Source: Mytilus galloprovincialis
Lineage: Eukaryota; Mollusca; Bivalvia; Mytilida; Mytilidae
Assembly: GCF_965363235.1 (NCBI RefSeq)
Contig: NC_134845.1
Location: forward strand, 20,896,524 to 20,960,523
Direction of reading: 5' to 3'
Length of the DNA: 64,000 bases
Part shown: one piece after another, positions 1 to 64,000 of the stretch
Layout: each line of letters starts with the position of its first letter
Position numbering within the stretch: position 1 is the first letter of the stretch
Notes under the pieces: model-generated
What the model was told of the DNA's origin: nothing
What the model saw: only the letters and a program-made list of their open reading frames with translations
The model's database searches: none
Made by a program: the position numbers and the translations under genes

Positions 1-810
1 AAACGAATCCTTATTTATCTCACAATAGTCTAATAGATTAAATCATAATTACCTTATATCAAAGTGTTAATGGATTGATGATATTGCGAGTACGGAAAGT
101 AAGTAAAGTTACAATTAGTTTTAAAAGGAAACTGAAGAAGGATGAACGTCAACAGTTTAAAACGGAGACATTCAAGGCCGGCTTTTTACGCACTTTCATC
201 TTATTGTTGGACATTTGGTGACAGGGTTTTTATATAATAAAATTGCTGCGCATATCTCAATATTTATTGGTAGATCTAAAATTATTGAGACAATCTTGAC
301 AATTTCAGAAACTTTTTTTTTTTGTCTAATTATTTGATTGATTGGTTGATGGGATGTTTACGCCAATGTCATCACTTTGGGCTATTTGTTGCGGTCAGTT
401 TGACCTGGTGGAGGAAGCCTGAATGTCCGTAGAGAACCATCAACCTCTGGAAGGAATACTCCTTTGTTGTTTATTATGTTGAATATTGAATGTTGAATAT
501 GGAACCAACTTGACATAAAAAAACCAACACAATTATTAGAGCAACATGAGGCAATAGTTGCAGTCTAGTGCCCTAGAAAGATGAACAATTTTTTTTCTGC
601 TAGATAAACTCGTCAATATTGACATTATATTTAACTAATGGTGTAAAAGATTAAATCTTGAATTGAAATTTTAATGGAGTGACGATGTTGTAACTGCTAT
701 TCACAGAAAAGTAAATTCGTTTACAATCGTAAGAAGAGGGTTTTGCATGGCAAAAACGTTGCCTCTGGTTTCATGTCTCCTCAACAGTTATTTACAGATG
801 ATTGCGATTG

Positions 811-888
<78 letters not shown>

Positions 889-1010
889 CAAGTTGGCGAT
901 CTGTAAGGACTTGTAAACAAAATCCATGTATGTGAAGGGGGCACATGGTACGCTTGAAATGAACTCATTTTGATTTCATGGAACAAAAGAATTCTGGAAA
1001 AACAACCGTT
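1..1010 (+). repeat. Diverged copy of the X-Y block (X0-Y0)
   Basis: Positions 1-470 match 9430-9900, 10610-11060 and 16800-17240. Shared text includes 'GTAAGTAAAGTTACAATTAG', 'AACGGAGACATTCAAGG' and 'CACTTTCATCT'. Positions 660-1010 match the Y block at 16080-16760 and 17650-18330 ('AATCGTAAGAAGA', 'ACGTTGCCTCT', 'CTTGTAAACAAAATCC'). It is the most diverged copy. It lacks the repeat found inside Y1 and Y2 at 16300-16690 and 17880-18250, so it preserves an approximate empty site for that insertion. No coding potential is visible. Confidence 0.75.
813..885. repeat. (TA)n microsatellite
   Basis: About 73 bases of uninterrupted TA dinucleotides. The equivalent positions in Y1 (16206-16217) and Y2 (17785-17796) have only about five or six TA units, so the tract expanded in this copy. 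The Tyr-Ile dipeptide ORFs here are artefacts of the tract. Confidence 0.97.
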
Positions 1011-1099
1011 TAAGGATTTAAAATTCTACAAATACAAATAGTTTTTCTCGAAGACCATCTTTTTATTATTTTATTATAATAATATTTTCAAAATTGTGT

Positions 1100-1800
1100 G
1101 ATTCCTTCCTGATTAATTTATTAATTTTTTCAGATAATCTAATAAACATTTTTTTGTGTGCATAGTTGTCTCAATTCATGTTATATTTCTGTAAATTACA
1201 TTGACACTTTTCCTAAAAAAAAGACAATATGTGTATGCGCAAACCGAATTACACAGAAAAAGAAAGGACGTCTAAAAGGTCAAAATATGGTCTGCTTAAT
1301 GAAATAAATATCCAAATACTTCGTCATTGATATATTTTTAACTATAAAGTATACCATCTTGACATGTTACAACCTTTAATTTAATTTCTTTTTTATTTCA
1401 TAGTGTGTTTCGTCGTTAGAATATTAGTTTTATACAAAGCATTTTTTTCGATAAAGTAGGAATATAAGTGTTTGTGGATTCAAACAAATGTCCTCATAAA
1501 AACCGTTTCCCAACAGGCGATCAAGCTCTTGTGGAAAAACGCATTTTAACGCTATATGTATTATTTTCTATGACAAAACCGGGTCTTGCTTGCTTTTTGA
1601 AATGTAAGTACGAAACCAGTTTTACACATTGACTAAACTGAGTCCAAATTTTCAGCCGGGGTTGTTATCCAGCCCAATCTACATACGAGAACATTTTCCA
1701 TCATTTTCCATCATGAACATTTTTATTATCCAAGTCACTGCACACGTAAATATATTGTATGAGTTTGCATATAATGTCAAACATTTGCTCTTATTTAAAT
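1100..1800 (+). repeat. Duplicated segment, left copy (partner 18750-19960)
   Basis: The order of matching blocks is kept in both copies: 'TTGTCTCAATT..TGTTATATTTCTGTAAATT', 'ATACCATCTTGACAT', 'GTTACAACCTTTA', 'TGTTTGTGGATTCA', 'GGCGATCAAGCTC', 'ATGACAAAACCGGGTC' and 'CAAGTCACTG.ACACGTAAAT'. The right copy carries about 590 extra bases (18976-19564) between 'CTTGACAT' and 'GTTACAACC'. No gene seen. Confidence 0.75.
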
Positions 1801-1802
1801 AT

Positions 1803-2345
1803 AATGTTGTATGATTGCCGATGAGACAAATCTCCAGAAGATACCAAAATGACACAGAAATTAACAACTATAGGTCACCGTACGGCCTTCAACAATGAGT
1901 AAAGCCCATACCGCATAGTCAGTTATAAAAGGCCTCGAATTACAATGTAAAACAATTAAAACGAGAAAACAAACGGCATAGTTTATGTACAAAAATAAAT
2001 GAGAAACAAATATGTAACACACGAACAAACGACAACCACTGAATTACAGGCTCCTGACTTGGGACAGGCACATGTATACAGAATGTTTCGGGGTTCAACA
2101 TTTTAGCGGGATATTAACCCTCCCCTAGCCTGGGCCTGTTGTGTATCAGTAAAACATAAGAACGAACTATAAAAATCAGTTACAAAAGGCTTAACTCATC
2201 AGATGGATACAAATACAACAACTACATAAATGTACGTTACCGGGTACTTGTATATCCCAACAACAAAAAGACCATTAGTACAGATCTGAGAGAACTCACA
2301 GTTTCTGACAGCTAGTTCAAAGCCACTAACACCTTATAAAAATTC
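1803..2345 (+). repeat. Mussel interspersed repeat, family M1, plus orientation
   Basis: Contains the hallmark series 'TATGATTGCC.ATGAGACAA', 'ATTAACAACTATAGGTCACC', 'GTACGGCCTTCAACAATGAG', 'GGCTCCTGACTTGGGACAGG' and 'GACAGCTAGTTCAAAGCC'. The same series recurs at 33250-33800 (plus) and, reversed, at 3050-3480, 5050-5330, 30290-30660 and 56340-56780. I recognise it as abundant in mussel DNA. It has no intact coding frame. Confidence 0.85.
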
Positions 2346-2399
2346 ATGCATCTAAGACTAAATTATCAAGCAGTACACATCAAGCATCCAATGGATTTA

Positions 2400-3650
2400 G
2401 TGTAAAGAGTCATAAACAGTCGGAGAAAAACATGAGTTTTAGAACAGCATCATAAATATGCTACGTACATTCTTGATTACTACCATGTGTTGTTCGGTAA
2501 AGGTTAAAAAAAATGATACCTTTATTTTTTTGGTAACTTTTTTTAATGCTCACTCTTTTTGAAGTATTTGAAGTGGAAAATGCCAGGGCTTATCTTTTTT
2601 TTAGCTCATTTGAGCTACATATTTAATCATCAAGTAAAATGTGGTATGATAACCAATGGGACAACTTTACATGATAGAATATTGTAAATTCAGAAATTAT
2701 TGCGAGGTTTTTATTATTTCGAATAATGCGACAGAGTTGTAAACGCAATAATTAAAACTCGCATTTTGTAATATCTTAACTGAATTAAGCATGACTTTTC
2801 TCAAAATCGTAATAATTAAAATCGCATTTAATTTAAAATGACAAAATCGCAATAATAAATGAACGCAATAATTTCTGAATATACAGTAACTGAAATAAAG
2901 CTTAAGATCACCAACTATAGGTCACCGTAAATCACTAATGAAGCTTTGAATGCGTGCACTGCAGTATCAAAACTGAAAACGTAAGATCTGAAAGTAATAA
3001 CCATCTTATATTTTTTCTTCTCTTAAAACTAAGCCTATGTTGTTCTCATGTTTCTAATGGCAGGAAAATATGATTTGTTTTGTCAGTTGTAAAGGGCTTT
3101 GAACTAGCTGTCAGTAACTGTGTGTACTCTCATGTCTATAGTGTGTGTCAATTTATATACTTTGTACCGATCTGAGGAGTTTATCCCTTTTCCACTGATT
3201 TTTTTAGTTTGTACTGAGTCACTATTATCTTAATTTAGTTTAACTTCGCCACATTCTGTATGTGCTTGTTCTAATTTAGGAGCCTGTAATTAAGTTGTTG
3301 TCATTTACGTTTTTTGTAGTTTGTTGCTGAACATCATATTTAGTTTCAGTTTGTAGTTTTAAACTCATATAAGGTCGTAAGTTTTTCCGTTTCGACTGTT
3401 TTACACTTCCCTTTTTATAGCTTATCCGGTGTTTTTTTTTGAAGGCCGTACGATGACGTATTGTCATTTGGTTTCTAATTTTTGAGTAATATAAATGCTA
3501 GCTGTTAAAATACCTTTTGACAGATTTTATTATAATCTAGCCCAAAGTACTCTTCCATTAACCCTGCATCCGCCGTTATTCGTTAACTTTTACAATTGTA
3601 TCTTATTCTCTGAAATCCATCGCCCGCTCGGAACAAAACCAATCATCAAC
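2400..3650. repeat. Locally repeated block, copy 1, with reversed M1 fragment
   Basis: Segments such as 'AGCTACAT', 'ATAAAGCTTAAG.TCACCAACTATAGGTCACC', 'TGCAGTATC', and the end block 'TAATCTAG.CCAAAGTAC..TT.CAATAACC.TGCATCC' recur at about 4600-5590 and 20600-22150. A reversed M1 fragment lies at 3050-3480. I see no gene. Confidence 0.65.
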
Positions 3651-4390
3651 AGATAATACCGGTGTTCTTAGGATGATGATGTTACAAATTTGTAAATGAG
3701 GGATGAGTGCTCACAATATAAAATTAAGAAGATGTGGTATGATTGCCAGTAAAACACCCATCATGTAGTTTTGTGCGTGTGTTTAGTTCATTTCATCTGT
3801 ATTTTAGTTTTGTAATTGTATCGTTATGAATCAGCCATTACAATGTATAACACCTATATCCACATCATTCGAACTCTAAGACTTGTTGGTTGTTATCTCA
3901 TCATACATTCTAGCCCGAGATAAAAAATTAAACATGATAAAAATAAAGAGATTATATGACTGCCAAAAAGAAAAGTATCCACCAAGTAAGACCAATGGAT
4001 GAGAATTTATTCTATTACAGAATCTATAAAAAAAAATGTCCTCCATCATGTTCGTTGAAGCATAGTTAACCTAGATGACAATATTCACGGATTACGAGCA
4101 AAATTGGAGTATCAAAAATAAATATAAAGATATTCTCAACTAGAACTTAATTCTATCCGATGTATTTCTATACTGTACTGGTTACTAGAACTTCAGATAT
4201 ACCAAACCAGAAACTTAATATCTGAGAAACAATCAATATCTGCTCTCCATTGTAGATTCTGTATTTTTGTTCTGCAAGGATCACCAGTGTTTCACCTTTT
4301 TTTCGTACTTGTATTACCAAAATATGTATTCTACAAAGTTTGTGCGTAAGAGTAATCTTGTTTTAATAATGTACGTATTTCCAGTATGCG
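3650..4390. other. No gene or recognised repeat seen
   Basis: A+T-rich, with no long open frame, conserved motif or inverted repeat that I can identify. Confidence 0.5.
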
Positions 4391-4399
4391 ATTTTTGAC

Positions 4400-5600
4400 C
4401 GTGTATATATTGGAGAAAAAAGCGTAACGGTCTGTAGAAAATATAAAAAAATCTGCATAATATCAAAATGAACACACGTTAAAAATGAACCTTCAATATG
4501 CTATAAAATTTCCAGGTTACCCTAACTGGACACATAATTCTGGACCTGAGAAAATTAACATGGCACTTACAGGTACATGTATGTGGGTCGTAATGTGGTA
4601 TTGTATAATTTCCAAAACTAGTTTCAGAATAGCATCATAAACACGGTACGCGCATTCGTGAATACAGTCATGTGTGATTCGGTAGTGGTTGAATAATATT
4701 TCGATATTTTTATTCCTTGAAGTTCAGTATTTTGTGATTTTACTTTTAATATTTTATTTAATATTCACTTTTTAAAAAGTAAATGGAAATGGAAAAAGCA
4801 GGGGCCTATCTATTTTAAGCTCATTGAAGCTACATTTTTAACATAAAAAAAAATGCGGTATGATTGCCAATGAAACAACTGATCATCAGAGATAACTAAT
4901 ATAAAGCTTGATGTTATCAATCATAGATCATCGTCAATCAATTATTATTAAGCTTGGATGTGTATACTGCAGTATCCCAATTGCAAATTTAAGGTTTTAA
5001 ATTAAAATAAATTTATATTTTCTCTGTTTTTTTAAATTAAACCTATGTTGTTATCATGTTTCGAATGCCTTGAACTAGCTGTCAGCAACGGCGTGCACTC
5101 TCGGGTCTATATTGTGTGTCTTTTTGTTAGTTTTTTATACTTTGTATTGATCTGATGAATTAAGCCCGTTTCAGCTGACTTTTATAGTTTTTTTCTCTTG
5201 CACCATTGTCCCCTTTAATTTTGGCGCCATCAAACAAGTTAAGCTTTGACACATGATGCCTGTCCCAAGTCAGGATCCTGTAATTAAGTGGTTGCTGAAA
5301 ATCATATTTCGGTTTTTTTATTTATTCATGTGGTGTCTGGTTTTTAAGAAATGCTAGCTGTTTAAAAGTAATTTTGACAGATTTTTATTATAGTCTAGTC
5401 CAAAGAACTCTTGCAATAACCTTGCATCCGTCGTTGTCCGGAGAAAAAAACAATCAACAACAGATAATTATCCTTCTTAGGTTGAATGTTACACATTTGT
5501 TATGGAGGGATAAGTGCTCACAATATGAAATCAATAAGATATGTGGTATGATTGCGAGTTATCACACCTATCCTGTAAGGTTCGGATGTAAAACCATCTG
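4400..5600. repeat. Locally repeated block, copy 2
   Basis: 4430-4710 matches 20225-20470: 'AAAATCTGCAT..ATATCA.AA.GAACACA', 'TAATTTCCAAAACTAGTTT' and 'CGC.CATTCGTGAAT'. 4800-5590 matches copy 1 and copy 3, ending in the shared block with 'TCTAGTCCAAAG.ACTCTTGCAATAACC'. A reversed M1 fragment lies at 5050-5330. Confidence 0.7.
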
Positions 5601-5864
5601 ATCTTTTTCTCTGTTATGTAAATTACAAACATGTTGTTGTTATGTTTCTACTGACAGATACAATTAACCCTGAGCTCGCAACAACATGGCGCCCGTCGTC
5701 TTCTATTAACCTTTACAATCACTTTATTTTTAAAATCCGATGCCACGGATAGTTTTTACTTGTCAGACCCACAATACCGTATCGATTGTGACAATATTGT
5801 TGGTGAGTAAAATTTTGTATGAACGACACGACGTGTGTCACCGGTAGAACAGGAAATTGTTGCC

Positions 5865-5966
5865 ATGGCAGCTGTTTGTTTTGCTTTATCGCGGTTAGTG
5901 TTGGTTTTCATTGAAACCGTTAATTCTTGTGCAATACAATTGGATTATCATCCGAAGTATGTAAAG
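5865..5966 (+). CDS. Candidate first exon: signal peptide (weakly supported)
   Basis: A 34-codon open stretch starts at an ATG in a strong animal initiation context (GCCATGG) and ends at AAG|GTAAAAATC, a usable 5' splice site in phase 0. Residues 1-23 (MAAVCFALSRLVLVFIETV, then NSCA) resemble a signal peptide cut near the Ala at residue 23, and the last eleven residues are polar. No following exon could be found in the window, so this may be a gene whose other exons I missed, a decayed exon, or chance. A short upstream open frame begins at an ATG in 'AACATGGCGCCCG' near 5684. Confidence 0.3.
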
Positions 5967-6620
5967 GTAAAAATCTCGTTTATCCTCGCCCTGTACAAGC
6001 TTGTTCGAACTAACAGTGTGTCAAAACGTTGTGTTACATAAATAATATGTATCGATGTTTTGTGTTTGTATTTGCCTTTGTTGTATGATAAGACCTTGGG
6101 CAATTCTTAATCGCTAGTGGAACACAAATTGTGAGCGTTCAGGAGCACACGAATTCACCCTTGTTTTTTTATGGGGTCCTTTATTTTCGGAGCAATGTAT
6201 TGTTTATTTTTTCGTCTTTCCATCGTTTTTTTTCAAATAGTAATGTGATGGTGTTACTGTTGGACATCTCGGTCATTTTGTAAGCAACCTTATTTCAAGT
6301 GTCGACAGGTCGATAACAAAGAATTTAAGATGAGATCCTGTATACTTAATTAGATATGGAATGTATTTACTATGAGTGTCATATTTTTTGTCACCTGTAA
6401 CGGAAGCTGGCGAATTCAAAAGCATACATGTCAAGAGAACCAATAAAAAAGATTCATACAAAAGTATATACAAATATTTATCATTATATTAATATCCTAT
6501 TCTTATTAATTAATTGAATATCGGCATTTTTATGATACATCTATGAAGACAAGCTTGATAAAACTTATATAGTCAGAGTCAAGATATACAAATGAATCAA
6601 AGAAATAATTATAACCAGTT

Positions 6621-6896
6621 TCAAATAAGATTAAAGTAATCTTTGCACGAAGAGGTAGAGTCATCGCATTTATGCGCACACTCAAAACATATCACTCGAC
6701 AGTAATTCGTACATCTCCTGTACTCTTTTTCGTGATCATCATTGGGACTGGGACGATAATAACCGGATATACATTCTTTAGAACATCCAAGAGCAGTCGT
6801 AATACATTGCTTTGTGCAGATAACAGCAGATGTTCCGCCTATCAATATCAAGACGATACAAACCATGGTAACACTTGTCCTTAGTTTTAATCCCAT
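6621..6896 (-). CDS. Small secreted peptide with ten cysteines, function unknown
   Basis: A 91-residue protein. I chose the ATG at 6896 because it directly follows a good 3' splice site (TTATTTTCCAG|ATG), which implies a 5' untranslated exon further upstream. Residues 1-24 form a clear signal peptide: a basic start (GLKLR), a hydrophobic core (VCIVLILIGG) and a small-residue cleavage site (TSA|VIC). The mature part of about 67 residues has ten Cys, spaced C-x3-C-x6-C-x3-C-x19-C-x3-C-x3-C-x2-C-x3-C-x6-C, which predicts five disulphide bonds. Repeated C-x3-C pairs are typical of helices tied by disulphides. The pattern does not match the mussel mytilin, myticin, mytimycin or defensin scaffolds as I know them. 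A defence peptide or another extracellular ligand would fit, but this is inference. Confidence 0.75.
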   Translation of the reverse strand: MGLKLRTSVTMVCIVLILIGGTSAVICTKQCITTALGCSKECISGYYRPSPNDDHEKEYRRCTNYCRVICFECAHKCDDSTSSCKDYFNLI

Positions 6897-6910
6897 CTGG
6901 AAAATAATCA
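6885..6910 (-). promoter_or_regulatory. 3' splice site before the ten-Cys peptide exon
   Basis: On the minus strand a pyrimidine-rich stretch ending TTTTCCAG abuts the initiation codon at 6896. This makes the in-frame upstream Met residues unlikely starts, because they would lie in the intron. Confidence 0.6.
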
Positions 6911-6999
6911 AAGTTATAATCAATGTATTTGGTAATGACATCATGTATTTTCAAACCTTTCTCAACATTCAATGTTTCCGTCATCGAAAATCAAAATGA

Positions 7000-8360
7000 C
7001 ATTTTTGTTTCTATGTTTAGCACATATATAATATATTGATATAGTGATTATAGTGCACACCTTCTATTTTATTGTATGAACGGAATTGGTGAGTGTATGA
7101 TCTACCCCCTTATTAAAAGTTTACTACGTGATGTATTGTATAATCTGATATCAAGTTTGTAGAGTTTAGTATGACTTCTATGTTAATGTTTGAGTATGAT
7201 TTGCTGTTATTAAAGTTTTTGATATATAACCATATTTGTTTTAATATTTTTTTTTTTTTTTTTATAAAGCGATAACTTTTTATTTCATTTTTCTAAACCT
7301 ATATACAGAGACTGAAAACAAGTAAAAATCTCAGAATTAAATGTTAAGTACATATTTAAAAGCCTTTGTTCTTTCACAATACCAATATCTAAAATAATTT
7401 TATCAAATTGCAGCTTGAATTCATCTATAAAAACGTCTCAACAATGGACGGCTATTTTTGTTCGATGACGCCTTATTAAGACATAATAAGGTTCAAACCA
7501 TTTTCATTTATATTCGAGCCCACTTACGAGTCTTATATAATAAACTTAACGCGTCCTTGTCGTACCAAATCTTAAGTTTGGTATCTTTGATGTGATTTTG
7601 TTTATCGATTTTAATGGTGTATGGAGTTTTCTCAAAAGCCTTTTTTCGACTTAGTAGATAAACCATATAACATAATAGTATATCAATAACTCGTATTATG
7701 ACATATCAATGATGCACCGTGGCTTTGTGTTTTTTATTAAGTATTGTCTGACATAAATGTTTTTATCAAAGTTGAGCATTCACGTGTTTCTGTTAATGTG
7801 AAAAAAAACACACTTTAGCGTGTGTATTTATAGTGGTAATCTATTAGTGTTTCATATTAGACAAAAAGGTTTGTGTTTTAAATAAATATTTCGGATTAGC
7901 CAATATTTTTCGCAGTGTATGAATATATTGAGTTTGATATTATATATGTCAATAGCACGGGATATTTTTAGCGCGAATAGTTTTCTTGTTAAAGTAAGTT
8001 AAAGAATATTGTCATTCTAAGCTCATATACAGAACAGTGCAGTTAAACTTTGATGAAGGAGTTCCCCCTCCCCGATTAAAGTTTATATTTTTGTAATGTT
8101 TTTACGCATAGACATTAACTACCGGTATGCCATTCTTTGATTAATACAAGACCTTTAAATGTGTATTTATATTATATAAGTTCTCACTTTGATTGTCTAC
8201 TTTGCTTCTCAGCGATGTCGCCGTATCCTGATAAAATTATTTCATTTTATTTAATAAAATAATCAAACTTTAAGTAAGCAGCTCATGCTGGCGAGCTGTT
8301 CCTATGAAACAAGTGTTCGTTTTTATTTCATCAATATTTTATATTCGTTTGAGGTAACAA
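7000..8360. other. No gene seen
   Basis: A+T-rich DNA with a poly-T run at about 7241-7263 and no supported open frame or repeat family. Confidence 0.5.
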
Positions 8361-8364
8361 ATTA

Positions 8365-8660
8365 GAATATAAGGAAATGTGTTATGATTGATAACAAGAC
8401 TTTTATCCACCAGAGACTAAGATCTATAGAAAAAACTATAAACCAGGCCTTCAACAATTTACTAATGATTAAAGCCCATACAGCATAATAAGCTATAAAA
8501 TGTAAGAATATTACGAAATATAAAACAAAAAAAAAATAAATACACATTGACAATATATATGATATACATTATCAAACGGCGATCACTTAATTGCATGCTC
8601 CAGATTTGGGGAAAAAGACATAATAAATTTGGCAGGTTCAAACGTGTTTTCGGGTGCTGG
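8365..8660 (+). repeat. M1-family mussel repeat, truncated and diverged
   Basis: 'ATGTGTTATGATTG', 'CAGGCCTTCAACAAT', 'TAAAGCCCATAC.GCATA' and 'GCATGCTCCAGATTTGGG' follow the order of the fuller copy at 1803-2345. Confidence 0.7.
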
Positions 8661-8984
8661 TTTAAAATTTAAAATGAAGTATTGTCATTATTCTATGGCT
8701 TGCTTTATAACAAAATAATGTTCACGAATAAAACTGTTTTAAGACCTCAAACCATTTAAAAGATTTGGCTTGTGTGATTGCCAATTCTTCACGCTTATAA
8801 ATTTAAAAATATCAAACATCTAAATAACATATGTTTTATAACCTCAATTCTTATGCATATCCAATTACAGAAAGTACCTAGGCCAAATGAAAGGTCTTGT
8901 CTGGCTTTATAACTATTTTGATCTGAGCGTCATTGAGGAGTCTGGCGTATTAAATTATAATCCTTGTACCTTTGATAACTAATT

Positions 8985-9340
8985 AGATAACACACAACCA
9001 CAAACAAAACAGTACAATAATAAGACATTGCAAACAATGAAGCAAACCATGATGTGAAGTGCTAAGAAAAGAGTGGCAAATAAAAGCAACAGTATTATAC
9101 CGCTGTTCGAAATTCATAAATCGATTGAGAAAAAACAAACAAATCCGGGTTACAAACTCAAACTGAGGGAAACACATTAAATATCAGTGGAGAACTACGA
9201 CACAACAGAAACACACTAAACTATAAAAATGTCCATTTCCTGACTTTTTAAGAACAAAATGGTCGGTTTAACCTGATTTTGTGGCATGCCAAACCTCCCG
9301 CTTTTATGGCAATGTTACATATAACATTAAAATGACAACA
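8985..9340 (+). repeat. Mussel interspersed repeat, family M2
   Basis: Blocks 'TACCGCTGTTCGAAATTCATAAATCGATTGAGAA', 'CCGGGTTACAAACTCAAACTGAGG' and 'ACCTGATTTTGTGGC..GCCAAACCTC' recur at 43236-43490 and, reversed, at 49500-49880. The three copies sit in unrelated surroundings, so this is a dispersed repeat. Confidence 0.75.
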
Positions 9341-9429
9341 TTACATGACAGGACTACAATACAAAAAAATGGGAGAACATAAAGGACAGAGAAACACACG
9401 AATTATAGCTAGCAAAGGCTAACTCTTCA

Positions 9430-9900
9430 AAATCGTACATTTTAAACAGATCTTAATTTATCTTACAATAGTTTAACAGATTAAATCATATTTACCTTCA
9501 ATCAACGTGATGATATTGCGAATACTGAAAGTAAGTGAATTTACAATTAGTTTTAAAAGGAAACTATAAAGGGATGTACGTCAACAGTTTAAAACGGAGA
9601 CATTCAAGGGCGCCTTTTTACGCACTTTCATCTCATTGTTGGACATTTGGTGATAGGATTTTTTTAAATAAAGTTGCTGCGCATATCTCAAAAGTTATGA
9701 ATAGATATAAACTTGAGACACTCTTAGTATTTTGAGAAACTTTTTCTTTTATTTGTAATGATTTGATTGATTGAAATTTGAAGGTCAATTTCAGCGCTTT
9801 TGGCTATTTCGGGGCTGTCAGTTTGTACATTGTGGAAGAACCCTGAATGCCCGAAGAGAACCACCGACCTTTGGAAGGAATTCTTTTTTGTGTGTGTATT
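9430..9900 (+). repeat. X-block copy without its Y partner
   Basis: Closely matches the X parts at 1-470 and 10610-11060, including 'GGATGTACGTCAACA' and 'GCGCCTTTTTACGCACTTTCATCTCATTGTTGGACATTTGGTGATAGG'-like text. Diverges after about 9900, before the 'GGTGTTTGTATCGACC' segment of X1 and X2. Confidence 0.8.
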
Positions 9901-10610
9901 GTATGGGTTATAACCAAATGCTTTTCCATATGCGAATGATGCTTCAAATAATCATGGATATCCCGTTTTTGCTTGCAATTTTAAGCAAGCGATATGTTTG
10001 CAAAATGAAATGAAAAGGACGTGTGAGGTAAAAGATTATGAGATAAATACAATATTTTTATTCAATTTGGAAATTGAGAGCTTTCTTCTGTTAAAGTTTG
10101 TCTGGAACAGTTCGGGACCACTTGGTTTTCTGACGTCATTTCCATGGTTAGTTTCAAAATACAAACTGTAAACATGCGCCTGAGAAATTTACATTCAATC
10201 AAAATCTGTTTTCAACATTAATCATTCGTTTTTTCAGCATTGGAATTCAAAATTTCAAGTTTTGCGTAGTAATAGAAGTTTCTTTACGAATACGACGGTT
10301 TTTAAGACCTCAAACTATTTGAAGGAATTGCCTTTGAGGTTGCCAAACCGTTTAGTGAATAAAAATGAAACCGCAAAATAACATATTTTTATAACCTCGT
10401 TTAGCCTCATTTCTTAATCATTTACAAAATTAATTCTTTTTTACAGGAAATGTAATTGGAAGCAGACAGAAATTGCCAAGGCCAACTGAAAGGGCTTAAA
10501 TAAGATACAACCGCCAACAAAGCAGTATACTAATTACACATTAAACAAAATTAAGCAAAAATGATGCGAGATGCTCCGGAGAGGTAATTTTCTGATCAAA
10601 CAAACTCTAA
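9900..10610. other. No gene seen
   Basis: A+T-rich spacer between two X copies. No supported open frame. 10310-10500 is weakly similar to 8740-8900 ('AAGACCTCAAAC.ATTT', 'TTGCCAA'). Confidence 0.45.
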
Positions 10611-11343
10611 ATCGTGTTTTTTAAATGGACCCTAATTTATTTTATAATAGTTTTATAGATAAAATCATATTTACCTTCAATTAACGTGCAAATGGATTGA
10701 CCTCGATATTATGACTACTGAAAGTAAGTAAAGTTACAATAAGTTTTAAAAGGAAACTGTAGAAGGATGTACGTCAACATATTAAAACGGAGACATTCAA
10801 GGGCGCCTTTTTGCGCACTTTCATCTCATTGTTGGACATTTGGTGATAGGATTTTTGTAAAATGAAATAACTGCGCATATCGTGATGTGTATTGGTAGAT
10901 CTAAATTTGAGACAATCTTCGTACTTAAAAAAAAAATATTCTTGTATGTCTAATAATTTGATTGGTTAATTGATGGAATTGTTTTGCCAATTTCAGCATT
11001 ATGGCTATTTCGGGGCGGTCAGTTAGTACTGGTGGAGGCAACCTGAATGCCTTTAAGGTGTTTGTATCGACCTGTTTACGCATGGTTACGAATAGTTACG
11101 AGTAAGTTACGAGTATTTTATAGTCCGTCTGTTCTGCACCTTTTATACCTTTCCCTAAATCGTAAAGTATACAATCATATATGTTGGGAAAGTACTTGTT
11201 TCTATACGTAAAGTGGTCAACATAGCTAGTTACAATATATACGTAAAGCAACGTAACATGCCTCAAATAAAATCGTACGCAATACTTAAGTAATTGTAAT
11301 GATACAGAAATACAGAAATAATCCGTAAACACTTAGTAAACTA
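10610..11343 (+). repeat. X1, first copy of the tandemly duplicated X block
   Basis: Nearly identical to 16800-17527, including the 3' half with 'AAGGTGTTTGTATCGACCTG' and 'TTAGTAAACT'. The 78-codon open frames on the minus strand (11096-11332 and 17280-17516) differ at only a few residues, but they resemble no known protein and lie inside the repeat, so I do not call them genes. Ends at the TA target of the inserted element. Confidence 0.9.
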
Positions 11344-11369
11344 CAGTACTTGCAACCTTAGGCGTTACT
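11344..11369 (+). repeat. Left terminal inverted repeat of the 4.6 kb element
   Basis: Twenty-six bases matching the right end exactly in reverse complement. Similarity then breaks down into the shared GATCGG-type motif cluster. Confidence 0.95.
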
Positions 11370-11836
11370 GTTTGACGTGAACTTGACTGATCGGTGAATG
11401 ATCGGTGACGGATGTTTGACTGATCGATGAGTGATCGGTGATCGGTGACCCATAGGATCCGTCAGATAAGTCAAATAACCTATGTGAGAGTTACCCTGAC
11501 AACTGTCACCGATCGATCAGTAAATTAATTTATGCACGGATCGGACGGATACGTATATATTTAAAATTCTTATGTAAACCGAACTCCACAGTTTTTACAA
11601 TCGCTGAACGCGGACCTCTACGAAGACACCTTAATTTACACGTTATAATTTGTAATAAAATTAGTTGCAATAAAAAAGTAAAAATAGTTTAACAGAATAA
11701 GATGCTTAGAACGTTAAATTGTTTGTGTTGATTAATATTTTCGTATTAAATATTATAAACATCAGAGTCATATAATCATAATTGTATTATATGACTCAGT
11801 TAACATGAACTTATTTCTACGAAATTGGTTATTGTT

Positions 11837-14800
11837 GACCGCCATTGGATTTTTGAACTTTTAATAGTTTCGAATAGGTTGTTTTTTCATGAAATTAAAA
11901 GAATGTCAAAGAAATGATATTAAAACTTTGTTCCCATTGTTAAGAATTACCAAAATGAATCTTCTTTTTATCAAATATTGTACTATTTTATTTGCAATCA
12001 GTTATTTTTACCATCTTGAGACAAGTCTTCTAATCAGAATTGAGATATAATGAGAATTAAAATACATAAACTTTTATTTTTGTGGAATAAGAATGCAGTT
12101 ATTGATTTATTTTGATACAAATTATTAACCGTCATATGATTTCAGTACTTTTTGTACATCAAGATTGGCTGTTCTTCATAAAATATGCTTTCTTACAGGA
12201 AAAAGATATAAAATTATTGTACGCGTTTCCTAAAATGCAAATATTGTTTCATTTTATTGAAAATTATTGACCGCCATTGGATTTTTGTACTTTTTATAGT
12301 TGCGAATAGTTTTTTTTCATAAAATTCAAATAATATCAGAAAAATCATACTAAAATTTTGTTTGCATTGTTTAAAATAATCAAAATTATTCTTCTTTTTA
12401 TCAAAAATGATACTATTTTATTTGAAATCAGTTATTTTGATGCATATTATTAACTGTCATATGATTTCAGTACTTTTTGTACATAATGATTGGCTGTTCT
12501 TCATAAAATAATCTTACTTTAAGGAAAAACATATTAAATTTTTGTACGCGTTCCCTAAAATGCAAATATTTCTTCATTTTATTGAAAATTATTGACCGCC
12601 ATTGGATTTTTCTACTTTTTATAGTTTAGAATAGGTTTTTTTCATAAAATTAAAAGAATGACAGAGAAATCATACTGAAATTTTATTCGCATTGTTAAAA
12701 ATAACCAAAATTATTCTTCTTTTTATTAAAAATGATACTATTTTATTTGAAATCAGTTATTTTTACCATCTAGAGACAAGTCTTCTAATCAGAATTGATA
12801 TATAGTGAGAATTAAAATACTTCAACTTTTATTTTTGTGGAATAAGAATGCAGTTATTGATTTATTTTGATGCAAATTATTAACCGTCATATGATTTCAG
12901 TACTTTTTGTACATCATGATTGGCTGTTCTTCATAGAATAATCTAACTTTCAGGAAAAAGATATAAATTTTTTGTACGTGTTGCCTAAAATGCAAATATT
13001 TCTTCATTTTACTGAAAATTATTGACCGCCATTGGATTTTTGTACTTTTTATATTTAAGAATAGTTTTTTTTTCATAAATTAAAAGAATATCAGAAAAAT
13101 CCTACTAAAATTTTGGTCGCATTGTTTAAAATAATCAAAATTATTCTTCTTTTTATCAAAAATGATACTATTTTATTTGAAATCAGTTATTTTTACCATC
13201 TTGAGACAAGTCTTCTAATCAGAATTCAGATATAATGAGAATTAAAATACATAAACTTTTATTTTTGTGGAATAAGAATGTAGTTATTGATTTATTTTGA
13301 TACAAATTATTAACCGTCATATGATTTCAGTACTTTTTGTACATCAAGATTGGATGTTCTTCATAAAATATATGCTTACTTTTAGGAAAAAGATATAAAA
13401 TTATTGTACGCGTTTCCTAAAATGCAAATATTGTTTCATTTTATTGAAAATTATTGACCGCCATTGGATTTTTGTACTTTTTATAGTTGCGAATAGTTTT
13501 TTTTCATAAAATTCAAATAATATCAGAAAAATCATACTAAAATTTTGTTCGCATTGTTTAAAATAATCAAAATTATTCTTCTTTTTATCAAAAATGATAC
13601 TATTTTATTTGAAATCAGTTATTTTGATGCATATTATTAACTGTCATATGATTTCAATACTTTTTGTACATAATGATTGGCTGTTCTTCATAAAATAATC
13701 TTACTTTAAGAAAAAACATATTAAATTTTTGTACGCGTTCCCTAAAATGCAAATATTTCTTCATTTTATTGAAAATTATTGACCGCCATTGGATTTTTCT
13801 ACTTTTTATAGTTTAGAATAGGTTTTTTTCATAAAATTAAAAGAATGGCAGAGAAATCATACTGAAATTTTATTCACATTGTTAAAAATAACCAAAATTA
13901 TTCTTCTTTTTATTAAAAATGATACTATTTTATTTGAAATCAGTTATTTTTACCATCTAGAGACAAGTCTTCTAATCAGAATTGAGATATAGTGAGAATT
14001 AAAATACTTCAACTTTTATTTTTGTGGAATAAGAATGCAGTTATTGATTTATTTTGATGCAAATTATTAACCGTCATATGATTTCAGTACTTTTTGTACA
14101 TCATGATTGGCTGTTCTTCATAGAATAATCTAACTTTCAGGAAAAAGATATAAAATTTTTGTACGTGTTGCCTAAAATGCAAATATTTCTTCATTTTACT
14201 GAAAATTATTGACCGCCATTGGATTTTTGTACTTTTTATATTTAAGAATAGTTTTTTTTTTCATAAATTAAAAGAATATCAGAAAAATCCTACTAAAATT
14301 TTGGTCGCATTGTTTAAAATAATCAAAATTATTCTTCTTTTTATCAAAAATGATACTAATTTATTTGAAATCAGTTATTTTGATGCATATTATTAACTGT
14401 CATATGATTTCAGTACTTTTTGTACATAATGATTGGCTGTTCTTCATAAAATAATCTTACTTTAAGAAAAAACATATTAAATTTTTGTACGCGTTCCCTA
14501 AAATGCAAATATTTCTTCATTTTATTGAAAATTATTGACCGCCATTGGATTTTTCTACTTTTTATAGTTTAGAATAGGTTTTTTTCATAAAATTAAAAGA
14601 ATGACAGAGAAATCATCCTAAAATTTTGTTCGCATTGTTTAAAATAATCAAAATTATTCTTCTTTTTATCAAAAATGATACTATTTTATTTGAAATCAGT
14701 TATTTTTACCATCTTGAGACAAGTCTTCTAATCAGAATTGAGATATAATGAAAATTAAAATACTTAAACTTTTGTTTTTGTGGAATAAGAATGTAGTTAT

Positions 14801-15310
14801 TGAATTATTTTGATACAAATAATAACGTCACTTGATTTCAGTACTTTTTGTACATCATGATTGGCTGTTCTTCATAACACATGCTTACTTTAAGGAAAAA
14901 GATATTAAATTTTTGTATGCGTTCCCTAAAATGCAAAAATTTTTCCACTTTACTGAAAATTATTGACCGCCATTGGAATTTTGTACTTTTTATAGCTTAG
15001 AATAGTTTTTTTTCATAAAATTAAAATAATGTCAAAGAAATCATACTAAATTTTGTTCGCATTGTTTAAAATAATAAAAATTATTCTTCTTTTTATTAAA
15101 GATGATACTATTTTATTTGAAATCAGTTATTTTACCATCTTGAGACAAGTCTTCTAATCACAATTGAGATGTAATGATGTACTTTTTATTGTTTAGGAGT
15201 AGTTATCTTTTTTATTAAAAAAAAATACTATAAGAAAAATATAATGTAATGTTGTTTGCATTGTTTAAAATTATTTCTATTTCTTGTTAAAAAATACAGC
15301 AGTTATCTTT
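11837..15310. repeat. Satellite with long and short monomers in a higher-order pattern
   Basis: The marker GACCGCCATTGG starts near 11837, 12269, 12594, 13024, 13456, 13781, 14211, 14537 and 14965. Intervals alternate between about 430 (L) and about 325 (S) bases in the order L S L L S L S L. The long unit differs by an extra ~105 bases containing 'CATCTTGAGACAAGTCTTCTAATCAGAATT'-like text and 'TTGTGGAATAAGAATG'. The S-L-L block starting at 12269 recurs at 13456, a higher-order period of about 1187. A decayed monomer runs to about 15310. Non-coding. Confidence 0.9.
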
Positions 15311-15927
15311 GTAATTTGTTATTTTAAATGCTTCGATTGTGACGAGAATATAGAAAGTCCGTGATTATAATAAGTTTTTTTTAAGAATTTTATGATGATA
15401 AGGATACAAAAATTTAAAATATTGAAAAAAAATAGACTACATTTTTCAATAACTGATTCTTTCATTTTGTTTTTCCCGAGAATGTTTGGAAAATAATAAA
15501 ATAAAAACCGCGATGTAGACACCGTTTTAGAACTCGCCGGTTTTGAAAATACATAACCTAAATAAAACGAAAAAGATCATTCTTTAATGATGATATTTTA
15601 ATTTAGGTTTTATCTGTACATTTCTTTTCATTTCAATTCATAAAACTTTGCTAAACAATTAATAAACAAAATGTATAATTGAACGTTCGATTTTCAAGAG
15701 TCGCCATTTTAATTAGATTAAACGAAACTAAGATTCCGTAATTTGTATTAGTTTATCATGTGACGTATTAAAGTTCAATCCGTCATCAAGGTCGATCGGT
15801 ACTATCCGTCCGATCAGTCCGATCAGTCAATTACTTTTACTATAAGTCTGACGGATTGCTGACGTGAGTTTGACGCGAACTTGACTGATCGGTGACTGAT
15901 CGATGACCGCTGACTGATCGCTGAAAT

Positions 15928-15953
15928 AGTAACGCCTAAGGTTGCAAGTACTG
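15928..15953 (-). repeat. Right terminal inverted repeat of the 4.6 kb element
   Basis: Perfect reverse complement of the left end, ending ...CAAGTACTG before the TA target copy. Confidence 0.95.
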
Positions 15954-15955
15954 TA

Positions 15956-16800
15956 ACAGTAATACTTAATATAAAATTGTTACGAACAATTTCCGAATTC
16001 TTGCGAGCAGTTTACGAATGTTCACACGTTGTTGGAGACTGTAAACTAGCGCTTAATGGTATTTACGGATTGTTTCGAGTTGTCTACGGAAAAGTTAATC
16101 CGTTTCAATCGTAAGAAGATTTTTCACTTGACAATAACGTTGCCTCTCGTTTCATATCCCCTTACGCTAGGTATGACGAGTTATTAACGGATGATTGCAA
16201 TTGACTATATATATACAAGCTGGTAATCTGTAAACTTGTAAACAAAATCCGTAACAGATCTAGAGAAAGTGAAAGAGGCAAATGGCACGCTTAAAAGGAA
16301 ATAAATTCATCATAGATACTAGGATTAAAATTTTATATTTGCGCCAGACGCGCGTTTCGTCTACCAAACACTCATCATTGACGCTCGAAAACAATTGTTT
16401 AAAGGCCAAATAAAGTACGAAGTTGAAGAGCATTTAGGACCAACGATTCCTAAAAGTTTTGCCAAATACAGCTAAGGTAACCCATTCCTTATATAGAAAA
16501 ACCTTAGTATTTCAAAAAATCAAAATTTTATCAACAGTTAATTTATAACTATGAAGATATCAATAAAAACTGAACAAGTCAACATATAAATGCTGACTTC
16601 TGGGCTGGTGATACCCTCAGGGAATTAAAAGTCCACCAGCAGTGGCATCGACCCAGTGGTTGTAAATGATCACATCATAGATACCATGAACTAATTTTGA
16701 CTTCATGTAACAAAGGAATTCGTGAAAACAACTGCTTTACGATTTAAAATACAAACGGTCTTACGTATACTCAACAACCGCCTTTTTTAGTGCGTTTTGT
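15956..16800 (+). repeat. Y1, first copy of the tandemly duplicated Y block
   Basis: Nearly identical to 17528-18370 ('AGTAATACTTAATATAAAATTGTTACGAAC' onward). Separated from X1 only by the 4.6 kb element. Contains a nested mussel repeat at 16300-16690. Confidence 0.9.
16300..16690 (+). repeat. Nested mussel repeat with GCGCCAGACGCGCGTTTCGTCTAC core (in Y1)
   Basis: A dispersed mussel repeat carrying 'GCCAGACGCGCGTTTCGTCT', 'AAATAAAGTACGAAGTTGAAGAGCAT' and 'CACCAGCAGTGGCATCGACCCAGTGG'. It is bounded by direct copies of ATCATAGATAC near 16308 and 16675. Y0 at about 945-965 lacks it, so the insertion postdates the X0-Y0 split. Confidence 0.85.
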
Positions 16801-17527
16801 TTTTAAACGGACTTTAATTTATTTTATAATAGTCTTATAGATGAAATCATATTTACCTTCAATTAACATGCAAATGGATTGACCTCGATATTATGACTTC
16901 TGAAAGTAAGTAAAGTTACAATTAGTTTCAAAAGGAACCTGTAGAAGGATGTACGTCAACATATTAAAACGGAGACATTCAAGGGTGCCTTTTTACGCAC
17001 TTTCATCTCATTGTTAGACATTTAGTGATAGAATTTTTGTAAAATGAAATAACTGCGCATATCTTGATATGTATTGGTAGATCTAAATTTGAGACAATCT
17101 TCGTACTTTATAAAAAAAAATATTCTTTTATGTCTAATAATTTGATTGGTTAATTGATGGAATTGTTTTGCCAATTTCAGCATTATGGCTATTTCGGGGC
17201 GGTCAGTTAGTACTGGTGGAGGCAACCTGAATGCCTTTAAGGTGTTTGTATCGACCTGTTTACGAATGGTTACGAATAGTTACGAGTAAGTTACGAGTAT
17301 TTTAGAGTCCGTCTGTTCTGCACCTTTTATACCTTTCCCTAAATCGTAAAGTATACAATCATATATGTTGGGAAAGTACTTGTTTCTATATGTAAAGTGC
17401 TCAACATAGCTAGTTACAATATATACGTAAAGCAACGTAACATGCCTCAAATAAAATCGTACGCAATACTTAAGTAATCGTAATAATACAGAAATACAGA
17501 AATAATCCGTAAACACTTAGTAAACTA
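16800..17527 (+). repeat. X2, second copy of the X block, with the empty TA site
   Basis: Matches X1 throughout. It joins Y2 directly at ...TTAGTAAACTAACAGTAATAC, the undisrupted form of the X1/Y1 junction, which fixes the ends and target duplication of the 4.6 kb element. Confidence 0.9.
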
Positions 17528-18390
17528 ACAGTAATACTTAATATAAAATTGTTACGAACAATTTCCGAATTCTTGCGAGCAGTTTACGAATGTTCACACG
17601 TTGTTGGAGACTGTAAACTAGCGCTTAATGGTATTTACGGATTGTTTCGAGTTGTCTACGGAAAAGTTAATCCGTTTCAATCGTAAGAAGATTTTTCACT
17701 TGACAATAACGTTGCCTCTCGTTTCATATCCCCTTAAGAGTGTACGCTAGGTATGACGAGTTATAAACGGATGATTGCAATTGACTATATATATACAAGC
17801 TGGTAATTTGTAAACTTGTAAACAAAATCCGTAACAGATCTAGAGAAAGTGAAAGAGGCAAATGGTACGCTTAAAAGGAAATAAATTCATCATAGATACT
17901 ATGAATAAAATTTTATATTTGCGCCAGACGCGCGTTTCGTCTACCAAACACTCATCATTGACGCTCGAAAAAAATTGTTTAAAGGCCAAATAAAGTACGA
18001 AGTTGAAGAGCATTTAGGACCAAAGATTCCTAAAAGTTTTGCCAAATACGGCTAAGGTAACCCATTCCTTATATAGAAAAACCTTAGTATTTCAAAAAAT
18101 CAAAATTTATCAACAGTTAATTTATAACTATGAAGATATCAATGATAACTGAACAAGTCAACATATAAATGCTGACTTCTGGGCTGGTGATACCCTCAGG
18201 GAATTAAAAGTCCACCAGCAATGGCATCGACCCAGTGGTTGTAAATGATCACATCATAGATACCATGAACTCATTTTTACTTCATGTAACAAAGGAATTC
18301 GGGAAAACAACTGCTTTACGATTTAAAATACAAACGGTCTTACGTATACTTAACAACCGCCCTTTTTAGTGCGTTTTGTATTTTTCTCTT
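17528..18390 (+). repeat. Y2, second copy of the Y block, including the nested repeat (17880-18250)
   Basis: Matches Y1 with few differences, such as an extra 'GAGTGTAC' near 17738. It carries the same nested GCGCCAGACGCGCG repeat at the same place, so that insertion predates the duplication. Confidence 0.9.
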
Positions 18391-18399
18391 TCGAACTTT

Positions 18400-18720
18400 T
18401 ATAATATTTATCAAAATTGTATGAATCCCTTTCGAATATTTTTTATTTATTATGTCTGTTGTGTTCACACATAATTGCAAATATCACGGAATTTGATGAT
18501 ACTGTTGTAAAAGTGAGAGGTTTAGCGCTATATAACCAGGTTCAATCTACAATTTTATACATTTTGAAATGCCTGTACCAAGTAAGGCATATAACAGTTG
18601 TTGTCCATTCGTTTGATGTGTTTTGTCATTTGATTTTGCCATGTGTTTAGGGACTTTCCGATTGAATTTTCCTCTGAGTTCAGTAATTTTGTGATTTTAC
18701 TTTATTCTAATAAACGAATT
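18400..18720 (+). repeat. Mussel interspersed repeat, family M3
   Basis: 'TATGTCTGTTGTGTTCACACAT', 'ATAACCAGGTTCAATC', 'GCCTGTACCAAGT', 'TCCATTCGTTTG.TG' and 'AGGGACTTTCCG.TT..GAATTTTCCTC.GAGTTCAGTA' recur in the same order at 29870-30140. The 77-codon open frame is part of the repeat. Confidence 0.8.
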
Positions 18721-18749
18721 CAGGTTTCCTTGCCCTATTATCTAACCAT

Positions 18750-19960
18750 TAAATGTTTGTGGACATGATTGTCTCAATTTTTGTTATATTTCTGTAAATT
18801 TCGTTGAGATTTTTCATTAAAAGAAGATGTTTGTATACGCCAATGGTGACTGCAGCCGAATAACACAGAACAATAAAGACGCATCGAAGGTCAAAATATA
18901 ATCAGATCAATATCCAAATATTTCTTCATTGATATATTATAATTATATTGTATACCATCTTGACATTTTGAAAACAAGAAAACAGACATCCGCCATAACG
19001 GATGTATGAAAATTGGATTATAATGTTTTTTTTTCAAAATTTACATTATTATTTTGGTCTTGTCGGCATGCAAATTTGTGGCGGCTTGAACTATTTATAT
19101 AAAACAGCAAACAAATCCAGACACATTCTTTGATGTTGTTTAAAGTATCTGTACAAGCAGATGAGTTGCCATGAATAAGATCACAAATATTGAATTTGTC
19201 TCAATGGACAATGTCTTTCGTTCCATGCATATAAATATAGACATTGAGGTGCTCAAAATTTTGTAGTCTTGCAAAACCTGTAAATATCTTTTCTTTTTTT
19301 AGACTTTGGTTCATTTCTCTTTAAATTGTTTACGTTGTACGAAAAGAAAGATACGCAAAGAAACGTATTGAGAAATATTTTTAGACGATCATAAGTAGTG
19401 TATAATGTTTATAAAGATAACCGTCCGGTTGTACTAGAAAATTACTTAATTTTAATGGCCGTACAAACACGAATAATTACATAATCAGAGTACTGAAGTA
19501 CATTAAGTTCGCACACTTAAGTTTACACAACTCATATAAAACAAACTATAGAAAGTTTAAACCCCAAAATTGAGTTACAACCTTTAGTTTCACTTCTTTG
19601 TATTACGTTGTAAAGTATTACTTTTTATACAAGCTATTTTTCCAATACAGCAAAATTCAAGGGTTTGTGGATTCACATAAATGTCCTCTGAAAAAAAGCG
19701 CGTCCCCTCGGGCGATCAAGCTCCGGTTAACAATAGATTTTAATTAACGCTATACATGTATGTATTTTTTTTATGACAAAACCGGGTCCTGTTTTGTGAA
19801 ATATTAGGACGAAACCGAGTCTAACACTTTTGACAAAACCGAGTCCACATATTTTTTGCCAGATATACATACTAGAATATTTCCCATCATGACTACTTTT
19901 ATTATACAAGTCACTGTACACGTAAATTTATGGTATGAGTATGCATTTAAGGTCAAACGT
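18750..19960 (+). repeat. Duplicated segment, right copy, with a 590-base insertion
   Basis: Partner of 1100-1800. The insertion at about 18976-19564 has no terminal inverted repeats or target duplication that I can see. It holds no supported gene. Confidence 0.7.
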
Positions 19961-20199
19961 TTTCAACTAATTATAATATAATGTTTCTATAAATTATTTA
20001 AATATACTTTCTGTGCATGCATCAAAAGCAAAAGAGAAAACGATATTTCTCTCTATTTAGTGTCACATACTCTGTTAAAGATGTTGTCAGCGTTATGTGT
20101 TAAATCGACAGATATATTGGTTTTTTTTTTTACATCTTTTACATTTAAATGTAGTTTTTTGTCAAAAGGAAGAAAACAAAAATAATTGATAAAAAAGTT

Positions 20200-22150
20200 G
20201 TTGATCAGTGTGTATTTAAACCAAATGGCCAGTAGAAAATATTACAAAATCTGCATGGATATCAGAACGAACACATGTCAAAAATGAATCGTCTTTACGT
20301 TTTAAAAGTTACACGTTACCCTACCTGAATACTCAATTATGACACGAGACAATTAATCAGTGCACTTGCAGGTTCTTAATGGGGGTGATGTGTAATTTCC
20401 AAAACTAGTTTGTGAACAACCTCATAAACGCTACGCCCATTCGTGAATCATATCGTGTGTTATTCACAACAAATTGAAGTTTTTAACTACATTGACTAGC
20501 TGTACAATCCTTGAACGGTCGGTATGTGTTGTTCGGTAAAGGTTGATTATTTTCATATCTTTATTCTTTGAAGCTTTTTTTATATTAATATTCACTTTTT
20601 ACAACTTTGATACAAAGTTACATCATAGACTAACTGAAATAAAGCTTAAGGTCACCAACTATAGGTACCGTAAATCAATTATTAGGCTTTGAATACGTAA
20701 ACTGCAGTATCCAAATTGAAAATTTAAGATCCGAAAGTAAAAATCATCTTTTTTCCCCTGCTTTTATACTTAGTATTTGTTGTTGTCATGTTTCTAATGG
20801 CAGAAAAATGTGATTTTTTTATTAGTTGTTATTGGCTTTGAACTTGCTGTCAGTAACTGCCTGCACTCTCATGTCTATATTGTGTGTCGTCTTAATACAC
20901 CTTGTATCGATTTGATAAGTTTATCCCTTTTCAACTGATTTTATTAGTTTGTACTGTTACACCATTGTCCTAATTTATAAAATTGAGAATAAATTGGGAA
21001 TGTGTTAAAGAGACAACAACCCGACCATAGAACAAACAACAGCAGAAGGTCACCAATGGGTCTTCAATACAGCGAGAAATTCCCGCACCCGGAGGCACCT
21101 TTAGCTGGCCCCTAAACAAATATATATACTAGTTCAGTGATAATGAACACCAAACTAAACTCCAAATTGTACACAAGAAACTAAAATTACAAATAATACA
21201 AGACCAACAAAGGCCAGATGCTCCTGACTTGGGACAGGTGTAAAAGTGCGGCCAGGTTAAACATGTTTATGAGATATCAACCCTCCCGCTATACTTCTAG
21301 CTAATGTAGAAAAGTAAACGCATAACAATACGCACATTAAAATTCAGTTCAAGAGACGTCCGAGTCTGATGTCAGAAGATGTAACCAAAGAAAATAAACA
21401 AAATGACAATAATACATAAATAACAACCGACTACTAGCAGTTAACTGACATGCCAGCTCCAGACTTCATTTAAACTAATTGAAAATTTTGTCTCCATCAT
21501 ATGAATATCATACACAATCCCTCTCGCTCGAGGTTTAGTATCATACCATCATAACATATATGAGAAAAACATAACCCGTGTCATGCCAACAACTGGTTTT
21601 TAAATTAATGTGTTTAGTTCCGATGCAAAGACCCTATAAGTGAAATAATATTAACGCCAAAATATGCAATCTTTAAGACCTGACAACAGTATCGTAACTA
21701 TATCCCTTCTTAATAAGTCTATTTAAAGGTTTTGTTATCTTCGGAGGTGAATACTGACATTTTTATTAGTTTGGCTCCAGTTAACATGTTTAACTTCGCC
21801 ACATTCTGTATGTGCCTGTCCCAAATCAGAAGCTTGTAATTAAATTGTTGTCATTTATTTTGGTGCTGAACATCATATTTAGTTTAAGTTTGTTGTTTTG
21901 AACTTAAATAAGGTTATAATTGTTTTTAATTTTTGATTGTTTTACATTTGCCTTTTATGTTCAGCTTATCCATTTGTCGAAGGCCGTACGATGACCTATT
22001 ATAATGACTTCAACGTCATTTGGTCTCTAAATGTCTCTGATTTTTGAGTAATTCTAGCTGTTAAAGTACCCAATGATCGATTTTATTATAATCTAGTCCA
22101 CAGTACATTTGCAATAACCTTGCATCCGCTATTGTTTGTTAACTTTTACA
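20200..22150. repeat. Locally repeated block, copy 3, with nested M4 repeat
   Basis: 20200-20600 matches 4430-4710, 20600-20970 matches copies 1 and 2, and 21780-22150 matches 3240-3600. It is interrupted at 20978-21780 by a long M4 repeat. Confidence 0.7.
20978..21780 (+). repeat. Mussel interspersed repeat, family M4
   Basis: Starts AATTGAGAATAAATTGGGAATGTG and runs through 'AGAGACAACAACCCGACCA', 'CACCAATGGGTCTTCAAT', 'TTCCCGCACCCGGAGGC', 'GCATAACAATACGCACATTAAAATTCAG' and 'TTCCGATGCAAAGACCCTATAAGTG'. Reversed fragments lie at 57730-57960, 58385-58540 and 55120-55210, and a short plus piece at 53850-53882. Confidence 0.85.
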
Positions 22151-22930
22151 ACTGAAATTGAGAATGGATATGTGTCAAAGAGACAATAGGAAAATGAGCA
22201 TGTTTTTTGTACTCAGACTCGAAAATCAACCAATCAAATTGCTGGATTTCATGTTTCGAGCATGATTTTTGTGCTCCGAGCACTGAGCAAAGTTTTATTC
22301 TTTCAAGGCCTGGGGTTGGTCTTCGTTCGTTTTTTTTATGCCACTTATGGAATGAATCGAATCGCATACGTCTATATTGATAATCAAGGTGACGGGAACA
22401 GTACTATCAAACCTTTGAGAGCAAATTGGAAAATTCCCTCCATGTACTGTATCAGTAGCATAAGGACAAAGTGGACCATGTGTTCTATGTTCCTTCTGTA
22501 TACTATCTTCTTTTTCCCATTTCTTCACATTTTTTTGGCAAAATTAAAAACCTCGTCATCATTTCCATCACCAATGTAATAAAATCCATTGACTGCCAAT
22601 TGAGTTTTATCAGTGTTGGTTGACTGGGTCATATTCTAAAAGTTTTAGACGATATCTGTCGTATCGCATAGGATCATAATCTTCAGTACTCTGGTCTGTT
22701 GACTTGCCGATTTAGGCAGTTGATTGTGAGGTTTTTTGTCCAGTACCAAGATCATGACGACAGTCACGTATCGCCACCACCAAGTGATTAAACTATTTCA
22801 GCAATCGTCGCATATTACTTAAACAGAAAGCACAGGTATCTCAAAGCATTTTCATTGTTTATTGTAGTTTTTAATTTTGAATTGAGCATTCCTGTTCTTA
22901 AACAAATGCGGTTGGCCAATTTGCACGCTA
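22150..22930. other. Unassigned DNA with overlapping open frames of about 100 codons
   Basis: A plus-strand frame of 105 codons (22262-22579) overlaps minus-strand frames of 73 and 77 codons. None shows a recognisable domain or codon pattern, and I could not choose a coding strand. 22570-22860 is richer in G+C than its surroundings, but its minus strand shows in-frame stops. Confidence 0.35.
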
Positions 22931-22939
22931 TATACATAT

Positions 22940-23130
22940 TAGAAGATGTGGTATGAGTGCCAACTAGAAAACTCTCCATCAATTTCACAATTTGTAAAAA
23001 ATAAACTATTATAGGTCAAAGTACAGTCTTCAACACGGAGCCTTGGTTCACACCGCACAGAGAGCTGTAAAGGGCCCCAAAAACGACTAGTGTAAAGCAA
23101 TCCAAACTGGAAAACCAACGTTCTAATGTA
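22940..23130 (+). repeat. Mussel repeat, family M5
   Basis: 'AAGATGTGGTATGAGTGCCAA', 'AACTCTCCATC', 'TCACAATTTGTA.AAA' and 'GTCTTCAACACGGAGC.TTGG' recur at 40205-40325 and 51310-51380 (plus) and, in part and reversed, at 24610-24700 and 32745-32880. Confidence 0.75.
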
Positions 23131-23880
23131 TATTAAATAGGAGAAACGAGAAATACTTATAAACCACATCAACCAACCACTGCACATCGGTGTTGTTTGT
23201 TTATTAATGCACTTTTGGAGAGATGTCAACACTGATGTGATACTAGATCTACAGATGTCATAGGCTAACATGCATATATGTATGCAATCAATGAATAATT
23301 TTGTCGAATATTATACCAAATATTATTATACCGTAGTCTTCCACTGTAAGCGCACAAATATCTACCCAAATAATAATCAACATTTTCGACTAAATTATGC
23401 GTAAACAAATACAGTATATATTTCGTATTTGCCTTTGAAATAGGCTCCCTTGTCTACGGCTTCAAAACAATTATTATCAGCTTATCTTAATTTGTAGTTT
23501 ATTTAGGCTAAATAGATGAGGCTATATCTTAGCAAGACAACACAGAATCAGACGACTAGTTAAACATACATTAAATGTTCAACTACACACAAGTTTTGTT
23601 AACTTGTCATATTAATTCAATATCAAAATTCAGATCACTTATAATTATTATAGTTCATTAGATGCAAAGAACCGACATTAATTTCATTAAGTAGAATCGA
23701 TGATTCGAACGATTATGTTAGTCAAAAAGAAGCCGCTACGATAGTCTTGAAATATTGTCTACGGTTAACTATCTTCGTTTTGGGCACGTAAAATCATAAT
23801 TGTAGAATTAAAACGATTATAATTGCAAACCTGTTGGTATACTATTTCAAACTGAGCATTGTGAAAGTATGAGCCTTTTA

Positions 23881-24146
23881 AGGTGGTACCTAACACTACA
23901 GGGAGATAACTCTGTAATATCAGCTAAACGTTTTAATTACGTTGTGTTGTAAAAGGAATATTAAGCTTCTCAATGATCAAAATTGGTGCTTGTCAAATTG
24001 CTATATAACCAGTGTAATTTTTCTGACAAAACGGTTGTTCAAATTTTTTTTAATTTTTATATTTTTGATAAAGTATTTACTTTGACAAAATTTTATGAAA
24101 ATTAAACGAGCCAAATTAATTTTAGTGAAAGTGTTGGGTACCACCT
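23881..24146. mobile_element. 266 bp MITE with TA target duplication
   Basis: Starts AGGTGGTACCTAACACT and ends AGTGTTGGGTACCACCT, inverted repeats matching at 16 of 17 bases. TA lies directly outside both ends (23879-23880 and 24147-24148). Non-coding and A+T-rich, it fits a Tc1/mariner-derived miniature element. A 64-codon minus-strand frame inside it is not a gene. Confidence 0.88.
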
Positions 24147-24204
24147 TAATAGATTGTTGTGAATAACAAAAATGTTTTCGGCTTATTATTTCCATTGGTA
24201 ATTA

Positions 24205-24710
24205 TCGCTTTTAGATGGTGACGTTCCCTAGTCATCATCTAATGGTGTTTATAAATCTCAACTTGTTCGATTCATTCGTAACAACGTTTTTGATTTTAAA
24301 GAAAGAAATATCTGTATTGATAAAAAATTATTACACCAGGGTTTTCGATATCACAAACTATTCAAAACATTTAATAATTGTTGTCTTCGGTACAAGGATA
24401 TCATTCGTCAACATAAATCAACTCGTAGACATCTTATACGTGTAGGTATTTTACATTCAATCTTTTATGGTAATATTATTTACTCGGCATTCACCTCAAA
24501 AGCTAACAAAAACGTAAAAAATATTAATTCGAAACGGATATAGCAACGATACTCTTGGTACGTCATTTTATATCACATATTTTGGTATAACATTGATTCA
24601 CTCATAGGGTTCAAGACCGTACTTTGAACTATAATGGTTTACTTTTACAAATTGCGACTTGGATGGATAGTTGTCTCATATTGACTCATACCACATATTC
24701 CCGTTCGAAT
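24205..24710 (+). pseudogene. Reverse-transcriptase C-terminal relic with 3' tail
   Basis: Translation of 24215-24520 gives GVYKSQLVRFIRN, then VFDFKERNICIDKKLLHQGF, RYHKLFKTFNN and RYKDIIRQHK. This follows the conserved block GVYISQLVRFAR...FNERNLCITDKLLQQGFRYHKL known from invertebrate reverse transcriptases. The catalytic YxDD region is missing and stops flank it. The downstream 24600-24700 is an M5-type repeat tail. The subclass (Penelope-like or non-LTR) cannot be settled from this fragment. Confidence 0.75.
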
Positions 24711-25011
24711 TGTTATTTTATTTGATTATTTCGTAGCCACCAACATATGTTACTATACGGTATGGTTTTTGTCATTGATGTCTTACCGTGACCTGTAATA
24801 ACTAACATTAACATTAGTTGGTATCTTGTAGTACATTATCTCCGTATTCTTATGTAATTGCATACAAATAGACATAAATCTGTGGTATCATCAACATGGT
24901 CAGGTCGGGTCAGTACTCATATTAATGCTTAGTTGGCGGGTTATTGCATTTTGTAAACCAGACATGGCTTAATTGAACATCGTTTGAGGTCATAAAATGT
25001 AAAAAGGATGG

Positions 25012-25017
25012 TTTATT
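25012..25017 (-). terminator. Probable poly(A) signal (AATAAA) of the receptor gene
   Basis: AATAAA on the minus strand about 175 bases after the stop codon at 25191-25193, a normal distance for an animal 3' untranslated region. Confidence 0.55.
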
Positions 25018-25190
25018 TTTTAAAAGAAAAATAGATTAGGGGACTGGCTTTTAATAAACGCCATTTACATGACATAAATTCGCATGAAACACTATAATGT
25101 AATGACAGCAACAGATATATAACTATACATTCATATAACAAAAACATTTGTGCATTTAACATTGGTTTGCCTTGCACTGATGTAAAATGT

Positions 25191-27055
25191 TTAAGTCTGT
25201 TTTGTAACTCGAACATCTATTGGTGTTAGTCCTTTTTGATTTTTACAATTTGTTACTGCTTTATGTTTAATTAATAGTTTCACTACTTCCTCGTTTCCAA
25301 ATTCGTAAGCAATATGAAGAGGCGTAGATCCTTGTTTATCTGCCTTGTTTATATAAGCGTTATTCAAAATCAAAATTGCAGCAATATTACACCTGGCATG
25401 TTTACTTGCATAATGCAGAGGCATTTTCCTTTGTTTGTCATCCTCATTTATGGATGCTTTCTTTGTAACAAGGTACTTTACAACTCCAAGATGTCCCTTC
25501 TCACAAGCTATATGGAGGGGCGTCATACCTTTATTGTCTTTTGTATTCATGGATGCATCATTTTCAATTAAATATTTTACGATTTCTTCGTTCCCGGCTT
25601 CAGATGCATAATGAAGCGCTGTTCTATTATACACACCCGTTTTATTCACGGCATCTTTATACTTTATAAGACATTGAACACATCGCAAATGACCATCTTT
25701 GCATGCTAAGTGAAGGGGTGTTTCTCCCATAGAGTCTTTTTTATTAACTTCTGGACAGTTTTCGTGTTTCAAAAAATATGCTAGAAAATCTGAATATCCT
25801 AATGATGAAATAATATGAAGAACGTTTGATCCAGTTGTGGCGTCAACAAGATTCTTTGATTTTAAATGTTTTTCAAGGTAACCAACAAATGTTACTCTGT
25901 TATTCGGGTACTGGAAAAGTGTATTTGATAAAACATCAAAAAACAATTTATTATTCATATCGGATGTAAGACGTTGATAAAATTCACTTTCCATACTGTA
26001 CTGTACTTTTACAGTATGCGCACAGTCATTTCCTAGTGTTTGGGATAGCCGAAGTTTCTCCTTTATAAACCTACTGCTGCTGTGTGATAGAATACTCTGC
26101 ATAAAAAATTCTCCAATACATTCTGCGACAATATCAAATAATTCAAGACAGAGAAAGGACAAGAAAGTGTCGTCCTCCTTGATGAATTCTCCTTTTAATG
26201 ACATAAACGTTTCACGCAACATATGTTTTGATGGGCATTGATTGAAACATGATTCCTTCAAAATGTCTTGAAAAATGATGTCAGTCTCCTCAGAATAGCT
26301 CGAATCACAAAGCTTGCTAATTTCAACTTTATTATTCATGACTACAAGAATGGCTAAAGCAAGATAACCAATATCCGATTTTTTTCGCATGTTATTAATT
26401 TCAGCGGATATAATATCTATTGGATAATAAAAGCATTCTAATACATTGTCTTTGTTATTTGACGAACACATAACAGGATAAAAATTATACAATAACAAAA
26501 CATCCTCAGAAATTGAATTTGGCGGATCAGATTCAAAGTATAACTTGAATATTTTTCTTCGTTCTTCCAAAGTCAATCGGAGGTTTTCAGAAATAAGATT
26601 TTTGTGTATTAATGATACATGCTTTCTAAATGATTCAAATTTCTGTGCGTATGATTGAAAAATATATGTTCTGCATGTTATAAGTACTTTTACGGTAAAA
26701 CTTTGTGTTAGTATTGAATTTATAGTTGAGCCGCACTTTTTCAATTTTTCAGTAATGTCAGATACGTTTGACGAGTATTTTCCTAATATGTCATCAATAA
26801 GAAAAAGTTGTCTCTGATTTCGATTAAAACGTCTTTCAATGTCTTCAGATTCTGAAGCAAAGATTATTTCATAGCCTTCTTTTTCGAGCTTTGCACCTAT
26901 GTAATATGCAATAATAGTTTTTCCAGATCCGAAGGGTCCAGTTATCAAAACGCAACGGTTTTGAGTAATTGCCAGTAATATTTCCTCAGATGCATGTGTA
27001 GGTTCAAATCTAATTAAAGAATCCTTCAACCTTCCCATTTCGTTGGTTCGTTTAC
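25191..27055 (-). CDS. Receptor exon 7: STAND P-loop NTPase plus ankyrin repeats
   Basis: This exon encodes 620 complete residues and the stop. The start is the 3' splice site ATTTAAAG|GTAAACG, which completes a Gly codon; the ATG at 27038 is internal. Numbering from that Met, Walker A is GPFGSGKT (34-41), Walker B is QLFLIDDILG (77-86, Asp82-Asp83), and a sensor-1-like VLITCRTYIF lies at 118-127. This combination fits the nSTAND3-type NTPases found in large numbers in bivalves. A helical winged-helix-like and superstructure region runs to about 400. Ankyrin repeats begin near 403 (degenerate), then about 437, 470, 503, 537 and 570 (for example GETPLHLACKDGH and GMTPLHIACEKGH), with a partial repeat from 603. 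The NTPase would switch between ADP- and ATP-bound states, and the ankyrin repeats would bind partners or hold it off. No frameshift or missing key residue is seen. Confidence 0.95.
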
Positions 27056-27814
27056 CTTTAAATAAAAAATTGTAAAACCATTTAATTGAAACACTTTTCG
27101 GGACAAAAATTACTTAGTACTCTTTAAAGGCGTGCATTGAGTTTCTGGTATACATGTACTTCATGTTTATACACTTATTGATCCACTCGATGCATGTACA
27201 TTACAAGTGCATGTGTTTTGAAGTACAATTTAGCCATTCAAATATCTAAAACGTTCTGTTTCTCTATTTATAGCATAATTGAATACTTCATGGTAACCGT
27301 GAGATTTGATACAAAGGCAATCTGTGAATTGATTCATAAAGCATATTTTTTTTTCTTTACGTTGATTTTTGTTTACGTAGTAACAGTACTTTTTGAAGAA
27401 AGGCATGACAAATGCACAGTATGAATAAAAGAAAGCAAAACATTGTAATGTACTAATTTTCGACGTAAAACATTGTTATTCATGATTTTTGTAAGACCTT
27501 AAAAAAATCACATAACAGAATGAATCACATATTTCTTCGTAACCTGTAAATTTACACATACTGAATCATGTTTGAGGGATCAGCTTTAGCATTTGATTGT
27601 AACTCATGAATATTATTTATTAAAAGACTTTTTTTGTATTTATTGCCATACTGATAGCGTCGTTATCATTAAAATCGGTATTATTGTTTTACAATGAAGA
27701 AGATTAATTTATATGCACCCTATTTTAAAAGATTATAAATGATATCAAAACTGTTCATTAATCTTTTTTAAGGGTAGAGAAAATTAGGATTAAGAATAAA
27801 AAAGAGAATCATAC
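27056..27814. other. Intron 6, no other feature seen
   Basis: Plain A+T-rich intron. The 76-codon plus-strand frame at 27194-27424 has no recognisable features. Confidence 0.6.
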
Positions 27815-27877
27815 CTATTGCTATTTCTGGTAGCTTCTGCAGTTCGTATCCTTTTGTGTTGTTTTGACAAATATCTT
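27815..27877 (-). CDS. Receptor exon 6: cytoplasmic linker, with tandem AAGAAG acceptor
   Basis: Sixty-three bases, phase 1 on both sides. Donor is ATAG|GTATGA. The acceptor reads TTTTTAAGAAG, two usable AG sites three bases apart. Use of the first gives Glu-Asp-Ile-Cys and of the second Asp-Ile-Cys, so both keep the frame. It encodes DICQNNTKGYELQKLPEIAI, polar and unstructured in appearance, linking the membrane helix to the NTPase. Confidence 0.8.
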
Positions 27878-28670
27878 CTTAAAAATTAAATAATCATTTG
27901 AATGAAACGAGTGAAAGTTATCATAAAAAAACCAACTAAAAATCAGATAATTATTTAAAATATCTATACATCTTAAAAACCTTAAACAAACATGAAAGTT
28001 AAAGATATTTCAAATATTATGACAATTACACCAATAACCACAATACCGAATTCAAAATAGAAAGTCCTTTCTTTAAAAGCAAAGTCAAAAACCTAAAAAA
28101 AATTTAAACGAATGGAAAACAACTGTCATTCCCGACCTGGTACATGCATTACCTTGTGTAGAAGTGACTTTTCCCACACAACCGTGCTTTGGAATATACA
28201 CGGAAATTTAATGAACCAAATTTAATCAGGAATTAAAAAGCTTTAAATTTCTGTATTTCAAATGAAAAAGGACAACTGAAATATTTCAAATAATTCTTAA
28301 CAATCAAAAATCATGAACAAAAAATCACAGGATAAGAATGAAGAAAAATATACACTAATACGGTTAACTGTATTTCAATTACAAGACGCTGAAACCGCGG
28401 CATAACGGTCAAGTAAAATTAGTTAATAAAAATTCTGAAAGGAATTACAATTTAATAGTTTTCTTTTCCTTATGCAATTTTCTGTCAAATAAATATTAGG
28501 AATATATTTATTATATTGCTATTGGAAAGTTGTACTTCTCTATCTAAAGGAAATAAACTGCATTAGATTATTTTTAGAATTACAAAGTCAAAGAAGCAAG
28601 TGCAAAATGTAACTGCAAATATAACACTAATGTAACCATTTCAGTTTGATAAATAGGTAATTTTACTTAC

Positions 28671-28700
28671 CATTAAATAATACAAGGATCACACATAAAC
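28671..28700 (-). CDS. Receptor exon 5: microexon, inner half of the transmembrane helix
   Basis: Thirty bases only, between GTTTTCAG| and |GTAAGTAA, both strong splice sites. It encodes LCVILVLFN after the split Gly codon. It continues the hydrophobic run begun in the previous exon, giving about 24 hydrophobic residues. Skipping it would keep the frame but shorten the helix. Confidence 0.85.
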
Positions 28701-29699
28701 CTGAAAACATATTTATTTCATTGAAATATTAAAGTTAAGTCTTTTAATTTTGTCCTTACTGCTAAAGTATGTATGATAAAAGGCACAAGTAAATCTTCAA
28801 ATACAAATATTAATCATACTGAACATTTATTTCAGAACTGTAGACAATAATGGCGTCATAGGCTGTGAATCATTACATCTTTAGATTTACATATACGACA
28901 TTAATATGATAAAACTACTTTTTTTCTTTTTTTATTGCAAAAGTAGTTATGAGCTAATGTGTACTCAAAACAACTGTTTGAAAATTGAAAAAAAAAATCT
29001 TAATTTTTTAAATGACACTTGTTGCACCTGTTTAGGGGTTTAGTGGTAAGTTGTATCTTTTCTAACGGTTTTACAGTTTAAATATAATGCACAATCGACC
29101 GAGACATGGATTGATAAAAAAGATAAAACCAGTGTTGCATGACAGATTTATGTTATTTGAAAGATTTGAACAACTAAGCATAGAAACCTGGATTAACGTA
29201 TTGTTTGAAAGAAGAGTGTTTCGTCTTTAAATGATGAAGCTCGAATAAAAAAAAGTTGCGTACGAAGATGAAGAGCATCGGGGACAGGTTGAAGAGTACG
29301 GAGTACTCAGAATATGTCTTGGATTTAAGAAATCGTTTGTCCTTTTTCTCGTTTTCTTTTTGGCATTTGTTTGTTATTACAGAACACTCATGCAAACATG
29401 GATTCAATATTGCCAGTAAGGATCTAACACTCCTACAGTGTTTTGGCAATTCAAGCTTGGATGAGCATGTTAAGATGCATAATTTCAAAATCAACATATA
29501 AAATGTATCAGATATATATACGCAAATACGGTAAATATTATTTCTTAACCACAAGATATTAAAACAGACCTTCGATAATCAGGGATCAAACGGTCAACTT
29601 CATATTATATTTTTGTTTACTCTGAGCTTAGACGTACTCTGTTACTTTGTTTAAAATTTCTAACATATTTGCCTTAGGTGTTTAAACCTTATTGACAGT

Positions 29700-30145
29700 G
29701 ACCATTCAATTCGCTTTTTTATGCATTTTTTGTGTTTCTCCGTAGCATATGACATTGCTTTGTACGTATACATCCCGTCATTGTGTTATTGTTTACGTAT
29801 TTGTTTTTTTCTTATAGTGATTAAGATAATTATACAATGTTGACTGCTGTACCCTTATTTTTGACATTCGTACCTATCATGTCTGTTTGTTTTGTTCACA
29901 CATCGATGTCAATATAATGGAATTTTATGCGACTGTCATACAAGTCAGAGATTTAGCTAGCAATAAAACCAGGTTAATTCCAAAATTTCTACTTTATAAA
30001 TTGCCTGTACCAAGTCATGAATATAACAGTAGTTTTCCATTCGTTTAGTGCGTTTTAGCTTTTGATTTTGCCATTTGAATAGGGACTTTCCGTTTTGAGT
30101 TTTCCTCGGAGTTCAGTATGTTTTGATTTTACATTTTGTTTAATG
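29700..30145 (+). repeat. M3-family mussel repeat in intron 4
   Basis: 29870-30140 matches 18440-18700 block by block. 29755-29800 ('CATCCCGTCATTG') resembles the tail of the reverse-transcriptase-linked repeats. Confidence 0.75.
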
Positions 30146-30289
30146 ATTATGATTCTTAAAACCAAATAGGAATATATATGAAGTTTATGATAAGATGTGT
30201 TTATACTGTATAATAATGTAAAGATAGTATCAGTAAAATATTTAAAACTTAAATATAAAAATGTCTTATTTCTCTGAATTCACAGATCT

Positions 30290-30665
30290 GTACTTTGTGT
30301 CTTCTGTGTTTTTGGTGGTTTTTTTCCAAGTAATTTGTATCGATCTGAGGAGTTAAAGTTGGTTCTGATGTTGTGCTGTTACACCACTGTCCCTGGTTAT
30401 GGGTTGATTAGCGGGCTCGCAAACCGGGTTTATTCCCAGCCCATCAAACTCTGTGTGTCCTGTCCAAATTCATGATATGATTTTTCAGTTTTTCTATCCA
30501 ACATCATTTTTGTTTTTTACATGAATAAGTCCGTCAGTTCTCTTATTCTCTCATTTGAACTGTTTCACTTTTGCCATTTTATGGCTTGCTTTACGGTAAA
30601 GATTTTGCTCATTGATGAAGGCCGTACATTATCTTAGAGTTTCTAATCTGTTACGTCATTTTACT
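30290..30665 (-). repeat. M1-family mussel repeat, reversed and diverged
   Basis: 'CTTTGTGTCTTCTG', 'ATCGATCTGAGGAGTTAA', 'CTGTTACACCACTGTCCC', 'CTGTGTGTCCTGTCC' and 'GAAGGCCGTAC' follow the reversed order of 1803-2345. Confidence 0.65.
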
Positions 30666-30736
30666 TTAAATATCTAGGCCAATCCTTTTTTCACCTGTCT
30701 ATAAATATTATTTAAAAAATAATTGAATTGTTTTAC

Positions 30737-30814
30737 CTATAACCATCAACAAAAGAAGCGAAACTGGTATCAAAACCGAAATCTGTTGGATATGAGACCA
30801 TCCGTTGACAAGCA
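30737..30814 (-). CDS. Receptor exon 4: outer half of the transmembrane helix
   Basis: Seventy-eight bases, acceptor ACTTTTATTTCAG|TGC and donor ATAG|GTAAAA, phase 1 on both sides. It encodes LVNGWSHIQQ followed by ISVLIPVSLLLLMVI, a hydrophobic stretch completed by the next exon. Too far from the N-terminus to be a signal peptide, so a membrane anchor is the natural reading. Confidence 0.87.
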
Positions 30815-31044
30815 CTGAAATAAAAGTTTTAAATGTTCAATCAGTTTCATTATTTATTACGATAGAAAGTATTATTTTAACTGTATTCATGTTTCATTTG
30901 TGTTTGGTTTTGAATAAAAAATCTTCCAGGAATATTGTGTTCATATATTCGCTAGTTTTGCGCATCATTTTTTTTTATTGAATTGTGTTTATTTTTATGG
31001 AATTTGGCGTACTTATTCTTCTGCATAGTTCTTGAATATTAGTA

Positions 31045-31700
31045 CAGAGCAAACATGAGGTGCTAAATTTGTACACCATATCGGGATTACGACAATGAAG
31101 GTCTCTTCGGTGATGTTAGGGATCGAAACAGTATTTGGAAGGCCATATTATTTACCTCAATTTAGAATAGACTCTTAAATTTTAAATAGTCGAAATGGAA
31201 TGAAAGGATCATATAAACTCGAAGAAAAGTATAATAGAAGCCCTAACGGAAAGATATAAACAAGTCTAAATTGAAAACAACATTCAAACCTTTGATTGCG
31301 TTGGATAAAAACCGCAATTTTTATACGTGCGCATGTAACACAAATCTTGGAAAAGGAATCTAAATACAGCAAAAACAACATTTTCAAAAAGACAGAAAAG
31401 AGAAAAGTATGTTTTAGCAAAACAAATATGACTAAAAGGTCGAACATCTGATATTCCTAAACCCTGATGGCTGCCATTGACGGTTGCCAAATAAATTGAT
31501 CACGAGATGTAACACAGATCTATATTATTAATTTACTACCCAACAAAAAACAATAAAATTGCGGTGAATTTTGTATACCACAAACATAAGGTGCAAAAAT
31601 GTGTACACCATATCCGGATTTAGACAATTCATGTCTCTTTTGTGATGCTAGGGATCGAAACGGCATTTGGAAGGCTATATAATTGACCTACTATATATAC
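31045..31700 (+). repeat. Two direct copies of a ~115-base repeat inside intron 3
   Basis: 31055-31160 and 31590-31695 share 'AAGGTGC-AAA', 'TGTACACCATATC.GGATTA.GACAAT', 'GTCTCTT..GTGATG.TAGGGATCGAAAC' and 'ATTTGGAAGGC.ATAT'. The intervening 31170-31330 belongs to the first copy's longer repeat. Confidence 0.75.
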
Positions 31701-32056
31701 ATTCGTTTCATATTACAAGATCAAATGTTTGTTTAAAAAAGCTCATTCGGTCTAACCAAAAAGCATACTAATCACATGAGTTCGGGAAGTATTAACACGA
31801 AATGAAATTACTCAAAAAACTTAATAGACTTATCAAGAGTTCTGACATTTGAAAGTGTAATTGTTTTTGCTAAAGTATATCTTTTAGAAGAGGTAGGTAT
31901 TTCTGTTCTAGTACTACGCTTTTGCAAATATGAAATCTACAAGAGAACAGAAATACGTATAATTTTGTTTTCTGAATAGTAGAAATATAAAGAACACCTT
32001 TATTGAAAGACGACGGCATTCCGTCAATTTATTTTAAGTTAGCAGATTATACCTAC

Positions 32057-32119
32057 CATTATGATAATCTGGAGTGTTGTCTTTCGCATCATTCGGGTGG
32101 ATCGGGTTTTGTGTATTGT
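32057..32119 (-). CDS. Receptor exon 3: extracellular juxtamembrane stalk
   Basis: Sixty-three bases between ATTATTAGAG| and |GTAGGTAT, phase 1 on both sides. It encodes NTQNPIHPNDAKDNTPDYHN, an Asn-, Asp- and Pro-rich segment as expected for an extended stalk. It is short and lacks a domain signature, so its support is mainly the matching phase and splice sites. Confidence 0.72.
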
Positions 32120-32744
32120 CTCTAATAATTACAAGCATATGCATTTAGTGAAAAATCTAGCAGTGAATGCAAAAAGGCTAATTTTAACAAATTAATCTAG
32201 AAACAAATGAAGATCATTTTTACTTATTTCTTAAACTTCATTCCATACGTTGCTTGTTTGTTGAATATTATAACTAGTTCTTTCATACTTCACTAGTGGG
32301 AGGATTTCCGCTGAAACGGTCATTTAGATCCTAACCCCATCTGGAAAGTGTATACAATACATTTCCAAACCAGGTTTATGGACCTCCCTATTTTAGAATT
32401 TACCTTATTTTGTTATACATTTTTTTAGTTAGTATTGTTTTTCCATCAATTTTCAGATTAATTTTCTGCAGTAACTATTTAGACGATTCACTAGCAGTCG
32501 ATTCTGTTTGCAGTATTATTCAGTATTTTTTTTAAACAATTAAATGTGTTGTTGATCTGTACAGTCAAATACAAATCAACTGAACACATGTTTGTTTATT
32601 GTAAGCAAATGGCCTGAACTAAATGTACAGCAGTTTACTAGTATGAAAATTAACGGAAAGGTGAACATGAATTAATCATATTTTCATGACTTGTGAGAGC
32701 TGAACAGATCTTCCCATTTGAATGGTTTTTCACTAATATTTTTT

Positions 32745-32885
32745 GGGGCCCTTGATTGCTTGCTGTTTGGTGTTAGCCGATGCTCCGTGTTAAAGGGCGT
32801 ACCTTGATCTATAATAGTTTACTTTTATAAATATTTTCTTGGATGGAGAGGTGTCTAATTGGCATCATACCACATCTTCCGTTAT
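32745..32885 (-). repeat. M5-type repeat fragment, reversed
   Basis: 'CTCCGTGTTAAAGGGCGTACCTTGATCTATAATAGTTTACTTTTATAAAT' and 'GGCATCATACCACATCTTCC' are the reverse of the 40205-40325 copy. The 80-codon minus-strand frame overlapping it is not a gene. Confidence 0.75.
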
Positions 32886-33249
32886 CTTCTAAACGACCGT
32901 TCCATACTGAAATTTGTTTACCAGTGAATATATCATACTCATAATCAGAGAACTTTGAAAAATCGTTTTGTTTTGTTAAGGTATTCCATTTAGTTGAAAT
33001 CAGATATTTTATGTTGTTTTTTTTTAATTCAATTTGTTTTTGTATTTGCATACCAACATGTCCTTGAATGTTGAAATGACATGAAACGTAAATACAAGGT
33101 AAGAGAAAAAAACTTTATGATTATACTGTTCTTATGATAATTTATGAAACTACATAATTAGATCCTTTTTTGTCATTTATTGAAGTTGTTATCGTTCTTT
33201 GGCAACTGAAATAATAATATAAGTAGTATTCCAAACGTGTACAATGTTT

Positions 33250-33800
33250 ATAAAAAAGGAAGATGTGGTATGAAGCCAATGAGACAACTCTCCACAAGAG
33301 ACAAAAGGACACACAAATTAACAGCTATTAGCTACCGTATGACCCATAGTGCATAGAAACCTATAAAAGACACCGAAATCAAAAATGTAAAACAATTCAA
33401 TCGGGAAAACTAACGGCTTTTTAATGTACAAAAACATTAACAAAAAACCAAACATGTAACACAGCAACAAACGACAAAAGCTTAATTACACGCTCCTGAC
33501 TGGGGACAGGCATATACATACAGAATGTGGCGGGGTTAACATGTTAAAGGGATACCAACCCTCCCCTACCCTGAAACAATGTTGTAACAGTACAATTTAA
33601 GAAAAAAAAAACCTATGAAAATCAGTTGAAAAAGGCGTAACTTAATAGATGGATATAAATAGAAATATATATCACAAAAACACATGGACGTGACCTGGTA
33701 ACAAAAAAAAATGACACTCAGTACTGATCTGAGAGTACCCACAGTTACTAACAGCTAGTTCAAAGTAAATACCAACTAATATAAAACGAATTATGACTAA
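33250..33800 (+). repeat. M1-family mussel repeat in intron 2
   Basis: Nearly full-length copy: 'GATGTGGTATGAAGCCAATGAGACAACTCTCCACAAGAGAC', 'TTACACGCTCCTGACTGGGGACAGG' and 'ACTGATCTGAGAGTACCCACAGTTACTAACAGCTAGTTCAAAG'. Confidence 0.85.
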
Positions 33801-34890
33801 ATTATCAATCGGTACACATCCAGCATTTGTCTATTTATAAAAATTCCATTGATTGAAAGTCCAAACAAATTTATTTATAACCCTGAATATGATTACCACT
33901 AATTTTCTTGTGAACTTGATGAAGTCAGAGCAACATGCAGCATTTGAAAGGCTGTTTGATATAAAAGATGATTATTTACAATCTCAATATCTCTTTGTTT
34001 TGTAAAGAACAATTAAGTCAATTAAGTACATGTATGTTAAGTTATCTTACACGTTACCAGCTAAGGGACATCTTGATTTATCTAGCACATTTCGTACTGG
34101 TGCACAACTATAATCTGAAAATCAAACTTTTTATATTAACTCTCATTTTTGAAATGTAAACATAGAAAATACTGTTGCAGTAGTACAAATTTTAATAAAT
34201 ATCTATGTACATCGTACATTATGTTCATGTTGATGTCGTTTACTCACATGCTTTACTCAGCCATTTCTGTACTTTCAATTTTTGTTTCTCGTCGATTCTA
34301 ATACATTGATATTCACAATTTGTGTAAATCAAAAGTAGATATGAATCATAAATATCAAAAGTAGAATTTGTTTTCAAAAACATTAAACCGAGATTTTCCT
34401 ATTGTTATTAACCCTATTTACATCTGAATTCAAAGAGACACTTGCGCAATACACCCATTTGTCAATTAAAGTCATAGTAAAGCAATATTTTTTAAAGAAT
34501 GCAAAGTTGTATCTTTTGTAACTTTGACATTGCTCTTAAAGTGATGACGACAATATCAATCGAATATCCCTTTCCTCTCACCATGATTAAGTTGCATCGA
34601 TATAAATCTAAGTTTCCCTCAAGTAATTCATAGCTCTATATTTTTAGGCAAATTCTATCAAATTCTAGCAACTGTGACATTTTCCATTTTTTTTTAGAAT
34701 TCAATACACATATTCTCCTCTTCTAATTACAATGTACTTCCATCTTTATAAATTTCATTCGTCATCCAGTAATCATATGTTTCAGACAAACTAACAAAGC
34801 GACGACTTTATTCTTCCGACAATATTTGTTCGTGCTAATATTATAATTCCGTAACTGCTTAAGGTAAATACATTATTGAATACTTTCTCC
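33800..34890. other. Intron 2, remaining part: nothing seen
   Basis: A+T-rich, no supported open frame or repeat family. Confidence 0.55.
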
Positions 34891-34893
34891 TAC

Positions 34894-35196
34894 CTGGAGA
34901 CAGGACATATCCACTAATGCACTGTCTGATGAAACAAGAACAGTCTTCTTCAGAGGGAATACAGAAGCATGTATGTTTTGGTCTAGTTACAAAATCATAT
35001 CCCTTTGTGTAGTCACATCTACATGAACTGTCTGCTTTAGTTGTACCCAAGGAATATAGTATTTGTCCTTCGCCGGAGCAAATTGATTTTTCAAATTTGC
35101 AAATGTTATTTCCATAAGTCCAGAAAATAAATGGTTGATATCGACCACTCACACATGGTACACCTTCCAAACTTCCAACTATTTGAATTTTATACC
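34894..35196 (-). CDS. Receptor exon 2: cysteine-rich ectodomain, main part
   Basis: 303 bases, acceptor CTGTTGATAG|GGTATAAAA, donor CTCCAG|GTAGGAG, phase 1 on both sides. It contains ten Cys within 101 residues, with characteristic pieces GRYQPFIFWTYGNNICKFEK, SICSGEGQILYSLG, CRCDYTKGYDFV, KHTCFCIPSEEDCSCFIRQC and GYVLSP. I recognise this arrangement (QPFIFWT, CSEEGQ, CRCDY..., CxCxPxEEDCSC) from uncharacterised bivalve membrane proteins. It has no accepted name that I know. Likely a ligand-binding or adhesion module held by disulphides. Confidence 0.9.
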
Positions 35197-35861
35197 CTAT
35201 CAACAGTGGATATATATTTTTTTTAATGTCGGTATGCTTAAATAAATGACAAATATCGGTGTGCACATATTACATTTGTTATACAGAATCTACGCTATCT
35301 GAGCCCTTTTTCTCTTAAGGCTGTATAGTAACATTTACAGTTTCCAATTTAAAACAAGTGTCCCTCATTCTGAAATTTGAACAATTCAAAATACTCTGTA
35401 TATCGTTATTTTAAAGAATATCATGGCTTGAAAGAGGTGCTTGTGTGGTGTCTGGAATTAACAGGCTTTCTTCGTTTTCTAAATAATTAAAGTATTTGGC
35501 GGTCATTAAAGTATAGGTATATTATCTCTATATAGCTATATCTATATAACGTCTAACAATAGCAACACTCAATATCCAATATATTTAGGCGTGAATAAAC
35601 CGATTCACTTACTGCATTAAAGTTATATGAATGTTTAAGAATATAACGTTAACACGCTAGTTGATACATTAAACATTTTAAATACATTAGTGAACTCAAA
35701 CACATGAATGTATTATATATATGGCACTGAACTTTAAAACCCTAAAATATTCAGTGAACACGTATCACCATTTTACCTGACAGCAAAGATTTCTACAGAT
35801 TTCAAAATGAAGAGAGCTAAATCTAAAAACTTTCAAGTACAGCTGTATAAGTTCGACTTAC

Positions 35862-36042
35862 CAGGCGCTTCAAATTGTGGCCCGTCTCTGCATGCTTCGA
35901 CGTTCTGCATTTTGTTTGCATCATACAAACAATGATATCGGTTAGATATGTTACAAAAATCTGTTGCTCTTAAATCCCATTGCGAATGAAAAGGGCAATG
36001 TAATGTTAAAGCAGTGTCAAGTCCCTCAAAAGGGATTGGTAT
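35862..36042 (-). CDS. Receptor exon 1b: N-terminal part of the ectodomain
   Basis: 181 bases from TATTTACAG|ATACC to CCTG|GTAAGT, phase 0 in and phase 1 out. It encodes IPIPFEGLDTALTLHCPFHS, then QWDLRATDFCNISNRYHCLY and DANKMQNVEACRDGPQFEAP, with four Cys. The series TLHCP.H.QW.LRA..FC is the usual beginning of this bivalve ectodomain, right after the signal peptide. The missing signal peptide must be upstream, in the minus-strand direction. The frame stays open upstream of the acceptor for about 25 codons, so a slightly longer exon is not excluded. Confidence 0.82.
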
Positions 36043-36044
36043 CT

Positions 36045-36940
36045 GTAAATATTCAGGTCGATTACTTATAATCCATTATCTTATTTTGTGCGTTTGAATA
36101 AAGTAATGGATATTATGCACCCCTTGAACAGATGGTCATTTTGACTTCTCAAATGCGGAATTAAAAGCCATTTAAAAGAGATACGTTTAGCTATTCAGAA
36201 TATGTACTTACGCAAACACATTTAATCGAAATAGAGATGTTGAATTCGATGCGTCGTGTAATGAGAGTGCAATTGCATGTAATAATCACATAAAGCAATT
36301 AATCCTATTTGACCTCAAATACACCGGGGATTATCCCATCTTCATTTTTGATTATCCAAAATGGCCAGGGATTACCTTTACTTACTAAAATGATTCAAAA
36401 TCGAGAAAACCCATCATTTATTACAGAAAAAGTAACAAAAATCATTAAATGGAGAAAATCCCAGTCAACGAATTGAGAAAATCTAGGTTTGTTTGACAAG
36501 ATTTGAGAATATCCTACATCTAGTTCAGATAACTCGATTTGAATTAGTCATAGAAAAGTCTGAATGCACCTGTTTTTATCGGCTCGAATAATCCACTGCA
36601 GTTGTCTGGTGTCATTTCATGGATAATTAGAAGACGTTGAACAAGTTGAACAAGTATTCGACAGCTTATGATCGTTGAACAATACAATGAAAAATCTGCT
36701 ATAATCACCAAATTTTTCCTTTACCAAATACCATTTTGATTTGACATGCGATAACTATAGATGATGTTTCTCACTTGTAACATGCACATGAAAATGTCGT
36801 GGAGTTAAAAATAAATCTTTTGTTTTATCTCAGATTTCTGTTTTTTATTGTCCGTAAGCAGTTTGAAAGAACAGACAAAGAACGCATAAAAACCAGTACA
36901 CGAACATTATCGTTTAAATAGATTTTAAACACAATATCAA
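36045..36940. other. Upstream intron of the receptor gene, no exon found
   Basis: Searched for the signal-peptide exon. A strong-looking 5' splice site (TTTGC|GTAAGT, near 36211 on the minus strand) follows an open frame that has a stop just upstream and no start codon, so it was not accepted. 36330-36500 has short repeated 'GAGAAAATC' and 'GGGATTA' words of unclear meaning. Confidence 0.5.
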
Positions 36941-36949
36941 TGATTATTT

Positions 36950-37165
36950 ATTACATAAGAAGAAGGATCTACTTTCCTTTCCGGAGCACCTGAGATCACC
37001 CCCAGATTTTTTGTGGGGCTCGTCTTTATTTTTCTATGTTGTGTTTTCAGTACTATATATAATTATTTGTCTGTTTGATCTTTTTATTTTAGCCATGTCG
37101 TTGTCAGTTTATTTTCGATCTATGAGTTTGACTATCCACCTGGTATCTTTCGTCCCTACTTAACT
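36950..37165 (+). repeat. 3' tail fragment of the reverse-transcriptase-linked repeat
   Basis: 'CCGGAGCACCTGAGATCACCCCC', 'GTGGGGCTCGT', 'TAGCCATGTCGTTGTCAGTTTATTTTCGATCTATGAGTTTGACTATCC' and 'GGTATCTTTCGTCCCTACTT' match, in reverse, 42350-42560. No protein-coding part remains. Confidence 0.85.
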
Positions 37166-37380
37166 AAAATTAAGCTCAAAGAACATGACTTGCTGATAAG
37201 AAATGGTGCTGCCCTACACGTAAAATGTAATACAAAGAATATTTCAAACAACAGCTGCATTATCAGTACCAATATACTCTTTATCGTAGTGAATTTGTTG
37301 ATTAAAAACAAAATGAAAAATAATTCAATGCATGTGAAATCTTCCGAGAGAATGCATGACGTTCTACAATACTAATATCC

Positions 37381-38806
37381 TTACGGAAAGTCTCGGATCC
37401 GACTGTTGACATCGACTCTGACAGGTAAAATGAAGGGAGTCATCTCAAAATAGAAAAAAAGTATTAAATAATTTAATTTTTCAAGAAAAATTTGCAAGTA
37501 ACAATTTAACACGATTTTACAAAAAGATTTAATTTTTCTAATAAGGTTTGTCTTCTAACAAATCCTACACAAGTCTCCATAATCAGTCTGAGTTTTTGTA
37601 CCCATCACTTTATAATTTTTAAGGTCACCCATGGCATGTTCAACAATAATTATATATTCTGCAATTACTCTGTTAAATTTTCTACTCTAGCGTTTCTGGT
37701 GATCTGGTTTTCTAGTAATTTGTTGTCGTGTAAATTGCGTAATTACGGGATGCTGATTATGACAGATTTTATCTCCCAACAGCACACATTCTTCTGGAAA
37801 ATTTAGTGGTGTATTGGCTCCAATTTGTCTCATCATCCTTTACTGATGCGGATCATTTTGGTGGCCTAAAAATCCGCTTTCAACATAGCAAAAGCTTTCC
37901 ATACAAAAACTGCTGCATCCAGGAAACGGTGATGCATGACTTGTCAGCTTCAGTGGAAGAGTTAGAAGTAGTCCGAGTTGAAGCATAAATAGAAGCGCCC
38001 AATGCGGTCGCCACAGTTGACAAAGAACCATCGCTTTAAAATAAAGCTGGATCTTCACAAACACCAGAGAAGCACAAGCGAAAGGCCTAAAAGCGACCGT
38101 TGATGGACATCATCCGCGAAAACCAGATGGTATAAAACTGATTTATTACCAAACAAAATTAAAAAAATATTGAAAGTTATCGGAATAAGTTCTTCTGAAA
38201 ACGATTCCGATTGATTGTATATTAAGAAAACAAATACAATTTCCTTCATTTTTTAATTTATATATTATATAGTTTGAACATTTACAAATCTTATTCACTG
38301 TTTCTTAGCTCAAAGGTATTTGGGAGTTATAGTTCTGATCACTTGGCATCAGTAATTTTTTCTGTCATCTTTTGCGACTGGAAAACATATTGATTTTTAG
38401 CTTTACATTTTAAAAGGTAACTGTCCGCTGCGCAGTAAAACATGTCAACCATCCGTAACGCAATATTGTGACTCAGGAATGACTATGCTACGTGCTCTTA
38501 AAAAAGGGGGGACAAAAAATGCCAAACATTTCCGTTATTTTAATAATATTTATCCACATCTCTTGTCTAGAACAAAACTTGGTAGCCCCCCCCCCCCAAA
38601 AAAAAAAGCAACACACACACCGATATCTATCTTAAAGATTACTCCCTAACATTGATGTTCCGTTTATCTTTGTATCCGTGAAACAGGAAAATATTTTACC
38701 AGAATGCAGGATATGTTTATCTTTTTTGTAAATCGTTTTTGAGACGACCCCTGTAATTTTTGCTGTCAGAGTCGGAGTCTACAGTCGGATCCGAGACTTT
38801 CCGTAA
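37381..38806 (-). mobile_element. Decayed PIF/Harbinger-type DNA transposon with ~70 bp inverted repeats
   Basis: The left end (37381-37450) and right end (38737-38806) are inverted repeats beginning TTACGGAAAGTCTCGGATCC, alike at roughly 60 of 70 bases. Between them, on the minus strand, lies a transposase remnant. The middle contains stops and no intact frame. I see no clear target duplication; the TTA at the left and TAA at the right ends could be remnants of the TWA target used by Harbinger elements. A C/A homopolymer pair (38586-38607) lies inside. The element sits in the probable first intron of the receptor gene. Confidence 0.82.
37606..37803 (-). pseudogene. Harbinger-like (DDE) transposase, C-terminal relic
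   Basis: Minus-strand translation from about 37803 gives FPEECVLLGDKICHN, QHPVITQFTRQQITRKPDHQ, KR, a stop (TAG), then SRKFNRVIAEYIIIVEHAMG and DLKNYKVMGT. The order of LLgDkgy-hPvITpf, then fNr..a..ri.VEHaiG.LK, is the end of the DDE domain of HARBI1/PIF-type transposases, with the Glu of VEH as the last catalytic residue. The in-frame stop and loss of the first half mean it is not functional. Frames on the opposite strand here (37806-37988) are shadows. Confidence 0.75.
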
Positions 38807-39095
38807 ATCTCTAGTGAGATACCACTTGATTAAATACACCGGCGGTAATTTGTTACAGTGTTTGAACTTTGTAGCATAGACTTTTATTATTTTATGCAAA
38901 TATCGGAAAATTGACAAAATTTCATTGGAGATTCAAACAAACATTGTTGAGCAATTCTTTAGATATACCTCCATCGAGACTGTTGCAACTAAGATCAAAG
39001 AACAAAAAGGGACATTCAAAACAATTGTCAAATGTAAATAATGTAATACAATCATGCATTTGTTGTAACACATAAATTAGATTTTTAAAACATAC

Positions 39096-39134
39096 CATTA
39101 AAAGTAGAAAGACACTCCTCATCCTATCGTTCAT
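39096..39134 (-). CDS. Candidate signal-peptide exon of the receptor gene
   Basis: ATG at 39134, thirteen codons (MNDRMRSVFLLLM), then ATG|GTATGT, a good 5' splice site in phase 0. Phase 0 is what exon 35862-36042 needs. Joined directly, the hydrophobic run becomes SVFLLLMIPIPF, a short but possible signal peptide; a further exon between them may be missing. The implied intron of about 3 kb contains the Harbinger-type element at 37381-38806. Other signal-like starts nearby (38249, 38064) have the wrong phase or lie in transposon DNA. Confidence 0.35.
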
Positions 39135-40200
39135 TTCATATATTAGTATTTTGTGTTATTCTTCAACCTTTGCGCTGCAACAGAAAGCTTATCGTAAAAT
39201 TGGTTGTTGAACTCCATATCATAGTGATAAGTTTAGAACACAGTGCCATTTTTATTCGTCAATTAACGATTGTCTCTTCGAATATTGGCTTTTTCTTTTG
39301 CCAACATTTTTATAGTGTTATGTGCGGTATGGGTTGTGCTAATTGTTAACGGCCGTACAGTGACCAATAGTAATTGCTTCATTGGAAATCATATAACATA
39401 TTCTTATTGATTAATGATTCTACTATCAAAATCGGGCTAAAACCATTTGATTTGTCCTAATAGAAAAGAATTTGGTTTTCAAAAGTTACTAGAACACACC
39501 CGCAAAATCGCGGGCATATCCAGCTTGTTAACTGTTGTAGGATGATTTTTGTAAAAGTTTTTTTTTTGTCTGGAGAATTGCACGGTCCTCTGAAGATAGA
39601 AAATGAAAGTACCGATGTGGCATCCGTGTACTATCATGACTATGGACACATTCTTGTTTCCACATGTTTTACTTATTTTATTATATATGCTGGTATGACC
39701 CCTTTAATAGTAAAGATTTAGAAAAAAAACAGTAGAATCAATACAGAGAGTCTCTATATGTCATAGTAGTAAAATCGTAGTTTACATGTGGATAAACGCG
39801 AAAAATAATTTTCCTCTCTAAGGGGGTAGAATAGTTGTGGTTCTTGCGATCTAAAAACCATGATATGGAGAACGCTCTGTTTGGCTTATTTATTTTTCAT
39901 TTGTGTTATCTATCAAACGATTGGTTGTACCTGTGCATGTTTAAAACGGGAAGTCTCATCTATGACTAAAATCAGTCTGATGACGGAAACAATATCCGGA
40001 CTCCTTTTTTGTCGTTTTTCTCCCCAAATAACTCAATCTGAATAATCATAAGAATGGATGACAAATGGGACTATGCATGTTACCTATAGGACACAGAGGT
40101 ATGTTGATTAATTTATTCAGGAAGGATGAGAAGCGACACACAAATTAATGTCTTCTCGTTTAATAGTATAGATGATTTTCCTTCTAATAAAACCAATCAA
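39135..40200. other. Possible upstream region of the receptor gene; one small open frame
   Basis: No clear TATA or initiator could be assigned. A plus-strand 61-codon frame (39860-40045) begins with a signal-like MIWRTLCLAYLFFICVIYQT followed by IGCTCACLK. It has no partner exon, homologue known to me, or length typical of a gene, so I do not call it one. Confidence 0.35.
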
Positions 40201-40204
40201 TATA

Positions 40205-40330
40205 GGTATAGGAAGATGTGGTATGAGTGCCAATGAGACAACTCTCCATCCAAATAACAATTTATAAAAGTAAACAATTATAGATCAAGGTACGGCCTTC
40301 AACACGGAGCATTGGCTCACACCTAACAAC
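40205..40330 (+). repeat. M5-family mussel repeat
   Basis: 'GGAAGATGTGGTATGAGTGCCAATGAGACAACTCTCCATCCAAAT' and 'CAAGGTACGGCCTTCAACACGGAGCATTGGCTCACACC', as at 22940-23060. Confidence 0.85.
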
Positions 40331-41391
40331 AAGCTTACTACTTACTGAGACTTACATATATAAATCTTAAAAGGGAAATCAAATATAAAAAATGCAAGCT
40401 TAGGCAATGACAACTATTAACCACAAGCTTACACATTCGTGTTCACCGATTTGACTCAAATTCTCTCTTTTGATTATAACAAGGTGTATATATAACTTCG
40501 TTTTGTGTGTATTTTAGTCTAGACGCAATCTAATAAACTATCGACTTGACCTCATAAGAATATAAACTTGAAAAAAAGATTGTTCACTTGTGGTAATGTG
40601 TTTTGGATAGAGTTAAGTCATTTTAATTTATGTTTTATAGTGCGCCCTTCTATGTTGTGAAATTACACTATTTCAGATAATGGTGAAGGTTGGTACCATT
40701 AAAACGTTTAAACCCGCTGAAATTGTTTGCACCTGTCCTAAGTCAGGAATCTCAATATCAAGTTTTTACCTGCATGCGAGTGATGTTTTGTAGATCGTAT
40801 CAGTCAATCAAATGATTTACCTTTGTTTCACTTTTAAATGTTGTCATTCTTTTCCTTTAAATAACATTACAAGCACGATTCATGCATTATCCATCTCTAG
40901 CTAAGGGGTTACATAAAGTTCACATGAATACGGATTCAATGAGGTCGAAGTATTCACCTGCAAGACATTTCTCCATACGAGACCATATGACACAGAAATA
41001 AACAACTAGAGGTCAACAACGGTCTTCAACAATGAGCAGCCCCATAATAGAAAAATCGTGTGTTTTTTTTTATAACATGCAACTTTCCTTAAAGCTCATG
41101 TCTTTATATCAAATTAATTTATAGATTGCAGTTTCTTCTTTAGATTAAAATATTTTCTTAATTTTGTAATTTCCTGTAGATCGCTGTGTTTGCATTTTAT
41201 ATCAAATGAATGCATCCGACTTTAACACATGTTTAATAACTGATTATGTTTTGGGATTTTCTTGAAGATAATAAATGGGAATCTTAACCTTAAAAAATCG
41301 GGGAAATGATTTTGTGACAAAACAATGAAAACAAAATTGCGTTGTTGAATTTATATATCATGTTAATGTTCTGTTCACTGGATTTGTCGAA

Positions 41392-41637
41392 ACTTACATT
41401 GTAGAACTAGAGAATTAGCCTAGTTTACAAATGTATCTGTAACAGCATGTACACTTCTGTAAAAAATCATATTTAAATGTTTTAACTTGAAATTATTTGA
41501 TTTAGCTTCGAAATGTCGACACTTACATTGTAGAACTAGAGAATTGGCCTAGTTTACAAATGTATCTGCAGCACATGTACACTTCAGTTAAAAATCATAT
41601 TTAAATGTTTTAACTTGAAATTATTTGATTTAGCTTG
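41392..41637 (+). repeat. Tandem duplication, two units of about 129 and 118 bases
   Basis: 'ACTTACATTGTAGAACTAGAGAATT.GCCTAGTTTACAAATGTATCTG' starts at 41392 and again at 41521. Both units end 'AAATCATATTTAAATGTTTTAACTTGAAATTATTTGATTTAGCTT'. Only a few differences, so the duplication is recent. Non-coding. Confidence 0.92.
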
Positions 41638-42329
41638 GCAAGTATTGCTGTAATACTTCACTGTAAGTGCATTAAACTAATGTAATATTCTTTCGAAAGT
41701 CTTTAATATGCATCAATAAGGGTGACTTGTAAATTTTATTCTAACTGATATAATTATTTATCGCTAATTTGTACATTTTCCCTTTGACATGTTTGATCTT
41801 AGAGCCTAATATGTTCTATATCATTGACATGACTTGATACTCGAAAAGATTAGGCAATGATAACATGTTTAAGTGCAGCAACGTCACGCGCTCAAGTCCA
41901 TCCGCTTTAATTTATCAATAAAATGCACGCGACTTCATTATTACTACCGAACAACCATCCCAACGATTTGTGCGCGTAATGATAGTTTTACTATCTATTC
42001 CATTCAAATTCATATTCTCAACCTAAAAACCTACAGCTAACACCAAGTGTCGATAAAAAGAATAATAGATTTTGCATCAGCTTGCTTTTTATTCTTGCTG
42101 ATTGTAAATAAATTTTTATCAAATTGGCACTATGGCCTCAAATGTTTAACATTGAGTATTGAAAACTGCACACCGTAAAAAAGCCCAGATATTTAATTAT
42201 GAGCTACTGCTTTTTCCAAATAATTATTCTTCTAATGTTTATATCTGCACCTAACTATAGATACAGCTTCCACCGCCTCATTTCTAGAAATATACCGTGA
42301 ATGTTTTAACTGCCTTCATTTCAGTATCA

Positions 42330-42990
42330 TAATCTTTGATAGACGAGACAGAGTTTGTAAAAGAGGGGCGAAAGATACTAGAGGGACAGTCAAACTCATA
42401 GCTCGAAAATAAACTGACATCGACATGGCTAAAAACGACAAACAGACAAATAATAGTACACAAGACACAACATAAAAAAAATAGAGACTAAGCAGCACAA
42501 ACCCCGACAAAAAACAAGGAATGATCTCAAGTGCTCTGAAAGCGTAAGCAGATCCTGCTCCACATGTTGCATCCGTCTTGTTTCTCATGTTTTTTCATAT
42601 CCGGTAAATAGTCTGATTCGACAGGGCACATTCGTGAAAAGGGAAGGAAATTGTAGTTTTGACATAAGAAACATATTCGATATCATCTGTGAAACAGTTA
42701 TTAATAGCGGTCAACCAACCCGCGTCCACAAAATGTTCAAAGGGATGATTTCAACTTAACCATTTGGAACTCTTGGTTTAATAGCTGTCTTGTGAAAAAT
42801 CATGATAGAAAATACAAGCCCTGGAATATCGTATCATTTGGGAGATATATACACCGTATGCAGGTGCTGCTGGAATGTTGCTACTTAGAAATGGAAAGCT
42901 GAAATCATCACTTTTGTCGTAAAGTTTTGTTTTCAACTGACCCTCATTGTCAATTTCTAGATGGAAATTAAGATATTAGGCAGGCTTAGC
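42330..42990 (-). pseudogene. Reverse-transcriptase C-terminal relic with long 3' tail
   Basis: From about 42975 down, the minus strand reads LNFHLEIDNEGQLKTKLYDK, SDDFSFPFLSSNIPAAPAYG, VYISQMIRYSRAC and FYHDFSQDSY, then a stop. This is the same protein block as at 46534 (YLEFDIHG, YDKREDLNF, SQLIRY). The rest (42330-42750) is the untranslated tail also found at 36950-37165. A 5'-truncated retroelement copy. Confidence 0.82.
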
Positions 42991-43235
42991 TGTAACTTCT
43001 GCATTTTATATCTAGTTCACTATCTATGTAGAGGAAAAAAATGTTAAAGGATATTTGCAACTTCTTATTTTGTAAATCGTCAGCAGTGTCTGGACAAAAA
43101 ATTATAAAGTAGGTCATAATATGAAGAGGTTACCAAATTTACTTACATCAGTTCCCGTTATTTGTAGTGCCATTGCACACTCTTTTTTTTATGTTTGTGA
43201 CGTCAACATTTTGATGAACTATAATGTTTGAAGAA

Positions 43236-43490
43236 TTAAACCAAAAGCGAGTACGAGATTGAGAGAAAACTATACCGGTTTAAAAACCAAAACTGAGGAA
43301 AACACATCAACATTAAGAGGAAAACAACGAAACAACAGAAACACTGAAGTGCAAAAAAAAACGACAATCCAACACACACAGAAACGAAGTATAAGATAAC
43401 AACTGGCATTTTCCTTACTTGGTACTGACATTTAAAAAAAAATGGGGTGTTGAACCTGATTTTGTGGCTAGCCAAACCTCACACGAAAAA
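43236..43490 (+). repeat. M2-family mussel repeat
   Basis: 'CCGGTTTAAAAACCAAAACTGAGGAAAACACATCAACATTAAGAGGAAAACAACG' and 'CCTGATTTTGTGGCTAGCCAAACCTC' match 9115-9300. Confidence 0.8.
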
Positions 43491-43899
43491 AAAATATTTT
43501 GCGTTATAGAATGTATTTTCTTGATTGCAAAAACAACCGATTCAATATTTTTTATTTCCCTTTCAATTTGAGTCACGCATATTCCTGAAAACTGTACGTA
43601 TTCGTTGCTTTACAATTAAATAAGTTAATAAGCGGCAGAAATGCTTTTGAATACTTTTGGTATTTTGAAATTGAGATAAATCATGATCGAACCAAACAAA
43701 TACGTGACAAAGCAACACAAAAAGGCTTAAAGACAAAGCACATATTCAAAAATAAGACAAGAATTCGTAAAGTTACCATTGCACAATTACATGAAGACTG
43801 GTATAGAGCCACGTTATATAATTTTAAAGAAACACAAAAAGGTGTATAGACAATACTTATATGCGAAATTTGACAGACAAGAATATACAAATTATCATA

Positions 43900-44560
43900 C
43901 GTAGCAATACACAGTTAGAAGTTTAGTTTCGCAAAATAGGTATGGTGATTTTTCAAATATGAAAGTTTTTGAAAAATGAAATTGACTTCTAGATCTAGAT
44001 AGTTGAAGCATAATACAGCCTTCCTAATGGATTTATGTGAACATTTAGATTGTTTTGAGCATGTTTTATCTGCCATTTTTCTGTTTGACAGTCCGTATTT
44101 TCCTATCCATAGGTCTAGAAATTATTTTAGTGTTTTTCAACAAAGATTCGTCGCTCGAATTTTTTTATATAATTTTATGGAAAACGAGCAGAAATGCATA
44201 TGATTCTTTTTTTTATAGACTTCTTGATAGATATATGTCTTTGATTTTAGGAAAGGTATCACTCTAATTGATTGAAATTTTCATTTGGACCTAATTTTTG
44301 AAACTTTTATGGCATGTTGATCCCCCTTTTTGCAATATATTTTATCAAATAAATGCAGATTGTTGCCCGTTTTACACCAAAAAAAGATTATATTTCACCA
44401 TTATAGCTATTGAAAATCAAATCTATGGAAGTTTCTCTTTCAATAAATATACACGGAATAACACATATATTAAGCCTTAATTATTAGAAAGGAACGGAAA
44501 GAGGGTGTTTAAAAATTATGAGTGTCAATTTTAAGTTGTAACAGTGTATTTCTACCTTAT
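43900..44560 (+). repeat. Direct repeat D, copy 1
   Basis: Matches 45290-45960 in order: 'CAATACACAGTT.GA.GTTTAGTT.CGCA', 'AGTCCGTATTTTCCTATCC', 'CATAGGTCTAGAAATTATT.TAGTGTTTTT', 'TATCACTCTAATTGATTGAA.TTTTC.TTTGGACCTAATTTTTGA' and 'GAGTGTCAATTTTAAGT'. Open frames of 60-90 codons in both copies are not conserved in frame. Confidence 0.88.
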
Positions 44561-45289
44561 CGCATTTGACAAAGCACAGAATAATTTATTTTTAGACAAA
44601 TCATACCACAAATCTATTGATATTTAGATTATAGATGTAATTCCTAGGGAGAAACATCTTTTAGCATTACAATATTTGTGAGTTTTGTTGTTTATTGTTC
44701 TTTATTAATAGCAACTAATATAGACATTTTGACAAAAAGACTTGGAACGGTAAAAAATTGATACTTTATTGGCTCCCCCTTGGAAAAGAAAAAAAATGCG
44801 CGTAATGTAGAAACATCAATAGGGAACGCTTGATATTTCTTCATGCGAATAAATCATTTTTTTTTTGCAAGTATAAAGTTACAATTTAGCATGATTTCAG
44901 CCTAAAATTTTCCTCGCTGTTATACATTAATTCGGTATTTGCAAAATTTTACCCAAGGCTTTGGTGTGCTAATACACAACAAAATAGACATTCTAGAGAT
45001 TTAAAATTGCTCTAATTTGTAAAAAAAATTTCTGTTAAGGTAATTATAAGTTTTTAAACAAGAAAACACAAGCACAGAAGGTAATTTGACTAAACAAGGA
45101 GAGATTATACTTTGTCATGGCATGGCATGTTTCTTCAAATCACTGGTTTGTTGAATTTCAGTGGTAACTGCTAACCTTCATAAAATATTTATTTCTGAAT
45201 ATATTTTCAAAACTAGCAGGCCAATTTGCTCGGATAAACTAGCAGAACACAGAAATTCATTTAAAATGGAATTTGAAAAAAAAATTCAA

Positions 45290-45960
45290 CTTTAAGGTAC
45301 TAATACACAGTTGGAGGTTTAGTTCCGCATTATTGCCATGGTGATTTTTTTTTTTTTTTAGATATGAAAAGTTTTTTTACAATACATATAATTTTAGATA
45401 GTTGAAGAATAATATAGCATTTCTAGTGTGTTCATATGGACATTCAGATTGTTTTAGCATGTTTTATAGGCTATTTTTCTGTTTGCCAGTCCGTATTTTC
45501 CTATCCGTACCGCCCATAGGTCTAGAAATTATTGTAGTGTTTTTAAGAAAGATTCGACGCTCGATCTTTAATTTTATGGAAAAACGATCAGAAATGCATA
45601 TGTTTTATTTTTACCTCTTGATAGATATATGTTTATGGTTTCAGGAAAAGTATCACTCTAATTGATTGAAGTTTTCCTTTGGACCTAATTTTTGAGACTT
45701 TTGTGACATGTTCATCCCGCCTTTTTCAAAAATTTCAAAAATTTCAGATTGTTGCCATAGTTACATCAAAACGAGATTATATATCACCATTATAACTATT
45801 GGAAATCAAATCTATGGAAGATTATCTTTCCATAGATATACACATATATAACACAAATATTAAGCATTATTTATTTGAAAGGACGGGGGAAAGGGAGTTT
45901 CTATTTTCATAAAATCATGAGTGTCAATTTTAAGTATTTTTGTCCTAATAGTGTATGTCT
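45290..45960 (+). repeat. Direct repeat D, copy 2
   Basis: Partner of 43900-44560, about 1.39 kb further on. It has a short extra 'CCGTACCG' before 'CCCATAGGTCTAG'. Non-coding. Confidence 0.88.
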
Positions 45961-45969
45961 ACCATAGAA

Positions 45970-46540
45970 CAATTATAACGCAATGACGGGATGTTTAAGT
46001 ACAGTGCCATGTCAAATTGATATCACCAAAACAGACTAAAAAGTTAAGGTAATATCAATAAAGATAAATAAAAGAATACTTTAACACTTTATTAAGATGA
46101 TAAACATCGTCAGTACACATAATCTATGCTTTAAGACCATCGTGAATTTGATACGGAGTATTTATAAACGAAGTCTAGGTACCTTCTGATGGATTTTCTA
46201 AGAAAAACGACGAGACGTTCTTCATTTTCTTTGACAAACCCCTGGTTCATCAACTTCTGCTCAGACACTGGTGACGTTTTACAAAGTCAGAGTAGGAACT
46301 GCAAGCTATGGAATACCGAATAAGTTGGGAAATGTGTATCCTATTTGCAAGTGAAGTTGGTATATTGCTACTAATTAGGTAGTGGATATTCATAATTTTA
46401 AAATTTAAATCTTCTCGTTTGTCATAGATTCTGGTCCTGATATGACCGTGTATGTCAAATTCGAGGTAAAAGTCTAAAAATGATTCAGACGAAGCAGTGT
46501 CTGAACACTCTGCCTCCAGATGTCCTAAGTGCATTCCCTG
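45970..46540 (-). pseudogene. Reverse-transcriptase C-terminal relic
   Basis: Minus strand from 46534: SFLDFYLEFDIHGHIRTRIY, DKREDLNFKI, SSNIPTSLANRIHISQLIRY, SIACSSYSDFVKRHQCL. After a frameshift near 46255 it continues LMNQGFVKENEERL and VFLRKSIRRY. The block matches the reverse-transcriptase end seen at 24205 and 42990. The active site is absent. The tail includes 'GACATGGCACTGTACTTAAACATCCCGTC', also typical of these elements. Decayed and 5'-truncated. Confidence 0.8.
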
Positions 46541-46559
46541 AGATCAGACAACATACAAG

Positions 46560-48890
46560 TTCATCGTTCGGTCAGCGGGTATAGTATTCATGTGTAAAAT
46601 GGACGTCATGTTTAAATTTAGAAAATTGAAATGTAGTTTATTTATGTTTTGAACGTTTTATTAAGTGTCTACTCAATACGGTTGACATAACTGCACAAAA
46701 ATGATTTTTTGCTTTGTCCCAAGTAGCACAAATTTTAAAACGGTGTAAAAGAAATTGTTCAAACATACGGGCTTTCGCCTTGATAAACATGTTAGTTTAG
46801 CCCAAGATAATAACTTACATAAGCATTACATTTATGTTTTTCTCTGGTAACTTGCGTAACAAATGTTAAATTTAGGTCTTCGTACACAAATTGATATACA
46901 ACAAGACTTTTTATGTTTTATCCCTATTAACAATTAATGAAATATTATGTACTCTTTCTCCTATAGGTGAACACAGTTAAAGGTTCACATTGTATTCCGA
47001 GTCTTTAATCAACATTTAAGAAATCAATTGTTACATACATTTATGTACTTTACAAATTAATGTTACGTCCTTCCCTTATATTTCTACATTTTAATAACAA
47101 TACATTCGTTTCTTAACAATTTGAACCATTATAACATTATATCAACTTTGAACTATAATATTACAATTGACGTTGTAGAAGATAAACATAATGTTACCTA
47201 CATGTGAACCTATCTTAAAGGACAAAGGCCGACATGTATAGTATACAAACCCAATTCAATCATCAATAGATAAACTACTATATCTATTCAAGCTTACATT
47301 TTTATATACTTGTAAGCATGATCTGATATCTTTGATGAGTTATATGCGCTAATTATATTTTAAATTAATAGCAACGCAATAAGCTCAAAATATGAACAAT
47401 TCAAATCAACTTGTATTGAACAGCAAATGATTAATATTTTGCCTTCCGGTTAAATGTTATTGTTTGTTTGTTATTTTGTTTTTGGGAGGGGTGTATAACT
47501 GGGTGATCTTTGAACAATTCCTTATCGTTATTATGTCCGGCAACATTGCTCTAATAATTATTTGGTCATTTTTTTTAAGTCGCGGCGGGTATACATGTAT
47601 TTATATATCATTGCTATCGATATTTGAGGGTCAAGTGCTCCTTATGACTTATTTCCATCTCATTCTATTTTTCGGAGATGTACGTGTTGCCGCCTCTTTA
47701 AAAAAAAAACTGAAGGACTTTAAGGAAATATTTTAGGAGATTGTTTTAAAATTTAACCTACCTATATTTTATGCAGTCTTTTCTTCTTTTAGGATGTACA
47801 CATTTTATCTGTAAATGTGTTCACCAAGGCCTCTAAGAGATACCAAATTAAAGATATACATAAGGTTATCGTTACAATGATTATGTGTATAGGTTAATGT
47901 AGTTTATAATTTGCAAAAGAAAAAAAGGTTATTTTAAATCGTTTAAGCAAGATGAAAGAATATAATCCGACAATGACAGTTAAAAACAAAATACTATCAT
48001 ATACGCAAAAATATTCTAAACAGAACAATAATACAATATAAATGCCTTGTCATCAAACTTATCATTCTAATGTTTACTAGCCAGAGCTCAGTAGCAATGA
48101 AATTGTAACGTTTTTGAATAAAATAATATACAGATCAAGTGGAAACAACTTAGAAAATTACAAGCAGAGACTCCAAAACACAACGATACGAATTGGGACA
48201 GTCTTGGTGGATAAAAAAAAAATAAAAATGTGTGTTGTATACACACAATGGTTTAAAGATAACAGTGTAAGCGCTTCTTGTTGTTTTTAATGAATCGTAA
48301 ATGATAGTTGTACATACAAAATATAGATTTTATTTTCAATCTTTGTGTAGGGTGCGACATCATGGGAAACCTTTTTTTACATTGAGAAGCGCTAAAAGGT
48401 ACTTCTTCGTTAACGTGACAGCTATTACTCTGATTTTAATGTTTGCATATCATCGGTAATATATTTGTTTCATTGAATATGTGTTATTCATAAAATGGAC
48501 TTTTTTTAAAGCAATTTGATGGACGAAATTTAATTGATGTACCAAACCCATTACTTAGTTATTAGTATTATCGGACACAATTTCGAAAAAGGCTATTTTT
48601 GTTAATTTCAAAGGTCCTTTCATTTACTTATTGACCTGATGACTGTGAAAATGACGCGACTACGGAATTGGGACTTTACTTGATACACCTAGAAATTTGT
48701 TGGAAAATGTAACTTAATCTTTATATATCTTTTTCTCTCTCAAAAATATTCGGCGAAAGATTTCTTACGGTTTGTACCGTAAGCAAGCTGTGTTTATATT
48801 GCGATCGGTGCCGTTTTGAAAGATAAAGGTAGTAGTAATGTTAGAGGTTTAAGAAACTTGGCAGCTGTATTTCGCGCTGTAAATTTAAAA
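46560..48890. other. No gene seen
   Basis: A+T-rich. The 90-codon hydrophobic plus-strand frame at 47464-47736 has no recognisable motif and no suitable context. Confidence 0.5.
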
Positions 48891-48903
48891 GAGATGTTTT
48901 TAA

Positions 48904-49085
48904 GATATACCAAGGTAATGGTCTCTTGTGAGTAAGGACATTGAAACATCGTGTTGGTAAAACAAATTTGTAAAATCGAAAGTTTTAGTACCAGAAATGT
49001 AAAACGATTGATTAACGTATATACCAAAGCAATGGTCTTTTGAGTAAAGACATGAAACATCATATCTGTCAAACAATACGTGCAA
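48904..49085 (+). repeat. Short diverged tandem repeat (two units)
   Basis: 'ATATACCAAGGTAATGGTCTCTTGTGAGTAAGGACATTGAAACATC' at 48904 and 'ATATACCAAAGCAATGGTCTTTTGAGTAAAGACATGAAACATC' at about 49019, spaced about 115 bases. Appears in the minus-strand frame as repeated YSQETI/FTQKTI-like text; no gene called. Confidence 0.75.
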
Positions 49086-49499
49086 TGAAACGTAAACGTT
49101 AGTAGCGTTAATTTCCGTTGTTCTTCCGAATAGAGAAACTTCTGCGTTATGAAAACAACCTAGTAAATATCTCCGAATAACGTAAACATAACGCGTGTAA
49201 GTATCCATAGAGACAGGTCAACGCTACACGATGGGACAAAATATATTTTACTCCTGTGAAAAAGGACGCGGACACTGAGGAAATGACATCATTTAGTATT
49301 TTATATGTTCTAGGTTATATCTTATGAGAGTAACAAAGTCGAAAAGGTAAAAATAAGAACCATACCTTCTTTTACCTAATGTACCAATGTAAAATGTTTA
49401 TGTCAATTGTATGACAGGCACACAATTAGTAATTCTATTAAACTGTTGTTGTGTATTGTCTTAAATTAATTTTAGTTATTCGTTATTATTCTGTGGTTA

Positions 49500-49880
49500 A
49501 CATGTCGAAATGTACTATTATATCATTTACTTATGTATTTCTCTGTTTTGTGTGTTCTTGCATATATTAATGTACTGTGTTCCCGTCATATACAGTGGTA
49601 TAATAAACATTGCCATAAAGCGATGCGGTTTGGCTAGCCATAAAACTAAATTCAACCAACCATATTTGTCTTTAAATGGCCTGTACCATGTCTGGAATAT
49701 GGCAGTTGGTATACAATAGTTCGTTTCTATGTATGTTGCATTGTCTTGTTTTTGTTGCCCTTCAATGTTCTGTTGTTTCGTTGTTTTTTTCCTTAAAGTT
49801 GATGCGTTCCCTGGGTTATAGTTTGTAACCCGGATTTGTTTCTCTCAATCGATTAATGACTTTTGAACAGCGGTATACTA
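49500..49880 (-). repeat. M2-family mussel repeat, reversed
   Basis: 'GGCTAGCCATAAAACTAAATTCAACC', 'GCCTGTACCATGTCTGGAATATGGCAGTTG' and 'AACCCGGATTTGTTTCTCTCAATCGATTAATGACTTTTGAACAGCGGTATAC' are the reverse of 9080-9300 and 43250-43480. Confidence 0.8.
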
Positions 49881-49889
49881 AAGTTGCCT

Positions 49890-52800
49890 TTATTTAATAT
49901 CAAGTCGAACGGGATATGTAAAATTCAAAATATTATAATCTAGAATGGAAAGCTCATATCCGCTACTATTTTTTCAAAGGTTAAATATAGGGATTTGTGG
50001 CTTATTTTCAACCTTTTTTGCCCCCAACTTCTAAGTGAGTAAACTTATACTAAAATTATGTACTATCCCTACTTACCTTTTCGGGTTTCATCAGAATTCA
50101 AGGCGGTCGCTACTTATGTTTATTTATACTGTTAATATTCCAAACTTATGTCTCTTTGGTATTAAACAGAGAGATATCTGTGAACTAGTACGTAAACAAA
50201 ATAATATATCTATGAATATTACATATCTCACCAAAAGTGGCGTGGTTTGTGACACAGCTGTCTTTGCAAAGTGCAACCTGCAGAACGAGGTAAATTTTCA
50301 TTGTGTTTTAAGCAAAATAAATGTTGTCTTTCGAAATACGTTTGAAAAGTTCTTAAGTTTGTTCTTGTTTATGCACATAACCTTTATTAAAATATTTCTT
50401 TACTGTATATTAAAACTAAATTATGTACTTACGTATTCTCGAATCAAATTGGTTATTATACTGATATTTGAATCAATACATGTGTAGATTGAATAAGATA
50501 TTTTACATTTAAAACATTGTATTGATTGTAAATAGTTTTCAAAGGTAGGTAGTAGTAACATCTGTTTGACGAATTGACAATAATTTGAAGAATTATGGTG
50601 TTTTTCAACTATCATATCATCATATATGTGTATATAATTTTCAATTGTCCATTGTTTTGACATAATTATAATATTCTTATATTCTTTATTCAGTATCGAG
50701 GAACAGTATGTTAATCCGTCTTTAATATTTATCATCATAAAGTAGAATGAATAAAGCGCAACCTAAAATGTGTCGTAGTAACTGTGATTTAGTTGTATGT
50801 CTGCATTATTGTCGTATTAAAAAAATTAATTGTACATAAACTATACTATCGTCGTCTATCGGTGACGTCCATGGGAACAGTACGTATTTTGTCCGAAGTT
50901 CCATGTACACAGGTATTTATAATGACCAATGTATCGACCTTGACATCTACAATAGATGGAGACAAACTATAAATTCCGTGGCAAAACATAAACAAAAAAC
51001 TACCAAAGGACAAACAAAAGGTTAAAATTAAAATTTTCGTCAACTTTATTACTATCTTTTTAATATGTAAATCTCTTTTTCATCTAAAAAGTAACATACC
51101 AAAGAAAAATGATCTTCGAGAAAAATCCAATTAAATCCATTTAATTTACAAGTCAGTTAATTTTAGCTTTTGTCAATTATCAATTTGATGCCTGGTAATT
51201 ATTTGTTTCTTTGACGTTGCTATGATCATAGTCTTTAGTCAGACAAGAAAGAATACATAAATTCAAGACTGTTAATAGGCTAAAAATAAAGGCAACATTA
51301 TTTTATAAATATGATAAGATTTGGTATGTGTGCCAATGAGACAACTTTCCATCCAAGTCACAATTTGTAGAAGTAAGTTAATTTTTCATTTGAAATTATA
51401 CTCATAAAATTGTACTTATCTTCCAAAATAATGAACCTAATCATGATATATTTCATCCGATAGTGGTGGTCACTTTTCTTCTAGCAGCATTAAAGCAACA
51501 AGAGCTATCAAGTTTGAAGACAGTGGTAATTGCATTCAGTATATGGTTTTCAAATTTAATATGCATCTTATTCAACACCAAATCTGTACAACAGTGTCCA
51601 TACTTTCGTTTTTAAAAATAAAAATGGACTCGTCATTATGCTTTTGAAAGCCTCCTGTGTGTATTTAAAACGTCAACTTTAATAATAAAAATTAATTAGA
51701 AAGTCCCTGTTTAGTATTGGTACATTCCAGTGATATTTTGTTAAAGAGAAAAACAAGACTTTTTTTTATCAAAACTTTAGACCATTAATTTTTGGCTCCA
51801 AACTTACGGCGTTTTATAAAGTATGACTTCTGATTTGATAGACTCTATGATCAATTGAATATCGTATGAGTTGAGAAATATAATATCCTTTGATATAAAA
51901 AGATGTCACTAGTAACCCGAATTTAACTTGATCGGACAAAAACGTGTTAACGCTATTTAAATGAGATTGATCGTTATTTGATAAAGATTGACAAAAATTA
52001 AAAATTATATTTAATTCATTTCAATTCATATCAATTCATTTTAACGCCAGTCAAATAGATTTCTCTGCAGTCGATCAATTGAAATCAAGTTAGTGGTTAG
52101 TTGCGTCAAACTAATAGGCCACGCCCCTGTTAAGCTATTTCAGACATGCATTAATTCGTTTTAAACATGGATGAGACCCGGACTTTTTACAGGTAAATCA
52201 CTTAAGCGAAACGACCTCGATGTATCTATCGTTTGGGCAGAATCAATTTGCGCCAATTGCAGTTTTTTGTTTCAAACTTTAAATGCGTACAGTCTTAGTA
52301 AAGTCACATGTTTCACAATTTAAACAAGCGAATGAATAATAGGGGCGCCCGAATAATACACGTGACATGTTCATATAATATATAAGGAATTAAAATAAAA
52401 ACATTAAAATATATATGCACACGCGGTTTAAAAATGCAAAACTTGTGAATTTGTTGAAAATAAAATAGATAGATAATTATATAACATGATTTTTTATTTG
52501 CTCAAATGCACTAGATCTTTATCGCATATAAACATGCGTTTCAAAAATTGCCAAGTTCTATGAAAACTCGTGGCATGTAAGTTACGTGTGGTCCTTTGCA
52601 ACTATTTACAAAACTTTATGTATTCCTGTATATTTACCGTTTCTCTTTTTTATTTTTAACTATAATAATTCTTTATTCCGTAAGAAAATTAATATACAGC
52701 TCATAGGATCAAATACATACACAAATTATACAGTTTACTATATTGTACTCGTATGTAAATGTAGACACGGAAAACTACACAGAAATTATTCATTGTGTAC

Positions 52801-53500
52801 ATAATTTAAATCGATGTATTTCATATTTTCGGTATTGACTGTAAAAAGTGCTTAAGTGCAGTATGAGTAAAATACAGAATTAACTCTATCTTTTTTTTAT
52901 ATTTCTTTATTTTAGAGGTAAGCTACTGGCCAAGTTTCACTTATTCTGTCGCAAATCATTCACTTCAATAACCAATCAATTGTATTCTGAAAGAAGTTGA
53001 TTTGTTCTCTGTACGAATACATGAAATATTTCTCACTGAACATTATGTTTGCAATCGATGATCAAATACAAATCTACAGTATTTATATGAAAGAGACTTA
53101 ATAATATATTTCTTTATTATTATTCTACATATATTTGAAGGATCGAAATAATCAGTTCTACAAATGGATGTTATTTAAAGACTTGAAATTTTACAATTAT
53201 CAAGTGCATCCATGAAATTTTTATCGACGCACCAAATTTTTCCCTTTCATCGTGCATAACGATCTTCTTACTTGTTCGTTGCATTCTAAAATTAAAATCC
53301 TACACAAATTGCAAAAACTTTTATTCTCCGGCTAGACTGCGTAAAAGATAAATATTGCTTTGTTTGTGTATACACAATGTTTTGAAGGCCGATATCCAGT
53401 TTGGCTAAAAAAGAATTAATTTGCGCCACAAGTTAATTACGCGAATTCTTTTTTTTTTGTATCACTTAATCATAAAAACTGCAACATTCATTTGCGCCAA
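49890..53500. other. No gene confirmed; one 150-codon open frame of doubtful status
   Basis: Plus-strand 50035-50487 is open for 150 codons without an ATG near its start. It follows a pyrimidine-rich stretch ending TTCTAAG, so it could be an internal exon, and AACGAG|GTAAAT is a possible donor near 50290. No domain is visible, the C-terminal part is low-complexity hydrophobic, and no partner exon was found. A short M5 fragment lies at 51310-51380. The word TTTGCGCCA recurs near 52246, 53421 and 53490. Confidence 0.4.
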
Positions 53501-55700
53501 TAAAACAATCATTTAATTGTGCAAATATCAAATATTATACACTTGTTTTCAAATGTTTCTTCTTAGAGCACTGAGGAGGTCCTTTTTGGTATTTACATGT
53601 AGGTTCAGAATTCGCAAACTGAAAGGGCCTCCTTAGTGCACTTAGACTGACAAAAAAGTGCACAATGGACCTGATGGAAAGATAGAATTGACACAAAAAC
53701 ATGGCATACGGAAGGAGAAGTATATAATTTCGAATTTTAGTAATTATAAAGTTATTTAACAGTTGAAGTAAGTATTCTAATGTTACATGTACGTGTAAAT
53801 ATGTTAATAGTTTGGGCAATAGTTTCGAGGTAAATATGACACAATTAATAAAATTGAGAATGGAAATGGGGAATGTGTCAAGTTCCATTTATTGGCGCAA
53901 TTAATATTATAAAACAGAAGAGATGAGCGCTATTCAAACGTTTACAATATGACAAATTACACCTAACCGTTTTCACAAATCAGTAATTTTTTCGCCCGGG
54001 GATATACACCTGCCAGTAATCTACCTTCAGTAACTTTACAATACCCAGCCGTGTCATTTCCGTATATTGTACATGTAGGTATCACGTGTTATACATGTAT
54101 ATACATCAGAAATACCCATTCAAGTGATTTTTAATTTCAGAAGAACTCCATATCGGGTACATAAACATAAAATTATAATAATATAAAAAATAAATGTTGT
54201 TTTATTAAAAGCACCTAGGTATGTATTTGTAAACTTTTGTTAATTCGTTATTTCATGTATCTTTTTTTTGCTTCAATTACTTTTTTGTATCTTATTGACT
54301 TATTCGTAAATCGAAAAAACGCACAAATCTGAAATAAATCGTATGCATGGCATTGACAATGTTGAATGATTTCTCTAACTCAAAACTAGTTATACATGTA
54401 CATGTAGATGCCTCTGAAATTATATTTTTCTCGTTGGGTTGCTTGTCCATTTATTGACGTTTACGCTATATTCTTATGTTCGGTATTTGTGAAAAACGCT
54501 CATCTATCAATTTTACAAGAAATATAATACTTGTAAGTCATGAACATTGAAGTTTAACTTGCTATCATTTTTTCGTATACGCACAAACATAAAATAAAAT
54601 GAAACACCTTAAAGCGGTTTAAATTATGCAGTGCATTTTGAAAATATAGTTTCCGGTTATTTTTGTTTCATACTTTTTCTATCCCTTTTCCTAAAAATTA
54701 GTACACGGGTCACTGGTTAATATAGAATAAAATTAACGGTACCAATTTTCTTGCACCAGATGCGCATTTCGAAAATACATGTCTCTTCAGTGATTTGAAT
54801 TTGAGCTGTTTTATAAGTATATATGATGGTGCCTCGTTTTTAAGGGATTGTAATTCTTTAAAATAAATTTATCTATTCATCCATAATATACACTATAATT
54901 TCACTTTTTTTAAATGACAACTTGTATCAACCGGAAGATTTGCAGATATTGACACCTGTGCGTTTGGATTAGCATTAAAATGTTCCTGTATTTTTATAAG
55001 AAATACTTTATAACACAATCTTGGACTTGTACAAGTATATATATGCATCTATAAGTCCAAGCATGTGCATACAATAATGCATGTATGTACATGTATACGC
55101 ATGAGTTTCTCGCTACATTGAAGACCCGTAATATAGGCCTTCCTCTTTTGTCTGCTCTATAGTCAGGTTTTTGTCTCTTTTACACATTCCCCATTTCCAT
55201 TCTCATTTTTTGTAATATACGACGGTATATTAGGGAGCGTCTAAACACCACCTAGGCCGCCTTAGTGCACTAAGCTCAAGAAGCTGCACTAAGCCCATGA
55301 TGGGATGGTGCTATGAATGTAAAAAAGATACCATCGGACGCTGTTTTTTTTTAAGATAATGTATCTGATTTTTTTAGTCATTAGAAATTGTAGTTAAGTC
55401 GTAATTTGATTTTTTCTGTCATTAAAGGTTTTGTCCGACGACACGTGCCAGTAATTAACAAGGTAATAAAATCACTGACCCATGCAGAAATAAAGAAACA
55501 TAACAATTACACGGCTTCCACCTTTTTGTTTGCCGTGTTATATAATTGTTTGTTTTTGTAGGATTTAAAACAAAACTTTGTATTTCTTTCTTTTTTGAGT
55601 GTATTTTTTTATAGGTTAATTATTTTGACTTTATGATACTTTTTTGGGGTTTTTAGTCAAACTTCATTGTAATTCGAAGTTGATTTATTTTTGTAAAACG
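53500..55700. other. No gene seen; scattered mussel repeat fragments
   Basis: M4 fragments lie at 53850-53882 ('AAATTGAGAATGGAAATGGGGAATGTGTCAA') and 55105-55205 (reversed, 'TTCTCGCTACATTGAAGACCC'). A piece typical of another mussel repeat ('CACCAGATGCGCATTTCG...TGTCTCTTCAGTGAT') is at 54755-54800. The 117-codon minus-strand frame ending at 53888 begins in M4 sequence and is not a gene. Confidence 0.55.
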
Positions 55701-55734
55701 ATTGTTTTAGGTGGTGTTTGTTTCGTTGTATTTG

Positions 55735-56095
55735 TAAAATTGTATGAAAGATTGGTTTGTCCTATAATATAATATGGAGCAGGTATATGGGGTCAAAAAA
55801 AACATATTCCTGTATTAACTCTATACATAATAGGGCTTGTAGATTTTTTTCTCGGAGTACAAAAATATGCACCAAATGCTACAGTTACTAGAGACTTAGG
55901 AATACCACCTAATTTTGATAAACAGTGGAAAAGTATTATTCGTTTGTGGTGTAGATTAAATAACATGAGCTCAAATCGGTTAAGTGCAAAAGTTCACAAG
56001 TGGGCTGATAGTGTGAGTATTAAGCATAAGTGTGTTAAAAACTGGATTTTCTTAGAAAAAAAACCTTCTAGCTAAATTCAAGTCATTTATCGTGT
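55735..56095 (+). pseudogene. LINE-type reverse transcriptase C-terminal relic
   Basis: Translation gives ERLVCPII, a stop, YGAGIWGQKKHIPVLTLYII, a frameshift, then FFLGVQKYAPNATVTRDLGI, PPNFDKQWKSIIRLWCRLNN, MSSNRLSAKVHKWADSV and CVKNWIF. The pattern 'YGAeiWG...vhnramrfFlGvgkytPnaav.gdlGw.p....qwksi.rfwnRl..m...Rl.kkif.Wa....kNW.f' is the well-known region after the reverse transcriptase domain of invertebrate LINE-like elements. One stop and one frameshift show decay. Confidence 0.8.
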
Positions 56096-56339
56096 CCTGA
56101 AAATATGGACACTAACTTTGTTGTAATTTTTTTTATGTCAAAATTGTTCCTGTAACAAATACCATGTACATGTACATATATGAGGCTATGAAAGTAAATA
56201 AATAGAGTTTACAGAAATAAAGATGATAATGGGATAAGCACTTTAAATTACAGAATAAAGAGATGAAAATATAAAGAATAGATTAAATGATTCATGGTTG
56301 CTTAACGACCAGTTACAAATATTACACTCTACCCTCCAT

Positions 56340-56780
56340 GTTTTTGTCCATCTGATGAGTTAAGCCTATTTAAACTGATTATTATAGTTCGTTTTTATGT
56401 TGTACATGTACTTTTATACCACTGACCGAGACTAGGGGGAGGACAGGGAGCCCGCTAACAATTTTAACCCCGCCACATTATTTATGTATGTGCCTGTCCC
56501 AAGTCATGAGCCTGCAATTCAGTAGTTGTCGTTTGTTTATGTGTTACATATTTTTTTTCGTTCATTTTTTTGTTGTTATAAATAAGGCGGTTAGTTTTCT
56601 TGTTTAAATTGTTTTACATTATCATATCGGGGCCTTCTATAGCTGACCATGCGGATTTGGCATTGCTCATTGTTGAAGGCCGTACGGTGACCTATATTTG
56701 TTAATGTCTCTGTCATTTTGGTCTCTTGTGGACTGTTGTATAATTGGAAATCATACCACATCTTCTTTTTTTATATTCCT
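56340..56780 (-). repeat. M1-family mussel repeat, reversed
   Basis: 'CATCTGATGAGTTAAGCCTATTTAAACTGATT', 'TTTAACCCCGCCACATTATTTATGTATGTGCCTGTCCCAAGTCATGAGCCTG', 'GTTGAAGGCCGTACGGTGACCTAT' and 'TCATACCACATCTTC'. Confidence 0.9.
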
Positions 56781-56789
56781 GTGCTTTTA

Positions 56790-57720
56790 AAATGCCCATT
56801 ATAGACATATCATGATACATTAAGCTTAACATTTTAATTTATAAATAACAAATAGCGAACAATTTATATATTTATTCAATAACGACAATGTTGCTGCAAT
56901 AGGTGCCAGAAACATCAACAATATTATATTGAAAAGAAACGGCATTTTATTTCACTTGTTCTTAAAGAAAAAGATGTTTAATTTCATTTAGTATACGGAC
57001 ACTGTAAATTTTGAATGTAAATGAGTAAAAAATTGTTTATATTTATATATTGTGTCTTATACGGCTCTCATTTATCTTTTTAAATTATTGTTTAGTTCTG
57101 TGATTCTCATTTTATGTTTGTATGTGGTGAAACTATAAACTTTTCTTAAATTTATACTTGAGTCAGAAAATTAAAACCAGCAGTGTCAAAAATATTTTTT
57201 TAAGCTGACAAATATTTTACACTCAGCGGCATTCAATGTCATTGACATACTATATAGCACTAATCGCAATATACATGTACATGATATTTTGGACATCTTA
57301 TCAGTAATCTCTCTATTGAAGATGTTGAAATCTATGTATTATAATTATTCGCTTATTAGGCAAATTCATTTTCTACAAAGATATTTTCCAAAATTTTAGT
57401 TTTGATAAATACCATTACAAATAACATATTTGTCTCAGTCTCCTGTGTGAGGATATTCGATTGATAAAAAACAATAAACAATTTAAGGTCGTCAGGTAAA
57501 TGTGGATTACGGATTAAGATGTTAGATGTCAAACTTGAATTAACAAACTGAGGTGAATGTAACCCGAATATGTAGTTTCTCTTCAACAGTGTTTTAATTC
57601 CAAGTTCCTTATTTTCATTTAAACTAAATTAATTATATAGAATGATAGAAAGATTCGGAACTAAAGATAGTCACAATTAAAAATATGTATTTTGAAAAAC
57701 CGCCAGATCATATCTGATTT
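56790..57720. other. No gene seen
   Basis: A+T-rich spacer. The 76-codon minus-strand frame at 57356-57586 has no recognisable features. Confidence 0.5.
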
Positions 57721-57729
57721 AAATCCAGG

Positions 57730-57965
57730 GTCCGTATATGCATCTTCTGACATCAGACTCAGACTTCTCTTGAACTGAATATTAATGTGCGTATTGTTAT
57801 GCATTTACTTTTCTACATTGGCTAGAGGTATAGGGGGGTTAAGATCTCATAAACATGTTTAACCCCGCCGCATTTTTGCGCAAGTCACAAGTCAGGAGCC
57901 TCTGGCCTTTGTTAGTCTTGTATTATTTGAATTTTGGTTTCTTGTGTACAATTTTGAAATTAGTA
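57730..57965 (-). repeat. M4-family mussel repeat, reversed
   Basis: 'TCTTCTGACATCAGACTCAGACTTCTCTTGAACTGAATATTAATGTGCGTATTGTTATGC' and 'GTTTAACCCCGCCGCATTTTTGCGC' are the reverse of 21230-21380. Confidence 0.9.
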
Positions 57966-57981
57966 TGGCGTTTATTGTCAC

Positions 57982-58168
57982 TGGACTATATATATATATA
58001 TATATACATATATAGAACTCGTCTAAACATCAACCCAACAATGTTAGATCTGTAAATTTGCTTTCGCAAATTTTTGGTTCTTCCCTCGCCGGGATTCGAA
58101 CCCATGCTACTGTGATATCGTGACACCAAATCGCCCACACTGCAGCCGTCCCGCTAGACGCAAAAAAG
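57982..58168 (-). mobile_element. tRNA-derived SINE
   Basis: On the minus strand the head carries a perfect RNA polymerase III B box, GGTTCGAATCC (58092-58102), inside a T-loop-like CATGGGTTCGAATCCCGG. An A-box-like TAGCGGGACGGC lies near 58145-58156. The body includes the hairpin AAATTTGCGAAAGCAAATTT, and the 3' end runs into a TATATA tract at 57987-58014. This layout (tRNA-like head, body, simple-repeat tail) is that of a SINE. It is not a functional tRNA: there is no proper cloverleaf with anticodon arm. It could belong to a known bivalve SINE family such as RUDI, but I cannot confirm this. Confidence 0.8.
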
Positions 58169-58384
58169 AGCTTTCGGTGGGCATGTGTTACCTTTCCCCG
58201 TCAGTTTTAATCTAGCGGCGTACTACAGTACATGATATATAAGGCATGAAGATGTTATTGTTTACAGATCAGCTAAATTATCTATAGTAAAGGATCCTAC
58301 AAATTAATGTAATCAAGATACAGTCACAGAAAATAATTATATTCATAACTGACTCAGACGTACTTGTATATATATATATATATT

Positions 58385-58545
58385 TGTTAAGGGGCCAGCT
58401 GAAGGACGCCTCCGGGTGCGGGAATTTCTCGCTACATTGAAGACCTGTTGGTGACCTTCTGCTCAGTGTTGTTTTTTTTTTCTTTGGTCGGGTTGTTGTG
58501 TCTTTGACACATTCCCCATTTCCATTCTCAATTTTACAATGGTAC
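58385..58545 (-). repeat. M4-family fragment, reversed
   Basis: 'GGGGCCAGCTGAAGGACGCCTCCGGGTGCGGGAATTTCTCGCTACATTGAAGACC' to 'GACACATTCCCCATTTCCATTCTCAATTTTAC', the reverse of the start of 20978-21130. Confidence 0.92.
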
Positions 58546-58549
58546 GTAA

Positions 58550-59600
58550 ATTAAGATTTTATCCGAAAAGACGGATTTTCTACATGTACTACAAAAAATT
58601 TGTACAACTATTGAATATTGTAAATGTTTAATGCATAAATGTCCAGATCTAGATCGAACTTGCTTTGCTTCGTTGAAAGTACGAATATAGAAAAATCACA
58701 GATTTATATTACTACTAAAAGGTCCTAGAACAGTTGCAGAAATCTTCAGAATTTGTTTATTGTTAGTTATTTGTACATGTATAACTATAATGCGAACCCG
58801 AAGTTGTGAAATAGCAACTAAGCGTGAATTCTTTGTAAAAGCGGCGGTTCTATGAAAACCTATTGTCAATTTCAAGTTCTGTTTCGACATCATTGTAATA
58901 TATGTCACTGGACGTTAAAATTTAATCCTTTATTTCGTCTTCGTCTTCGTCAAATATTGCTGTTGGTTTCTGCCGAAAAAAATCTTTCAAAAAGTTGTAA
59001 CCTTTGGAACTTTTTCAGATAATTTAACCGCATGACAAGAAATTATACAATAAACATTGGTCACGCACGATAGATTATGATGTAAGACACGTACCGTTAC
59101 AATACCCAGTTTACACGCATCAGCGCACACAGGTTTGTCGAATAGGCCAGTTGATTGGAGGAAAGTTACCAAAAACCACGCCTACCTTTAACTATTATCC
59201 AATCAAACGCCTTTGACATAAACTTAAATAATACATGGGTAATATAACAAAGATTTTGAAAAAAGTTGAGACTCTAAATTCTAACTTAAAAGTATAGATT
59301 AATGCTCGTAATGCATTTTCGCAATTTACATTAAATTTTATACATACTTTCACCTATCTAGTGAGGAAAAAATACAAATTTAAAACAATTGCAAATTACA
59401 ACTTTTTTGAATTATAATGCACAGCAAGGACGTATATTAGTTATCCGTCCTTGTGCACAGTTTGTGATAAATGGGTGTCAAAATGTCTTAAACAAAAACC
59501 CAAAGACCAGTTTCAAGAAGAATTCTTTGCTTTTATTGCAGAATCGCATAAAACATAATGTTGTCGTATTTTCAAAAAGAATTATCAATTTGAAAACTAC
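58550..59600. other. No gene seen
   Basis: A+T-rich. Short open frames on both strands without recognisable content. Confidence 0.5.
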
Positions 59601-59619
59601 TTTTCCTTTTTACCTTTCT

Positions 59620-59800
59620 AAAATAATACATTACGCAGATATAGATGTGGTAGTTGCCGATTGAGTCTAGAAGGTGTCAGCATTTACACAGAGAAGACAG
59701 AATATGCCGTCTCTGTGACACAAACAACATTGATGACGAGTACCATTACATAATGAATTGTAAAACATTTAAAATATAGAAAAAGAAGGAAATGTTTAAG
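59620..59800 (+). pseudogene. LINE-type C-terminal zinc-binding relic
   Basis: One frame reads RCGSCRLSLEG and, after a frame change, the next reads EDRICRLCDTNNIDDEYHYI, MNCKTF. This is the C-x2-C...H...C ending (RxCxxC....IeDEyHfl..C..f) common after reverse transcriptases of invertebrate LINE-like elements. Frameshifts and a stop soon after show decay. The upstream 91-codon frame (59389-59664) may include more of the relic in broken form. Confidence 0.72.
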
Positions 59801-59949
59801 GAACTACTGTTAGTCAAACCCTTATACCTTTAAAGCTGTTCAACAGTTAAACTCATCAAATATTGTAATATTAGAAAAACTATGTAAGAGTTATAAATGT
59901 GAAAGTCAGTCCTCCAAGTTTATTTAATTGTATAGTTTACACATGCATG

Positions 59950-61080
59950 TGATAATTTTACCTTATAGTTATGTTTATGTATGTTCTTGATAACTAGCAA
60001 TTGAAGTTTTATGAGAAATAAAGTATTCGTATTCCTTTAAACCATAAATTACAGTACACGAAGACCGCCTACGGGTAAAGTACAAGTGAATATATCACAA
60101 AGATCATCCGTACGCGTCCTTGTAAATGCAAAACTCTGGATTTTCTTTGATAATTACCCGAGAGGTTATAAAAGATCTAGAAAAGACTTCCAAAGGTGTT
60201 TGCCAAAAATGAATTGAAATAAAAGATTTTTGTGTAGACGAGTTACAACATTGCATAAGCATGATTAGGAAATTTGAACAAAAAATGTAAGTGCACATCT
60301 TTCTAGTGGCGAAAAACACGTATATCGAGCTACGTAGACGAAAAAGAATAAGTTCATAATGATTATGATGTAAATTCACGAAATTATAAGGTTATAATTA
60401 GAAAACAATTTAAAACACGATTCGTCATTCCCCATGTATATAGATTAAAACAGAATTATAATTTTCTAATTCTTAAATTAAATTCTGAAATTCAAAAGAC
60501 ATGTTTCTGATACTTGACAGTTCAGCGAACACTATTACATGAAATGCACGATGATATTGACCGAAAACAAAGGTGAAAGATTCAAATTGTAAAATCAGCC
60601 GCTGGACGGTAGAATTTCTATCAATCATTCAACGATAAAAAAAAAAAAAAGAAAAAAAAGAAGACTATTGAGTGTAAAAGTATGATAGAAATACTTTTAA
60701 TTTATTATAATGCCTGTTAAATTGTTCCAGTCATTGGTTACTAGTGATTGTCAGTCCATTTCGATATTTCATAGCACTTTTACAAATTCTGAAACAAATA
60801 AAAGAAAAAACTAATTTTCCCATGGGAAAAATATATCTACCCATGAGAAGAAATTTGTCCCGCACAGTGTTCAACTCCCAAAAAGGGAGTCTAACCAACA
60901 AAGAAATGCTTTATCATCTGTAGATTGATTTTTATATATGAAACGATGTGTATTAATTTTACTTGGTTCAATGTTCAGTGGCAAGTATTTTATATATGCG
61001 CAGGTCCTGAGACAGAAAATCAAATTATTCATTCACTTAAGGTCTTCAAAAATAACGATTGCGAGATGACGGACAGGAAG
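59950..61080. other. No gene seen; small palindromes near 60820-60890
   Basis: TTTTCCCATGGGAAAA (60817-60832) is a perfect palindrome, and ACTCCCAAAAAGGGAGT (60876-60892) is a short hairpin. A poly-A run is at 60630-60656. No supported gene. Confidence 0.5.
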
Positions 61081-61089
61081 ACTTCAAAC

Positions 61090-64000
61090 GTAACAGTTTG
61101 AACTAGCTGTCAGAAACTTAAGTACTCTCAGATCTTTTCTTGCTATTGTCGTTTTGTTCTTCTGGTAAACAAGTGATTCTTTCATTGTTGAAGACTCTCT
61201 AGCGACTATAAAGATGAACAGGAATAAAACGCTGACCATTGATAATTTGTATTTTTGTTTAGCTCTGACTTTGTGTTCGATAAGGTCCCGTGTACCTTTA
61301 CTCCATATTCTTTTATTTTCTATAAAGGCGTCTGTCTTGACAGTAAGTTGACACGACTTAATACAAGTTAAACCCTTAAATGTAAGACACCAGATGGAAG
61401 TACTCAAAAAGGAGAGCCAGTTTGGTATTCTGTAATGTTAGAGTTCAATTCTTCATGAAGAAACGACTACTAGTATATGTTTTCTGTATTCAGCATAGAA
61501 TCATATCTTCTAAACTATATTTTTTCGCACAATGTCTGGATATTGGTGGACATGCATCATTGCGAAACCAGACATTTACAAATGAAAATTAATACTTGTA
61601 CTATAGCCATTTAGTAGGAAAGTAAATGCACAAAAGACAAGTAATTCAGAAACATGCATGGATCACGCAAAATTATGCAGGGGCGACACCGGAGTAATGG
61701 GAGTTTGCTTCTTGCAAGACATTCGCCGTGAAAACAATTTGATATGAAGACAAGCCTTTGTTTCAACTTTGTTTTAAAATTTCAAACATGAGGCTGTTAC
61801 GGCCCAGGTCAATGTTCTTAAGCAACACATATTTTCCTTTCATTTTGCTGTTAGCTTTCTGATATAAATTTATACATATTATAGACTATTATGATTCTTT
61901 TTTTTTCAGTTTCAGTTAAACACTATTTATGATTTGCCTTTAAATAAATTTTAACATGTTTAAATGTCTTTTTCTTTTTCTTCATCTTTTTGAAACCCTG
62001 GTTTTGTATTACCACTGACCAGTTCAGTAAAGAAACAGCTGCTTCATGTTTGCATAAATGTGTTTGTAACCAATCTAACATGCTATTATAATTTCCTTAG
62101 TTTTTATTCCGTGTCTATAGATAGTCTTCATCGGGGAGGCAAGATTTATTTTGTCTGTTGGTTGCTTGGCTAGCGTAAGCTAATCGATTTACCTCACATT
62201 TTGAAGTTGGATGGAGATTGTTTCTAGATAAATGCCGTACCTTTGTACTTTGGTTTCCTGTCGGATTTTTCTCAATTTTAAATTGGGAAGTTTTATCATT
62301 TGTTTTGCATAATTATTATTTTTGACTTGCAAATGAACGATTAATAAATCTAGTCCCGTGTGTGCTAGCGAAATGTCTTTAGTGTAATCTCGGAGTGTAA
62401 TTTTTATTTCAACTTTTACGTTTGCATCAGGACGACCTAAAACACGAAAACTTTCTTTTTTTCAAGAATGACATTCGTTACTTCAAACAAAAATCGGTTT
62501 TATCTTCTTTTTTTTTTTGCAGTAAAAGACCTGTTTCTTTAAAAAAAAACTTTCATACAATCGACTGATTCGGGAAGGTCAAGGATTATAACATATTTTT
62601 CGTAATTCTGAAAAACTTTTTAGTAATCTCTGGTGTATTTATGATGGCTTGGTTTGAAGCGATAACAGACGAACTATGCTTACTAGTGCTGCATAAAAAA
62701 ACATGAGGATATGGTTTGTCCTTTATTACAAATTTGACTCCAATAAGGATAATTTTTGTCTCATAGAAAAATCGATAATTTATTTTTCGATTTTTATCGG
62801 ATATAAAAGTTATTTTGAAAAATACAAACCGGATTATTATTTATTAAAGTTTCGTATGCATCATAAATCAAGCTCCGGCAACTTTTGACTTGTTCTGATA
62901 TAAATAGTAATGATTTTCATCGGAGAAAAAGATAGATATTTTTGTCGTGATTGGAAGAATCGTAAAAGTGTTATTTTTCTGAATTCTGTTTGTTTAATCG
63001 GACATCGTAGAGTTTTAATTTGATTTCTTTTTGCCGAACTGGACTTCATATTGTGTATTGATTTGAAACATGAACGAGGACCTCGATGAGAACACCTGGA
63101 TTGAAAGTTTGCAAACGTTCCGACCAATGAAATTCATTTTAATATGTAACGAGAGCACCTAGATGAAATATTTTATCTATACTACAATCAGTTTTAACTT
63201 AGAAAGAGGTAGGGACAATTTGTCGGCAATTTGTTTCATTCGATAAGATAGGTAAATAATGTTTTAAATAGCCCGATAGATGCTATTTATAGTACATAAA
63301 AATACGTCACATCATTTATTTTCATACCTTGAACAGGTATTCATTCCTACAAAAACAAGGCCATGACTATTGATTTTTTAATATTGATTTTATTTTATTA
63401 TTAACATCCTTTATGCAAGGTGCCATACCATGTAACTTCTCAAGGAGCCAAATGATATCGAACTAATTCAAATCGTGATTTTCTCATTCTGAATATGTAT
63501 ATCTGTTACACAGTATTTGTCCTGGTCTTTTAGGGTTTTATCGTCTATAAGATTAGACAAGAAAATACATGTGCATGTATATATTTTAACCGCAGAACAT
63601 CTTACATCAGTTGGTCATAGATCACCCTGTGTTACTACTTCATGTTGTATTGCCTTTTCTGTAATTTTAACAAATCGGCCCTTCGTTGTGATACAGATGC
63701 AACAGCTTCTTGATGTTTTACCTACAATCACGATTTGTAGTGTAATTGATTTGTTCTGTTATGTTGTTTTATTTTTCTGATGAGTTATGTACCCGTGTAT
63801 AGACAGTGGTAAAAATTTCAGTACTAGTATCTTTACAGTTTGTGATTTGGCGACAAAATTGTTGTTGACTGCATTTGTTACATATAATACCATGTTCAAA
63901 AAAGGTTTCGACGAAATGTGTTTTGTTGTTATGAAAATTGTATACAATGGCCTTATTTTAAGTTATGTGTATATTACACCCGCAACATGTAGGCTTAATT
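61090..64000. other. No gene supported to the window end
   Basis: 61098-61140 is a reversed M1 scrap ('GAACTAGCTGTCAGAAACTTAAGTACTCTCAGATC'), and the 107-codon minus-strand frame ending at 61084 reads through it. Other frames (62703-62888, 62861-63127, 63517-63780) lack recognisable features. Long introns of a gene outside the window are possible. Confidence 0.45.

Follow-up and report, generated by a model that had tools for sequence, protein, structure and literature searches.

STAND NTPases have mostly been studied as soluble sensors. Their usual order places the output N-terminally and the sensing repeats C-terminally, and in soluble nSTAND3/NLR-type sensors the N-terminal place is usually occupied by an effector domain. 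Surface receptors coupled to a STAND module are, at the same time, already known. In the case of Crassostrea virginica, a lineage-specific family of about 50 proteins combines a Cys-rich ectodomain, a helix and DED/TRADD-N, with a varying C-terminus in which STAND NTPases, HEPN, ankyrins or propellers may follow, and triggering from outside is proposed by the authors (Kaur et al. 2021, PMC8195603). The sea cucumber receptor AjNLRC4 has an outer Ig part, helices and an inner NACHT; its microbe binding, dimerisation and role in phagocytosis were tested by experiment, and with microbes bound outside and signalling inside it provides a functional precedent (PMC8699970). A second sea cucumber membrane receptor, AjNLR-new, is described with the NACHT outside (PMC13133943).

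The window analysed here comprises 64,000 nucleotides of the Mytilus galloprovincialis genome. The first-pass annotation had read one of its genes as a receptor with ectodomain, membrane helix, NTPase and ankyrin repeats in a single frame; as a prediction from DNA this architecture is confirmed, with corrections from the exon joins and profile matches. The window protein shares with soluble nSTAND3/NLR-type sensors an NTPase with Walker A and B motifs and C-terminal superstructure repeats, but carries an ectodomain and a helix in the usual place of the effector domain. It resembles AjNLRC4 as a membrane receptor with a STAND-class NTPase inside, whereas AjNLRC4 is an echinoderm protein with an Ig ectodomain, NACHT instead of nSTAND3, and two helices (PMC8699970); ankyrins are not among the features given in the descriptions of AjNLRC4 and AjNLR-new (PMC8699970, PMC13133943). 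The oyster proteins are described with DED and TRADD-N after the helix (PMC8195603), whereas the window protein has no Pfam match to either; the likeness is one of described architecture, and no named oyster protein was found among the matches to the mussel proteins. Aplysia TLRs that carry Roc and COR domains also join a molluscan surface receptor to an inner nucleotide switch, but are described with an LRR ectodomain, TIR, and a GTPase instead of nSTAND3 (PMC9334734). The first-pass annotation had left open how far a direct surface-to-STAND pathway had been described: from the oyster and sea cucumber papers (PMC8195603, PMC8699970), the general idea is already published, and what appears to be new is the nSTAND3-ankyrin version, which was not found in the literature searched.

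The gene lies on the minus strand, to which all feature coordinates below refer. Eight exons within 36042-25191, one more than first counted, are joined in a single frame kept to the stop at 25191, with an AG acceptor at all eight and a GT donor at all but the last, so that the in-frame GT-AG joining proposed earlier stands. The predicted product has 895 residues, including a likely signal-peptide exon at 39134-39096, outside this interval (MNDRMRSVFLLLM, donor GTATGT, phase 0), and 882 residues without it. Exon 1 (35862-36042, GT-AG, 4 Cys) encodes the N-terminal part of the ectodomain and shows 67% identity to P0003 (tblastn, E 3.7e-23). Exon 2 (34894-35196, 10 Cys) encodes the ectodomain core with the CRCDYTKGYDF and PSEEDCSC motifs, and exon 8 (25191-27055) the NTPase, helical region, ankyrins and stop; exons 1, 2 and 8 are supported by many tblastn matches. 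Exon 3 (34051-34114, donor GT/GTAAGA), with the final two Cys of the ectodomain, has a single match (E 2.6e-4) and is also present in the paralogue L039. An alternative end of exon 3 at 34058, with which the frame of exon 4 looked poor by eye, was dropped for 34051; arithmetically, the shorter exon 3 ending at 34058 could splice straight to exon 8 in frame.

Exon 4 (32057-32121, extracellular stalk) and exon 5 (30737-30814, most of the transmembrane helix) rank first and third among 119 exon-like candidates, the second being a variant of exon 4. Their scores are 41 and 38, while the best of the 113 opposite-strand controls reaches 36, equal to the next-best score on the correct strand. Both are present in L039 (7846-7782 and 5729-5655, the latter with an identical donor). 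The 30-base exon 6 (28671-28700) probably completes the helix, and exon 7 (27815-27877) is a probable cytoplasmic linker, similar to that of P0004; both belong to the chain 4-5-6-7, which ranks first of 254 in-frame chains (109 vs 106 for the runner-up). In the 20 kb scanned upstream, two distinct candidates passed the filters, the signal exon among them (a stricter scan listed none); it is similar to the N-termini of P0001 and P0003. This signal exon and exons 6 and 7 are the weakly supported parts of the predicted model, the latter two because they have no match in L039; the L039 stretch compared stops short of exon 1.

The ectodomain contains 16 Cys, as exon 3 adds two to the 14 of exons 1-2; the number 14 given before holds for the first two exons and not for the whole ectodomain. 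In 12 aligned proteins 15 Cys columns are invariant and the 16th nearly so. These Cys, presumably paired in disulphides, together with the CRCDYT.GY and EEDCSC motifs, place the window protein in a mussel 16-Cys ectodomain family. No TNFR row was obtained for the ectodomain in Pfam at E 1 (there are two other sub-threshold rows only), and the comparison with PDB sequences gave a single chance match (E 0.6). The expected single hydrophobic helix is found at residues 233-251 (mean Kyte-Doolittle value, KD, 3.08), the one strong hydrophobic segment, with 1 K+R in the preceding 40 residues and 7 in the following 40, i.e. positive inside. A second segment, at residue 571 of 895 (558 of 882) in the helical region, touches 1.64. 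One helix and the positive-inside charge point to a type I single-pass protein, the signal peptide being represented by a candidate exon only. The predicted architecture and these topology signals are well supported: a probable signal peptide, a Cys-rich part on the outer side, a single helix, and the NTPase with the ankyrins on the inner side.

The nSTAND3 NTPase domain lies at 26538-27008 (PF20720, E=1.5e-28, 99.9 bits vs a cut-off of 27.2). Both Walker motifs are where they had been read: Walker A GPFGSGKT at 26916-26939 (G314, G319 and K320 invariant in 12 aligned rows) and the acidic Walker B LFLIDD at 26790-26807 (D362, the first D, invariant and the second nearly so). The strand following Walker B leads to ITCRTY, with R403 invariant in the same rows, an arginine which we take to be a STAND mark. 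The ankyrin repeats (25194-25820; Ank_2, E=3.1e-50) number about six plus one partial, counted by eye, and add C-terminal superstructure-forming repeats to the sequence features of an nSTAND3-clade STAND protein. Neither tested mark of an NLR proper is present: there is no NACHT row in Pfam at E 0.01 and no LRR row, ankyrins standing in the place of the latter. Against PDB sequences the nSTAND3 part as a single sequence gave generic P-loop rows (best E 0.0084), and of the 522 rows obtained with a 21-row profile the best 60 match across the ankyrin part. In PADLOC, two profiles listed with no description match: PDC-S73 over the NTPase (E 3.6e-13) and PDC-M72A over the ankyrins (E 3.3e-30).

The order ectodomain-nSTAND3-Ank, which the first-pass annotation proposed to count in bivalves, recurs among named predicted proteins from five species of Mytilus (M. 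californianus, edulis, coruscus, trossulus and galloprovincialis). Counting the window protein, 14 of the 19 nSTAND3 rows have a segment with KD of at least 1.6 after the ectodomain; the models of P0005, P0006, P0017 and P0052 have no helix, and P0044 reaches only 1.59. In P0044, a remote member (23% identity), ectodomain, nSTAND3 and Ank share one 1053-codon open frame on a contig of 3324 bases, which is cDNA-like unless the gene has no introns; its NACHT score of 20 bits is under the cut-off of 26.7. P0044 and the full-length models of the five species, with the stalk and helix exons present in L039, argue against two products, i.e. a mostly soluble nSTAND3-Ank protein made from exon 8, with the ectodomain-helix exons spliced on sometimes or ending elsewhere. 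Such a soluble form is possible, since a Met lies early in exon 8 itself and the annotated protein P0012 starts near there. The 'lgn' frames P0007, P0010, P0011, P0013 and P0016 also begin in the part equivalent to exon 8 (although their contigs may be genomic ones truncated at the intron), and exons 5 to 7 are all of symmetric phase 1, so that in-frame skipping, of exon 7 for instance, is possible. As the main account of the gene, two products seem quite improbable.

The tandem paralogue L039, 125 kb away, has exons 2, 3, 4, 5 (helix) and 8 in the same order. Between the two genes, NG86 gives a dN/dS of 0.27 over the 100 codons of the ectodomain core and of 0.33 over the 618 codons of exon 8 (nSTAND3 0.28, Ank 0.30), with exon 3, out of frame in the comparison, left out; at the sequence level, both halves of the gene are under constraint. 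Such values (~0.3), 895 open codons, GT-AG at all joins and intact Walker motifs make it very improbable that the gene is decaying or not expressed, its frame surviving by chance after loss of function, although the family is large, stops occur in 3 of the 150 ectodomain core exons scored in the genome (window copy included), and no near-identical annotated M. galloprovincialis protein was found among the lengths searched (485-1543). Because of this last result, the reference annotation may lack the gene or depart from our model.

In the window itself, tblastn found no other place for these family proteins at E 1e-3, Rfam gave nothing at gathering score, and ten other ORFs (of 217 with at least 55 residues) had no Pfam match above cut-off. 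Elsewhere in the genome, L043, a locus picked for its already known nSTAND3 match, has an ectodomain exon with nSTAND3-Ank ~6 kb on, on the same strand. At L040, L041, L042, L044, L045 and L046 no partner module was found within 10 kb (tblastn with 64 proteins and the window protein); by eye, L042 has a reverse-transcriptase-like frame. The great expansion of nSTAND3-type NTPases known from bivalves is consistent with the 682 candidates that a first look gave for this genome, of which 22 were scored and 22 are over the cut-off; the same profile gives a signal in 14 of the 14 prokaryotes used as controls and passes the cut-off in 7 of them.

The window gene belongs to a large mussel family with one ectodomain and varied inner modules (nSTAND3-Ank, Roc-COR, Ig, HEPN). 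P0015 (Ig-Roc-COR), P0038 (HEPN_DZIP3) and P0031 (Ig-Ank) have a 16-Cys ectodomain homologous to that of the window protein, but a different inner module. A helix after the ectodomain is clear in P0038 (KD 2.47) and P0031 (2.19) and not in P0015 (1.19), and the HEPN of P0038 is marginally over its cut-off (27.5 vs 27 bits).

We regard it as somewhat better than an even chance that the window protein is a single-pass type I mussel surface receptor working outside-in, with the 16-Cys ectodomain, stalk, helix, cytoplasmic nSTAND3 switch and ankyrin array. Ligand binding or ectodomain clustering would bring the NTPase domains together, ATP binding would lock them as an oligomer, leaving the ankyrin array exposed to recruit an effector, since no effector domain is recognised in the protein itself. 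Transmission of ligand binding to the NTPase would be plausible, and an immune role may be supposed.

Outside-in switching is not the sole reading, as no other part of the protein is as conserved as the ectodomain: the mean pairwise identity of five close sequences is 70% for the ectodomain, 61% for nSTAND3 and 53% for Ank, the least conserved folded part. In this respect the ectodomain is unlike a fast-evolving microbe binder. The protein could instead be a membrane-tethered cytosolic sensor, keeping the usual STAND order, in which the ankyrins sense inside, the NTPase oligomerises, and ectodomain and helix act as an anchor or as the output, with ectodomains clustered for neighbouring cells or co-receptors. 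The longer ankyrin arrays of the other nSTAND3 clade (e.g. 10 PF00023 stretches in P0008 vs 4) and the identical ectodomain type on unrelated inner modules fit this reading, but a constant ectodomain also fits a common outer ligand. Its weight is lowered because, compared with the other clade, the ankyrins (34-37% identity) are at least as conserved as nSTAND3 (31-36%) and more so than the helical part (24-30%); in the case of P0044 the values are 24, 19 and 15%, respectively. The Ank dN/dS against L039 is, moreover, near those of the ectodomain core and nSTAND3. In general, we consider a tethered sensor unlikely.

With the outside-in receptor as the preferred reading, a wider proposal can be made tentatively, at somewhat less than even confidence: a mussel system with at least ~150 ectodomain genes, which would set a single constant 16-Cys ectodomain on interchangeable nucleotide switches (nSTAND3-ankyrin, Roc-COR) or on HEPN modules. 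One kind of outer signal would then be read via STAND oligomerisation in one branch and via GTPase or RNase modules in others. The window gene would represent the STAND branch, a class of surface nSTAND3 receptors not yet described. The ectodomain is also found on Roco and HEPN modules, and swap tests are therefore feasible. A large animal family with a conserved ectodomain hard-wired to a STAND switch would pose directly the question of whether the switch is thrown across the membrane, and the same family bears on how filter feeders, which are antibody-less, read outer signals.

The predicted receptor is encoded by eight minus-strand exons (36042-25191) that keep one reading frame, with an AG acceptor and a GT donor at all joins; the end of exon 3 is in phase 2, the remaining six inner joins in phase 1. 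The in-frame GT-AG joining proposed in the first-pass annotation is retained, with eight exons rather than the seven claimed. The predicted joined protein has 895 residues. Its Cys-rich ectodomain is present as described, with 16 cysteines (14 had been counted) within residues 29-190. A single, strong hydrophobic segment begins at residue 233, Walker A (GPFGSGKT) is found at residue 314, Walker B (LFLIDD) at residue 358 and ITCRTY at residue 400. The protein matches PF20720 (nSTAND3) at 99.9 bits, and Pfam also matches the ankyrins; the two Walker motifs, the one helix and the STAND NTPase with ankyrins, all noted earlier, are thus confirmed by motif, hydrophobicity and Pfam. A candidate signal exon lies at 39134-39096 (minus strand), with a hydrophobic start, suiting phase 0 entry and similar to the N-termini of Mytilus relatives; it is one of two distinct candidates passing the filters in the 20 kb searched (none is listed under stricter length limits).

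Five lines of sequence evidence, two of them from the paralogue described below, speak for the ectodomain, helix and NTPase exons being one predicted gene. In tblastn with Mytilus proteins, exons 1, 2 and 8 each have many matches and exon 3 has a single one (E 2.6e-4), with no further matching places elsewhere in the 64-kb window (E 1e-3). Among the 119 exon-like stretches in the interval from exon 3 to exon 8, exon 4 ranks first (score 41) and exon 5 third (38), the second being a variant of exon 4; the top score of 113 opposite-strand control stretches is 36. Of 254 in-frame chains, 4-5-6-7 scores highest (109 vs 106 for the runner-up). The same ectodomain-to-ankyrin order occurs in predicted proteins of M. 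californianus, M. edulis, M. coruscus, M. trossulus and M. galloprovincialis. P0044, a remote database relative (23% identity), occupies one uninterrupted 1053-codon frame in a 3324-base contig, the form expected of a spliced transcript or of a gene lacking introns. Because no near-identical M. galloprovincialis protein is found among the database matches listed, the window copy may be unannotated or otherwise modelled.

A tandem paralogue, L039 (C8:21047300-21057299), lies on the same strand at a distance of ~125 kb, with exons 2, 3, 4, 5 and 8 all present in the order of the window gene. Of eight blastn matches between the loci, five coincide with these exons and the other three are intronic; exons 6 and 7 have no match and hence no support from the paralogue, and the L039 stretch compared ends before exon 1. 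Its Walker A reads GPFRSGKT, and the last-exon frame is intact (630 residues). The dN/dS values between the two copies are as follows: ectodomain core, 0.27; nSTAND3, 0.28; helical part, 0.40; ankyrins, 0.30. Exons 4 (1.4) and 5 (0.64) contribute only 21 codons apiece, so their values carry little weight. At another ectodomain locus, L043 (C8:54575100-54585099), the ectodomain exon is followed ~6 kb on by an nSTAND3-ankyrin frame on the same strand.

A clear helix is seen in 14 of the 19 nSTAND3 proteins with the ectodomain (window included); P0044 is borderline (1.59), and the models of P0005, P0006, P0017 and P0052 have none. Exon 8 contains a Met of its own; the annotated protein P0012 and five lgn frames (P0007, P0010, P0011, P0013 and P0016) begin close to it, and therefore a soluble form from this exon is possible beside the joined receptor.

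Elsewhere in the window, a frame at 6624-6950 (minus strand) encodes a small, secreted-looking Cys-rich peptide (MVCIVLILIGGTSAVICTKQC...) with no Pfam match, resembling an antimicrobial peptide by eye only. An AT-rich tandem-repeat array with periods of ~325-430 bases occupies 11831-15177. Two pairs of direct repeats (15954-16804 / 17526-18383 and 10618-11348 / 16800-17533; 734-859 bases, 96-97% identity) are perhaps recent mobile-element copies.

The window spans C8:20896524-20960523 of a 1.385 Gb genome. In that genome the ectodomain core exon has 210 candidates, with 150 scored matches (the window's own counted), 147 of them stop-free and many clustered on the same chromosomes. The nSTAND3 profile gives 682 candidates genome-wide, and all 22 scored exceed the cut-off; the raw count says little, since the profile also responds in 14/14 named control prokaryotes (over the cut-off in 7). 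No Pfam model reaches the cut-off for the ectodomain family. The ectodomain is carried by 58 of the 64 collected database proteins, every carrier of named source being Mytilus, and the inner parts include nSTAND3 with ankyrins, Ig with Roc-COR, HEPN_DZIP3, and Ig with ankyrins. P0045 (M. edulis, predicted) has the ectodomain, a helix, PF06701 and PF00569 (presumably MIB/HERC2 and ZZ), then nSTAND3-ankyrin, and is either a further fusion or an annotation merging two genes. P0033 (M. coruscus) has the ectodomain and a hydrophobic segment, then a long stretch looking low-complexity; its C-terminus is propeller-like by eye, with no Pfam match. A quick tree built from 59 ectodomains puts 17 of the 19 nSTAND3 members together on a single branch (SH-aLRT 88, not starred) that joins two starred clades; the window belongs to the smaller one, and P0017 and P0044 are placed elsewhere; the tree program warns that the union of two long branches here may be false. 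As predicted from these sequences, several Mytilus species have the nSTAND3 coupling in common, and the neighbour of the window carries a duplicate of it as a unit.

Conservation is highest in the ectodomain both among five close sequences (mean pairwise identity 70%, vs 61% for nSTAND3, 57% for the helical part and 53% for the ankyrins) and against the other clade (47-49%, vs 31-36%, 24-30% and 34-37%, respectively); only among the five close sequences do the ankyrins rank last of the folded parts. P0044 shows lower identities (42, 19, 15 and 24%, in the same order). Such conservation of the ectodomain speaks for a ligand or partner that is conserved as well (perhaps self or damage) and against a microbial arms race.

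We put first an outside-in switch, in which a signal on the ectodomain would be passed to the inner NTPase, because of the receptor anatomy (probable signal peptide, Cys-rich ectodomain, stalk and single helix) and the precedent of the sea cucumber membrane receptor AjNLRC4. As Pfam recognised no effector domain in the window protein, recruiting one would fall to the ankyrins. The conserved ectodomain also allows the reverse, with the ankyrins sensing and the ectodomain acting as anchor or output.

For a surface-to-STAND design, broader searches of the open-licence literature gave precedents; those combining nSTAND3 with transmembrane or with bivalve found no paper. AjNLRC4 has Ig outside and NACHT inside; reportedly it binds microbes, dimerises upon infection and promotes phagocytosis (PMC8699970). 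Kaur et al. 2021 describe a set of ~50 C. virginica proteins in which a Cys-rich ectodomain and a helix are combined with DED and TRADD-N; their variable C-termini include STAND NTPases and ankyrins, and the authors propose that the trigger comes from outside (PMC8195603). The window protein, in contrast, has no Pfam match to DED or TRADD-N. We therefore regard the surface-to-STAND design as already known; new, as far as these searches reach, is its nSTAND3-ankyrin version, set beneath an ectodomain that belongs to a very large mussel family.
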